NCBI GenBank assembly: GCA_947175665.1
Contig: CAMWNR010000006.1
Coordinates: forward strand, 1-49,583
Source: an uncultured Porphyromonadaceae bacterium
GTDB lineage: Bacteria; Bacteroidota; Bacteroidia; Bacteroidales; Muribaculaceae
DNA: 49,583 nt
Direction: 5' to 3'
Under the pieces are notes generated by a model. It was not told the origin of the DNA, did no database searches, and saw only the letters and a list, made by a program, of their open reading frames with translations. The translations under genes were made by a program, and so were the position numbers. Shown here in pieces: positions 1 through 49,583 of this stretch; positions within the stretch are counted from its first letter, which is position 1, and the number at the start of each line of letters is the position of its first letter.

Positions 1-158
1 GATAAAATCAAAAATTTCTAAAACTCTCTGAATATTAAATTTGGTTTAAATTCAAACACTCTCTAAATACATATCAGCATTTTTTAGTGATATTGTATTA
101 TTACTTATATGCAAATATAACAAATTTAAGCCACTTTTGCCCTACCTTACATAAAAAT

Positions 159-186
159 ACCCTTCTCCCTGATCAGGGAGAAGGGT
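159..186 (-). terminator. Intrinsic terminator of serC-serA
   Basis: A perfect self-complementary hairpin with arms ACCCTTCTCCCT and AGGGAGAAGGGT around a GATC centre lies just past the serA stop. On the minus strand it is followed by ATTTTTATG, a short U-tract. Further left, a CAAATATA at 112-119 could be a leftward -7 box for a gene outside the window, but it lacks a matching -33 box. Confidence 0.85.
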
Positions 187-212
187 GAATATTAATGCTC
201 AAAGATAAATAA

Positions 213-1130
213 TTATTTATTTACCTGATATTTATTCCAGCCGTCTTTTAGATATGCTATCACTTGCTCAGCGGCAGCGACACCGGCATTAAAATTAGCC
301 TCTGCGGTCTGGGCTCCCATCTTTTTGGGAGTGAAGAATACACGTGCGGCAAATTTTTTCTCAAATTCTTCGGCAGCAGCGGGGCGAATGTCTGAAACAT
401 AACGCAGATCCGGACGCTCTTCGAGTGCCTTAATCAAGCCTTCCTCATCAATTACTTCTTTACGTGCAGTATTGATAAGAACACCGTTTTTAGGCATCAT
501 CATCACTAAATCATAGCCGATAGAATTCTTAGTTTCTGCAGTAGCAGGGATATGAAGTGATACGAAATCATTCTGTGAGAAAAGTTCTTTCACATCGTGG
601 AGAGGCTTTACACCTTCTGCTTCCATTACAGCATCGGGCACAAACTTATCAAGAGCCTCAATCTTCATATCAAAACCTTTGGCAATGCGGGCAACATTTC
701 GACCTACTTGGCCGAATGCATAGATACCTAATGACTTACCTTTCAATTCGGAACCGGAAGTACCGTTATACTGATTACGGCACATCATCACTACCATACC
801 GAATACCAATTCGGCTACTGCATTTGAGTTCTGACCGGGAGTGTTCATAATGCAAATACCATGCTTGGTGGCTGCCTCAAGATCGATATTGTCATAACCT
901 GCACCGGCGCGAACTATAACTTTCAGTTTCGGTGCGCGATCCATAACCTCAGCGTCAATTACATCGCTGCGTACTATGAGACCTTCAGCATCCTTTACGG
1001 CTTCAAGAAGATCCGCACGTGTACCACGTTCTACAAGTTCCAGTTCATTGCCTGAAGCATTGATTGTATTCTCTATCGCCTTTACAGCATTTTGAGCAAA
1101 GGGCTTCTCTGTAAATACCAGTATTTTCAT
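213..1130 (-). CDS. serA: D-3-phosphoglycerate dehydrogenase (short, Lys-type)
   Basis: Oxidises 3-phosphoglycerate to 3-phosphohydroxypyruvate with NAD, the first step of cytosolic serine synthesis. The 305-residue protein has the substrate-binding half at both ends and a Rossmann NAD domain in the middle (GIYAFGQVGRN near residue 135; RAGAGYDN and NTARKEVID motifs). It ends after the catalytic core, so it has no C-terminal ACT or ASB regulatory domain, and feedback inhibition by serine through ACT is not expected. The usual catalytic His of the PHIG motif is absent: the site reads TPKKMGAQT, placing Lys270 there. This is the known Lys-type of short PGDH described in Entamoeba and seen in Bacteroides relatives. 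It lies 19 bases after serC and is surely co-transcribed with it. Confidence 0.95.
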   Translation of the reverse strand: MKILVFTEKPFAQNAVKAIENTINASGNELELVERGTRADLLEAVKDAEGLIVRSDVIDAEVMDRAPKLKVIVRAGAGYDNIDLEAATKHGICIMNTPGQNSNAVAELVFGMVVMMCRNQYNGTSGSELKGKSLGIYAFGQVGRNVARIAKGFDMKIEALDKFVPDAVMEAEGVKPLHDVKELFSQNDFVSLHIPATAETKNSIGYDLVMMMPKNGVLINTARKEVIDEEGLIKALEERPDLRYVSDIRPAAAEEFEKKFAARVFFTPKKMGAQTAEANFNAGVAAAEQVIAYLKDGWNKYQVNK

Positions 1131-1149
1131 CTTTTACTATTACGAGAGA

Positions 1150-2217
1150 TTAATGTTTTGCTTCAAATTCTTTCATTGTATCGATAAGTACCTGTACGCT
1201 CTCTTTGGGAAGCATGTTATAGAGAGAAGCACGGAATCCACCTACTGAGCGGTGACCCTTGATACCTACGATACCCTTGGATGTAGCGAAGTCAAAGAAG
1301 TCTTTTTCGAGTTCAGCATAGTCGGGATTCATTACGAAGCATACGTTCATGATAGAGCGATCCTCTTCTGCAACTGTACCACGGAACAGTTTGTTGCGGT
1401 CGATCTCATCATAAAGCAGCTTAGCCTTGATCTCGTCATGCTCCTGAAGTGCCTTCACTCCGCCTTGTGCTTTATAATATTTAAGAGTCTGAAGCGCAGA
1501 ATATATCGGGAGTACCGGAGGTGTATTAAACATGGTATCCTTCTTGATATGTGTGCGGTAGTCAAGCATTGTGGGAATCTCACGGTCTACATTGCCGAGC
1601 AGTGACTCCTTAACAATAACCAGAGTTACACCGGCGGGTGCGAGATTCTTCTGAGCACCGGCATAGATCAAACCGTATTTAGTAGGATCAAATACACGGG
1701 AGAATATATCAGAAGACATGTCGCAAACTACAGGTACAGGGCTATCGTAATCCTTACGAACTTCGGTACCATAGATTGTATTATTTGAAGTATAGTGGAA
1801 ATAATCTACATCAGAGGGGATAACAAAATCCTTGGGGATATAGCAATAATTTTCATCTTTCGAAGAACCGAGTACTTCAACCTCTCCAAAAAGTTTAGCC
1901 TCTTTAATAGCATTATGAGCCCATGTACCGGTATCTGTATATGCAGCCTTTGTTTTTAGAAGGTTAAAGGGAACCATACAGAATTGTAGACTTGCACCAC
2001 CACCGAGGAAAAGTACTTTGTAATCTTCGGGGAGTTCAAGAAGTTCGGCTACAAGTTTACGTGCTTCTTCACATACTGCAACAAATTCTTTAGAACGGTG
2101 AGATACCTCAAGTACAGAAAGACCTGTATCAGCAAAGTTGATAATTGCGTCTGCAGTGTTCTTAATTACTTCGGGAGCCAGGATACAAGGACCGGCATAA
2201 AAATTGTGTTTCTTCAT
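1150..2217 (-). CDS. serC: Phosphoserine aminotransferase
   Basis: A PLP enzyme that moves the amino group of glutamate to 3-phosphohydroxypyruvate, giving phosphoserine; it may also serve pyridoxal phosphate synthesis. The 355 residues cover the full class-V aminotransferase fold. The N-terminal motif [13 protein letters not shown] is typical, and the Schiff-base lysine is Lys190 in [11 protein letters not shown]. The C-terminal [14 protein letters not shown] contains the conserved phosphate-binding residues. It is the first gene of a serC-serA operon driven by a good Bacteroidetes promoter about 100 bases upstream. No serB is visible, so phosphoserine phosphatase must be elsewhere. Confidence 0.96.
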
Positions 2218-2317
2218 GTCTGAAGTTAGATATTAGAATTTATGGTTTATAATTCTCGATTACTTCTCATCAGGTATTTCATAATCTATCTTATTGAAAA
2301 CTCTCTGAGATTTTTGA

Positions 2318-2348
2318 CAAATATAATATATAATCCATAATCTTCAAA
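2318..2348 (-). promoter_or_regulatory. Promoter of serC-serA
   Basis: Read on the minus strand, TTTG (2345-2348) is followed after 19 bases by TATATTTG (2318-2325), an exact match to the Bacteroidetes primary-sigma pattern. Transcription should start near 2311, giving a leader of roughly 95 bases. Confidence 0.75.
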
Positions 2349-2525
2349 ATTATTTGAATTATTTTATTTGAAACCTTTTTTATAACATATTATTACCCCT
2401 CTTCTGGGTCAAGTACCGAACCCTGTTAAAGTGTTAAAGACTTACTTTGAATCTTATTCCGACAACTATGATGGGTTATATAGAATTGTAAGAACGTAGT
2501 ATATATAAAACGGTTTGGGGCGATC

Positions 2526-2561
2526 ATCCCGCGTAGCGGGATTTCAGCATAGGCACGTATC
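2526..2561 (+). repeat. Dispersed intergenic motif, copy 1
   Basis: Starts ATCCCGCGTAGCGGGATTTC and continues AGCATA...CGTATCA. It aligns without gaps to 13296-13331, sharing GCGTAGC, ATTT and AGCATA at about 28 of 36 positions. The first part is a small hairpin, CCCGC-GTA-GCGGG. Both copies run into a longer inverted repeat. Confidence 0.55.
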
Positions 2562-2772
2562 AGAGGAAAGGCATGAGCCTTTTCGCTGGTGCGTGTACCC
2601 GCTCCCTCACACACCAAATCGTGCCGCGTTAGCGGTACTTCAGCACTTCTCAAGATGTATTCTCCGTTTTCTGAAGTACCGCTAACGCGGCACGTGAGTA
2701 TGGGGTGGGGCTTCACGGGTACACGCACCAGCAAAAATCAAAGATTTTTGCTGATACGTGCCTATGCTGAAT
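2542..2772. repeat. Nested three-stem inverted repeat (foldback element)
   Basis: Three pairs of arms nest around one centre. The outer arms 2542-2563 and 2751-2772 match at 21 of 22 bases. The middle arms 2585-2601 and 2716-2732 match at 17 of 17. The inner arms 2621-2643 and 2671-2693 match at 23 of 23. The spacers between stems differ from side to side, and two carry small hairpins of their own (2567-2583 and 2733-2749). Transcribed, this would form a very long structured RNA; as DNA it could form a cruciform. The function is unknown. Confidence 0.85.
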
Positions 2773-2775
2773 GCC

Positions 2776-2950
2776 TGCTCTGCAGGCTTGCTTTCGCTCG
2801 ATTATGTACGCTACTTGCTCTGCAGGCTTGCTTTCGCTCGATTATGTACGCTACTTGCTCTGCAGGGTTGCTTTCGCCCGATTATGTACGCTACTTGCTC
2901 TGCAGGCTTGCTTTCGCCCGATTATATTCGCTTCCTGCTATGCTGGTTTG
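2776..2950. repeat. 40-bp tandem repeat, 4.4 copies
   Basis: Units begin at 2776, 2816, 2856 and 2896, with a partial degenerate unit at 2936-2950. Each starts TGCTCTGCAG and ends near GTACGCTACT. Units 1 and 2 are identical. Unit 3 has two changes (CAGGGTTG and GCCCG). Unit 4 keeps GCCCG and degenerates at its end. The gradient suggests expansion by slippage or unequal crossing-over. It directly abuts the foldback element. Confidence 0.9.
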
Positions 2951-2961
2951 ATACATTCATA

Positions 2962-2997
2962 AAAAAGAATGAGGTTGTTGCCAGCCTCATTCTTTTT
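2962..2997. terminator. Bidirectional terminator after the outer-membrane protein gene
   Basis: A 13-bp perfect stem, AAAAAGAATGAGG with CCTCATTCTTTTT, closes a 10-base loop and has U-runs on both strands. It lies 35 bases past the stop of the leftward beta-barrel gene. Confidence 0.85.
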
Positions 2998-3031
2998 ATC
3001 ATTATATTTTAATATTTATTGATTTTGCGTC

Positions 3032-3733
3032 TTAGAAGTTATAACCCAAATTTAACTGGAAGAGGTTATCATACATCTTGACAGCGCCATTATTGGAATG
3101 TTTGATACGGTTTACCATACCTACATCACCGCTAAAGCCTGCATAATAATGTTTGAGGAAGTTGACACCTACACTGAATCTCCATGCGCAATCTACGCGA
3201 TTGAAATCATCTTTGTACATCGAACCGGAAAAGTGGTCGCGATATGCTTCACCGTCCGCGCCGTATCGGGTTTCGGTAGTGAGATAATAATCATCTGAGA
3301 AACCTACTTTCAATACAGGACCGGTAGCAACAGCAAGATTAACATTCTTGTTGAAGTCGAAATGGTAACCGAGCATTACCGGAATACGCATACCGAATCC
3401 GCGGGTAGAATGGGCTTTCCAATGAGCATCCTGGAAGTCTTCACCATCAAGATTGAATTTTGTAGTGTTGTAATACAGTTCGAGACCCGGCTCTACATAG
3501 AAGTTTGCCACAATAGGTCTGTTATAAACTGCTCCGATACTGAGACCTGCTCCCGGATCGAATGCTTTTTCACTGATATTGCCATATTTGACATTCCCGG
3601 GGATGGCAGATTCTACATTTAAACGTACACCAAAGTATGGTTTGTTATCGGGATTATTTACGATCGGGTTCGCTGCGCTTACTGCCGATACACCTGCTAA
3701 CATTGCGAGGCCAAGTAATAATGACTTTTTCAT
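3032..3733 (-). CDS. Outer-membrane beta-barrel protein (porin-like)
   Basis: A 233-residue protein with a clear Sec signal peptide (MKKSLLLGLAMLAGVSAVSA, cleavage after AAN or just before it). Alternating hydrophobic and polar strands follow and it ends LFQLNLGYNF, the aromatic C-terminus expected of outer-membrane barrels. The composition resembles the PF13568/OMP_b-brl family common in Bacteroidales: YFGVRLNVESAIPG near the start, repeated GYHFDFNK and VGVNFLKHYYAGFSGD strands. The length fits an 8-10 stranded barrel. Substrate and function cannot be read from the sequence. It sits alone between uvrB and the repeat region and has its own terminator. No exact TAnnTTTG promoter was found upstream. 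Confidence 0.85.
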   Translation of the reverse strand: MKKSLLLGLAMLAGVSAVSAANPIVNNPDNKPYFGVRLNVESAIPGNVKYGNISEKAFDPGAGLSIGAVYNRPIVANFYVEPGLELYYNTTKFNLDGEDFQDAHWKAHSTRGFGMRIPVMLGYHFDFNKNVNLAVATGPVLKVGFSDDYYLTTETRYGADGEAYRDHFSGSMYKDDFNRVDCAWRFSVGVNFLKHYYAGFSGDVGMVNRIKHSNNGAVKMYDNLFQLNLGYNF

Positions 3734-3826
3734 AATTTTGAGTTTAATTTGTTAATTATACTCTATTAACACTCGTATGGTAGCATGGGTTTAATAATTA
3801 ACTTAAATTTTGTTAACTTTATTTCT

Positions 3827-5962
3827 TTATCCCTCGGTTTTAATTTCTTTCTCTCTATACTCCAGCATATTACGTAGAGTGATTAATTCATCTCTCAATT
3901 GAGCGGCTTCTATGAAATCTGTACGTTTTGCTGCAGCGATCATCTCTTCGTTTACTTCGGTTATACGTTTGGATATGTCATCTTTTGACATGTATGCAGT
4001 AACAGGGTCGGCCACAAATTTCTCATCAAGGTCCGGCTCTATATAGGGACGCGGTTGCTTTTTAGCAACTCTTTCTTTAGCATTAAATGCCGGTACTTCG
4101 GCAGCCACACTCTGCTCAAAGCGGTTACGCGCAGTTTTTACAGGAGTTTTGTTATCACTGCCGGCATATATATCTATGAGATCGGTACCACCCTTCTTTA
4201 TAATAGGTGTCGGGACTATACCATGCTTTTCGTTATACAGCATCTGTTTCGCTCTTCTTCGTTCCGTCTCATCTATGGTAAGTTGCATACTGTCGGTAAC
4301 TTTATCTGCATACATGATTACCTTACCATGCACATTACGTGCGGCACGCCCCGCAGTCTGTGTAAGCGAGCGGTGATTACGCAAAAAGCCCTCCTTGTCG
4401 GCATCAAGAATCGCAACAAGACTTACCTGTGGCAAATCGAGACCTTCTCTCAGGAGGTTCACACCTATAAGTACATCATAGATGCCGTTTCGCAAATCCT
4501 CAAGTATCCTAATTCTTTCCAGAGTATCAACATCGCTGTGAATATAGGCGCTGTTTACCCCCCATTTAATAAGATGAGCATTGAGTTCTTCGGCCATTCT
4601 TTTAGTCAACGTTGTTACGAGAATCCTCTCATCGGCCTCGATACGTTTCTGTATCTCCTCCATCAGATCATCTATCTGATTCATGGTCGGACGTATCTCA
4701 ATTTCCGGATCAAGCAGGCCTGTAGGTCTTATCACCTGTTCGGTCACAATACCTTCAGATTGCTGTAGTTCATAGTCGCCAGGTGTGGCACTCACATAGA
4801 TAGTCTGATTTGTGAGGCGTTCGAACTCATCAAATTTCAGCGGTCGGTTATCAATAGCGGCCGGCAATCTGAAACCGTATTCCACAAGATTCATCTTACG
4901 TGATAAGTCTCCCCCATTCATACCTCGAATCTGGGGTAATGTGACATGGCTCTCATCTATTATGGTAAGATAATCCTTAGGAAAGTAATCGAGTAGACAG
5001 AATGGTCTTGCTCCCGGCTCTCTGCCATCAAAGTATCTCGAATAATTCTCAATTCCGCTACAGTGTCCGAGTTCCTTAATCATTTCAAGATCGTAGGTCA
5101 CTCGTTCTCTTAATCTCTCTGCTTCTATAAGTTTCCCCTCATTGCGAAAGAACTCTACCTGCTTGCCAAGATCGAGAGAAATCTGATCTATAGCCGACAT
5201 GGTACGCTCCTTAGAGGCCACAAAAATATTGGCAGGATAGATATTGAAACCCTCAAGGTTTGACAATACCACCCCGCTTTCGGGATCTATAGTCTGTATT
5301 TTTTCAATTTCATCTCCCCAGAATACCACTCTGAGTTGTATATCTTCAAAAGATAGTTTAATATCTACCGTATCACCTTTAACCCGGAATTGACCGTTAT
5401 TCAACTCCATTTCGGTTCGGGAGTATAAAGAGTCTACAAGTTTGCGTAAAAAGGCATTGCGCGAAATATTCATACCCAGTTGAATCTTAACAACGCTCTG
5501 AGAGAAATCCTCAGGATTACCCATACCGTATATGCAACTCACACTTGATACCACAACTACATCGCGTCGACCTGACAACAATGCTGACACGGTCGAGAGT
5601 CGTAATTTCTCAATCTGTTCGTTGATACTCAGATCCTTTTCTATATACTTATCACTTGTAGGAATATATGCCTCGGGTTGATAGTAGTCATAATAACTTA
5701 CAAAATATTGTACAGAGTTATCCGGAAAGAAATTTTTCATCTCTCCATATAGTTGCGCTGCAAGCGTTTTGTTATGTGACAATATCAGAGTCGGACGTTT
5801 CACCTGTTGTATTACGTTAGCCATAGTAAAGGTCTTACCCGACCCGGTAACACCGAGTAGTGTTTGATAGGGATTACCCTCTTTAACACCCGATACTAAT
5901 TCGGCAATTGCCTCAGGCTGGTCACCTGTAGGCATATATTCAGAAGTAAGATTAAAATCCAT
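3827..5962 (-). CDS. uvrB: Excinuclease ABC subunit UvrB
   Basis: The damage-verifying helicase-like subunit of nucleotide excision repair; it takes DNA from UvrA and recruits UvrC. Visible motifs are Walker A GVTGSGKT near residue 38, the beta-hairpin region YYDYYQPEAYIPTSD, DESH (helicase motif II), the VSATPGDYE motif, QTAGRAARN (motif VI) and a C-terminal UVR domain (DFIEAAQLRDELITLRNML). I start it at the ATG giving MDFNLTSEYMPTGDQ, the conserved UvrB N-terminus, for 711 residues; a longer frame adds 12 residues with no family support. It is monocistronic, with a candidate -7 box at 6085-6092. Confidence 0.97.
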   Translation of the reverse strand: MDFNLTSEYMPTGDQPEAIAELVSGVKEGNPYQTLLGVTGSGKTFTMANVIQQVKRPTLILSHNKTLAAQLYGEMKNFFPDNSVQYFVSYYDYYQPEAYIPTSDKYIEKDLSINEQIEKLRLSTVSALLSGRRDVVVVSSVSCIYGMGNPEDFSQSVVKIQLGMNISRNAFLRKLVDSLYSRTEMELNNGQFRVKGDTVDIKLSFEDIQLRVVFWGDEIEKIQTIDPESGVVLSNLEGFNIYPANIFVASKERTMSAIDQISLDLGKQVEFFRNEGKLIEAERLRERVTYDLEMIKELGHCSGIENYSRYFDGREPGARPFCLLDYFPKDYLTIIDESHVTLPQIRGMNGGDLSRKMNLVEYGFRLPAAIDNRPLKFDEFERLTNQTIYVSATPGDYELQQSEGIVTEQVIRPTGLLDPEIEIRPTMNQIDDLMEEIQKRIEADERILVTTLTKRMAEELNAHLIKWGVNSAYIHSDVDTLERIRILEDLRNGIYDVLIGVNLLREGLDLPQVSLVAILDADKEGFLRNHRSLTQTAGRAARNVHGKVIMYADKVTDSMQLTIDETERRRAKQMLYNEKHGIVPTPIIKKGGTDLIDIYAGSDNKTPVKTARNRFEQSVAAEVPAFNAKERVAKKQPRPYIEPDLDEKFVADPVTAYMSKDDISKRITEVNEEMIAAAKRTDFIEAAQLRDELITLRNMLEYREKEIKTEG

Positions 5963-6084
5963 TACAAATAATCTATTAATAATCACAACAAACGTCATGC
6001 CTACAATCCGGGCATATTGCAGTTGTATAACCTAAAACATAGCCTTTAAATTATAGTAATAATGTTAAATAATGCTATGTGATG

Positions 6085-6092
6085 CAAATATA
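6085..6092 (-). promoter_or_regulatory. Candidate -7 box of uvrB
   Basis: CAAATATA on the plus strand reads TATATTTG on the minus strand, matching TAnnTTTG. No clean TTTG lies at the expected distance upstream, so the call rests on the -7 box alone. Confidence 0.45.
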
Positions 6093-6220
6093 AACAATAA
6101 TACGCAGACAATAATAATATTTACAGCAATAATGATTGCGATGAAAGTTACCGGTATAATTCGGTAATCTTTCCTAGCGTGGTGCAATATGGTTCAATAG
6201 GGATTCAGGTCAACTGATAT

Positions 6221-6251
6221 TTTGGTAATTCAAAGTAATTTATTAACTTTG
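6221..6251 (+). promoter_or_regulatory. Promoter of tpiA
   Basis: TTTG (6221-6224), 19 bases, TAACTTTG (6244-6251): a complete Bacteroidetes promoter. The -7 box lies within AATTTATTAACTTTG, the same 15-mer found at the feoAB and mreB promoters. The expected start is near 6258, giving a leader of about 88 bases. Confidence 0.8.
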
Positions 6252-6345
6252 TTTGTTGATTTATCATCTGGTGGCGGCTATCGCACCACCATACATAATC
6301 ACTATTATTAATAAGGATATATTTTCTACAATAATATCTTAAGTT

Positions 6346-7101
6346 ATGAGAAAAAACATTGTTGCAGGCAACTGGAAAATGAACACTACTCTTGAGGAGG
6401 GTGTGGAACTTGCCGATCAGATCAATACCCTTCTTCAGGGTAAAGAAAAGAACTGTGATGTAGTAATTTGTGTGCCTTTCACACACCTTACTTCAGTAAA
6501 TGCTGTTATCGATCCCACTCTTATCGGACTTGGCGCAGAGAATTGCTCTGAGCATGAAAAGGGTGCGTATACCGGCGAAATATCCGCTCCTATGGTTAAG
6601 AGCACCGGCGCTACTCATGTAATCCTCGGTCACAGCGAGCGTCGTCAATATTTCGGCGAAAATAATGAGCAACTTCTTGCCAAGACCAAGATTGCTCTTG
6701 CCAACGGTCTTACTCCTATCTTCTGTGTAGGTGAAGTTCTCGAAGAGCGCGAAAACGGCACTTATAATGATGTCGTTGCATCTCAGGTTGAGGCACTCTT
6801 CTCTCTTTCACCCGAAGATTTCTCTAAGATCGTAATTGCATACGAACCCGTCTGGGCTATCGGTACCGGCAAGACTGCCACCGCTGACCAGGCTGAAGAT
6901 ATGCACGCACACATCCGTAAGGTGATTGAAGATAAATATGGCAAGGAGATTGCTGACAATACCTCTATCCTTTATGGTGGCAGTTGCAAACCCTCAAATG
7001 CCAAGGAACTCTTCGCTAAACCTAATGTAGACGGTGGTCTTATAGGTGGTGCTGCTCTCGAAGCAGAATCATTCATGGGTATTATTGAAGCATTCAATTA
7101 A
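6346..7101 (+). CDS. tpiA: Triosephosphate isomerase
   Basis: Interconverts dihydroxyacetone phosphate and glyceraldehyde 3-phosphate in glycolysis. The 251-residue TIM barrel is complete. The catalytic residues are visible: Lys11 in AGNWKMN, His96 in GHSERR and Glu167 in [15 protein letters not shown]. The mobile loop and the GGS/GGA phosphate-binding turns ([18 protein letters not shown]) are intact. It heads a run of rightward genes (SPOR protein, folE, pth), although a hairpin between tpiA and the SPOR gene probably limits read-through. A strong promoter precedes it. Confidence 0.98.
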
Positions 7102-7114
7102 TTTATAAATATTT

Positions 7115-7160
7115 GTAGAGTGAGGCGACCGCTTCAGGTTGCCTCCTCTACAATCTTTTA
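7115..7160 (+). terminator. Terminator or attenuator after tpiA
   Basis: GTAGAGTGAGGCGACC pairs with GGTTGCCTCCTCTAC (7137-7151) around a short loop, with one bulge and G-U pairs, followed by AATCTTTTA. It lies between tpiA and the next gene, whose ATG is 21 bases further on, so it probably reduces rather than abolishes read-through. It also shows that an upstream TTG at 7139 is not a start. Confidence 0.65.
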
Positions 7161-7171
7161 TAACTACTATT

Positions 7172-7738
7172 ATGAGAAATTTGTCCGGAGCATCCACCAG
7201 AATGCTGATGGCCTTTATTTTTTTACTCTCCGTAGTTTGCGGTACTGCTCAGACATATAGTACCAATCTCGCCGCGTCCACTTCACAGGATAATGATTCT
7301 ACTGCCTTAAATCCTATCGAGAAGATAGTAGAAGATTCGGAGGGTAATGTCGAGATCCTTATTTCTCAGGATCTTATGGATAAAATATTAAAGACTCCGA
7401 CTGCTCATAAAAAAAGCCATACCGGTACCGGCCGACCGGCAATCCGACCGGGTATAAATAAAATGTCAGGATACAGAATACAGGTATTCGCTGACGGTAG
7501 AAATCAAGCCTCTCTCGAAGCAAGAGCAAAATCACGTGGGGCTGCCATTTCGGCACGTTTGCCGAAATATAGAGGACAGGTTTACACTTTCTCTTCCTCT
7601 CCTAACTGGTATACTCGTGTAGGAAATTTCCGTTCTCAATCTGAAGCAAATGAAGCCTTAGCCGAATTAAGAAGCGCGTTCCCCTCTTTTGCTAATGAGA
7701 TGCGAGTTGTAAAATGTCAGATTGTCGTCATTAAATAG
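7172..7738 (+). CDS. Secreted SPOR-domain protein
   Basis: A 188-residue exported protein. The N-terminus MRNLSGASTRMLMAFIFLL with VCGTAQ is a signal peptide or anchor. A disordered Ser/Thr-rich stretch follows. The last 80 residues form a SPOR domain: GYRIQVFADGRNQASLEARAK, then WYTRVGNFRSQSEANEALAEL. SPOR domains bind peptidoglycan stripped of stem peptides at division or remodelling sites, so a periplasmic cell-wall role is likely. I use the ATG at 7172; an in-frame TTG 33 bases earlier lies inside the preceding hairpin. The folE ATG follows 10 bases after its stop. Confidence 0.85.
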   Translation: MRNLSGASTRMLMAFIFLLSVVCGTAQTYSTNLAASTSQDNDSTALNPIEKIVEDSEGNVEILISQDLMDKILKTPTAHKKSHTGTGRPAIRPGINKMSGYRIQVFADGRNQASLEARAKSRGAAISARLPKYRGQVYTFSSSPNWYTRVGNFRSQSEANEALAELRSAFPSFANEMRVVKCQIVVIK

Positions 7739-7748
7739 TCCTTTAACC

Positions 7749-8333
7749 ATGTCAAGAAAAGTAGAACATAATCAAGAACTTACAGATAAAATAGCCTATC
7801 ATTACAAGGAAATCCTCAAACTTATAGGCGAAGACCCTGAACGTGAAGGCCTTGTTAAAACCCCCGTGCGTGCGGCAAAAGCCTTGATTGATATAACTCA
7901 GGGTTATAGAGAGGATGCGCTTGAAATCGCATCACAGGCTATTTTTGAACATGCCGGCTCGCAAATGGTAATTGTAAAGGATATCGAATTTTACAGTATG
8001 TGCGAGCACCACATATTACCTTTTTTCGGACGTGTATCAATAGGTTATATACCGAAGGGTAAGATGATCGGACTCTCTAAATTGGCAAGAATAGTAGATA
8101 ACTTCGCACGCAGACTTCAGGTGCAGGAGCGTCTTACTGCCCAGATTTGTGATCTTCTTAACAAAGCAATGCCCAACGAGGGTATCATAGTCAGTTGTTC
8201 TGCTGAACATCTATGTATGAAGATGAGAGGGGTTGAAAAACAGGACTCGGCTACTGTAACATTTGATTATTGCGGTAAATTTGCTGAAGATTCTGCTCTC
8301 AGACAGGAGTATATGCGCTTATGCGGAATTTAA
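7749..8333 (+). CDS. folE: GTP cyclohydrolase I
   Basis: Converts GTP to 7,8-dihydroneopterin triphosphate, the entry to folate synthesis and often to queuosine precursors. The 194-residue protein shows the family hallmarks: [19 protein letters not shown], the zinc-site Cys and His in [13 protein letters not shown], the second Cys in [14 protein letters not shown], and [16 protein letters not shown]. The start is the ATG giving [15 protein letters not shown]; an upstream in-frame TTG overlaps the SPOR gene and lacks support. Its 3' end overlaps only the possible long form of pth. Confidence 0.97.
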
Positions 8334-8428
8334 TTGAAAAATTTCTGTCTCTATTCCATAGAGATAAAAATAGAACGAACCGCTATAACACGGAAAGTAA
8401 CCTAAAGAATTCATCATCTGTCGAAGTT

Positions 8429-8995
8429 ATGAAAAAATATCTTATAGTAGGATTAGGCAATATAGGTCCTGAATATGTAGGCACACGCCATAATATCGGA
8501 TTTATGATTGCCGATGCTCTTGCAGACAGTATCAATGCCTCTTTCTCTTCATGCCGCTACGGTGACATGGCCAAGGGTAAAGTAAAAAATGCAGAATTGC
8601 TTATACTTAAGCCTTCCACATTTATGAATCTATCAGGGGTTGCCGTGAGATACTGGATGAATAAGGAGAAATTACCTCTCGAAAATTTACTCATTCTGGT
8701 AGATGATCTTGCATTACCTTTCGGTGCAATCAGATTAAGAAGTGGTGGTAGTGATGCAGGCCACAACGGATTGAAAAACATTGCATCAGAATTAGGAACA
8801 CAAAAGTATGCACGTTTGCGTTTCGGAATAGGACAGGATTTCCCTCGCGGAGGTCAGATAGATTACGTTTTAGGAAAATTTCCTAAAGATGAGATGGCAC
8901 AGATGCCTGAACGAATCGATATAGCAGTCGAGGCAATCAAGAGTTATGCGCTTAGCGGCCTCTCTTTTGCCATGACCCACTTTAATAATAAATAA
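8429..8995 (+). CDS. pth: Peptidyl-tRNA hydrolase
   Basis: Cleaves peptidyl-tRNAs released by stalled ribosomes, recycling tRNA. From the ATG giving [11 protein letters not shown] the protein is 188 residues, the normal family size, with Asn11, catalytic His21 in GTRHNIGF, the [14 protein letters not shown] motif carrying the catalytic Asp, and [14 protein letters not shown]. An in-frame ATG at 8321, overlapping the end of folE by 13 bases, would add 36 polar residues with no family counterpart. Translational coupling from that start cannot be excluded. A 10-bp repeat array begins right at its stop codon. Confidence 0.95.
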
Positions 8996-9060
8996 TCAAG
9001 ATTAATCAGATCAAATCAAGATAAATCAGGCCTAATCAGGCTAATCCCGACCAAATCAAA
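8994..9060. repeat. 10-bp phased repeat array, copy 1
   Basis: The pentamer AATCA (once AATCC) recurs at 8994, 9004, 9014, 9024, 9034, 9043 and 9054, a spacing of almost exactly 10 bases. Units resemble TAATCAAGAT or AAATCAGGCT. It lies between pth and the radical SAM gene. The same repeat type occurs at 30081-30182. Confidence 0.85.
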
Positions 9061-9084
9061 TTCACATTTTAAACCCCGACTATA

Positions 9085-11088
9085 ATGGATACAGGCACCG
9101 ACAAGGCTCGTTATGATAAGTCTCTTTATCTTCCTACTTCTAAGGAAGAGATAGAACGCCTTGGTTGGGATAGGCCTGATATAATTTTATTTTCGGGTGA
9201 TGCTTACGTAGACCACCCTTCTTTTGGGGCGGCTGTAATCGGAAGAGTGCTCCAAAGTCATGGATATAAAGTTGCCATAGTGCCGCAACCTAATTGGCGC
9301 GATGACCTTCGTGACTTTAAGAAACTTGGCAAACCGAAACTCTTTTTCGGTGTATCGCCGGGGGCGATGGACTCGATGGTAAATCATTATACCGCTGCCC
9401 GCCGTTTACGTCATGATGATCCTTACACTCCCGGTGGTAAGCATGGGGCTCGTCCGGATTACCCTTCAATTGTCTACTCGAAGATACTTAAGGAGTTATA
9501 TCCCGATGTGCCGGTTATAGGCGGGGGTATAGAATGCTCCTTAAGACGCGTATCTCATTATGACTATTGGCAGGATAAATTGCGTCCGTCAATTTTGATT
9601 GATTCCCGCCTCGATATGCTCATCTACGGCATGGGTGAGAGAACTATTGTCGCACTTGCCGATCGACTTTCAAAAGGTGAAAATATTAAGGATATTACCG
9701 ACCTGCCGCAGACCGCTTTTATAAGTTCATACACGCCTGATCCCGACAAGGATATAATATTACATTCTTATGAAGAGTGTGTGAATAATAGAACTCTTCA
9801 AGCCTCCAATTTTAAATTCGTAGAGATCGAATCAAATAAAATGGAGGGGAACCGTCTATGGCAACAGACCGGCAAGAGATGGATATGTATTAATCCTATG
9901 TTGCCTCAGATGACCTCAGAAGAGATTGACGCCTCGTTTGATCTCCCATATACGCGTTATCCTCACCCTCGATATAAGGGGAAAGTGATTCCGGCTTATG
10001 ATATGATTCGCCACTCTATCAATATGCATAGAGGGTGTTTCGGTGGTTGTGCCTTTTGCACCATTTCGGCCCATCAAGGCAAATTTATCGCCTCCCGTTC
10101 TAAGGAGTCTATCTTGCGCGAGGCAATTCAAGTTACCAAGATGGATGATTTCAAGGGTTATATTTCTGATCTTGGAGGTCCATCGGCAAATATGTACAAG
10201 ATGAAAGGACGTGATATATCCAAATGCAGAGTTTGCACACGTCCATCATGTCTGCACCCCGTGGTGTGTCCGAATCTTAACAACGATCACTCTCCCCTGC
10301 TTGAAGTTTACAAGGCGGTCGATAATCTACCCGGTGTCAAAAAGTCTTTTGTGGGTAGCGGTGTCAGATATGATCTTGCCATGGCTCATTCCGACAATCA
10401 GAAGATTAATGAGTCTAACAGAAAATACCTTCGCGAACTGATAGCAAATCATGTGAGTGGCCGACTTAAGGTCGCGCCCGAACATACTTCAGACGAAGTA
10501 CTGAACATAATGCGCAAACCTTCGTTTGAACTGTTTAAGAAATTCAAATCTGTTTTTGATAAGGTAAACAGAGAGGAAGATTTAAAACAGCAATTAATAC
10601 CGTATTTCATCTCTTCACATCCGGGATGTCAGGAAGTGGATATGGCGGAGTTGGCAGTTGCTACCAAAGATCTCAATTTTCATCTTGAGCAGGTACAGGA
10701 TTTTACTCCAACCCCCATGACTGTTTCGACAGAAATATATTATTCAGGAGTACACCCTTATACTCTCAAAAAAGTCTTTACCGCTAAAAGTGATAAGGAG
10801 AAACAAGCACAGAGACAGTTTTTCTTCTGGTATAAACCGGATGCAAAATATGGAATCGCCAAGGCTCTACAGGCCCTGCACCGGCCTGATCTCCTTAAGG
10901 CTCTCTACCCCGGAGGTATTCCGGGTTATAACACACATAAGAGTTACAATACCGCGACTACAAGTAATCATTCCAATTCTCGACACAGCGGAAATAGTAA
11001 GCATAAAACCAAAAGGACTGAAAAGTCCGGTCGCTTCTCTTATGGTGAATCACAGGTTAGCAATAACAAAGTATCACGAAAAAAATAA
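9085..11088 (+). CDS. YgiQ family radical SAM protein
   Basis: A 667-residue protein of the UPF0313/YgiQ family. The radical SAM cluster motif CFGGCAFC (Cx3Cx2C) lies near residues 316-323 in RGCFGGCAFCTISAHQG. The family-specific N-terminal half is present (DIILFSGDAYVDHPSFG; VIGGGIECSLRRVSHYDYW), and a second Cys-rich stretch, CRVCTRPSCLHPVVCPN, could hold another cluster. The C-terminus is a basic, Ser/Asn-rich tail (KHKTKRTEKSGRFSYGE) that looks disordered. The reaction is not established for the family. A repeat array separates it from pth, and the peptidase gene follows after 33 bases. Confidence 0.92.
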   Translation: MDTGTDKARYDKSLYLPTSKEEIERLGWDRPDIILFSGDAYVDHPSFGAAVIGRVLQSHGYKVAIVPQPNWRDDLRDFKKLGKPKLFFGVSPGAMDSMVNHYTAARRLRHDDPYTPGGKHGARPDYPSIVYSKILKELYPDVPVIGGGIECSLRRVSHYDYWQDKLRPSILIDSRLDMLIYGMGERTIVALADRLSKGENIKDITDLPQTAFISSYTPDPDKDIILHSYEECVNNRTLQASNFKFVEIESNKMEGNRLWQQTGKRWICINPMLPQMTSEEIDASFDLPYTRYPHPRYKGKVIPAYDMIRHSINMHRGCFGGCAFCTISAHQGKFIASRSKESILREAIQVTKMDDFKGYISDLGGPSANMYKMKGRDISKCRVCTRPSCLHPVVCPNLNNDHSPLLEVYKAVDNLPGVKKSFVGSGVRYDLAMAHSDNQKINESNRKYLRELIANHVSGRLKVAPEHTSDEVLNIMRKPSFELFKKFKSVFDKVNREEDLKQQLIPYFISSHPGCQEVDMAELAVATKDLNFHLEQVQDFTPTPMTVSTEIYYSGVHPYTLKKVFTAKSDKEKQAQRQFFFWYKPDAKYGIAKALQALHRPDLLKALYPGGIPGYNTHKSYNTATTSNHSNSRHSGNSKHKTKRTEKSGRFSYGESQVSNNKVSRKK

Positions 11089-11121
11089 CTTTTTATCTAA
11101 TACAATTTATAATTACACTTT

Positions 11122-13233
11122 ATGAACAAACTGATTATTCCCATGAGTATGGCACTACTTTCAGGTGCGTTGGGAGGTTGCTCCTCTGCACAGGAAAATC
11201 AAGATGTAATCATCGAAAAGCCGGATGTAACGATTGAAAACGGGATGCTTACTCCGGAAGTTCTTGAATCTTTCGGACGTATCCAGGAATATGTGGCTTC
11301 GCCCGATGGTTCAAAAATAGCCTTTACTCTTGCTTACGAAGACATAAATGAGAATAAGAGTAATGCCGAAATATACCTGATGAATCCTGATGGTTCTGAC
11401 ATTACCCGTCTTACCAAAACAGCAAATTCGGAGTCTAATCTTTGCTGGATACAGAATGGCGAGCGCATAGCCTATATCGGTAAAGATGAAAGCACAACTG
11501 TACCTCAGGTTTTTGCCATTAATCCTAATGGTGAGGAGCAGGTTTGCCTCACATCTTTAGAAAACGGTGTGGAATGCTTTAAATTCTCACCTGATGAAAC
11601 AAAAATAATTGTTGCATCCACAATCAAGCCTTGGGAAAAAGATTCTACTCTTTTCGCCGGACTTGAAAAAACGACAGGCCGCCTGATCAATGACCTGATG
11701 TATAAGCATTGGGATGAATGGGTTGAAGAGATACCTCACCCCTTCCTGGGCGAATTTGACGGTAAATCAGCCTCTAACTTTGTCGATATAATGGCAGGCG
11801 AACCGTTTGAATGTCCCATGCGTCCGTTTGGAGGTGCTGAGTCTTTTGAGTTTACTCCCGACAGTAAATCTTTGATCTATGTATCTCGTAAATTGGCAGG
11901 TAAAGATTACGCTTTCTCTACTGATTCTAATCTTTATCTCTATAATATAGCCGAAAAGACTACCAAGAATCTGACCGAAGGGATGCTCGGATACGATACC
12001 GATCCTAAGTTCTCTCCCGATGGTAAGACATTAGCATGGTTATCAATGGAGACTCCCAAGTATGAATCCGATAAAAAGCGCCTGATGGTTATGGATATGG
12101 CTACAGGTGAGAAGAAAGATCTTACTGCAAATTGGAAATATTGGCCTGAAGAGTTTATATGGTCCGCTGATGGCAAGACTATCTATTTTGCCGGATACTG
12201 TGAGGGTACCGAACCTATCTTCAAGATGGATGTGGCTACTCAGGAGGTTACTCAACTCACTGAGGGTATGTGGGATTGTCATGCGGTATCTCAATTGCCC
12301 GACGGCTCACTGATGGCTATGCGTCACAATATGCTCCAACCGGATGATATTATTGCAGTCAACGGTGGTAAGACTACTCAAATCACAGATATCAATAAAG
12401 ATATTCTCGACCAACTTGCGGAAGTAAAAGTCGAAAAACGTACCGTCACAACTACCGATGGTCAGGAAATGGTTTGCTGGCTTATATTACCCGCAAATTT
12501 TGACGAAAACAAAAAGTATCCCGGTATCCTCTACTGTCAGGGTGGTCCGCAACAGGCTGTTAGTCAGTTCTGGAGTTACCGTTGGAACTTCCGCATAATG
12601 GCTGCCAATGGTTATGCCATTATCGCCCCTAACCGTCGTGGCACCCCCGGATTCGGTAGCGAATGGAATCGTCAGATTTCCGGTGATTACGGTGGTCAGA
12701 ACATGAAGGATTATCTCGCTGCCGCTGATTATCTTGCTGCTCTCCCATTTGTCGACGAGAAGCATATCGGTGCCATAGGCGCAAGTTACGGTGGCTTCTC
12801 TGTATACTGGCTTGCAGGTCACCATGAAGGACGTTTTGCCGCTCTTATCGCACACGCAGGTATCTTTAATGTCGAAGCACAGTATCTCGAAACCGAAGAG
12901 ATGTTCTTTGCAGACTTCGATCTCGGCGGACCGTACTGGGATAAAGAGAATGCTGTCGCTCAGCGTACATACGCCACTTCACCGCATAAGTTTGTAGACA
13001 AGTGGACCGCTCCCATATTGGTTACTGTTGGCGAAAAAGATTATCGTATCCTTGCATCTCAAGGTATGATGGCCTTTAATGCTGCCAAGATGAGAGGTCT
13101 CGAATGCGAAATGCTCGTATTCCCCGACGAAAATCACTGGGTAATCAAACCGCAGAACGCTATATTGTGGCAAAGAGTATTTTTCAATTTCCTTGACAAA
13201 TATCTTAAATCTCCCGAGGCCCAAAACAATTGA
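11122..13233 (+). CDS. S9 family prolyl oligopeptidase-like lipoprotein
   Basis: A 703-residue serine peptidase of the S9 (dipeptidyl/acylaminoacyl peptidase) group. The N-terminus MNKLIIPMSMALLSGALGGC is a lipoprotein signal with lipobox LGGC, so it is anchored in the envelope facing the periplasm. Residues about 40-430 form a WD40/TolB-like beta-propeller with repeated SPDGSKIAF and FSPDGKTLAWL blades. The alpha/beta-hydrolase domain follows, with the nucleophile near Ser555 in GASYGGF, Asp near 640 in GEKDYRI and His near 672 in ENHWV. Such enzymes trim short peptides from proteins taken up by asaccharolytic and gut Bacteroidetes. A strong terminator follows. Confidence 0.92.
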   Translation: MNKLIIPMSMALLSGALGGCSSAQENQDVIIEKPDVTIENGMLTPEVLESFGRIQEYVASPDGSKIAFTLAYEDINENKSNAEIYLMNPDGSDITRLTKTANSESNLCWIQNGERIAYIGKDESTTVPQVFAINPNGEEQVCLTSLENGVECFKFSPDETKIIVASTIKPWEKDSTLFAGLEKTTGRLINDLMYKHWDEWVEEIPHPFLGEFDGKSASNFVDIMAGEPFECPMRPFGGAESFEFTPDSKSLIYVSRKLAGKDYAFSTDSNLYLYNIAEKTTKNLTEGMLGYDTDPKFSPDGKTLAWLSMETPKYESDKKRLMVMDMATGEKKDLTANWKYWPEEFIWSADGKTIYFAGYCEGTEPIFKMDVATQEVTQLTEGMWDCHAVSQLPDGSLMAMRHNMLQPDDIIAVNGGKTTQITDINKDILDQLAEVKVEKRTVTTTDGQEMVCWLILPANFDENKKYPGILYCQGGPQQAVSQFWSYRWNFRIMAANGYAIIAPNRRGTPGFGSEWNRQISGDYGGQNMKDYLAAADYLAALPFVDEKHIGAIGASYGGFSVYWLAGHHEGRFAALIAHAGIFNVEAQYLETEEMFFADFDLGGPYWDKENAVAQRTYATSPHKFVDKWTAPILVTVGEKDYRILASQGMMAFNAAKMRGLECEMLVFPDENHWVIKPQNAILWQRVFFNFLDKYLKSPEAQNN

Positions 13234-13295
13234 TTATATTACTAATCATATATGTGGTAAGGATACCAAACCAATCCGCAATCCTTTGGATATAA

Positions 13296-13331
13296 TCCGG
13301 CGTAGCCGAATTTAAGCATAATCCCGCATCA
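13296..13331 (+). repeat. Dispersed intergenic motif, copy 2
   Basis: Begins ATCCGGCGTAGCCGAATTTA then AGCATAATCCCGCATCAA. It matches 2526-2561 without gaps, with the small hairpin kept through paired changes (CCCGC/GCGGG there, CGGC/GCCG here). Compensatory change of this kind suggests the stem is selected or was copied as a structured unit. Confidence 0.55.
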
Positions 13332-13370
13332 ATTAAGACTAACAGCCTTAATTGATGCGGATACTTATTT
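13324..13370 (+). terminator. Terminator of the S9 peptidase gene
   Basis: A 14-bp perfect stem, CCGCATCAATTAAG with CTTAATTGATGCGG, with a 9-base loop and followed by ATACTTATTTTTATCC. It overlaps the end of the dispersed motif. Confidence 0.8.
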
Positions 13371-13483
13371 TTATCCTACCACGGCTCAGTAACCCCGTTT
13401 GTGGTACTTCTTTTTCCGACTTCAATTCTCTCTTAGCATTTAATGCTAACTATAATAGATGTTAGAACAATAAAAAACCTTAT

Positions 13484-13498
13484 TTAGAATCATTCTAA
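13484..13498. promoter_or_regulatory. 7-1-7 palindrome, candidate metalloregulator operator
   Basis: TTAGAAT-C-ATTCTAA is a perfect 7-1-7 inverted repeat, the geometry of Fur-type boxes. It ends 15 bases before the -7 box of feoAB, so a bound protein would cover the -33 region. That an iron-responsive repressor (Fur or DtxR type) binds here is inferred from position and from the ferrous-iron transporter downstream. Confidence 0.55.
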
Positions 13499-13513
13499 TT
13501 AAATAAAATTTAT

Positions 13514-13521
13514 TAACTTTG
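13514..13521 (+). promoter_or_regulatory. -7 box of the feoAB promoter
   Basis: TAACTTTG within AATTTATTAACTTTG, the 15-mer also seen at tpiA and mreB. The expected start is near 13528, giving a leader of about 62 bases. No exact TTTG is found 19-21 bases upstream; the palindrome occupies that region, consistent with a regulated promoter. Confidence 0.65.
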
Positions 13522-13523
13522 CA

Positions 13524-13550
13524 TCGGATTATTCATTCCGGGTAATCCGA
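13524..13550 (+). promoter_or_regulatory. Inverted repeat at the feoAB transcript start
   Basis: TCGGATTA and TAATCCGA are perfect 8-base arms separated by 11 bases, right after the -7 box. It could be a second operator or a 5' leader hairpin. The function is not known. Confidence 0.5.
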
Positions 13551-13589
13551 CATTATTTTTAATCGCTAACATATAGAAAAGTAAAATAG

Positions 13590-16034
13590 ATGAGATTAGC
13601 AAATCTTAAACCGGGACAGAAAGGTGTAGTCACCAAGATTTTAGGTCATGGCGCTTTTCGTAAGCGCGTCATGGAGATGGGATTTGTAAGAGGTCGCGAA
13701 GTTGCCATGATTCTTAATGCTCCGCTTCAGGATCCTATTAAGTACAAACTTATGGACTATGAGGTAAGTCTCCGTAGAGCCGAAGCCGAACTCATAGAGA
13801 TTGAAACTCTTGAAAACTGGCAAAAACAAGCCGAACAGATACGCGAGTACAATACCGGTATTCATGACCCTGCGCTTGAGGAAAATTTCCGTAAGGATAA
13901 GATAATAAATATCGCTCTTATAGGTAATCCCAACTGCGGTAAGACCTCCCTCTTTAACATTGTATCGGGAGCCCACGAACATGTAGGCAACTATGCGGGT
14001 GTTACAGTTGGAGCCAAAGCGGGTACCCTCAAATATAAAGGGTATAAATTTAATGTGGTTGACTTACCCGGCACCTATTCATTATCTGCCTATTCTCCTG
14101 AGGAGTTATACGTAATGCGCTATCTGCATCAGGAGACTCCCGATGTAATAGTCAATGTCGTGGTTGCATCAAATCTGGAACGTAACCTCTATCTTACTAC
14201 CGAACTCATCGACATGAACCGTAGTATGGTGATCGATCTTAATATGTATGACGAACTGGAGAAGAGCAACGCAAAACTTGATTACCAGCAACTCGGCAAA
14301 ATGCTCGGTGTTCCGGTAGTACCTACAAAGGCATCGACAGGCTGGAATGTAAATAAACTCCTTGATACGATTATTGATGTTTACGAAATGCGCAATAAGG
14401 ATGTAAGACACATCCACGTAAAGATGCGTAAAAATATCGAGGAGGGTGTTTCTGCCATTAAAGACCTCATAAAAAATGATGCTACAATTTCCCAGCACTT
14501 CTCTCCTCGATACCTTGCCATAAAACTCCTTGAGGGTGACCCGGAGGCCGACGCCATCTTACGTGAAGCCGCTACTTACAAGAATATTAAAGAAGCAAGG
14601 GAAAAGGCTGTAGTCAATATAGAAAAAGAACTCTCCGAGGATGTTAACTCTGCAATCGCAGCAGATAAATATGGATTTATACAGGGTGCTTTAGCGGAGA
14701 CAATGGAGGGAAATGTACTCCATGAGCAGAAGACCACAAAACTCATCGATGCTATCGTAACGAGTAAGATATTCGGTTTTCCAATCTTCCTGCTGGTGAT
14801 GTTGCTGATGTTTTGGGCTACATTTCAAATAGGTTCTTATCCGATGGAGTGGATAGAGTCACTGGTATCGTGGATCTCAAATATCATAGGTGAGTATATG
14901 CCCGACGGTCCGTTTAAGGATCTGATAATCGATGGTATTATCGGTGGCGTCGGGGGTGTTATTGTTTTTCTCCCCAACATTCTAATACTCTATTTCTTCA
15001 TATCATTGATGGAGGATACCGGTTATATGGCCAGAGTGGCATTTATCATGGACAAACTTATGCACAAGATGGGATTGCATGGTAAATCATTTATTCCTCT
15101 GGTGATGGGCTTCGGTTGTAACGTTCCCGCTATTATGTCGACACGTATTATTGAGAGCAAAAGCAGTCGCCTTATTACAATCCTGATCAACCCCTTCATC
15201 AGTTGCTCTGCCCGTATACCTATCTACGTATTACTTGTAGGTTGCTTTTTCCCTAAACATGGTGGTCTGGTATTTTTCGGATTATACCTCTTAGGTATCA
15301 TAATAGCCGTACTGACTGCTAAATTGATGAGAAGATTTTGGCTTAAAACCGACGAAACTCCCTTTGTTATGGAACTTCCTCCTTATCGTATCCCCACAGG
15401 TAAGGCGATTATGAGAGGTATGTGGTCAAAAGCACAGCAATATCTTAATAAAATGGGTGGTATCATATTGGTAGCCTCTATCATTATCTGGGCTCTCTCA
15501 TACTTCCCGCAACGCAGTTTTGATGAAGTGCCTCAGGAGTATTTCACTTCAGTAGTGAGTGACATACCCGCCGATGAGATGAGTAATTTATCTGAAGATC
15601 ATTTGCAAGAACTTGTAACAAACCAATATCAGCAGGAAAATTCCATACTCGGACATGTCGGTAAATTTGTAGAGCCTGTAGTGCGTCCTATGGAATACGG
15701 TTGGAAAACAACCGTGGCACTCCTCGCAGGTGCCGCTGCCAAAGAGGTAGTCGTCAGCACGATCGGAGTACTTTATGTGGGTGAAGATGACGCGGATCTA
15801 ATCTCCGAACGACTCACCACTCCGTCTACTCTTACCGGCCGGGCACCGTTTGACTCAGCCAAGGCGTTGTCATTTATGGTATTCGTATTACTCTATTTCC
15901 CATGTATTGCTACTCTGACAGCGATAGCACGTGAAACGGAAAATTGGAAATATGCTCTTTTCTCCGCACTTTATAATACCTCGCTCGCATGGGTACTCGC
16001 ATTCATCACATATCGTATAGCACTGCTATTTTGA
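13590..16034 (+). CDS. feoB: Ferrous iron transporter, FeoA-FeoB fusion
   Basis: Imports Fe(II) across the inner membrane. Residues 1-73 are a FeoA SH3-like domain (MRLANLKPGQKGVVTKILG; AELIEI). The FeoB G-domain starts near residue 110: G1 GNPNCGKTS, G3 DLPGTYSLS, G4-like NMYDE. A cytosolic helical linker follows, then two Gate domains and hydrophobic segments (FGFPIFLLVMLLMFWATFQI; FLPNILILYFFISLMEDTGY; GFGCNVPAIMSTR; AAAKEVVVSTIGVLYVG). At 814 residues it is full length for the fused form common in Bacteroidales. The family DATNLERNL stretch reads VASNLERNL, with Val in place of Asp. It is transcribed alone, and the promoter carries a palindrome suggesting iron control. Confidence 0.96.
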   Translation: MRLANLKPGQKGVVTKILGHGAFRKRVMEMGFVRGREVAMILNAPLQDPIKYKLMDYEVSLRRAEAELIEIETLENWQKQAEQIREYNTGIHDPALEENFRKDKIINIALIGNPNCGKTSLFNIVSGAHEHVGNYAGVTVGAKAGTLKYKGYKFNVVDLPGTYSLSAYSPEELYVMRYLHQETPDVIVNVVVASNLERNLYLTTELIDMNRSMVIDLNMYDELEKSNAKLDYQQLGKMLGVPVVPTKASTGWNVNKLLDTIIDVYEMRNKDVRHIHVKMRKNIEEGVSAIKDLIKNDATISQHFSPRYLAIKLLEGDPEADAILREAATYKNIKEAREKAVVNIEKELSEDVNSAIAADKYGFIQGALAETMEGNVLHEQKTTKLIDAIVTSKIFGFPIFLLVMLLMFWATFQIGSYPMEWIESLVSWISNIIGEYMPDGPFKDLIIDGIIGGVGGVIVFLPNILILYFFISLMEDTGYMARVAFIMDKLMHKMGLHGKSFIPLVMGFGCNVPAIMSTRIIESKSSRLITILINPFISCSARIPIYVLLVGCFFPKHGGLVFFGLYLLGIIIAVLTAKLMRRFWLKTDETPFVMELPPYRIPTGKAIMRGMWSKAQQYLNKMGGIILVASIIIWALSYFPQRSFDEVPQEYFTSVVSDIPADEMSNLSEDHLQELVTNQYQQENSILGHVGKFVEPVVRPMEYGWKTTVALLAGAAAKEVVVSTIGVLYVGEDDADLISERLTTPSTLTGRAPFDSAKALSFMVFVLLYFPCIATLTAIARETENWKYALFSALYNTSLAWVLAFITYRIALLF

Positions 16035-16081
16035 AATATAGACACTAATTTAGCAACAATATACTAAATTTAACGTTAATG

Positions 16082-16113
16082 TAGGTAGGAGTTCTCTCCT
16101 GCCTATATTTTTT
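16082..16113 (+). terminator. Terminator of feoAB
   Basis: TAGGTAGGAG and CTCCTGCCTA form a 10-bp stem with one G-U pair and a TTCT loop, then TATTTTTT. It sits in the 146-base gap before clpC. A TTTG at 16123-16126 and an imperfect TAATTTTC at 16144-16151, 17 bases apart, are the only weak hint of a clpC promoter. Confidence 0.8.
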
Positions 16114-16180
16114 GGCACAATATTTGATATATTACTTATTACGTAATTTTCGAAATTGGAATAATACAAAATCACTATAG

Positions 16181-18733
16181 ATGAAAAACGACTTTTCAAA
16201 ACAATTCCTCCCTATTCTCAACAGAGCATCGGAGATTGCAACTGAATTTAATGCTCCTGCTATCCGTAGCGAGCATTTTGTGCTCTCGGCTCTGAGAAAT
16301 AAGGATGGTTACGCATTTAAAATCCTCTCTCAACTCAATGTACCTATTGACAAGATGATTGAGGAACTCACAGATTATCTTACCACTTCATCTTCTTCTG
16401 AAGAGATTACCACACTTTTCGAGCAGAAGTTTAAGATCACCCTCTCTGCCATACGGCATCTGCAACTGGCAACCTCAGAAGCAAGAAAGATGAAGGCTTC
16501 CGTAATCGGTGGTGAGCATATACTCCTCTCACTTATGCACGACCAGCGCAATATGGATAGCGATTTCCTTAAGCATCTCAAAGAAGAGTATCTCAACTTT
16601 GACATTTCTATTCAGAATATCGGTCCTAATGGTCCGGAAGAGCCGATGTCAGGTGCGTCTTCATTCTCTGACGACGATGATGATGACGACGATGACGAAG
16701 CAATCTTCAATAAGAAGGCTAAACAGGCCAAAAAGGCTTCTAAAAGTGAGAATACTTCCGGCACCCCCGCGCTTGACAAGTTCGGCCACGATATGACAGC
16801 CGCCGCTGCCGAGGGTAAACTTGATCCGGTCGTAGGTCGTGAGCGTGAGATCGAACGTCTCGCCCAGATTCTTTCACGCCGCAAGAAAAATAATCCCGTA
16901 CTAATCGGCGAACCCGGTGTAGGTAAATCTGCGATAGTAGAAGGATTGGCTCTCCGTATCGTTCAGAAGAAGGTTTCTCGTATTCTTTTTAACAAAAGAG
17001 TAATCGCTCTCGATATGGCCGGTATGGTGGCCGGTACTAAATATAGAGGTCAATTTGAGGAGAGGATCAAGGCTGTACTCGACGAACTCGCCAAAAATCC
17101 GGATATTATCTTATTTATTGACGAGATACATACTATCGTAGGTGCCGGAGGTGCACCGGGTTCGATGGATGCCGCCAATATGCTCAAACCTGCCCTCGCC
17201 CGCGGTGAGATTCAGTGCATTGGTGCTACTACGCTCGATGAGTATCGCCAGAATATTGAGAAAGATGGTGCATTGGAGCGTAGATTCCAAAAAGTAATGG
17301 TTGAACCCACATCGCCTGAAGAAACTCTTGAGATTCTAAATAATGTCAAGGAGAAATATGAAAAGCATCATAATGTAGTATATACTGATGATGCCCTCAG
17401 AGCATGTGTGGCGCTAACCGAAAGATATATCAGCGATCGCAACTTCCCTGATAAGGCTCTTGATGCTCTTGATGAAGCCGGCTCACGAGTGCATATCACT
17501 AACATCGTAGTGCCTAAAGAGATCGAAGATCTCGAAGGCCAACTCGAAGAAACCACTCGTAAAAAACTCGAGGCCGCTCATGCGCAGAACTTCGAGGAAG
17601 CCGCTTCTCTGCTTAAACAGGAAAATCAGCAGAAAGCAGAGTTGTCTAAAGCCAAGAATGATTGGGAAAAACAGTTGGAAGAGGATCGCCAGACTGTAGA
17701 TGAGGAGCAGGTGGAAGAAGTTGTAGCCATGATGACCGGCGTACCTACTCAGCGTATCGCGCAGGCCGAAGGATCAAGATTGCTCGAAATGGGTAATCAA
17801 CTGCAGGGCTCTGTTATCGGTCAGGATAATGCCATCAAGAAAATCGTCAAGGCTATCCAGCGAAACCGTATAGGTCTTAAAGACCCGAATAAACCTATCG
17901 GCACATTTATGTTCCTCGGCCCAACAGGCGTAGGTAAGACATATCTGGCTAAGAAGATAGCCGAATACCTGTTTGATTCTCCCGATGCTCTGATACGTAT
18001 GGATATGAGTGAATACATGGAGAAATTCACAGTATCTCGACTTGTCGGTGCACCTCCGGGATATGTAGGTTACGAAGAGGGTGGTCAACTTACCGAAAAG
18101 GTACGCCGTCGCCCCTATTCGGTAGTTCTTCTTGATGAAATCGAGAAGGCTCATCCCGATGTATTCAACATTCTGCTGCAGGTTATGGATGAAGGTCGCC
18201 TTACTGACTCTCTTGGCCGTAAAATTGACTTTAAGAATACTATAATCATTCTTACAAGTAATGTCGGTTCACGACAACTCAAGGATTTCGGTACCGGTGT
18301 AGGTTTCCAGACCTCGGACAACATCAAAGAGCAGGCACAAGGTGTCATCACCAAGGCACTTAACAGAGCATTCTCACCTGAATTCCTCAACCGTGTCGAT
18401 GACATCATCATGTTTGACCAACTTGATCAGGAAGCACTCTTCAAGATCATTGACAACGAATTGAAAGACTTCTTCTCAAGAGTGTCAAAACTCGGTTATC
18501 GCCTTCAGATTTCGGATGAGGCCAAGAAGTTTATCGCCGAGAAGGGGTATGACCGCAATTTCGGTGCCCGTCCGTTAAAGCGTGCCATACAGAAGTATCT
18601 TGAGGATGAATTGGCCGAACTCATGCTTAAACTCAATGCCGAGGGCCAGATAGGTGGTGAGATAATCGCCAACTACACCGAGGGTGCAGACGCCTTGGAA
18701 ATTACTTACAAACCCCTTGTAGAAGAGGCCTGA
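16181..18733 (+). CDS. clpC: ATP-dependent Clp protease ATP-binding subunit ClpC
   Basis: A two-ring AAA+ unfoldase that feeds proteins to ClpP. The 850 residues show a Clp-N double repeat (residues 1-145), a linker containing nine consecutive Asp (near 163-172) and a basic stretch, AAA-1 with Walker A GEPGVGKS near 241 and Walker B LFIDEIHT, a UVR-type middle segment ([19 protein letters not shown]) that marks ClpC rather than ClpB, and AAA-2 with GPTGVGKT near 580 and [13 protein letters not shown]. The C-terminal D2-small domain is intact. The phosphoesterase gene starts 5 bases after its stop, so the two are co-transcribed. Confidence 0.95.
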
Positions 18734-18738
18734 AAGTA

Positions 18739-19257
18739 ATGAAACGGATAGGAATTCTGAGTGATACCCACTCTCATTGGGATGACCGATTCTCATATTA
18801 TTTCGCTGATTGCGATGAGATTTGGCATGCGGGAGATATAGGATATTCAGAAATCCTTGACCGCTTGGAGTCAATAGGCCCGCGCGTAAGGGCTGTCAGA
18901 GGGAATATTGATCACGGTGAGGTAGCGCGCAGGTGCAGAGAGATTGAAATTTTCGATCTTGAAGGCGCCCGTGTACTCCTGACACATATAGGCGGTTATC
19001 CCGGCAAATGGAGCCGCGGTATGAAACGTCTGCTCCAAGAAGAAGGGGTGACCCTTATGGTAGATGGTCACTCTCATATACTGAGAGTAATGTATGATAA
19101 GGAATTAGGTTTGCTGCACATCAATCCGGGTGCAGCAGGTCTTCAAGGTTGGCATCAGAAGCGCACCCTTGTAAAATTGAGTATCGATAACGGTCAATTT
19201 AAAGATTGTGAAGTAATCGAACTCGGCAAACCTAATAATCACACTACCGAAAGATAA
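18739..19257 (+). CDS. YfcE/MJ0936-type metallophosphoesterase
   Basis: A 172-residue calcineurin-like phosphodiesterase of the small single-domain type. All metal ligands are visible: Asp9 and His11 in LSDTHSH, Asp in HAGDIGY, Asn in VRGNIDHGE, His in LLTHIGGYPG, and the paired His in VDGHSH. NPGAAGLQGWHQKRT is the usual C-terminal signature. Family members hydrolyse phosphodiesters in vitro with poorly known natural substrates. It is coupled to clpC by a 5-base gap, which need not mean a shared pathway, and a strong terminator follows. Confidence 0.9.
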   Translation: MKRIGILSDTHSHWDDRFSYYFADCDEIWHAGDIGYSEILDRLESIGPRVRAVRGNIDHGEVARRCREIEIFDLEGARVLLTHIGGYPGKWSRGMKRLLQEEGVTLMVDGHSHILRVMYDKELGLLHINPGAAGLQGWHQKRTLVKLSIDNGQFKDCEVIELGKPNNHTTER

Positions 19258-19305
19258 GGACCACGCTCCATAAAAATGGTCAGAACAGACCTGAAAAATA
19301 GTATA

Positions 19306-19345
19306 AAAATGTCGGAATTACTCTTGTTAATTCCGACATTTTTTG
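19306..19345 (+). terminator. Terminator of clpC-phosphoesterase operon
   Basis: A perfect 15-bp stem, AAAATGTCGGAATTA with TAATTCCGACATTTT, running into TTTTTTG. It is among the strongest intrinsic terminators in the window and lies directly before the gyrA promoter. Confidence 0.9.
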
Positions 19346-19346
19346 T

Positions 19347-19354
19347 TAATTTTG
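19347..19354 (+). promoter_or_regulatory. -7 box of gyrA
   Basis: TAATTTTG matches TAnnTTTG, with a TTG core at 19324-19326, 20 bases upstream, lying in the terminator loop. The expected start is near 19361, leaving a 5' leader of about 97 bases before the gyrA ATG. Confidence 0.6.
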
Positions 19355-19457
19355 TAGTGGTTATACGGCTTTATGAATACTCCTCCCGAGCGCCAATTAA
19401 AGCGCCTGAATAACAGCCGTTTCCTATGGAGAAATACAATTATGACTCCAATATTTA

Positions 19458-22034
19458 ATGTTTGAACAGAAAATGCAAGGAGACGACAAAATTATTCCTA
19501 TCAATATTGATACGGAAATGAAAAGCGCGTATATCGACTACTCAATGTCGGTAATCGTATCACGCGCACTGCCCGATGTCAGAGATGGTTTCAAACCGGT
19601 GCATCGCCGCGTATTGTTCGGTATGAACGAACTTAACAACTTTTTCTCAGGCGAAACTAAAAAGTCCGCACGTATTGTGGGTGAAGTAATGGGTAAGTAT
19701 CACCCTCACGGTGACTCTTCAATCTACCTCACAATGGTCAGACTTGCGCAGGATTGGTCATTGCGTTATCCTCTCGTGTTCGGCCAGGGTAATTTCGGTT
19801 CGATCGATGGTGACTTACCCGCGGCAATGCGTTATACAGAGGTTAAACTTGCCCGCATGGGTGAGGAAATGCTTACTGATCTTGACAAGGATACGGTTGA
19901 TTTCGTTCCGAACTTCGATAATACACTTAAAGAGCCGGCTGTACTCCCGGCCCGTATCCCGAATCTGCTCGTCAATGGTGCTTCTGGTATTGCAGTAGGT
20001 ATGGCTACCAATATGCCCCCTCATAATCTTACCGAGGCTCTTAACGGATGTCTGGCGTATATTGATAATCCTGATATTGATATTGAAGGACTCATGCAGT
20101 ATATCAAGGCTCCGGACTTCCCTACAGGTGGCGAAATTTTAGGTATGCAGGGTGTGCGTGACGCATACGAAACCGGCCGTGGACGTATCGTGATCAGAGC
20201 GAAATGTGAGATTGAGACCGATGGCAACCATGATGTTATCGTAATCTCGGAGATTCCGCACGGCGTAATCAAAAATGAACTTGTAAAAAGTATCGCCGAC
20301 CTCGTAGAGGAGAAAAAAATTGACGGTATCGCTGATATTACCGATACTTCGGCCCGCGGTGTGATGCACATTGCTATTGATATCAAGCGCGATGCCAATG
20401 CAAGTGTGATTCTTAATAAGTTGTATAAGATGACTCAGTTGCAGACCTCGTTTAGCGTCAATAATGTTGCGCTCGTCAACGGTCGCCCGCGCACTCTGAA
20501 TCTTAAAGATCTTATCAGCAACTTTGTCGAGCATCGTCATGAGGTTGTTATCCGTCGCACCCGTTATGAACTCCGTAAGGCTGAGGAGCGTGCGCATATC
20601 TTGCGAGGTTTGATGATTGCCGTCGATAATATTGACGAAGTTATCGCTATTATACGAGGGTCAAGAACTACCGAAGAGGCGCGTAATACTCTCGCAGAAA
20701 AATTCAACCTCGATGAGATTCAGACACGTGCCATAGTTGAGATGCGTCTGCGTCAACTCACCGGTCTTGAAATGGAAAAACTGCGTCATGAGTATGACGA
20801 ACTGATGAAACTTATTCAGCATCTTAACGACATCCTGAACAATGATGAGGTTTGCCGTCAGGTTATGAAGGATGAAATCACCGAGATACGCGACAAATTC
20901 GGCGATGAGCGCCGTACCCGTATCAATATGACTGTCGGCAACTTCAATGCCGCTGATTTCTATCCAAACGATGAGATGATCATTACCGTAAGCCATCTCG
21001 GATATATCAAGCGTACTCCCCTCTCTGAATTCCGTGCACAGAACCGCGGTGGCCTCGGCGCCAAAGGTAGTGACACACGTTCGGAAGACTTTATAGAATA
21101 CATTTATCCGGCTGCCAATCACGATAAACTTATTTTCTTTACCGAAAAGGGTTTATGTTACAGCCTATATGTGTATGAAATACCTGAAGGTGCTAAAAAT
21201 TCAAAAGGTAGAGCGATTCAGAACCTGCTCAGCATAGACTCTGAAGATTCTGTCAATGCCTTTATCACCATTAAGAGTACGGCAGATGAGGAGTATCTGA
21301 ATTCTCATAATCTTGTGTTTGCCACTAAGAAGGGTATGATCAAGAAAACTCCTCTGTCCGAATATAGCCGTATCAATGCCAATGGTAAAAAGGCAATCAA
21401 GATTAGAGAAGAAGATGACCTGCTGCAGGTTGCTCTGACAGATGGTAACTCTGAAATTATAATTGCTAATCGTGAGGGTCGCGCAATAAGATTCCATGAG
21501 TCGACCGTACGCTCTGTAGGTAGAGACTCAATGGGTGTAATAGGCATGACTCTCGGTTCTGAAAACGATGAAGTTGTAGGTATGATCACTATGAAGATTG
21601 ATTCTCACGACTCAATCATGGTGGTTTCAGCCAATGGTTATGGCAAGCGCTCGGATATTGATGATTACCGCATCACCAATCGCGGTGGTAAGGGCGTGAA
21701 GACCATATCTATAACCGAAAAGACCGGCGATCTCGTAGCAATTAAAAATGTGACCGATGATAACGACCTGGTAATAATAAATCAGAGTGGAATCACACTG
21801 CGTCTGTCGGTTAAAGATATCAGAGTTATGGGTCGCGCTACTCAGGGTGTGAAATTAATAGACCTTGCCAAACGTGGTGATACCATCGCTTCAGTTTGTA
21901 AGGTCGATTCAGATCCCGAGCAGGAAGTGGATGAGGAACTTTCTGATAATGAAGAGGGCATCCAATCTACTGTAGAGACTGAATCACCCGAGACATCTGC
22001 CGTCGATGGAGAGAACTCTAACGAGAATGAATAA
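19458..22034 (+). CDS. gyrA: DNA gyrase subunit A
   Basis: The breakage-reunion subunit of gyrase, which introduces negative supercoils. The 858 residues include the winged-helix domain with the catalytic Tyr near residue 125 in AAMRYTE, the quinolone-resistance region GKYHPHGDSSIY, and a C-terminal beta-pinwheel with a recognisable but non-canonical GyrA box (QNRGGLGAKG). The C-terminus is a long acidic tail rich in Glu and Ser. Ser87 matches E. coli Ser83, but Leu91 occupies the place of Asp87. ParC of topoisomerase IV has a shorter pinwheel, and the GyrA box favours gyrase. The next gene begins 66 bases downstream. Confidence 0.94.
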   Translation: MFEQKMQGDDKIIPINIDTEMKSAYIDYSMSVIVSRALPDVRDGFKPVHRRVLFGMNELNNFFSGETKKSARIVGEVMGKYHPHGDSSIYLTMVRLAQDWSLRYPLVFGQGNFGSIDGDLPAAMRYTEVKLARMGEEMLTDLDKDTVDFVPNFDNTLKEPAVLPARIPNLLVNGASGIAVGMATNMPPHNLTEALNGCLAYIDNPDIDIEGLMQYIKAPDFPTGGEILGMQGVRDAYETGRGRIVIRAKCEIETDGNHDVIVISEIPHGVIKNELVKSIADLVEEKKIDGIADITDTSARGVMHIAIDIKRDANASVILNKLYKMTQLQTSFSVNNVALVNGRPRTLNLKDLISNFVEHRHEVVIRRTRYELRKAEERAHILRGLMIAVDNIDEVIAIIRGSRTTEEARNTLAEKFNLDEIQTRAIVEMRLRQLTGLEMEKLRHEYDELMKLIQHLNDILNNDEVCRQVMKDEITEIRDKFGDERRTRINMTVGNFNAADFYPNDEMIITVSHLGYIKRTPLSEFRAQNRGGLGAKGSDTRSEDFIEYIYPAANHDKLIFFTEKGLCYSLYVYEIPEGAKNSKGRAIQNLLSIDSEDSVNAFITIKSTADEEYLNSHNLVFATKKGMIKKTPLSEYSRINANGKKAIKIREEDDLLQVALTDGNSEIIIANREGRAIRFHESTVRSVGRDSMGVIGMTLGSENDEVVGMITMKIDSHDSIMVVSANGYGKRSDIDDYRITNRGGKGVKTISITEKTGDLVAIKNVTDDNDLVIINQSGITLRLSVKDIRVMGRATQGVKLIDLAKRGDTIASVCKVDSDPEQEVDEELSDNEEGIQSTVETESPETSAVDGENSNENE

Positions 22035-22100
22035 ATAGTAAGGCAACTTGCTTTAATAAAATTGATCAATTTCAATACATACTTAAAATACCACTTTAAT

Positions 22101-23309
22101 ATGAAGAAAGTGTTGACGTTAGCACTTTGTGCGGCAACCGTAGGCTGCATTAGTGCGCAGAAAATCAATGTCGATAATGCCAAGAAACTCTCAGGTAAAT
22201 TTGACAAAATCGAAGAAGCCCGCTCTCTTATCAAGAAAGCAATGGAAGATCCTACTACCGCCAACGATGCCAATACTTATTACATCGCCGGCAAAATCGA
22301 AATGGATGCTTTTGACAAGGGTTTCCAGAACGGAATGATCAAACCTGATGACCCCTCTGCTAATCCTGAGGTTATGGCACAGGAGTTGCTTAACGCCTAC
22401 AAGTATTTCTTGCAGGCTCTCCCCCTTGATTCAGTACCCAATGAAAAGGGGGAAATCAAACCAAAGGTTTCCAAGAATATCGTAGGCACTCTCGCAGGTC
22501 ATGTCAATGACTATTTCAAGGCGGGTGCAGATATGTATAGCGCTCAGAAATTCTATCCTGAGGCATACGAGGGCTTTATAATTTATGCCGATATGCCTGA
22601 TATGGCATTCTTTGGCAACAAGGCTCCCAAACTTCTCGATGCTGACCGCGCGCAGGCTTACTTTAATGCCGGTATTTCGGCTTATAGCGGCAATGAAGTT
22701 GCTAAAGCAGCAGATGCCTTCAAAAAAGCAAGACTGTTGGGTTCGGATGATTCTAAGGTGTATATGTATGAGATAGCATGCTGGCAGACTCTGGCTCAGC
22801 GTGATTCCGCTCTCGACAAGCAAGCACAAGACGCTATCATGGAGATCGCTCGTGCCGGATTTAATAAATTCGGTCTTGAGGAACCTATCTTCTTTAATAA
22901 CCTCATCAATACCTACGTACAGGAAGAAAATTATGACAAGGCTCTTTCTGAAGTAGATGCCCTCCTTGCTCAGAATGGCAACAATGCCAATCTGCTCGGT
23001 CTCAAGGGTTTCATTTATGATCGTAAGGGTGATGACAACGCATCTATCGAAGCATACAAGACTGCAGTCGCTCTCGAAGATTGCGACTACGAGACTCTTA
23101 AGAATGCCGCAAAAAAATATCTCCGTGTCGGTAGTAACAAGTACGGCGAACTCGCTCCCGGCGACTCTGCAGGTAAACTTGCTGTAAAGACCGGCTACTT
23201 CGATGTAGCAAATGATATCTGTCAGCGTGCCAAGGGTCTAAAATCTGATGATCCCGACCTCGCTAACGTAATCGACAATATCGACTACGCACTTCAGACA
23301 TACTTCTGA
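22101..23309 (+). CDS. Exported tetratricopeptide repeat protein
   Basis: A 402-residue exported protein. The N-terminus MKKVLTLALCAATVGCISAQ is a signal peptide. VGC is only a weak lipobox, so cleavage after SAQ is equally possible. Degenerate TPR helices follow: ARSLIKKAMEDPTTANDANTYYIAGK, AYFNAGISAYSGNEVAKAADAFKKA, and NYDKALSEVDALLAQNGNNANLLGLKG split over two turns. TPR proteins are scaffolds; the partner is unknown. The start is the ATG at 22101; an in-frame TTG earlier adds 13 residues that spoil the signal peptide. It follows gyrA closely and ends in a terminator. Confidence 0.85.
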   Translation: MKKVLTLALCAATVGCISAQKINVDNAKKLSGKFDKIEEARSLIKKAMEDPTTANDANTYYIAGKIEMDAFDKGFQNGMIKPDDPSANPEVMAQELLNAYKYFLQALPLDSVPNEKGEIKPKVSKNIVGTLAGHVNDYFKAGADMYSAQKFYPEAYEGFIIYADMPDMAFFGNKAPKLLDADRAQAYFNAGISAYSGNEVAKAADAFKKARLLGSDDSKVYMYEIACWQTLAQRDSALDKQAQDAIMEIARAGFNKFGLEEPIFFNNLINTYVQEENYDKALSEVDALLAQNGNNANLLGLKGFIYDRKGDDNASIEAYKTAVALEDCDYETLKNAAKKYLRVGSNKYGELAPGDSAGKLAVKTGYFDVANDICQRAKGLKSDDPDLANVIDNIDYALQTYF

Positions 23310-23335
23310 TTTGAAATAATTATATCATAAAAGTT

Positions 23336-23380
23336 AAGCAGGCATGTTCACTAAAATTGGACATGCCTGCTTTATTTATT
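23336..23380 (+). terminator. Terminator of gyrA-TPR unit
   Basis: AAGCAGGCATGT pairs with ACATGCCTGCTT around a short loop; the U-rich tail TTATTTATT follows. Perfect 12-bp stem. Confidence 0.85.
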
Positions 23381-23531
23381 ATATTCCGGTAATATAAGAG
23401 TCTGCTTTCTTTTAAAATGTTTTTTAAGTGAAGACACTCTGAGACCTTAAAAACCGGTTGAACCTTAAAATGAGATGATTTACTGCTATTTTTTTCAAAT
23501 TAGATTAAAATTTCATTTCTCAGTTAAATGG

Positions 23532-23546
23532 AATTTATTAACTTTG
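23532..23546 (+). promoter_or_regulatory. Promoter (-7 region) of mreBCD-mrdA-rodA
   Basis: AATTTATTAACTTTG ends in the -7 box TAACTTTG (23539-23546); the same 15-mer occurs at tpiA and feoAB. The expected start is near 23553, with a leader of about 33 bases to mreB. There is no exact TTTG at the -33 distance. Confidence 0.65.
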
Positions 23547-23585
23547 TAGTCTGTAAGAAAAAACATGTTGTAAAACATTAAAAAT

Positions 23586-24611
23586 ATGGGACTTTTTTCA
23601 TTTACCCAAGAAATAGCAATGGACCTTGGCACCGCCAATTCCATTATCATTCATAATGATAAGATTGTGGTCGACGAGCCTTCAGTAGTCGCCATTCAGA
23701 ATAAAACCGATAAAGTTATCGCTGTGGGCACCCACGCTCATCAGATGGAAGGGAAAGAATCTCCCGGTATCCGCACAGTGCGTCCTCTTAGAGATGGCGT
23801 TATAGCAGACTTTGACGCTGCCGAGCAGATGATACGCGGTTTGGTTAAGATGGTTAGTTCGAAGCGCAGATGGTTCTCCCCTTCTCTCCGCATGGTGGTA
23901 TGTATCCCCTCCGGATCTACCGATGTTGAAGTTAGAGCCGTACGCGACTCAAGCGAGCACGCCGGTGGCAGAGATGTCTACATGATTTACGAACCTATGG
24001 CGGCCGCTTTAGGGATAGGTCTTGATGTAGAGGCTCCGGAAGGAAATATGATAGTCGACATAGGCGGTGGTAGTACCGAGATTGCCGTTATATCACTAGG
24101 TGGTATTGTCAGCAACAAATCAATACGTCTTGCCGGTAATGACCTTACAGCAGATATTCAAGATCACATGGGCCGGGTACATAATCTTAAAGTCGGCACT
24201 ACTATGGCTGAAAAGATTAAGATAAACGTCGGCTCAGCACTTGAGGAACTGGATGAATCAGAGGCACCCGAACCGTTTATCGTAACAGGTCCTAACAAAC
24301 TCACTTCCTTACCGATGGAAGTAAAAGTAACTTATCAGGAAATATCCCATTGCATCGACAAGACTATCATGAAGATGGAGGCTGCGATCCTCGCTGCACT
24401 TGAGCAGACACCACCCGAATTATATGCCGACATCGTACGCAATGGTATTTATCTGGCCGGTGGTGGTGCTCTTCTGCGTGGCCTTGCCAAGAGATTTACC
24501 GATCGTTTTAAAATTGAGTTTAAGATTCCTGAAGATCCCTTGCATGCAGTGGCAAGAGGTACCGGAGTCGCTCTTAAAAATATCAACCGATTCTCTTTCT
24601 TGATTAAATAA
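23586..24611 (+). CDS. mreB: Rod shape-determining protein MreB
   Basis: A bacterial actin that directs lateral wall synthesis on the inner face of the membrane. The 341 residues show the actin-fold motifs: phosphate-1 DLGTANS at 13-19, MIVDIGGGSTEIAVISLGG (phosphate-2), and the adenosine motif LAGGGALLRGLAKRF near the C-terminus. The N-terminal MGLFSFTQEIAM is amphipathic, as in membrane-binding MreB. It is the first gene of a rod-elongation operon in the standard order mreB-mreC-mreD-mrdA-rodA. Confidence 0.97.
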   Translation: MGLFSFTQEIAMDLGTANSIIIHNDKIVVDEPSVVAIQNKTDKVIAVGTHAHQMEGKESPGIRTVRPLRDGVIADFDAAEQMIRGLVKMVSSKRRWFSPSLRMVVCIPSGSTDVEVRAVRDSSEHAGGRDVYMIYEPMAAALGIGLDVEAPEGNMIVDIGGGSTEIAVISLGGIVSNKSIRLAGNDLTADIQDHMGRVHNLKVGTTMAEKIKINVGSALEELDESEAPEPFIVTGPNKLTSLPMEVKVTYQEISHCIDKTIMKMEAAILAALEQTPPELYADIVRNGIYLAGGGALLRGLAKRFTDRFKIEFKIPEDPLHAVARGTGVALKNINRFSFLIK

Positions 24612-24621
24612 GAGATAGACA

Positions 24622-25464
24622 GTGAGAAATCTCCTGAATTTTCTTATCAGATACAGCACATGGTTCGTTTTTGCGATCTATGTGCTTCTGAGTTGTATAC
24701 TGCTCACTCAGCGTGATGATTATCATGCATCTGTCATGTTTTCGAGTGCTAATGCAGTGTCAGGGAGTGTATTCCGTAGCGCTTCGACGGTTACGGGGTA
24801 TTTCAATCTGCTCTCGATAAACCGGAGATTACAGGAGTCAAATGCCTCTCTCGAAAACGAGATTCTCAATCTGCGCAATCAACTCGCTGAGTATAAAGCG
24901 ATAGTATCTGATACCGTTGATGTAAGATCTGAGAGAAGATTTGACTATGTGCTTGCATCGGTAGTAAATAATTCCACCCGACACCCTAAAAATTACATTA
25001 CGTTAAATCGTGGTACAGAAGACGGTATTCAACCCGGCATGGGTGTAGTAGACCAAAGCGGTATCGTCGGTATTGTGAACGTAGCGGGTCCGCACACATC
25101 AAGAGTAATATCAGTACTAAACGAGACTCAGCATTTCTCGGTTAAACTCAAAGATACTCCATACGTAGGTTCGCTGCATTGGAAAGGGATGGATCCCAAC
25201 GTGGCATATATGGAGGAGGTACCCCGCCATGCCAAGTATAATATCGGTGATACTGTAGTAACATCCGGTTTCTCTACTACTTTCCCGTACGGTATTAATG
25301 TAGGAACGGTAATGAATAGGGTAAAACTATCTGACGACAATTTCTATGTATTAAAAGTGAAGTTATCGTCAGACTTCAAGGCATTATCTACCGTAAGAGT
25401 GATTAAAGATATTTACAAGGCCGAACTTGATTCGCTTACAAAGTTTGATATTATCACAGATTGA
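24622..25464 (+). CDS. mreC: Rod shape-determining protein MreC
   Basis: A periplasmic scaffold that links MreB to PBP2 and RodA. It starts at a GTG 10 bases after mreB and has 280 residues: one N-terminal membrane helix (about residues 11-28), a coiled coil near 60-95 (RLQESNASLENEILNLRNQLAEY, quoted in part as RLQESNASLENEI), and the double beta-barrel MreC domain with NRGTEDGIQPGMGVVDQSG and GDTVVTSGFSTTFPYGI. No ATG offers a better N-terminus. Directly after its stop lies a 50-bp dispersed repeat, and mreD starts only 190 bases later. Confidence 0.95.
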   Translation: MRNLLNFLIRYSTWFVFAIYVLLSCILLTQRDDYHASVMFSSANAVSGSVFRSASTVTGYFNLLSINRRLQESNASLENEILNLRNQLAEYKAIVSDTVDVRSERRFDYVLASVVNNSTRHPKNYITLNRGTEDGIQPGMGVVDQSGIVGIVNVAGPHTSRVISVLNETQHFSVKLKDTPYVGSLHWKGMDPNVAYMEEVPRHAKYNIGDTVVTSGFSTTFPYGINVGTVMNRVKLSDDNFYVLKVKLSSDFKALSTVRVIKDIYKAELDSLTKFDIITD

Positions 25465-25465
25465 A

Positions 25466-25515
25466 TAAGTAATTAAAATTTATGTGCATATAAAACTTCA
25501 ATATTTTTGAGATAA
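25466..25515. repeat. 50-bp dispersed repeat, copy 1 (between mreC and mreD)
   Basis: Nearly identical to 49534-49583 at the right edge of the window: TAAGTAATTAAAATT, TGTGCATATAAAACTT and TTTTTGAGATAA are shared, with about three mismatches over 50 bases. The core TTTATGTGCATATAAA is close to palindromic. The rest of the mreC-mreD gap (to 25654) is AT-rich, with one small hairpin, AAGATAT-AAA-ATATCTT, at 25535-25551. Known mre operons usually have little space here, so this looks like inserted repeat DNA. Confidence 0.8.
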
Positions 25516-25654
25516 TTTCCAATTGTCACTCAGTAAGATATAAAATATCTTCCTTCACTCCGCATGGAAATTAGCCAAAAAGATTAAGTTTTATTGCCAA
25601 GATATTCTTTTACTGCTTAATTTCATAATATCGTTTAATTTTCATTACTTACTT

Positions 25655-26179
25655 ATGAATAAAAACAGTATTATATTGATTGTTTTATTTCCGGTACTTG
25701 TGCTTCTGCAGGTTCTGATATTCAATCATATCATTCTATTTAACTTTGCCGTACCTTTTATCTTTATATACTTCATTATCCGTCTCCCGATAGGATTGAA
25801 TAAAAATATCCTCTTTACCCTCTCTTTCTTATTAGGATTTATAGTCGATATATTCTCGGATACCCCGGGGGTTAACTCCCTATCCTCACTGATATTGTCA
25901 GCGGTAAAAACACCTATATTCTATGCTTACGTACCGCGTGATGATAAAACAAAATTTATCGTACCTACGATAGAGAGTCTGGGATGGCAGAATTACTCGA
26001 AATATCTTCTCACTATGTCTGCAGTATTCTGCTTTTGCTGCTTTAGTATCGAATTTTTCTCATACGCAAGCATCAAGAATATTGCTCTCCTTACTCTCGG
26101 CAGTACAATCATTACTTTCTGTCTGCTTTATGGTGTGGATTGTCTTTTACCTTCAGGCAAGTCCGCTTACTCTTCATAA
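25655..26179 (+). CDS. mreD: Rod shape-determining protein MreD
   Basis: A small integral membrane partner of MreC. The 174 residues are almost entirely hydrophobic, with five to six predicted membrane helices (for example SIILIVLFPVLVLLQVLIF and FAVPFIFIYFIIRLP). The MreD-type motif GLNKNILFTLSFLLGFIVDIFSD lies in the middle, read as GLNKNILF through GFIVDIFSD. Sequence conservation in this family is low, so the identification rests on topology, this motif and the position between mreC and mrdA. The mrdA start is 22 bases further on. Confidence 0.92.
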   Translation: MNKNSIILIVLFPVLVLLQVLIFNHIILFNFAVPFIFIYFIIRLPIGLNKNILFTLSFLLGFIVDIFSDTPGVNSLSSLILSAVKTPIFYAYVPRDDKTKFIVPTIESLGWQNYSKYLLTMSAVFCFCCFSIEFFSYASIKNIALLTLGSTIITFCLLYGVDCLLPSGKSAYSS

Positions 26180-26201
26180 ATGCACCTTACTCCTCATATA
26201 A

Positions 26202-28058
26202 ATGAATACAGATTATAATCTTAAGAAACGAAGATATGTAATAGCAGGCTTCATCATCGTATTGGTATGCATTTATATTTTCCGATTGTTTACGCTCCAG
26301 GTTACCGATGATAAATATAAGGCCAATGCTATCAGCAACGCATTCCTGCGACGGGTTATTTATCCGGCCCGTGGATTAATGTATGATCGTAACGGCAGAC
26401 TTCTGGTGTTCAACCAGCCTGCCTACGATGTCATGCTTATTCCTAAAGATGTAGGCAAATCACTTGATACGGTCGCTCTTTGCGAGGTTCTTAATCTGAC
26501 CAAGGAAGAACTTGAGAAAAAATGGGCGGATATGAAAGATCCGAGACGCAATCCCGGTTATTCAGCCTATACGCCCCAGAAACTTATATCCCATCTCTCT
26601 CAGGAAGATTACGGCCGCCTGCAGGAGAAACTATACCTTTTCCCGGGATTCTTCGTACAGAAGCGTACCATACGTCAATATTCATCACCGGCCGGTGCCA
26701 ATATTCTCGGTAATATACGTGAGGTTTCTGCAAATGACATAGAGAAAGATGAGTATTACAAAGCCGGTGATTACACCGGAGATCTGGGTGTGGAGAAAAG
26801 TTATGAGAAAGTACTGAGAGGTATAAAGGGTGAAGAGATTCTCATGAAAGATGCTCATGGTCGTATCAAAGGTAAATATGAGGATGGTATTCATGATGTC
26901 GCTCCCGAATCAGGCAAAAATCTCACACTCTCCATTGACATGGATCTACAGGAATATGGAGAGAAACTGATGGCAGGAAAAATCGGGGCTATCGTAGCCA
27001 TCGAACCCGCGACAGGTGAGATCCTATGCCTTGTCACTTCTCCGAACTATGACCCTTCTCTACTTATCGGTAAGCAGAGAGGTAAAAATTATGCCGACCT
27101 GGTTCGTGACCCTTTAAAGCCTCTGTATGACCGTTCCATACAGGGTGCCTACCCTCCCGGATCAACCTTTAAGCCGACTCAAGGTCTGATATTTTTGCAA
27201 GAAGGTGTGGTAACTACATCCACTATGTATCCTTGTCATCATGGTTACATAAATAAATTGAGGGTTGGATGTCACGGTCATGCCTCCCCTATTGCACTTA
27301 AACCGGCCCTGCAGACCTCTTGTAACGCTTACTTTTGCTGGGGGTTCAAAAACATGATTGATAAACGAGGTACCACTCCCCGTAATCAATTGGAAAAGTG
27401 GAAAAATTATATGGTGGAGATGGGCTACGGTTATCGTCTGGGAATAGACCTGCCGAGCGAGAGCCGCGGTTTTATACCTAATCCTGATTTTTACAGTTCT
27501 TCATTTAGAGGGGCCAACTGGAGCGGTAACTCTATAATTTCAATATCCATAGGTCAGGGTGAAGTACTCGCCACCCCACTCCAGATCGCTAATTTAGGGG
27601 CTACAATCGCCAATCGCGGTTTTTTCTATACCCCTCATGTGGTTAAAGAGATATCGGGTGATAAAATTGACTCGAAATATAAGGAGAAGCATACCCCTCA
27701 TATCAAGAAAGAGTATTATCAGGATGTAGCCGAGGGGATGCGCATGGCTGTATTAGGCGGTACGTGCCGCACTGCCAACCTCCCCGGAATCGAAGTAGCC
27801 GGTAAGACCGGTACCGCTCAAAATCCGCACGGCAAAGACCACTCTGTATTTATGGGATTCGCCCCCTATCGTGATCCTCGTATAGCGGTGGCGGTGTATG
27901 TGGAAAATGCCGGCTTCGGGGCTACTTATGGTGTACCTATCGGTTCGCTGATTATCGAGAAATACCTGAACGGTGAGATCAGTGCTGCGCGTAAAGGGAT
28001 AGAAGAACGAATGTTGAACTCTAATACAATCTCGTCAAGTGGAGTTAAGAAACACTGA
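26202..28058 (+). CDS. mrdA: Penicillin-binding protein 2 (elongation transpeptidase)
   Basis: The class B PBP that cross-links peptidoglycan in the elongasome with RodA. The 618 residues have one N-terminal membrane helix (about 12-33), a pedestal domain (RGLMYDRNGRLLVFNQPAYD), and the transpeptidase domain with SxxK as STFK near residue 322, SGNS in NWSGNSIISISIGQGE and KTGTAQ near 534. Spacing is normal and all active-site motifs are intact. Its last 20 bases overlap a GTG that may start rodA, which suggests translational coupling. Confidence 0.96.
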   Translation: MNTDYNLKKRRYVIAGFIIVLVCIYIFRLFTLQVTDDKYKANAISNAFLRRVIYPARGLMYDRNGRLLVFNQPAYDVMLIPKDVGKSLDTVALCEVLNLTKEELEKKWADMKDPRRNPGYSAYTPQKLISHLSQEDYGRLQEKLYLFPGFFVQKRTIRQYSSPAGANILGNIREVSANDIEKDEYYKAGDYTGDLGVEKSYEKVLRGIKGEEILMKDAHGRIKGKYEDGIHDVAPESGKNLTLSIDMDLQEYGEKLMAGKIGAIVAIEPATGEILCLVTSPNYDPSLLIGKQRGKNYADLVRDPLKPLYDRSIQGAYPPGSTFKPTQGLIFLQEGVVTTSTMYPCHHGYINKLRVGCHGHASPIALKPALQTSCNAYFCWGFKNMIDKRGTTPRNQLEKWKNYMVEMGYGYRLGIDLPSESRGFIPNPDFYSSSFRGANWSGNSIISISIGQGEVLATPLQIANLGATIANRGFFYTPHVVKEISGDKIDSKYKEKHTPHIKKEYYQDVAEGMRMAVLGGTCRTANLPGIEVAGKTGTAQNPHGKDHSVFMGFAPYRDPRIAVAVYVENAGFGATYGVPIGSLIIEKYLNGEISAARKGIEERMLNSNTISSSGVKKH

Positions 28059-29508
28059 TACAAACGTATCCATGTTCCGTAATCTGGATTGGATAACTAT
28101 CATATTATACATTATTCTTGTCGGTGCCGGGATATTCAGTATCTACGCGGCAAGTTATGATTTTGATAATGCATCTATACTGGACTTTAACGAGTTTTCC
28201 GGCAAACAATTAGTTTGGGCCGGGTTAGGACTTTTACTTGGATGCGTAGTACTCCTTATCGACTACAGAATGTATGAGGCATACGCTTACCCGATATACG
28301 GGGTAGTTTTATTGCTGCTTTTAGTTACGATATTTGTTGCTCCGGACATCAAAGGCTCCCGATCGTGGCTCGTATTCGGACCTGTAAGCCTGCAACCTGC
28401 CGAATTCGGTAAGTTCGCCACCGCTTTAGCGCTTGCCAAACTATTTGATAATTACAATTTTAACCTCAATCAGAAATTATCCAACTATTTCAGGGCTTTA
28501 ATAATAATCTTTCTCCCTATTATATTGATTCTGCTGCAGAAAGAGACAGGATCCGCGCTGGTATACATATCATTGATTTTTGTGTTGTACCGTGAAGGGA
28601 TGAGCGGATTGATTTTATTCTCAGTGCTATGTGCGGTTGTTTACTTTGTCGTGGCAGTTAAATTTGCTGACCCGCTGATACTCGGCATACCGATGGGAGA
28701 ATTTACTGTACTACTTATTATATCACTTATTTTCTGCTGTATGCTACTGTTTTATTGCAAGGATATAATTATAGCGAGAAATGTGATATTCGGATATGTT
28801 ATTTCGGGAGTTATTGTCGGCATCCTTGCCACATTCGGGATAGATATAAACGGGGCAGTTTACTTCCTGAGCATGCTCGGAATAGGGTGTATATATGTAG
28901 CGATAGCAATGTTCCGGCAAAGGATCGAAAAATTTCTTATAACTATCGCTTTTGCCGCTGTATCGGTGATGTTTCTTTTCTCGGTCAACTACGTATTTAC
29001 AAATATTCTACAGCCTCACCAGCGCCAACGTATCAAAGTAACCTTAGGTATTGTGGAAGACTTGAGAGGAGCAGGATATAATGTAAATCAATCTAAGATA
29101 GCAATCGGTTCGGGTGGTGTAACCGGTAAAGGATTTCTCAACGGCACTCAGACAAAATTGAAATATGTACCCGAACAGCATACAGACTTCATATTCTGTA
29201 CCATTGGAGAAGAACAAGGGTTTATCGGTGCAACCGCAGTTTTAATTCTTTTTCTCGCATTGATACTACGAATAGTTCACATCGCCGAGCGCCAGCGTAC
29301 TCCTTTCGGGCGTGTATATGGATATTGCGTAGCCAGTTATCTGATATTCCACTTATCCATAAATGTCGGGATGGTGTTAGGGTTATGTCCGGTAATAGGA
29401 ATCCCCTTGCCGCTGTTCAGTTATGGAGGAAGTTCGCTTTGGGGCTTCACAATCCTTCTATTTATCCTCTTGCGTATAGATGCAGCCCGAAGAGAACGAC
29501 GGGATTAA
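28039..29508 (+). CDS. rodA: Rod shape-determining protein RodA (SEDS glycosyltransferase)
   Basis: The peptidoglycan polymerase of the elongasome, partner of PBP2. About ten membrane helices are visible, with SEDS signatures: QPAEFGKFATALALAK, the catalytic Asp region EQHTDFIFCTIGEEQGF, and the C-terminal GIPLPLFSYGGSS. At 489 residues from the GTG (478 from the ATG at 28072) it is longer than E. coli RodA, with extra membrane segments in the middle (about residues 210-310), as in other Bacteroidales. The GTG start overlaps mrdA by 20 bases; the ATG 33 bases later is an alternative I cannot exclude. It is the last gene of the operon; an imperfect terminator follows. Confidence 0.93.
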   Translation: MELRNTDTNVSMFRNLDWITIILYIILVGAGIFSIYAASYDFDNASILDFNEFSGKQLVWAGLGLLLGCVVLLIDYRMYEAYAYPIYGVVLLLLLVTIFVAPDIKGSRSWLVFGPVSLQPAEFGKFATALALAKLFDNYNFNLNQKLSNYFRALIIIFLPIILILLQKETGSALVYISLIFVLYREGMSGLILFSVLCAVVYFVVAVKFADPLILGIPMGEFTVLLIISLIFCCMLLFYCKDIIIARNVIFGYVISGVIVGILATFGIDINGAVYFLSMLGIGCIYVAIAMFRQRIEKFLITIAFAAVSVMFLFSVNYVFTNILQPHQRQRIKVTLGIVEDLRGAGYNVNQSKIAIGSGGVTGKGFLNGTQTKLKYVPEQHTDFIFCTIGEEQGFIGATAVLILFLALILRIVHIAERQRTPFGRVYGYCVASYLIFHLSINVGMVLGLCPVIGIPLPLFSYGGSSLWGFTILLFILLRIDAARRERRD

Positions 29509-29515
29509 GACGCCA

Positions 29516-29534
29516 CCCACAAGATTCTTGTGGG
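29516..29534 (+). terminator. Hairpin after rodA, weak terminator
   Basis: CCCACAAGA and TCTTGTGGG form a 9-bp stem with a single-base loop centre. The sequence after it is G-rich before reaching TTTAATTT, so termination may be partial. Confidence 0.5.
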
Positions 29535-29547
29535 ACGGGGACTTTAA

Positions 29548-29579
29548 TTTGGATAATAAAACAATAATATTTATATTTG
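29548..29579 (+). promoter_or_regulatory. Promoter of the XRE regulator gene
   Basis: TTTG (29548-29551), 20 bases, TATATTTG (29572-29579): complete consensus. The start is expected near 29586, so the leader is under 20 bases. Confidence 0.8.
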
Positions 29580-29603
29580 TGCTATATATAAGATCAAAAT
29601 AAT

Positions 29604-30071
29604 ATGAGCAGAATTGATATAGCAAGACTCAGAAAAAATGAAGGATTGAGTCAACGTAAATTGGCCGAAATGCTGGAGATCAGACCCAGTTTTCTATCTG
29701 CTATTGAAAATGGTCGCAGCCGGCTACCGGAAGATAAGGTAGAAAAAATCAAGGCACTATTCGGTACAGAAATTATCGAAGAATACATCTATGAGGAGTA
29801 TGAAGAGAATGTAGTGCCACCGCATACACATATACATGATGAGACTGACTCACTGAGTCAATTGCTTGATAAATTTCATACGCTCGCTCACCAACGCCAT
29901 AATCAACCCAACGATAAGGTAATGGAGTTGGTAACCCGACTCGATAAACTGAGTGAGAGAAACGACCGTTTATCCGGCAAAATCGATGATCTCCGAGACC
30001 TTGTAGACCAATTGCGACAAGAAAACCTAAGACTAAAAGAACTTCTGATAAAAAACCAAATCAAATACTAA
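29604..30071 (+). CDS. XRE-family HTH regulator with C-terminal coiled coil
   Basis: A 155-residue DNA-binding protein. Residues about 6-56 are a Cro/C1-type helix-turn-helix (ARLRKNEGLSQRKLAEMLE then IRPSFLSAIENGRSRLPEDK). A short acidic and His-rich linker follows (EYEENVVPPHTHIH). The rest is a long heptad-patterned helix (RLDKLSERNDRLSGKIDDL; QLRQENLRLKELL) that should form a coiled-coil dimer. No ligand or protease domain is visible. Targets are unknown; its own promoter and the 10-bp repeat array directly downstream are the nearest candidates. It is transcribed alone. Confidence 0.85.
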   Translation: MSRIDIARLRKNEGLSQRKLAEMLEIRPSFLSAIENGRSRLPEDKVEKIKALFGTEIIEEYIYEEYEENVVPPHTHIHDETDSLSQLLDKFHTLAHQRHNQPNDKVMELVTRLDKLSERNDRLSGKIDDLRDLVDQLRQENLRLKELLIKNQIKY

Positions 30072-30080
30072 CCCAATATA

Positions 30081-30182
30081 TAAATCAAGATATTCAGCCC
30101 AAATCAAGATTAATCAAGATAAATCAGGCTAAATCAAGATTAATCCAGGCTAAATCAAGATAAATCAGCCTAAATCAAGCCA
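30081..30182. repeat. 10-bp phased repeat array, copy 2
   Basis: About ten units of a degenerate 10-mer (TAAATCAAGA, AAATCAAGAT, AAATCAGGCT and similar). AATCA starts at 30083, 30102, 30112, 30122, 30132, then AATCC at 30142 and AATCA at 30153, 30163 and 30173. The 10-base step keeps every unit on one face of the helix. It lies between the convergent XRE regulator and methyltransferase genes. Confidence 0.88.
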
Positions 30183-30191
30183 ACCACCGGG

Positions 30192-30803
30192 TTATAATTC
30201 ACCGGTAGCCCCATTACAAATACTGATTACGTATGCATCTTCGCTATCCTCAACCACTTTAGCATCGTACCCCCACCCGCAAATAGTTTTTGACAATTCA
30301 TACGCCCCCGGCAAACAATCGCTATCCGCCCCTCTGCTATGGTGGATTTCATTTATAAATTTCTCATCAGACGGGAATGCGATAATAATCTTTCCTCCCG
30401 GTTTGATATTAATTTTAAAAAGCCAGTCAATTGTATCTTTAGGGTAATGTAAATGCGGATACACTGAGTATAACAGTACAATATCATAATTACCCGGTAT
30501 TATCTGCTCCTCAAAATCTATCTTCAAGAACTCGACATTATTCAAAGATACATATTTACGCTTGGCTATCTCAAGCATACCATCTGACAAGTCAACACCA
30601 ACTATCTTTCCGTCAACTCCGACACGTTGTGATAAATATGGCACCAATACCCCTGTACCGGTACCTAAATCCAAAATATCCATACCCCTATCTATGGATA
30701 TTAAATCTAAAATATGATTTATACGTTGAGGAGTGGATCTAACTTCATTGTTATCCCACTCAGGCGCCAACATATCAAAAAATTCTATTTCCGAATCAGT
30801 CAT
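30192..30803 (-). CDS. Class I SAM-dependent methyltransferase
   Basis: A 203-residue Rossmann methyltransferase. SAM motif I is DILDLGTGTGVLVPYL at about residues 43-58, motif II is IVGVDLSDGMLEIAK, and motif IV-like DIVLLYSVYPHLHYP follows. This is the small Methyltransf_11/25 type that acts on small molecules, lipids or quinones; the substrate cannot be read from sequence. It is transcribed leftward, divergently from the TonB receptor gene, with promoters less than 60 bases apart, so the two may be controlled together. Its -7 box is TAATTTTG at 30832-30839 on the minus strand. Confidence 0.85.
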   Translation of the reverse strand: MTDSEIEFFDMLAPEWDNNEVRSTPQRINHILDLISIDRGMDILDLGTGTGVLVPYLSQRVGVDGKIVGVDLSDGMLEIAKRKYVSLNNVEFLKIDFEEQIIPGNYDIVLLYSVYPHLHYPKDTIDWLFKINIKPGGKIIIAFPSDEKFINEIHHSRGADSDCLPGAYELSKTICGWGYDAKVVEDSEDAYVISICNGATGEL

Positions 30804-30831
30804 GTTTAGTGAATCTTTACTTATTTATTTG

Positions 30832-30839
30832 CAAAATTA
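30832..30839 (-). promoter_or_regulatory. -7 box of the methyltransferase gene
   Basis: CAAAATTA on the plus strand reads TAATTTTG on the minus strand, with a TTG core 20 bases upstream (CAA at 30860-30862). It interleaves with the rightward promoter at 30849-30879. Confidence 0.5.
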
Positions 30840-30848
30840 AGTAATTGT

Positions 30849-30879
30849 TTTGTAAATAACAATAATATTTGTACCTTTG
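30849..30879 (+). promoter_or_regulatory. Promoter of the TonB receptor-permease operon
   Basis: TTTG (30849-30852), 19 bases, TACCTTTG (30872-30879): complete consensus. Start near 30886; leader of about 23 bases. Confidence 0.8.
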
Positions 30880-30908
30880 TCTCAATAGAAATTTAAAAAT
30901 ACTAAATT

Positions 30909-32786
30909 ATGAACCCGAATACTCCCCTTTTGCTCTGCGGAATGTCGCTATTGAGCATCTTCCCTACTTTTGCTTCAGATACCGCAAAAGATACTTTAAA
31001 TCTTCAGGAACTGGTAGTTACTGCTCCTCTTAAGACTAATCCGGATCTTATCCCCCTCAATGTCACTCAGATTACATCCGAGCAGATAGATAAGTCGGGT
31101 GAGAGTTCTTTACTTCCGGTACTTGTATCTAAGGTACCGGGGCTGTTTGTAACCGAACGAGGCTTTGCAGGATATGGAGTGTCAGGAGGTAGCGCAGGTG
31201 AAGTAAATATCAGAGGTGTGGGGCAAGGTAATAAAGTCTTATTCATGATAGATGGTCAGCCTCAGTGGGCAGGCGTGTTCGGCCATAGTCTTGCGGATAC
31301 ATACGTGGCTAATGGTATTGAAAAAGTGGAGGTTGTCAAGGGTCCCTCTTCTCTGCTATACGGTTCCAATGCCATGGGTGGCTCGATAAATCTCGTCACT
31401 CACTCTCAAAATAAGGATGGTCTTACAGGAAGAGCGAGAGCAATGTTCGGCTCTTTTTCAACTCAGAAATTCGCTCTCTCTTCCGGCTACAAGAAGGGTA
31501 AATTCTCAGCCACTCTTTCAGGGCAACTCGATCGCAGTAACGGCAATAGAGAACGCAGTGCCTTTTGGCTTGCCAATGAGTTTGCTCAGGTTAAATATGC
31601 GGTGTCAAAAAACTGGAGTTTAGCCGGCATGGTTGACATGACTCAGAGTTATGCTCAAAATCCGGGTACACTTCAAGATCCGCTTGAGAACATGTGGACC
31701 GATATTTTCCGCGGTTCAGGAGGGGTGTATGTGAAAAATACCTATGATATATGCGATGGTGGTATTCAGGGATATATCAATTGGGGTCGACATAACGTAG
31801 ACGACGGCAATGCTCCCGGCACCACCCCTAAAGATTATCTGTTTCATTCCACTGACTATAATATGGGCTTTACTGCCTACGAGTCCTTATATCTCTGGAA
31901 TGCAAATATCTTGTCTGCCGGAATTGATTTCCAGCATTGGGGCGGACATATATGGAATACAGATAAAGCAGACAGTTCGGTGCGCAGTTCCGAAGCATGG
32001 CATCATGTAAATGAAGTTGCCGGATATGTAATGATGCAACAAGGTTTTGTGCACGATATTCTGAATGTAAACGCCGGTGTAAGACTTCAACACGGTTCTA
32101 CTTATGGCAATATCTGGGTTCCTCAGGCGGGTATAATTATTAAACCCGGCTACAACTCGCAGATTAAAGCATCGTTCAGCAAGGGATTCAGAGCACCTAA
32201 TATCCGTGAGTTATACCTCTATCCACCGGCAAATGCAGACCTCAAGCCGGAGTATATGCTCAACTATGAGATAAGTTACCGCCAGCATCTTCTCAATTAC
32301 AAACTGATGTTAGGTGCCGCGATATTCTATATTGACGGCAAAAACATGATTCAGACCGTGCGTGTCGATGGTCGTCCTAAGAATGTAAATACCGGCAAAT
32401 TCCATAATAAAGGTTTTGAATTGGAAGCATCTTATCTTATTCTCGATAATCTTCAGGCCGGTGCTTCCTGGTCTTATCTGCATACTGACTCTGATAATCT
32501 ATACTCACCCAAAAATAAATTTAATGCCGAGGTGACTTACTCCCCCGGAAACTTCGCATTTACTCTTGAGGAGATGAGCATCTGGAGTATGAAAAACGGA
32601 AATCCGTCAGGAGCAACCGAAAGTTACTCACTTCTTAATCTGAGAGCAGCCTATACATTCTCATCAAAAGTACCTGTCACCTTGTCGATAAAAGTAGACA
32701 ATATCACCAACAATCATTATGAGATCATATATGGTTGTCCGATGCCCGGTACTACATTGATGGGTGGAGTTGAGTTTAAATTTTGA
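30909..32786 (+). CDS. TonB-dependent outer-membrane receptor
   Basis: A 625-residue receptor for active uptake across the outer membrane. After the signal peptide (MNPNTPLLLCGMSLLSIF, cleaved near TFAS) comes the TonB-box-like LQELVVTAP, the plug domain (PGLFVTERGFAGYG; VNIRGVGQGNKVLFMIDGQPQ; VEVVKGPSSLLYGSNAMGGSI) and a 22-strand barrel ending MGGVEFKF. The TonB C-box motifs FSKGFRAPNIRELYLYPPAN and LKPEYMLNYEISYR support it. There is no SusD gene and no N-terminal carboxypeptidase-like extension, so it resembles BtuB- or siderophore-type receptors rather than a SusC. The NupG-like permease starts 13 bases downstream and probably carries the same ligand. Confidence 0.93.
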   Translation: MNPNTPLLLCGMSLLSIFPTFASDTAKDTLNLQELVVTAPLKTNPDLIPLNVTQITSEQIDKSGESSLLPVLVSKVPGLFVTERGFAGYGVSGGSAGEVNIRGVGQGNKVLFMIDGQPQWAGVFGHSLADTYVANGIEKVEVVKGPSSLLYGSNAMGGSINLVTHSQNKDGLTGRARAMFGSFSTQKFALSSGYKKGKFSATLSGQLDRSNGNRERSAFWLANEFAQVKYAVSKNWSLAGMVDMTQSYAQNPGTLQDPLENMWTDIFRGSGGVYVKNTYDICDGGIQGYINWGRHNVDDGNAPGTTPKDYLFHSTDYNMGFTAYESLYLWNANILSAGIDFQHWGGHIWNTDKADSSVRSSEAWHHVNEVAGYVMMQQGFVHDILNVNAGVRLQHGSTYGNIWVPQAGIIIKPGYNSQIKASFSKGFRAPNIRELYLYPPANADLKPEYMLNYEISYRQHLLNYKLMLGAAIFYIDGKNMIQTVRVDGRPKNVNTGKFHNKGFELEASYLILDNLQAGASWSYLHTDSDNLYSPKNKFNAEVTYSPGNFAFTLEEMSIWSMKNGNPSGATESYSLLNLRAAYTFSSKVPVTLSIKVDNITNNHYEIIYGCPMPGTTLMGGVEFKF

Positions 32787-32798
32787 CATCCCGAATAG

Positions 32799-34154
32799 AT
32801 GACAAGATTAAGATTATCTATACTATATTTCCTCCAATTCAGTATTTGGGGTTGCTATCTTACCAGTCTCGGGCAGTTTCTTGGTGCTTCGGGACTGGGA
32901 AAAGATATAGCATGGTTTTATGCAGCGATCGGTATAGTTTCTATCGTTACCCCTCCCCTGTTAGGGAGACTTGCCGATAAGTTGAGCAACCCTCAATATC
33001 TGCTTGCCGGTTGCCATGCTATTGCAGCCCTACTTATGCTTTCGCTTTGGGGATATGCCAAAGGGAGCGAGTCACTTAATTTTATCTGCACGTATTTATT
33101 ATATCTCGGTTTCCTCAGTTTTTATATGCCTACTATGGCACTATCAAACACTGTATCATTCAGGATTATCGATCAATCCGGAGGGAATACCGTAACATCA
33201 TTCCCGCGTATACGAATCTGGGGTACTGTCGGATTTATAGCCGCGATGTGGTTCGTAAATTCTGCATACGTTGATAACGGTACAATACATTTTACCTTAA
33301 GCGATTCTGTAGATACCGGTCACCTTAGATTTCAATACAATTCCATGCAGTTATTCTGCAGTGGTATAATGGGCATTTTAACATCCATCTACTCTTTATC
33401 TCTTCCGCTAAAAACCGGAGTATCTGTTGAGAGGATTGACCGCCCTGTCAGAAACGAAAACATAATTATTGCCACACGCAGGTTATGTAAAGTCAAGAGA
33501 GCAGGAATTTTTCTGATCTTTGTAATCTTAGCGGGGGTCTGTCTGCAAATTTCCAATGGATATGCCACTCCATATATCACGCACTTTATCGCCCTGCCTG
33601 AATTCAGATCTTCGTTGGCAGCCGGAAATGCCACGATGCTATTCTCATTATCTCAAATATCCGAAGCATTATGTGTACTTCTGGTGGGTATATCTCTCAA
33701 AAGGATCGGGATTAAGTGGGTATATGCAATCGGCTTATTCGCGTGGTGCGGAAGATTTTTGATGTTAGGTACAGGTAATCCTGACAGCGGACTATGGCTA
33801 TTGATCGGCTCTATGCTGATATACGGCATATCCTTTAACTTCATCACCATAGCCGGGCATCTATACATCCAGCAGATAGCGCCCGCTGATATGAAAGGAT
33901 TGGCTCAGGGTATAATGATGTTTATGAGTAACGGAATTGGAGCGACAACCGGTATATTTATCGCCGGCTCAATAGTTAATCATTGGTGCAGATGGGAATT
34001 TATCAACATCGGTGATACTCCGGTAAGGTTGTTTATGGGAGAGTGGTTGTGGCCATGGCTTATTTTTGCTGTATACGCCTTTGTAATAGCAGCGGCATGG
34101 TTATTAACCAACCAACTATTTGCTCGGAAGAATCTCAAATCAGAAAACAAATAG
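32799..34154 (+). CDS. NupG-like MFS permease (nucleoside:H+ symporter family)
   Basis: A 451-residue inner-membrane protein with 12 predicted helices. The N-terminus RLSILYFLQFSIWGCYLTSL matches the start of the NupG/XapB family (Nuc_H_symport), and GIVSIVTPPLLGRLADKL is the loop 2-3 motif. Family members import nucleosides with protons. Position directly behind a TonB receptor suggests a two-step uptake route across both membranes, for a nucleoside or a related solute; this is inference. A terminator follows at 34221. Confidence 0.82.
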   Translation: MTRLRLSILYFLQFSIWGCYLTSLGQFLGASGLGKDIAWFYAAIGIVSIVTPPLLGRLADKLSNPQYLLAGCHAIAALLMLSLWGYAKGSESLNFICTYLLYLGFLSFYMPTMALSNTVSFRIIDQSGGNTVTSFPRIRIWGTVGFIAAMWFVNSAYVDNGTIHFTLSDSVDTGHLRFQYNSMQLFCSGIMGILTSIYSLSLPLKTGVSVERIDRPVRNENIIIATRRLCKVKRAGIFLIFVILAGVCLQISNGYATPYITHFIALPEFRSSLAAGNATMLFSLSQISEALCVLLVGISLKRIGIKWVYAIGLFAWCGRFLMLGTGNPDSGLWLLIGSMLIYGISFNFITIAGHLYIQQIAPADMKGLAQGIMMFMSNGIGATTGIFIAGSIVNHWCRWEFINIGDTPVRLFMGEWLWPWLIFAVYAFVIAAAWLLTNQLFARKNLKSENK

Positions 34155-34220
34155 AAATACCTCAATCCAATATTTTAACATTCTACTTACAGATAAAGTA
34201 GTTATAAATAAGTTGTAAGA

Positions 34221-34257
34221 TTGACGTAACCACTTAAATAGCGGTTGCGTCAATTTT
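34221..34257 (+). terminator. Terminator of the receptor-permease operon
   Basis: TTGACGTAACC and GGTTGCGTCAA form an 11-bp stem with one G-U pair and an 11-base loop, followed by TTTTC. Confidence 0.85.
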
Positions 34258-34287
34258 CTGTGTTAATTAATGTTAAACTTTGTTAAC

Positions 34288-34296
34288 GGGGGGGGG
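34288..34296. repeat. G9 homopolymer at a promoter
   Basis: Nine consecutive G in otherwise AT-rich DNA, about 22 bases before the -7 box at 34318. Its 3' end falls where the -33 box should be. Long G runs slip during replication and are a classic basis of phase-variable promoters. Confidence 0.7.
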
Positions 34297-34317
34297 TATT
34301 TTTAGAAATGCTTTTTA

Positions 34318-34325
34318 TATATTTG
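34318..34325 (+). promoter_or_regulatory. -7 box of the pilus-like operon
   Basis: TATATTTG fits TAnnTTTG. No TTTG lies 19-21 bases upstream; that place is taken by the end of the G run and GTATTT. The start is expected near 34332, with a leader of about 78 bases. Confidence 0.55.
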
Positions 34326-34409
34326 CGCAATCGAATAGGAAATGTTTACATCTTCATTATGTATACATCTATCTTAGAATCAAAATTAAATCTAACATAG
34401 TTAATAGAA

Positions 34410-36284
34410 ATGAAAAAATTTTTTCTTTATTCTTTTGCAACAGTCGGCCTGTTAGGGCTTGCCTCATGTGCACAGGAAGACGTTAACGCTCCCGTTAACG
34501 ATGGTGTTAATATCAAGGTTCGCCTTCCGCGCGACATGCAGACCCGCGGCTCTTTTGGCGACGGCACCGATGCAGGTGACCGTGCGATTCTCAACAATCT
34601 TCAGTGGTCTGTTTACGAGGTCGTGGATGGTGTAGCCTCCACCACTCCCGTCTTCTCTGATCTTAAAGCAGGTGCTTTCGGCGGCAGTCAGACCGAGGAG
34701 AATGTAACCCTCCCCCTTGCTAAAGGTAAAACTTATCAGGTGGCCTTTTATGCTGATGACAGCACTAACGGTTTTGTAACCTATGTTGACGGCAAAATCA
34801 ATGTTGATTACTCTAAGGCTTCTTCAAATACCGCGGCCGAAGATGCCTTTATCGGTCGCTCGGTTCAGTTTACTGTCGACGGTTCTTATAGCGAGACCGT
34901 AACCTTGACTCGTCCGTTTGCTCAGTTGAACTGGGGTACTGATGATTTTGAGGCTAAGGTACTCGGAGACCTTCTTAAATCACTTACCGCTTCAGTTAAA
35001 GTCAGCAGTGGTCTCTATTCTGCAATGGATGTTTTGAGTGGCGAAGTGGATGCGGCAACTGCAGTATCTGATGCTGTTGAATTCGGCACAGTGGCTTTCT
35101 CCACTCTTCCTGCACAGACTTTCCCTGTAGAGGGTTATTCACTCATCGCTATGAATTACCTTCTTACCGGTGACGGTACTATCGACTGCGAACTCGATTT
35201 TGATAACGGTCTGAAACCTGTAGTAGTTAATGCCGCTCCCGTACAGGTAAATCACCGCACTAATATCTACGGTTCTCTCCTTACCGCTCCCGCTGATTTC
35301 AATATCAAGGTTGACAACAACTTTGAGACTCCAGACAACAACATCGAGGCTACCGTAGTTGTTAAAACTCCCGAAGAACTTCTCGATGCTATCACTAATG
35401 CCCAGGATGGCGATGAAATCGAACTTGCTGCTGATATGACAATGCCTCTGACCGGCTATGTAGAACTCAGCAAGGATGTGACTCTTACAGTTCCTGAAGG
35501 AGTAACTATCACTACCGCTCGTCAGGGTAACACCGCTAACTTCGTGGTAAATCCCGGTGCTACCGTTACTTTGAAGGGTGAAGGCGCTTACGAAGGTGAC
35601 AACCGTATCTTTGACGTTGACGGCACTCTTGTAGTTGATGGTCCGTCGTTTACAACTTCTACCAAAACTCGCGGTTCCGCCATCACAGTAAATAACGGCG
35701 GAGCACTCACTTTCAAATCAGGTGAAATTACTGCAGCCAATACCGCTCTCTGGATTGAAGGTAAAGTAGAGATCGATGGCGGTGTTATCAAAAGCAATAA
35801 CTCCGCTTCAGATCCCGAAGTCGGTTCAGGCCAATGGGCATATTGCGTACGCCTGATGACAGAAGGTGCTGAGGTTACTATTAACGGTGGTGAAATTATA
35901 GGCGTACAGGGTGCTGTAGCCAATAAATCCGGTAAACTTACAATCAATGGCGGATATTTCCACACTCACCCGTCGTTCACTACTTCAGATAACTTCTACG
36001 CTCTTTATATCGGAGACGGTACAACAGGAAGCGAAACTACTGTTAACGGTGGTGAATTCTACTCTCAAAACAATTATGCCATTTATTATAATAAACTTCA
36101 GGCTGCCGGCTACCCGGAAAATGTACTCCACCTCAACGGAGGTAAGTTAAACAATCAGGGTCGTCAGGTATCTGTAGCCAATGGTGATACACCCGCATAC
36201 TCCGGTATAATTGAATTGTCAGCACCTTATACCTGGAAGCAGATTACCGACGGCAACTTCAAATATGAAGTTGTAGCCGAATAA
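34410..36284 (+). CDS. DUF6562 lipoprotein A with beta-helix head (pilin/adhesin-like)
   Basis: A 624-residue surface lipoprotein. The signal peptide ends in lipobox LASC (Cys20). An Arg at residue 46 in DMQTRGSF sits where type V pilins of this order are cut during maturation. Residues about 30-313 match my memory of the DUF6562 family (AILNNLQWSVYEV; VTLTRPFAQLNWG; RTNIYGSLLTAPADFNI), a pilin-like beta fold. Residues 314-624 are a repetitive right-handed beta-helix (VNNGGALTFKSGEI; VTINGGEIIGVQGAV; LTINGGYFHTHPSF). First gene of a four-gene operon. Its N-terminal module is duplicated in the fourth gene, with 306 bases identical. Whether it is a shaft pilin or a tip adhesin is unknown. Confidence 0.82.
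   Translation: MKKFFLYSFATVGLLGLASCAQEDVNAPVNDGVNIKVRLPRDMQTRGSFGDGTDAGDRAILNNLQWSVYEVVDGVASTTPVFSDLKAGAFGGSQTEENVTLPLAKGKTYQVAFYADDSTNGFVTYVDGKINVDYSKASSNTAAEDAFIGRSVQFTVDGSYSETVTLTRPFAQLNWGTDDFEAKVLGDLLKSLTASVKVSSGLYSAMDVLSGEVDAATAVSDAVEFGTVAFSTLPAQTFPVEGYSLIAMNYLLTGDGTIDCELDFDNGLKPVVVNAAPVQVNHRTNIYGSLLTAPADFNIKVDNNFETPDNNIEATVVVKTPEELLDAITNAQDGDEIELAADMTMPLTGYVELSKDVTLTVPEGVTITTARQGNTANFVVNPGATVTLKGEGAYEGDNRIFDVDGTLVVDGPSFTTSTKTRGSAITVNNGGALTFKSGEITAANTALWIEGKVEIDGGVIKSNNSASDPEVGSGQWAYCVRLMTEGAEVTINGGEIIGVQGAVANKSGKLTINGGYFHTHPSFTTSDNFYALYIGDGTTGSETTVNGGEFYSQNNYAIYYNKLQAAGYPENVLHLNGGKLNNQGRQVSVANGDTPAYSGIIELSAPYTWKQITDGNFKYEVVAE
34479..34784 (+). repeat. 306-bp direct repeat, copy 1
   Basis: Identical base for base to 38845-39150 (offset 4366), inside a longer collinear homology of about 870 bases (34479-35348 with 38845-39714) that elsewhere carries scattered, mostly synonymous, differences. 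The sharp edge from 100 percent identity to diverged sequence suggests a recent gene-conversion tract. Confidence 0.95.
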
Positions 36285-36352
36285 ATTATTGGAGTCAAAG
36301 GTCTCTAATTAATTCATTTTGGAGTTAACTAACTCAACCATAAAATCTACCC

Positions 36353-36385
36353 GGACACACTCGCTTCTCTAAAGTGAGTGTGTCC
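36353..36385 (+). promoter_or_regulatory. Intercistronic hairpin in the pilus-like operon
   Basis: GGACACACTCGCTT pairs with AAGTGAGTGTGTCC, a 14-bp stem with one G-U pair and a short loop, 69 bases past gene A. What follows (TCAACATCC) is not U-rich, so it looks like an mRNA-stability or attenuation element rather than a full terminator. A weaker stem, CATCCT with AGGATG (36390-36412), then encloses the start codon of the next gene. Confidence 0.65.
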
Positions 36386-36409
36386 TCAACATCCTTTAAA
36401 TTTCACAGG

Positions 36410-37693
36410 ATGCGACATCTCGAAAAACTTTTTATCGGACTTATCACTACCGTTGTAGTCAGCGCAACGCAGGCTATGGCCACTCCGTCGTTGTCTTCAT
36501 CTTCGGGGGGTGGTGACTCCGAGATAACCGAAAGTATCTCAGGCACTCAATATTTCCCAAGAAGTGTATCGACAATAAAGAATATCTCATCCGATCTTCG
36601 CAATCTGGCTCATAGCGTGGATTCTTTATATCGTATACGACAGATTGACTCACTCCTCATAAGTGGCAACAGTTCTCCCGATGGTCCGGGCATCTTCAAC
36701 CGGAATCTTGCCCTCGATCGCGCTAAAAGCGTGTATAATTATATTAACTTCGCCACTTCTATGCCGGATTCTCTTATGAGAGTCTCTTCTCACGCATGTA
36801 ACTGGGCTGATCTTAACATTCTCCTTACATCGCGCGATTGGTCAAGACCCTCTGCTGCCTCCGAGGCAATCCGTATTATCAATAATGGAGGCAAAAATAT
36901 TGTGGCCAACCTGCGCTCTGCCAATAAAGGTGAGTTATGGAGGTGGCTTGATGCCGAAGTGTTCCCTCTTATGAGAGCCACTTCAGTCATCGCTTTCTAT
37001 GAGACTGATCCGATTAATCTCACTCCGGAGATTCCAATGTATGAAGTTATAGAACCGGAACCGGATTGTGAGGTGATTGAAAACATAAATTACGAAGAGA
37101 TTAACCCTGTTGATGATGTTGTTGATGATTCCCCTTGGCGCCGCTATATCTATGTTAAAACAAACCTCCCTGCGTGGCTCTGTCTATGGATGAACGCTGC
37201 AGTTGAAATCGACATCACGCCTCATCTCAGTGCCACACTTCCAATATATTACTCCGGTTTTAACTATTTCAGCCGTACTTTAAAATTCCGTACTTTCGCC
37301 ATTCAGCCTGAGTTACGTTTCTGGCCCCAAAAGGATAATCATGGTTTCTTTGTAGGTGCTCACTTCGGTCTGGCATATTATAATGTGGCTCTGAATGGTG
37401 AGAACCGCTATCAAGATCATGATGGCAACACCCCTGCTCTCGGAGGTGGTGTAGCAATCGGTTGGAGATTCCGCCTAAACTCAAATCCTGATCTAACTAT
37501 GGAGGCCACGATAGGCGGCGGTATATACAGTCTGGATTATGATATATTCCATAATTGGACCAACGGACTTCTTACAGGTCGCAAGAAACGTACATTTTAC
37601 GGTGTAGACCAGGCGGCGCTATCTATCACCTATCGTTTCGGTCTGCGTAAACGTAAAGTTGAAACGTCTGTGGAGAAAGGGGGTGACAGATGA
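36410..37693 (+). CDS. OmpA-like / DUF3575 outer-membrane protein
   Basis: A 427-residue exported protein. The signal peptide is MRHLEKLFIGLITTVVVSAT with cleavage near AMA. Residues about 75-200 resemble an OmpA-type domain (IDSLLISGNSSPDGPGIFN; LALDRAKSVYNYI). The C-terminal half is a DUF3575 beta-barrel (YIYVKTNLPAWLCLWMNAAV; FRTFAIQPELRFWP; GGGVAIGWRFRL; ALSITYRFGLRKRK). Such proteins accompany FimB/Mfa2-type loci in Bacteroidales and may anchor or assemble the fibre. I start at the ATG at 36410; an upstream GTG lies inside the intercistronic hairpin. The end overlaps the next gene by ATGA, so translation is coupled. Confidence 0.82.
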   Translation: MRHLEKLFIGLITTVVVSATQAMATPSLSSSSGGGDSEITESISGTQYFPRSVSTIKNISSDLRNLAHSVDSLYRIRQIDSLLISGNSSPDGPGIFNRNLALDRAKSVYNYINFATSMPDSLMRVSSHACNWADLNILLTSRDWSRPSAASEAIRIINNGGKNIVANLRSANKGELWRWLDAEVFPLMRATSVIAFYETDPINLTPEIPMYEVIEPEPDCEVIENINYEEINPVDDVVDDSPWRRYIYVKTNLPAWLCLWMNAAVEIDITPHLSATLPIYYSGFNYFSRTLKFRTFAIQPELRFWPQKDNHGFFVGAHFGLAYYNVALNGENRYQDHDGNTPALGGGVAIGWRFRLNSNPDLTMEATIGGGIYSLDYDIFHNWTNGLLTGRKKRTFYGVDQAALSITYRFGLRKRKVETSVEKGGDR

Positions 37694-38751
37694 TTATATT
37701 TATTAAAAGTATATGTAAAAATATATTGGCCATCGCCATTATTTGTATTGCCGGAATTGTTATGCAAAGTTGTGTTCATGAGTTTCCGGAAATTAACAAC
37801 AGTTTAAATGTACGCCTGAAAATATCTCATTATACAGATTGGACAGAATTTGATTACTTTATCGATAACCTGCCTGATACTCGCAAAACCCGTGCCGGAG
37901 ACAATAACTCCTGGCAGGCGCAATACGTAGTGGCAGTCTATGCAAAAGGTACCACATCCACCCCTGTAGAGCGTTATAGTTTCACCCGTGAAGATCTGAC
38001 ATTGGCTGATTTTGAAACTGAACTTTCACTCCCCGTGGGCGAATGGGATATTTATGTTTGGCAAGATTTTGTAAATCAGAATGTTGACCCCGCGTATTAT
38101 AATTCATCCGATTTCAAAGCCATAACTTATGAGAAGCCTTATCGAGGTGACACCAACATGCGCGACGCCTTCGAAGGTAAAACCTCTGTCAAAGTTCCTG
38201 AAACAATTGAAGCGGATTATGTCGTGACCGGTGAGATCGTAATGGAGCGACCTCTGGCAAAATATGTATTTATCGCTACTGATTTTGAGGAATTTTACAA
38301 TGACTCTATGACAAGATTCCAACTCCCGGTAGAGAAAAATGCAAGTTCCGATCCTAACTCTGTCGCTCAGCAAAGGGAGCCTCTGACCGGATTCTCGGTT
38401 GTGGCTAAATATCCCTGGTATATGCCGGCAGTATATGATATGTTTTCACAAAAGGTTACCGATTCCTGGACAGGTATGTATTACGATGCCCTTATCAATC
38501 CTATCAGTAATACTGAGGCTGTAATTGCATCCGATTATGTATTTATAAACCACCATGAGAGTGGTGCCCAAGTCCAACTCGGTATGCGTACACCCGATGA
38601 CGCTATTATCGGCCTTACCTCAACCATCAATGTACCGCTTTTGCGTGGACGTATTACTTACGTGCGCGGACGCTTCCTCACTGCATCCACCGGAAGCGGA
38701 CTCGAAATCGATTTCTCTTTTTCAGGTAGTTTTGACATTTTAATAAAATAA
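37690..38751 (+). CDS. FimB/Mfa2-like fimbrial anchor lipoprotein
   Basis: A 353-residue lipoprotein with an N-terminal membrane stretch and lipobox MQSC (Cys28). The beta-rich body resembles FimB/Mfa2 anchors: LNVRLKISHYTDWTEFDYFI, the segment LPVGEWDIYVWQDFV, repeated beta strands such as RPLAKYVFIATDFEEFY, and the C-terminal RGRITYVRGRFLTASTGS. In Porphyromonas the Mfa2 anchor caps the base of the fibre in the outer membrane and limits its length. Here it overlaps the DUF3575 gene by four bases and is followed after 24 bases by DUF6562 lipoprotein B. Similarity to FimB/Mfa2 is by pattern, not checked by search. Confidence 0.75.
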   Translation: MIIFIKSICKNILAIAIICIAGIVMQSCVHEFPEINNSLNVRLKISHYTDWTEFDYFIDNLPDTRKTRAGDNNSWQAQYVVAVYAKGTTSTPVERYSFTREDLTLADFETELSLPVGEWDIYVWQDFVNQNVDPAYYNSSDFKAITYEKPYRGDTNMRDAFEGKTSVKVPETIEADYVVTGEIVMERPLAKYVFIATDFEEFYNDSMTRFQLPVEKNASSDPNSVAQQREPLTGFSVVAKYPWYMPAVYDMFSQKVTDSWTGMYYDALINPISNTEAVIASDYVFINHHESGAQVQLGMRTPDDAIIGLTSTINVPLLRGRITYVRGRFLTASTGSGLEIDFSFSGSFDILIK

Positions 38752-38775
38752 GTAATATCTAATTTATTTATCAAC

Positions 38776-40476
38776 ATGAAAAAAATTGTTTATCCCCTGC
38801 TCGGTATGGCCGGTTTGATCGGACTTGCCTCATGTGCACAAGACGACGTTAACGCTCCCGTTAACGATGGTGTTAATATCAAGGTTCGCCTTCCGCGCGA
38901 CATGCAGACCCGCGGCTCTTTTGGCGACGGCACCGATGCAGGTGACCGTGCGATTCTCAACAATCTTCAGTGGTCTGTTTACGAGGTCGTGGATGGTGTA
39001 GCCTCCACCACTCCCGTCTTCTCTGATCTTAAAGCAGGTGCTTTCGGCGGCAGTCAGACCGAGGAGAATGTAACCCTCCCCCTTGCTAAAGGTAAAACTT
39101 ATCAGGTGGCCTTTTATGCTGATGACAGCACTAACGGTTTTGTAACCTATACTGATGGCAAAATCAATGTAGACTACTCTAAGGCCGCTTCAAATACTGC
39201 GGCCGAAGATGCCTTTATCGGGCGTTCGGTGCAGTTTACTGTCGACGGTGCTTACAGCGAGACCGTAACCTTGACTCGTCCGTTTGCTCAGTTGAACTGG
39301 GGTACCGATGATCTTGAGGCTAAGGTACTCGGAGACCTCCTTAAATCACTTACCGCTTCAGTAAAAGTCAGCAGCGGTCTCTATACTGCAATGGATGTAT
39401 TGAGTGGCGAAGTTGATGCTGCAACTGCTGTATCTGATGCTGTTGAATTCGGTACAGTGGCTTTCTCCGCTCTTCCCGCACAGACTTTCCCTGTAGAGGG
39501 TTATTCACTCATCGCAATGGATTACCTTCTTACCGGTGACGGTACCATCGACTGCGAACTCGATTTTGATAACGGTCTGAATCCTGTAAGTGTAAACGCT
39601 GCACCTGTTAAGGTAAATTACCGAACTAATATCTATGGTTCTCTCCTTACCGCTCCCGCTGATTTCAATATCAAGGTGGACAACAACTTTGAGACACCGG
39701 ACAATAATATCGAGAATAAGGATATACCGAAGTGGGATGGTACTCAAGAGGAAGTCACTCCTGAGGATGGTGTTTATACTGCAAATACTCCCGCTCAACT
39801 TGCTTATCTTGTAAACAATCTCAAAGGTGCTGATGCCCTCACTGCAAAGACCATCAATATCACTTCTGATATGGATTTCTCGGGTCAGGACTGGACTTCA
39901 AACACCATCTCTGCTAACCTTGATACCGGTGCTACCTTTACTTTCGATTTTAACGGCCACACAATTTCCGGTCTGAACAAAGCATTTTTCGATAGATTTG
40001 TAGGTAATATCAAGAATGTTACTTTCATTAACTGCAATATCGAAGGCACTACAAATGAAAATGGTTTCAGTGGAGTAGTCTGCAATAACCTCTATGGCAC
40101 TCTCGAAAATGTCAAGGTTGAAAATTCTACTATTACATGCACCGGTACAGGTCGCAGTGTAGGTGCAATTGCCGGACAGTACACTTCAGGTAATGCATCT
40201 AACTGCGCGGTGAGCGAAATCACTATCAACAAGGCCACCGATTACAAAGCAGGCGGAATGTTCGGATCGGTAAATCAGGAATCTAACCCCCGTGTATTTA
40301 CCAACCTGTCAGCGAGCAATGTTACCATCAACGACGATAATGGTAGTTATGTAGGCGCGCTTATAGGCCGTGTATATGGCTGCAACCTTACTCTCACCGG
40401 TTGCTCAGTTACCAATAGTAGCCCGTCAGCACTTTACGGTGCTACTGCCGGGGGCGGAACTGTTACAGAAAATTAA
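38776..40476 (+). CDS. DUF6562 lipoprotein B with a different beta-helix-like head
   Basis: A 566-residue lipoprotein. The signal peptide differs from that of A, but the lipobox LASC (Cys20) and the Arg46 site are the same. Residues 24-313 are collinear with A without gaps and nearly identical. After NNFETPDNNIE the sequence changes completely: a linker (WDGTQEEVTPEDGVYTANTP), then GLUG-like repeats with a beta-helix look (FDFNGHTISGLNKAFFD; SVGAIAGQYTSGNASNC; YVGALIGRVYGCNLTLTGCS). It ends AGGGTVTEN. Last gene of the operon, before a strong terminator. It is probably an alternative or minor subunit sharing the polymerisation module with A. Confidence 0.8.
   Translation: MKKIVYPLLGMAGLIGLASCAQDDVNAPVNDGVNIKVRLPRDMQTRGSFGDGTDAGDRAILNNLQWSVYEVVDGVASTTPVFSDLKAGAFGGSQTEENVTLPLAKGKTYQVAFYADDSTNGFVTYTDGKINVDYSKAASNTAAEDAFIGRSVQFTVDGAYSETVTLTRPFAQLNWGTDDLEAKVLGDLLKSLTASVKVSSGLYTAMDVLSGEVDAATAVSDAVEFGTVAFSALPAQTFPVEGYSLIAMDYLLTGDGTIDCELDFDNGLNPVSVNAAPVKVNYRTNIYGSLLTAPADFNIKVDNNFETPDNNIENKDIPKWDGTQEEVTPEDGVYTANTPAQLAYLVNNLKGADALTAKTINITSDMDFSGQDWTSNTISANLDTGATFTFDFNGHTISGLNKAFFDRFVGNIKNVTFINCNIEGTTNENGFSGVVCNNLYGTLENVKVENSTITCTGTGRSVGAIAGQYTSGNASNCAVSEITINKATDYKAGGMFGSVNQESNPRVFTNLSASNVTINDDNGSYVGALIGRVYGCNLTLTGCSVTNSSPSALYGATAGGGTVTEN
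38845..39150 (+). repeat. 306-bp direct repeat, copy 2
   Basis: Exact counterpart of 34479-34784. Same orientation, 4366 bases apart. Recombination between the copies would delete the DUF3575 and FimB/Mfa2-like genes and join the A promoter and signal peptide to the B head. Confidence 0.95.
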
Positions 40477-40551
40477 TGCTTGACACTTAGACTACAGGAT
40501 ACAAAAACAGATACATCATAGATACCTAATATCACCCATCTAATAATGATA

Positions 40552-40587
40552 GAGCGGTTGTGCCGATATTGACACAACCGCTCTTTT
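40552..40587. terminator. Terminator of the pilus-like operon
   Basis: GAGCGGTTGTG and CACAACCGCTC form an 11-bp perfect stem with a 10-base loop, followed by TTTTC. It lies between the converging operon and the trx gene and may serve both. Confidence 0.85.
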
Positions 40588-40626
40588 CATTACTCTAATT
40601 ATTTATAATGTTTGGGTTATATAGGG

Positions 40627-40926
40627 TTACTCACCATGCTGCTTTATAAGTCTTTCGAGATCAGCGGCACTATGTACACCGGATGCTCTCCATTTCAATT
40701 CACCGTTCTTAAAGATCATTAAGGTAGGCACGGATCTTACGTTGAGCGAAGTGGATAATGCCTGATTCTTATCAATATCAATCTTAATGATTTTTACCTT
40801 ATCTCCCATTTTATCATGTAGAGATTCCAAGATTGGATGCATAGTCTGACAGGGTCCACACCAAGTGGCAAAAAAGTCTATCAGCACAGGTACATCAGCC
40901 TTAATAATATCTTCAAATTTGCTCAT
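40627..40926 (-). CDS. trxA: Thioredoxin
   Basis: A 99-residue cytosolic dithiol reductase. The active site WCGPC is at residues 22-26 (DFFATWCGPCQTMHPI), the cis-Pro loop is RSVPTLMIFKNGE, and the fold ends with a helix, SAADLERLIKQHG. It is slightly shorter than E. coli TrxA but complete, with no signal peptide. It is transcribed alone; a TAATTTTG -7 box lies at 40989-40996 on the minus strand. Confidence 0.93.
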   Translation of the reverse strand: MSKFEDIIKADVPVLIDFFATWCGPCQTMHPILESLHDKMGDKVKIIKIDIDKNQALSTSLNVRSVPTLMIFKNGELKWRASGVHSAADLERLIKQHGE

Positions 40927-40988
40927 AATTTTGTTTTTTAATATCTAACTGAATTTACAATTTTTCAACTCTGATTACATATAAATAA

Positions 40989-40996
40989 CAAAATTA
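40989..40996 (-). promoter_or_regulatory. Candidate -7 box of trxA
   Basis: CAAAATTA on plus reads TAATTTTG on minus, about 65 bases before the trxA start. No exact -33 TTTG was seen. The rest of this gap, to 41169, contains an inverted repeat GATACAC/GTGTATC (41108-41114 and 41149-41155) and a GCGAAGCGG...CAGCA stretch faintly like the 2526 and 13296 motif. Confidence 0.4.
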
Positions 40997-41169
40997 ATGA
41001 CTCTCCGGTTCAGTTTCCCTCCCTTATAAGATAGGAGGATCGCCACCTTTAAAATACCCGCTTAGCCACCGTGATTCGCTTTCCCATTATAAAGATCGCG
41101 AAGCGGTGATACACAGCAGTATAAACCCACAGCCACAGAATAGTCGGGGTGTATCGATTAATCGTTGCT

Positions 41170-41973
41170 TTAATCTATAATTAGTTTGTAATCATCCGCA
41201 TCCTGAAATGCAGGAAATTTTTCGCGAAATCTATCAAGTTTATCTTTGGATAAAACTCCATAGATGTAATCATTTTCAAAGGGATTGGAAATATCCTTAC
41301 CTTTGAAATCCAGAATCATCGAACTGCCGTCATACTCAAATCCACCGGTATCCACTCCCCTGCAATTTACTCCGGCCACATACGCTTCATTTTCAATCGC
41401 ACGAGCCTTAAGCAACTGATTCCAGGCATCTACTCTCACCTTGGGCCAATTTGCTACCGCAATAAGCAGATCATACTCATTATGACGATTTCTGCACCAT
41501 ATAGGGAATCTTATATCATAACATATTATCATTGAGATATTCCAGCCCCTGTAGCGTACAATCATTCTATCTCTCCCCCGAGAAAAATTTTTATCTTCTC
41601 CGGCCATAGTGAAGAGATGCCGTTTGTCGGCAAAAGTCTCTTCCCCGTTAGGTTCGATAAAAAATGCGCGGTTATAAAGACTACCACCGGTATCGGCTAT
41701 GAAACTTCCGGCTATTGCCACACTGTAACGCATAGAGAGAGTCTTAAGATAATCAATAGTCTCTCCGGTATTGCGCTCGGCAAATCTTCTGATCTCTTCC
41801 TTATCCATGCCCAAAGGGAAACCGGTTGAGAATGTTTCGGGCAAAATCACAAGATCAGTGTCAGGATGAAGCCCGGCAAATAATTCAGTTATTTTTTTTA
41901 GATTATTCTCCTTCTCACCCCATTTTATTTCCAACGGCAGAAGGCAAACATTAAGATTTTTATTACCATTCAT
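41170..41973 (-). CDS. Carbon-nitrogen hydrolase (omega-amidase / YafV-like)
   Basis: A 267-residue nitrilase-superfamily amidase. The catalytic triad is Glu46 (VILPETFSTGF), Lys117 (FADKRHLF) and Cys151 (MIICYDIRFPIWC). The length and the motif NWPKVRVDAWNQLLKARAIENEA, in part NWPKVRVDAWNQLL, fit the YafV/Nit2 omega-amidases, which hydrolyse alpha-ketoglutaramate and related amides. Substrate choice is inferred from family resemblance. It is cytosolic. It probably belongs to a leftward unit with the acyltransferase, whose 3' end is tandemly repeated in the 62-base gap between them. Confidence 0.88.
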   Translation of the reverse strand: MNGNKNLNVCLLPLEIKWGEKENNLKKITELFAGLHPDTDLVILPETFSTGFPLGMDKEEIRRFAERNTGETIDYLKTLSMRYSVAIAGSFIADTGGSLYNRAFFIEPNGEETFADKRHLFTMAGEDKNFSRGRDRMIVRYRGWNISMIICYDIRFPIWCRNRHNEYDLLIAVANWPKVRVDAWNQLLKARAIENEAYVAGVNCRGVDTGGFEYDGSSMILDFKGKDISNPFENDYIYGVLSKDKLDRFREKFPAFQDADDYKLIID

Positions 41974-41987
41974 AGGTATGTAGTAAA

Positions 41988-42055
41988 TTATTCCGGATTT
42001 TCAACTCTGTTTTATTCCGGATTTTCAACTCTGTTTTATTCCGGATTCTCAACTG
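41988..42055 (-). repeat. 24-bp tandem repeat of the acyltransferase 3' end
   Basis: Two exact 24-bp units (41988-42011 and 42012-42035; TTATTCCGGATTTTCAACTC then TGTT) lie next to a third partial copy, 42036-42055, which is the end of the acyltransferase gene itself. On the coding strand each unit encodes the same tail, ending VENPE and a stop codon. Confidence 0.92.
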
Positions 42056-42596
42056 TAAATTTTTCCGGATACCTGGCAGCCTCCGGAAAACCTGCATAAT
42101 AATTCTTAATCTGCTGCATATCATACTCCACATCACCTGTAGGTTGATATTCATCTTTAATCAGAATCTCTTTATTGCGGAAATCTATTACGCCGAGTTG
42201 TATAGGAACCTTTGCACCGTATGCAATATATAAAAATCCCGTGCGCCATTTTTTATTCAGGCTTCGAGTACCCTCCGGTGTAACCGCAAGATTGAGATAA
42301 CTTCTCTTCCCGAAATCTTCTATAATAGTTTCAGTAAGTGATTTGCCGGTCTTTTTACTGCTTTCAACCGGAATACCACCGAAACGGTAAAGCAGATACT
42401 TAAGCGGAAAGAAAAACCAGAATTTCTTCATCAGAAAATTAGCATCTCTTCCTAACGATTGATACGCTGCCAGACCAAGAATAAAATCCCAATTACTGGT
42501 ATGAGGAGCAACGCAAATAACACATTTATCCCGCTTCGGAGCAGTAATATCTACTTTCCATCCGAATAATTTAAGCATTCTTCCCCATATATTCAT
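42036..42596 (-). CDS. 1-acyl-sn-glycerol-3-phosphate acyltransferase-like protein
   Basis: A 186-residue PlsC-type acyltransferase. The HX4D catalytic motif is His32 to Asp37 in APHTSNWDF, and the substrate motif is TPEGTRSL (for the usual EGTR). The hydrophobic segment FWFFFPLKYLLYRFGGIPVE precedes the latter. It probably acylates a lysophospholipid or related lipid at the inner membrane. It is shorter than E. coli PlsC and lacks an N-terminal membrane anchor, as in many Bacteroidales homologues. Its C-terminal 20 bases belong to a 24-bp tandem repeat. The exact acceptor is unknown. Confidence 0.85.
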   Translation of the reverse strand: MNIWGRMLKLFGWKVDITAPKRDKCVICVAPHTSNWDFILGLAAYQSLGRDANFLMKKFWFFFPLKYLLYRFGGIPVESSKKTGKSLTETIIEDFGKRSYLNLAVTPEGTRSLNKKWRTGFLYIAYGAKVPIQLGVIDFRNKEILIKDEYQPTGDVEYDMQQIKNYYAGFPEAARYPEKFTVENPE

Positions 42597-42610
42597 AATC
42601 AGTACTTTAA

Positions 42611-42662
42611 AAAAATAATCCGGATTTATGACCCGTCTTTAAAACGGGTCATAACCGGATTA
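42611..42662 (-). terminator. Terminator of the small unknown gene
   Basis: TAATCCGG (42616-42623) pairs with CCGGATTA (42655-42662), extended inward by TTATGACCCGT and ACGGGTCATAA, a stem of nearly 20 bp. On the minus strand it is followed by TTTTTTTA. Confidence 0.85.
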
Positions 42663-42682
42663 CTTTAGTTCATTAATCTAAT

Positions 42683-43048
42683 TTATTCGGCTACCGCCTC
42701 TTTCTGTGCTCTCTTTACTGATTCAGGAAGAGCAGCATTAAACTCCTTGATCGCTGCATTTATCTGATCATTAAAGTCATTTTCTATCTTATTGAAGAGT
42801 GCGCGGAAGAATGCTCTTTTCTCCTTAGCGTATTCTTTCATATCACCGCGAAATGCCTTCGCACCCTTGTCAAAGTAGACATTAGACTTATTTTTTGCAT
42901 CTTCAATAGCGGCAAGTACCTTACCTACTGCATCTCCGATTGCTTTTCTGTCTGCACCTTCGACATTGTAATATGCGATCATCATTTCTTCTACTACAGA
43001 TGCTCCGAGTGCATCAGCATATTTCTTAAATTCTCTCTTGTTTGGCAT
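42683..43048 (-). CDS. Small helical protein of unknown function
   Basis: I do not recognise a family. From the ATG giving MPNKREFKKYADALG the protein has 121 residues, is rich in Lys, Ala and Glu, and appears all-helical, with long amphipathic stretches (EYAKEKRAFFRALFNKIEND; INAAIKEFNAALPESVKRAQ). There is no signal peptide, membrane helix or Cys. A longer frame adds 26 residues with no support. It has its own strong terminator. Composition suggests a small cytosolic structural or nucleoid-type protein, but that is a guess. Confidence 0.7.
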   Translation of the reverse strand: MPNKREFKKYADALGASVVEEMMIAYYNVEGADRKAIGDAVGKVLAAIEDAKNKSNVYFDKGAKAFRGDMKEYAKEKRAFFRALFNKIENDFNDQINAAIKEFNAALPESVKRAQKEAVAE

Positions 43049-43217
43049 AATAAAATTGTTTTTTATAATTCTTATATTATTATAACGCTTAAATTGCAAA
43101 AAAGTCTGCACCGCGCCGCTTATCATTTACACTTCTATAGTATATTGTTGATTCTTTGCGTCTTAAAATTTACACATTACAACCCGATGTTGTATTGTGC
43201 CATTACTTTAAACGCAA

Positions 43218-43961
43218 TTACAAATCGACAGTATTAAAAAATCCACTCTTCAGATCCATCACCATCAATCTCCCGAACAGCATCTCACCCTCCCCGGTAA
43301 AATATTTTATAACCTCCGCCGCTTGTATTGAGGCAATAGCGGATGCCGCTGCCCCTATTACACCGTCTACGTTACAAGGTAACATTTCCGGATCATTTTC
43401 GGGTGCTGTAAAAACATCACCGAAACTTACAAAGTTAATTTGTTTGCGATCCGGTTCCGATTCTTCAGAATTATTTTTATCTCCCACTCTGCGAGGATCG
43501 ATACTCATAACCTGTCCTCTCCATCCCGACACACCCCCTGTACAATGTGGGATACCCAATTCGTTGCATACCGCATCAATTTCAAATTTGGCTACATAAT
43601 TATCTGTAGCATCGACTACAAAGTCATAGTTTGTCAATATCTTTACGGCATTCTGCCGACGTATAAGTTCGGGATATTTTTCAATTCTGACCTCATTGTT
43701 AAGCGCAGTCATACGAGTGGCGAGAATGTCAAGTTTTCTCTCCCCCGCCTCCGACTCGGTAAAAAAAAGTTGCCTTTGCAGATTGGTAATATCTATTGTG
43801 TCAAAGTCTGCAATACCGATTCTACCTATCCCGGCACCGGCAAGCAGCATTGCCACCTGCCCCCCGAGAGCCCCGCAACCTATAATAAAAACAGAAGCCT
43901 CCGAGAGGCGCTTTTGCCCCTCGGAGCCTATGGTCAGTATATTTCTTGAGTATCTGTTCAT
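43218..43961 (-). CDS. HesA/MoeB/ThiF-family adenylyltransferase
   Basis: A 247-residue E1-like enzyme that adenylates the C-terminus of a ubiquitin-like sulfur carrier or a related acceptor. The nucleotide motif GCGALGG is at 28-34, followed by Asp52/Asp54 (IADFDTIDITN), Arg63 in NLQRQ, Lys76 in GERKLD and the DATDNY motif. The paired CxxC zinc ligands of MoeB and ThiF are missing and there is no rhodanese domain. MoeB, ThiF and the tRNA dehydratase TcdA remain open; no MoaD or ThiS gene is near. It starts 28 bases after the glnA stop, so may be read from the same transcript. Confidence 0.85.
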   Translation of the reverse strand: MNRYSRNILTIGSEGQKRLSEASVFIIGCGALGGQVAMLLAGAGIGRIGIADFDTIDITNLQRQLFFTESEAGERKLDILATRMTALNNEVRIEKYPELIRRQNAVKILTNYDFVVDATDNYVAKFEIDAVCNELGIPHCTGGVSGWRGQVMSIDPRRVGDKNNSEESEPDRKQINFVSFGDVFTAPENDPEMLPCNVDGVIGAAASAIASIQAAEVIKYFTGEGEMLFGRLMVMDLKSGFFNTVDL

Positions 43962-43989
43962 TCAGTCATTATACAATGCAAATCCAAGA

Positions 43990-45495
43990 TCATCCGCAAT
44001 GCCAGAACTTGCGTACCGTTTCGAGCATCTCTTTAGGATTCCCTTCAAGTTTCTTTCGGAGATTTGCGTCCTTATGCTTGCGCAATTTCTTGATTATGCC
44101 GTCAATCAGAGCAGGTGAGAAAACGTCATATTTCTCAAAGTCTGCCCTGTTAGCATCCAAGGCATCGGCCGAGGCAACGCAACTGTCGGGCAAAGATTCC
44201 AATTGTGCGAGTTTATCTTTGTTCTCGTCATTGTGAATGTTGACGCTCACATACATCTCTTCAGCACGTTTCAGCGCATTCTCCGCTTCAAATCCTGTGC
44301 GGGCTGCCACTACCATTCCCGCTATGAGTTGATAAACATCCGCACTACAATCGGCCGAACGTAATTCTGCAGTCTGCTTCTGAGGTGCCTTCGCACTATT
44401 ATTCTCCTCGTTGGGATTTACCTGAGTGCTCATATCGATTTTACCGGTCCAACCTAACGGAACTCTGACGAGGACTGACCTGTTGCGGTCTCCCCAGCAA
44501 ATTGAAGTCGGAGCCTCCTGATGAGGTACAAGACGGAAATAACTTGTAGGTACTTTATTGCCGAATGCGGTAATAGCCGCCGCATGGTCAAGGATACCTG
44601 CTATCGCTCTCTTGGCTATATCGCTCAGTTCACCATCGGGTGTCGTCATCATATTTTCCTCACCCTTCATTATCTTAAAGTGAATATGGAGTCCGCTACC
44701 CGCCTTGCCGGCTGTAATCTTGGGGGCAAAAGTCACATCAAGATCATTCTTGATAGCGAGTGTACGTATTATCCACTTTGCTATCATAAGATCATCTGCC
44801 GCCTTTATGGCCGGTACGGGGAGGAACTCTATCTCGTTCTGCTCGTATATCTTATCATCGAGCGAGAAATTACCCACTTCATTGTGACCATATTTTATCT
44901 GCCCACCGGCCTGTGCTATCATGGCCATACACTCTGTACGGAAAGAACTGAATTTTGAGAATGGTGCGGATTCATGATAACCCTTCTGATCGGAAGCCTG
45001 GAAAAGACCGGGATCTTGGGATATAACGTAATACTCCAATTCTCCCATTGCATAGAATTCCATACCGGTAACTTTGGTAAAGGATTCTACCGCCTTACGT
45101 AGTGTATACTCGGGCGATGAGTGCAAGGGGCGACCCTCTTTATCAAAAAAGGAGGCCAGCATTGTCAGGGTAGGTATCTCGGCAAACGGGTCTACAAATG
45201 CGGTGCTGTATCGTGGTATAACATACAGGTCGCTATTGCCGGCTTCGATAAAGGGGAAAAGCGAAGAACCGTCTACTCTCTCTCCGTAACTTAGAATCGA
45301 GTCGAGATATTCCTCATTGTTGATTACAAAGTTTAGAGTCTTGAGTCGGTTGTCATCAGCAGGATACATAAAATTTATCATCCGTATCCCGTTTTCTTCT
45401 ACAAAACGGATTATATCCTCCTTCTTGAATTCGGAAGGATCCTTCTGCAGAAATTGTACCACCTTATTGGGGCAAAGTTTTACGTTTCGATTCAT
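43990..45495 (-). CDS. glnA: Glutamine synthetase (type I-like)
   Basis: Makes glutamine from glutamate, ammonia and ATP. The 501-residue protein has the beta-grasp N-terminal domain and the catalytic barrel: FYAMGELEYYVIS (metal Glu), QNEIEFLP, AGKAGSGLHIHFK (the conserved His and glycine loop), and SYFRLVPHQEAPTSICWGDRNRS (Arg loop), quoted in part. The C-terminal third is Bacteroidales-like. It appears to lack the adenylylation Tyr loop of E. coli GlnA, so control is more likely at the promoter or by feedback. It has a consensus promoter embedded in an inverted repeat. Confidence 0.9.
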   Translation of the reverse strand: MNRNVKLCPNKVVQFLQKDPSEFKKEDIIRFVEENGIRMINFMYPADDNRLKTLNFVINNEEYLDSILSYGERVDGSSLFPFIEAGNSDLYVIPRYSTAFVDPFAEIPTLTMLASFFDKEGRPLHSSPEYTLRKAVESFTKVTGMEFYAMGELEYYVISQDPGLFQASDQKGYHESAPFSKFSSFRTECMAMIAQAGGQIKYGHNEVGNFSLDDKIYEQNEIEFLPVPAIKAADDLMIAKWIIRTLAIKNDLDVTFAPKITAGKAGSGLHIHFKIMKGEENMMTTPDGELSDIAKRAIAGILDHAAAITAFGNKVPTSYFRLVPHQEAPTSICWGDRNRSVLVRVPLGWTGKIDMSTQVNPNEENNSAKAPQKQTAELRSADCSADVYQLIAGMVVAARTGFEAENALKRAEEMYVSVNIHNDENKDKLAQLESLPDSCVASADALDANRADFEKYDVFSPALIDGIIKKLRKHKDANLRKKLEGNPKEMLETVRKFWHCG

Positions 45496-45539
45496 AGAAA
45501 ACTAAAATTTTCCGTTTGGTATTTAGATATTAAGGTAAA

Positions 45540-45602
45540 AAATTTGTTGTGGAATACTCCCTCACACCGCATAGGTGCCGAAAAGTATTCCACAACAAAT
45601 TT
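45540..45602 (-). terminator. 18-bp inverted repeat: rprY terminator overlapping the glnA promoter
   Basis: Arms AAATTTGTTGTGGAATAC (45540-45557) and GTATTCCACAACAAATTT (45585-45602) are perfect and enclose 27 bases holding a smaller stem, CACC-GCATA-GGTG. On the minus strand the structure runs into ATTTTTTACC, so it can terminate rprY transcripts. The right arm contains most of the -7 box of glnA. Confidence 0.75.
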
Positions 45603-45626
45603 AACTAAAAATTCAGACCAATCAAA
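45596..45626 (-). promoter_or_regulatory. Promoter of glnA
   Basis: On the minus strand TTTG (45623-45626), 19 bases, TAAATTTG (45596-45603): complete consensus. The start near 45589 lies inside the right arm of the inverted repeat, so glnA mRNA would contain only the left arm. Confidence 0.75.
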
Positions 45627-45677
45627 AGATTGGGCCAAAATTATTATAGCATATATTCATTATCCTGTAACCGGATA

Positions 45678-46373
45678 TTAACTTTGAGGTGCTATGAGTT
45701 TATACCCTTTGCCATGTATGTTGATAATTTCGATATCAGGATCTTCTTTAAGATGTTTGCGCAGTTTGGTAATGTATACATCCATGCTTCGCGCATTGAA
45801 GTAGTTATCGTCTACCCAGATATTTTTAAGAGCGAAGTTACGCTCCAGCACATCGTTAAGATGCTCGCAGAGTAGTGTGAGAAGTTCTGATTCTTTTGTG
45901 GTAAGTTTTGTGGTTTTATCTCCGATAACCAATGTCTGCTTTTGAGTATCAAACTTATATTTACCCAACTGGTATTCAGTTACTTCCTTATCTTTCTTTC
46001 CGTTTACTCTACGCAGAATAGCGTTGATTCGCACTACGAGTTCCTCCATTGAGAAGGGCTTTGTGATATAGTCGTCAGCACCGAGTTTGAATCCCTCAAG
46101 TACATCCTCTTTTATATTTTTAGCGGTCAGGAAGATAATGGGCACTTGCGAATTTACATTCTTGATTTCCTGCGCAAGTGTAAAACCATCCTTCTTAGGC
46201 ATCATTACATCAAGCACACAGAGATCATATTGATTTTTGAGAAAGGCCTTATACCCTTTATCACCATCATTACATAAATCTGCATTGTATCCTTTTGCCT
46301 GCAGAAATTCACGAAGAAGCATTCCGAGATTTTCATCGTCTTCGCAAAGCAATATTTTCATTTTATTATCCAT
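45678..46373 (-). CDS. rprY: Response regulator RprY (OmpR family)
   Basis: A 231-residue two-component regulator. The receiver domain (1-120) has the acidic pair in LLCEDDENLG, the phosphoacceptor Asp55 in VLDVMMPKKDG, and Lys in FLTAKNIKED. The winged-helix DNA-binding domain follows (KLTTKESELLTLLCEHLND; NARSMDVYITKLRKHL). The sequence agrees closely with the B. fragilis RprY I recall, and the partner kinase gene lies upstream, which supports the name. RprY has been linked to envelope and oxidative-stress control in Porphyromonas. A gap of 197 bases separates it from rprX, large enough for separate regulation. Confidence 0.94.
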   Translation of the reverse strand: MDNKMKILLCEDDENLGMLLREFLQAKGYNADLCNDGDKGYKAFLKNQYDLCVLDVMMPKKDGFTLAQEIKNVNSQVPIIFLTAKNIKEDVLEGFKLGADDYITKPFSMEELVVRINAILRRVNGKKDKEVTEYQLGKYKFDTQKQTLVIGDKTTKLTTKESELLTLLCEHLNDVLERNFALKNIWVDDNYFNARSMDVYITKLRKHLKEDPDIEIINIHGKGYKLIAPQS

Positions 46374-46570
46374 AGTATATGACGATTAAATGTTTCTATC
46401 AATGTTTCTCATTTCATCCACTTCTAAGCAGGGGGATATTGAGAACCTTATACTATTTTAACAATCTAAAAACTGTTAAGTTTATATAATACTAAGAAAT
46501 GTGAATAATTTTAGACCCTTTACGTGCTGAGAATACTTTATATGCGCTTTTGCCGGGAGTTTTTTCTTTT

Positions 46571-48052
46571 TTATTCAATCTCGTTGTCAGGATCCGCCAG
46601 AGGTAAAAGTATTATAAATTCACTCCATTTACCATATTCACTTTCCGCTCTTATACTACCGCCGAAGATGGTTATCATCTTCTTCACGTAGGCCAAGCCG
46701 AGTCCGAATCCTTTCACATCATGAAGATTGCCGGTTGATACTCTATAAAATTTTTCAAATATACGCTTCAGATTCTCCCGCTTTATTCCTATACCGTTGT
46801 CGCGTATACGTATTTCGAGATTTCCATGTGCCGCATCTGTTGTTGTCACTATAAGATGAGGCGGCTCGTCTTCTTTCATATACTTCAGGGCATTGTCGAG
46901 CAGATTGAAGATTACATTGGTAAAGTGCATCTCGTCTATATTGACATCCGAGTCAATCGCATCAAGATGTATCTCTATCGTTCCGCCATCTTTCTCCGCC
47001 TTGAGTTTCTGAGTATTAACCACATTATAGATTACATTATTGGCATTGACAATACTGAACTTCAATGCGCTTCCTCCGGCATCATCATACATCGACATCT
47101 GCAGCACTTTCTCTACCTGAAATCGTAATCTCTTCGACTCATCGTTAATAACCGTAGAGAGATGATTAAGAGTGGTTGGTGATTTTCTTACCGAGTCATC
47201 ACTAAGCATCTGCGCGGCAAGCGATATGGTGGAGATAGGGGTTTTAAATTCGTGAGTCATATTATTGATGAAGTCTGTCTTCATCTCCGATAACTTTTTC
47301 TGTCTGAATATTAAAATCACCGTATACAGAAATATTACCAGCAATATCACTGTGAGAGATAAGGTAGGTATTATAAATCTCACAGAAGAGAAGATATATG
47401 AGTCGCGGGTAGGAAATTCAACCAACAAGCGCGAATCCCCTCCGCCATTCGGGAAAAGTACCGCTGAGTATGCATTATTCGCTTCTTCGGTATTAAAACC
47501 TTTGGTTGCGTATAGATATGTGCCGTTAGGTGATACCACGGCAAATGTAAATGGGAGTGATACGCCATTGGCCTCAAGTTCGTTGCTTAAGAATACCCGC
47601 ACCTGAGCGGAGTCGGCTCTCTCTGAGATAGGACGTGAGGGGGCATCCTGCATTATCGTAAGTATAACCTCATTCAGCAAACCCCTCTGATATTTATATC
47701 GGGATGTAAGGGTCTCACGCAAATGGCGATAACGTTGCGATACATTCTCAATCGTAGAGGGATATTTCAGACCGGAAACGCCTGAAGTGCCGTAGTTACT
47801 GAGCGTTGCATCAGAATTTTCCTCATCTCCATAATCGGGATCCAGTAGGAAAATGTCATCTTCAAGATACGTAAGGGTCTCACTGCGTTCCAGCATTCCT
47901 ACTGTGGAATATATGGATCGCATAACATTTTCGGAGAACTGGCTCTGTCGCATCTTCACCATATTCTCCAGATACATTATTTGAAAATAAAGCAGGGCTC
48001 CGAATGTAATAGCCATTACAATCGTAAGCATCCATATTAGTGATTTTTTCAT
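46571..48052 (-). CDS. rprX: Sensor histidine kinase RprX
   Basis: The membrane sensor paired with RprY. The 493 residues have an N-terminal helix (about 5-27), a periplasmic sensing domain of some 200 residues, a second helix (about 225-247, IPTLSLTVILLVIFLYTVIL), the dimerisation domain with phosphorylated His267 in NMTHEFKTP, and an ATPase domain with N-box NLLDNALKYM, G1 IRDNGIGIKRENL, F-box RIFEKFYRV and G2 GFGLGLAYVKKM. No HAMP or PAS domain is evident. The signal it senses is unknown. It is first in the leftward pair rprX-rprY. Confidence 0.93.
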   Translation of the reverse strand: MKKSLIWMLTIVMAITFGALLYFQIMYLENMVKMRQSQFSENVMRSIYSTVGMLERSETLTYLEDDIFLLDPDYGDEENSDATLSNYGTSGVSGLKYPSTIENVSQRYRHLRETLTSRYKYQRGLLNEVILTIMQDAPSRPISERADSAQVRVFLSNELEANGVSLPFTFAVVSPNGTYLYATKGFNTEEANNAYSAVLFPNGGGDSRLLVEFPTRDSYIFSSVRFIIPTLSLTVILLVIFLYTVILIFRQKKLSEMKTDFINNMTHEFKTPISTISLAAQMLSDDSVRKSPTTLNHLSTVINDESKRLRFQVEKVLQMSMYDDAGGSALKFSIVNANNVIYNVVNTQKLKAEKDGGTIEIHLDAIDSDVNIDEMHFTNVIFNLLDNALKYMKEDEPPHLIVTTTDAAHGNLEIRIRDNGIGIKRENLKRIFEKFYRVSTGNLHDVKGFGLGLAYVKKMITIFGGSIRAESEYGKWSEFIILLPLADPDNEIE

Positions 48053-48189
48053 CTGTTACCTGTATTGTACATATTTTAACAATTATTTATACATGTAGGT
48101 TTATATAACATCCCTCAAAATTATGTTGAAGCAATACAAAATAAAATTTTAAGTATGTAAATTGTATGTTACTCATTTCAATAAAAGAT

Positions 48190-48228
48190 ACCCGCAATAA
48201 TAAAACTGTACTGCTTTACTATTGCGGG
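48190..48228 (-). terminator. Terminator of the MFS transporter gene
   Basis: CCCGCAATAATAAA and TTTACTATTGCGGG form a 14-bp stem with one mismatch; on the minus strand it is followed by TATCTTTTATT. Confidence 0.8.
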
Positions 48229-48275
48229 AACCTCTATGAGTAATCTTCTGAAATATCAGGCAAAATGCAAATATT

Positions 48276-49508
48276 TTATTTTGCCGGGGCCGTCTCTTTC
48301 TGTATGAATACAAATATTAATGCTATACCGGCGGCGATTATAAACGGCAGGAACATGGTATGTATGCCTGCACCGGTACCTTGCAGATGAGAAGGGATAT
48401 TCTGCAAAATACCACCGAATATAAACATTATACCGTTTAGGAAGGCGCTTGAGGTACCAACCAGAGGACCGCCGGCCACATCACCTCCGATAGTGAATGC
48501 CAACATGTGTGAGGTCGCACCCATACCGATAATAAACATCATCGCATACAAAAGCCACAGGGGCATCTTAACATAAATCGCCAATATCAGGCCGAGAAGC
48601 ATCATTGCCACACCGATCATGCTTGGAATGCGTCTGCTATGTATTTTGTCGCTCCATTTAGGCCAGAAACAGGAGCCTGCGGCAAGGCCGAGCCACAGCA
48701 ACGCTGAACCGAGATTGCCGTTATCGAGTGTAAACCCGGCGTTGGTAAATATCTTCGGTGTCCAGACCACACCTAACGCAAGGTTAAGTCCGAAAGCGAT
48801 ACCTCCCCATAGAGCAGCAATCCACATCTGGGGTTTCTTGATAATTTGCAATAAATTACTTCCTACCACTTTAAACGGGCTCTTGTGAGTGGTGACCGGC
48901 GTAGGATTACGCATATAGAGTATTGCAAGCACAACAAGCAGAAGACCGAAGAATCCGAGATATACGAATAGTTTTTCGTAACTCAGCACTGTCAATATCT
49001 TTTCGGTAATAGGTTGCTGTATGGCACTTGACAGCGAGGAGAGGACCTGAACATAACCGAACATTGTGCCGTAGGCGGCCATACCAAACCATACACCTCC
49101 GATATATCCGGCTCCTACAAATCCGCAACATGCTCCTAATGCCATCAGTACCTGCGCTAAGAGTATCATTGCGTATGAAGTGGCTATACCATAGAGAAAT
49201 ACACCTGCTGTTACAAATATGAAAGCCGGTATCAATACTTTGCGCGATCCGAAGCAGTCCAGAAAGGCTCCACCGAAAAATTGGAATATCGCGAATGCCC
49301 AGGTATAGGTTGCCGCAATCATAGTAAGATGTGAGTCATCAAGGTGCAAAGTGGTTTTTATATCTCCCTGCACCACTGAAAACATGGTCTGTACATTAAA
49401 GAGATATATAGTGAAGACCGTCACGATTATCCATATCCACCATGCCATCGGACCACCGAGCCTATATTTACCACCGGCAGTCAGTCCTATTTGTGTAGTT
49501 GTTTTCAT
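48276..49508 (-). CDS. MFS transporter
   Basis: A 410-residue inner-membrane carrier with 12 predicted helices. The loop 2-3 motif reads GGAFLDCFGSRKVLIPAF, a variant of the usual GxLaDrxGrrk. Long Gly/Ala-rich helices follow (LMALGACCGFVGAGYIGGVW; GATSHMLAFTIGGDVAGGPL). The organisation resembles hexuronate and organic-anion transporters of the ACS/OFA groups, but the substrate cannot be assigned. No adjacent metabolic gene helps within the window. Its upstream region, at the window edge, holds the second copy of the 50-bp dispersed repeat. Confidence 0.85.
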   Translation of the reverse strand: MKTTTQIGLTAGGKYRLGGPMAWWIWIIVTVFTIYLFNVQTMFSVVQGDIKTTLHLDDSHLTMIAATYTWAFAIFQFFGGAFLDCFGSRKVLIPAFIFVTAGVFLYGIATSYAMILLAQVLMALGACCGFVGAGYIGGVWFGMAAYGTMFGYVQVLSSLSSAIQQPITEKILTVLSYEKLFVYLGFFGLLLVVLAILYMRNPTPVTTHKSPFKVVGSNLLQIIKKPQMWIAALWGGIAFGLNLALGVVWTPKIFTNAGFTLDNGNLGSALLWLGLAAGSCFWPKWSDKIHSRRIPSMIGVAMMLLGLILAIYVKMPLWLLYAMMFIIGMGATSHMLAFTIGGDVAGGPLVGTSSAFLNGIMFIFGGILQNIPSHLQGTGAGIHTMFLPFIIAAGIALIFVFIQKETAPAK

Positions 49509-49533
49509 AATATTGTGATTTAAGATGATTAAG

Positions 49534-49583
49534 TAAGTAATTAAAATTAATGTGCATATAAAACTTAAAGATTTTTGAGATAA
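49534..49583. repeat. 50-bp dispersed repeat, copy 2 (window edge, may continue)
   Basis: Matches 25466-25515 with about three mismatches and is cut by the window end, so the true element may be longer. Here it lies 25 bases upstream of a leftward gene; copy 1 lies just downstream of mreC. Confidence 0.75.

Follow-up and report, generated by a model that had tools for sequence, protein, structure and literature searches.

A 306-bp identical block in two predicted pilus-type lipoprotein genes of Muribaculaceae is most likely the trace of recent gene conversion

Introduction

How can two genes in one operon be identical over a stretch of their coding sequence while differing on both sides of it, and what would such identity mean for the proteins they encode? 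This question is raised by genes A and B (Table 1), which lie in the window, the whole stretch of 49,583 nucleotides analyzed here. Open reading frames and a profile scan give the gene order A, DUF3575, DUF6562, B, an operon type that is present in 14 of the 17 relatives examined. Both A and B encode lipoproteins with a common N-terminal module and unrelated C-terminal modules, and a first-pass annotation had read an identical block within the shared module as a conversion tract. The gut family to which the locus belongs is represented here almost wholly by metagenome assemblies.

Table 1. Coordinates of the features of the A-B operon discussed in the text
Feature	Position	Strand	Basis or remark
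G9 homopolymer tract 5' of gene A	34288..34296	+	sole G/C run >6 in the window; its end lies 21 bp 5' of the -7-like box
TATATTTG, match to the Bacteroides -7 consensus TAnnTTTG	34318..34325	+	sequence; consensus from the accessible part of PMC7366714
Gene A, 624-aa lipoprotein	34410..36284	+	ORF; weak DUF6562; model and fold search
Signal-peptide region of A, diverged from B	34410..34478	+	24 differences/69 bp
Identical block, copy 1: post-lipobox stretch, conserved TR site, start of predicted pilin-fold module	34479..34784	+	
Remaining module of A, homologous but diverged	34785..35348	+	48 differences/564 bp
C-terminal module of A	35349..36284	+	blastp against that of B: no match at E <= 1e-5
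14-bp RNA hairpin without T tail, between A and the DUF3575 gene	36353..36385	+	folding z-score -7.9
DUF3575 outer-membrane protein gene, ATG start	36410..37693	+	PF12099 E 1.1e-28, scanned from 36413; ORF
DUF6562 lipoprotein gene	37690..38751	+	PF20200 E 3.8e-60
Gene B, 566-aa lipoprotein	38776..40476	+	ORF; profile scan; model and fold search
Identical block, copy 2	38845..39150	+	exact match to copy 1
Remaining module of B, homologous but diverged	39151..39714	+	alignment with A
C-terminal module of B	39715..40476	+	comparison with C-terminal module of A

Results

The block described in the first-pass annotation is exact and maximal: its two copies, at an offset of 4366, show 0 mismatches over 306 bp, with not even 1 further base matching on either side. 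The differing signal peptides that had been reported before it were confirmed, as was the diverged homology behind it, which carries silent changes and ends at about 35348 in A and 39714 in B. This post-block part of the module is 8.5% diverged (dS 0.317, dN 0.032), with a mismatch already at the first base after the block. Synonymous divergence along the two genes is not evenly spread, with 0 differences over 73.3 sites in the block versus 34.7 over 134.2 sites in the next 564 bp, and none of the 100 degenerate codons in the block differs synonymously, versus 34 of the 185 after it (Fisher p = 1.5e-7). At the outside rate, zero synonymous differences in the block would have a probability of 3e-10; the 95% upper bound on its true divergence is about 1% of sites. 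Permuting all 72 differences over 939 bp 50,000 times gave no identical run above 192 bp, so that 306 bp was reached in 0 of 50,000 cases; excluding the signal peptide (48 differences, 870 bp) raised the longest run to 225 bp. The tract, its edges, the divergence strata and the modular architecture are direct observations.

As the first-pass annotation had proposed, the block is best explained by recent gene conversion: an internal tract that is free of divergence and sharply bounded is set between diverged flanks, both loci are retained, each with unique upstream sequence and its own C-terminus, and chance is excluded. Selection at the DNA or RNA level might instead fix synonymous sites in the 5' part of the gene, in which case the identity would not be recent, and the dS of the block-equivalent region is indeed the lower one in three of four control pairs (0.475 versus 1.162, 0.118 versus 0.347, and 0.518 versus 0.699). 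Such constraint is insufficient, since one of the two orthologous pairs tested, the G084 and G051 orthologues of A, evolves as fast in the block-equivalent region as outside it (0.118 versus 0.093), while the other is the first and slower pair just listed; moreover, the block-equivalent dS never falls below 0.118, let alone to zero, and between A and B the differences restart at the base directly 3' of the block, all of which makes this account highly improbable. The lower values in the control pairs could reflect mild constraint instead of recurrent conversion.

The genome is a short-read draft assembly of 166 contigs, in which a few differences between the block copies may be masked, and copies of the module do break contigs in a relative (G033), so one might suppose that two similar repeats had been merged and one consensus written twice. 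We consider this unlikely, as both copies lie within one contig with unique flanks, the adjoining diverged stratum was kept separate from the very next base onward, and merging could have erased few differences at most. These two are the only block copies in the assembly; a minority deletion or circle would need reads to be seen. It is also very improbable that a recent duplication of the whole gene was followed by a swap of the signal peptide and the C-terminal part. C-termini and modules do differ in their histories among relatives (76% versus 37% identity for G026/G074, 64% versus 34% for G001/G033), but the last 564 bp of the module stand at a dS of 0.32 and the first 306 bp at zero, which would require a second event. 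Shuffling by inverted repeats was rejected for the window, where none of >= 40 bp was found with a 14-base seed, and no recombinase was found among the 10 proteins scanned, a part of those in the window.

The shared N-terminal module is predicted to adopt the Bacteroidia (type V) pilin fold. Both proteins carry the lipobox LASC, as read by eye, and in Foldseek searches of the PDB with the predicted models, 27 of 27 chains matching A and 27 of 28 matching B at E <= 0.001 were Bacteroidales fimbrial or adhesion proteins, including Mfa2 and FimA for both, Mfa4 for A and Mfa3 for B, at TM-scores of <= 0.32 by query length. At the sequence level, the relation to FimA is weak (profile E 0.006), and among 46 family members Pfam finds DUF6562 in 44, Mfa2 in 5, CBM_4_9 in 4 and FimA in 1. 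The arginine R25 of the mature protein is conserved in >= 90% of the 46 members and falls, in the models of A and B, in a low-confidence loop following the N-terminal strand. The C-terminal module of A has weak beta-helix matches, and that of B is beta-rich and unlike it. Homology and predicted structure suggest a pilus role for A and B as well as cleavage at the arginine. Taken together, A and B are quite probably pilus-type adhesin subunits with a shared module and different C-termini, between which about 306 bp were recently copied.

On the tree of modules, A is sister to B (99/93) and G064:C83 branches next, while the A and B genes of G026, G084 and G051 split into separate A and B groups. 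Similar modules without a C-terminal match also occur in G064 (C106/C92, 84% amino acid identity; C13/C97, 67%) and in G033 (C31/C4, 92%, and C1/C4, 89%, over 101-113 assembled residues only), and the G064 pair C106/C92 shows the same three-part divergence profile as A and B. Other close modules, those of C27/C66 in G064 and C1/C31 in G033, are joined to weakly related C-termini (28-29% identity). In G033, contigs C12 and C1 begin with an identical 55 bp inside the module, and the first 55 bp of C31 reappear within the gene on C4; we read these contig starts as places where shared 5' module sequence broke the assembly. Two genes consist of the N-domain only (G033:C17 and G023:C27), and no hidden C-terminal part was seen by eye in three frames over 1.2 kb downstream, so the pilin module alone may be a complete subunit. 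An initial contig scan with the A module gave 71 stretches matching a pattern and confirmed no relative. Concerted evolution of the block region across the family was not supported: for 59 modules, the trees of the block region, of the remainder and of the whole module needed at least 27, 28 and 27 genome-label changes, respectively, which shows no added homogenization of the block region within the family.

The G9 tract before the -7 box at the operon start is a long homopolymer at a potential expression-control site. Within the genus, tracts of at least nine G residues lie 12-40 bp 5' of such a box in 28 of 101 genomes, including that of the window (35 raw matches, versus 7 in a reversed control). 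The 38 loci yielded 28 downstream genes for testing (3 without an ORF and 7 more were left out), and half of these, 14, look surface or secreted: 6 DUF3575 genes, 4 with a TonB-receptor plug and 4 others (Big_2, peptidase C10, SusF_SusE and BspA-type LRR). A further 4 are not obviously surface genes (two sugar nucleotidyltransferases, SufBD and an acyltransferase), and 10 fit no family convincingly. Of the six G9+ places in the window's own genome, three (C1, C99 and C132) could not be clearly tied to a fimbrial operon. A tighter pattern at the level of the order was found in 9 of 198 genomes, and the signal occurs mainly within the window's family, since it is present in 3 of 3 genomes of that family, one of them the window's own (G000), versus 6 of 195 of other families. 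In the reversed control there were 4 matches, 0 of them in the window's family.

Discussion

Our results lead us to propose that homologous recombination recently transferred a copy of about 306 bp of the module from one gene to the other, and would have left the signal peptides and C-terminal modules of both genes intact, as well as the older, diverged section of the module. The copied stretch encodes the post-lipobox segment, the site of the conserved arginine and the first core strands, and, provided that assembly is type V pilin-like, this would be the part that other subunits meet. In that way, conversion may preserve compatibility between two subunits of the same pilus whose display modules remain different, a benefit that we only infer. 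The tract suggests how a pilus family could hold its assembly module constant while display modules diverge.

The proposed subunits resemble those of Bacteroidia type V pili (the FimA/Mfa1 systems of Porphyromonas gingivalis and related bacteria) in being lipoproteins with a matching fold, encoded in an operon with accessory genes, and in having an N-terminal strand and a conserved arginine ahead of a beta-rich core. In contrast to these, A and B carry a large separate C-terminal module, match mostly DUF6562 in Pfam and are known here from sequence and predicted fold. In P. gingivalis, surface protein genes undergo allelic exchange and gene conversion, mainly between strains according to the accessible part of PMC5266723; the likeness is that homologous recombination reshapes the surface protein genes of a Bacteroidales species, whereas here the tract is common to two paralogues lying 4.4 kb from each other within a single genome.

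It is plausible that slippage in the G9 tract could drive phase variation of the operon, and the tract may let the cell switch this gene group on and off. The Bordetella fim genes have poly-C tracts at their promoters, and the two cases are alike in placing a homopolymer at a fimbrial gene promoter, although Bordetella belongs to another phylum and the present tract, known at one length, precedes a Bacteroides-type promoter. For Bacteroides phase variation, the mechanism named in the accessible parts of PMC11868660 and PMC11892184 is DNA inversion, and among the papers listed from the open-licence literature, mostly titles and the starts of abstracts, none concerns poly-G promoter switching in Bacteroidales. 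We regard it as a real possibility, though one that falls a little short of being probable, that Muribaculaceae vary their surface through a slippage-based system of which this locus would be a single outlet. The switches would be poly-G tracts placed immediately 5' of promoters of the Bacteroides type, or poly-C tracts that closely follow the signal-peptide sequence in DUF3575 genes, and they would act on operons for type V pilus-like structures as well as on other surface genes, while recombination of the pilin module would keep subunits compatible during display-module exchange. If this is true, poly-G slippage would also switch surface proteins of Muribaculaceae such as fimbriae and SusC-type receptors, which can be checked via tract lengths in deep metagenomes, and the homopolymer promoters may outweigh the conversion tract in importance.

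The genes between A and B had been described in the first-pass annotation as OmpA/DUF3575 and FimB/Mfa2-like. The DUF3575 assignment stands, while the supposed FimB/Mfa2-like gene matches DUF6562, with FimB/Mfa2 models giving no match at E <= 0.01; its product is probably the anchor or an accessory subunit. No publication on DUF6562 was found in the open-licence literature searched. The hairpin in the gap between A and the DUF3575 gene has weaker counterparts in all four relatives folded, and the ORF list places an earlier in-frame GTG of the DUF3575 gene at 36374.

RESULTS AND DISCUSSION

An identical block in two diverged lipoprotein genes

The first-pass annotation had read a block of perfect identity between genes A and B as recent gene conversion; the facts on which it was built are correct, and the reading itself most likely is too. 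A and B share a tract with distinct edges between strata of different divergence: identity holds over all 306 bp and extends by 0 further bases, the signal-peptide region before the block differs at 24 of 69 positions, and the stretch after it differs at 48 of 564 positions, mainly silently (dS 0.317, dN 0.032), beyond which the homology stops. When synonymous changes were followed along the alignment, the check that the annotation had proposed, 0 of 100 codons inside the block carried a synonymous difference versus 34 of 185 after it, and an identical run of 306 was reached 0 times in 50,000 permutations of the A/B differences. No third block copy was found in the draft assembly of the same genome.

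Features of the window and of its genome (C, contig; L, numbered locus)
Feature	Position	Description
Gene A	34410-36284	lipoprotein; lipobox judged by eye
Gene B	38776-40476	lipoprotein; lipobox judged by eye
Identical block	34479-34784; 38845-39150	copy 1 in A; copy 2 in B
RNA hairpin	36353-36385	14-bp, between A and DUF3575; no T tail; folding z -7.9
G9 tract	34288-34296	no other G/C run in the window exceeds six bases; its end is 21 bp before TATATTTG
Second tract	L112 5535-5587 (C65)	53 bases as assembled; at contig end; 22 bp before -7 box
Third tract	L109 5214-5222 (C38)	nine-base G/C tract inside type III methylase gene

Homologous recombination between the direct repeats of A and B most likely copied part of the module, the N-terminal region with a predicted pilin fold that they share. 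The copied part probably encodes a stretch important for assembly and, if so, its exchange would keep the two subunits compatible. Two observations argue against a general law of this sort: across the family, the block region is no more homogenised than the rest, and a lower dS in the block-equivalent region in three of four control pairs leaves room for mild constraint there. As a conversion tract, the block is a further example of a familiar phenomenon; what commends the locus for more study is its modular pilin setting and its homopolymer promoter.

Predicted structure and operon context

A and B have the N-terminal module in common, their C-termini are without match to each other, and the DUF3575 and DUF6562 genes sit between them. 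Among 46 aligned modules, Pfam matches were to DUF6562 (44), Mfa2 (5), CBM_4_9 (4), and FimA (1), and the module profile had a weak match (E 0.006) to a structurally solved FimA. AlphaFold models of A and B (mean pLDDT 82.4 and 85.5) have pTM values of 0.55 and 0.63, so the placing of the domains relative to each other is uncertain; the predicted order is an N-terminal strand, a low-confidence loop into which the conserved arginine falls, and a beta-rich core that a low-confidence linker joins to a C-terminus also rich in beta structure. At E ≤ 0.001, Foldseek matched A to 27 chains and B to 28, and all but one IgA1 protease chain, found for B, were Bacteroidales fimbrial or adhesion proteins, Mfa2 and FimA among them; TM-scores (by query length) were at most 0.32 because the module alone is covered. 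The next matches of A were weak, to the polysaccharide-lyase structures 7o78 and 6kfn (E 0.04), which we take to be beta-helical, in keeping with a beta-helix in the modelled protein. Strand exchange is known for type V fimbrillins. PMC11316588 describes these as lipoproteins cut by Arg-gingipain.

The module is present in 19 of 150 searched genomes, the window's own included, with as many as 15 matches per genome, and we compared 40 stretches, taken from 17 of the other 18 module-bearing genomes (G numbers below). In 18 of these stretches (14 of the 17 genomes), one to seven module genes come after DUF3575 and DUF6562. As in the window, G026, G060, G084, and G051 have an extra module gene immediately before DUF3575, and G023 has two upstream of it. 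The DUF3575/DUF6562 pair was found in 0 of 14 stretches of G064 and in one of six of G033; several of the stretches from these two genomes reach contig ends. In the tree, the window's A and B are sister to each other (99/93). For G026, G084, and G051, the A genes and the B genes form old separate groups, and in G060 the two fall into a single clade that also holds the pair of G074 modules and a third module from G060.

C-termini and modules differ in part in their histories. Similar modules carry C-termini without match in G064 (C106/C92, 84%; C13/C97, 67%), between G001 and G080 (63%), and in G033 (C31/C4, 92%; C1/C4, 89%; over 101-113 residues), and similar C-termini follow distant modules in G026/G074 (76% versus 37%) and G001/G033 (64% versus 34%). 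Module and C-terminus go together in some pairs, such as the A orthologues of G084 and G051; C-termini are weakly related in G064 C27/C66 and G033 C1/C31, and the G033 C12 fragment has none in frame. The C106/C92 pair has the same anatomy as A/B, with signal peptides near 50%, modules at 80-98%, and C-termini at about 25-45%. G033 contigs C12 and C1 have identical first 55 bp, inside the module, and the starting 55 bp of C31 recur within the gene on C4; we read these common starts as shared sequence unresolved by a k = 55 assembly (k guessed).

All four relatives that were folded, each with a single A gene upstream, have a hairpin in the A/DUF3575 gap as well (z -2.5 to -3.2), its sequence being common to G084 and G051 and partly similar in G026. 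The hairpin may allow more A to be made than products of the downstream genes.

Homopolymer tracts and promoters

Upstream of A, TATATTTG fits the Bacteroides -7 consensus (TAnnTTTG) as given in PMC7366714, and the G9 tract before it is a candidate site of slippage-driven phase variation. Runs of at least nine G on either strand occur at six places in this genome, the window's tract being one. The C65 tract, whose length is probably inflated by assembly, lies upstream of a second DUF3575 gene, one of whose neighbours encodes an Mfa1-like protein (E 1.3e-7 to the Mfa1 model, short of that model's cut-off). On C38, the N-terminal part and the DPPY motif of the methylase are in different frames either side of the tract, and the gene adjoins a res-like gene. 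Phase-variable methylases with such a frame change are known, and the C38 methylase resembles them. The remaining three places have no clear link to a fimbrial operon.

Across 27 named DUF3575 loci, there are nine G/C runs of eight or more bases, seven of them in the zone from 500 bp before to 100 bp after the start of the match, which makes up 3.7% of the sequence (P = 3e-9). These seven fall in six loci, two of which appear to be G074 and G081 again; many operons lack such a tract, and no such run lies near the gene in the other 21 loci. A genus-wide DUF3575 search (30 loci, 26 orientable) placed seven of nine runs between -400 and +60 bp relative to the assumed start, a zone with 13% of the sequence (P = 2e-5), at least two near-start sites being shared with the promoter scan described below. 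In G074 and G061 (L067 8607-8619, L052 2367-2375), a poly-C tract immediately follows the DUF3575 signal peptide and, as assembled, the domain is out of frame with that peptide (by eye); L088 and L103 have poly-C at the same place. Of 20 operon heads read, five have a run of at least nine and one a run of seven, and those of G084, G051, G026, and G060 have no upstream run.

G9 followed by TAnnTTTG within 12-40 bp was found in 28 of 101 genus genomes, this one counted (35 raw hits, which by our count make up 31 distinct sites), versus seven raw control hits in four genomes, and in several cases tracts of at least nine G with a -7 box precede DUF3575 genes or SusC-type receptors. The C9 version gave 20 raw hits at nine distinct sites in eight genomes versus two raw control hits, and some very long tracts among these may be inflated. 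The tract-to-box gap is 16-21 bp in 16 of the 29 G sites with locus sequence (P = 5e-5, for a bin picked after the data were seen).

Other repeats in the window are a tandem array of 40-bp units (2736-2975), a pair of arrays, separated by 21 kb, whose short repeats are of a related AATCAAGAT type (8974-9057 and 30082-30196), and a 57-bp repeat at 91% identity (25459-25515 and 49527-49583), the second copy of which forms the very end of the window.
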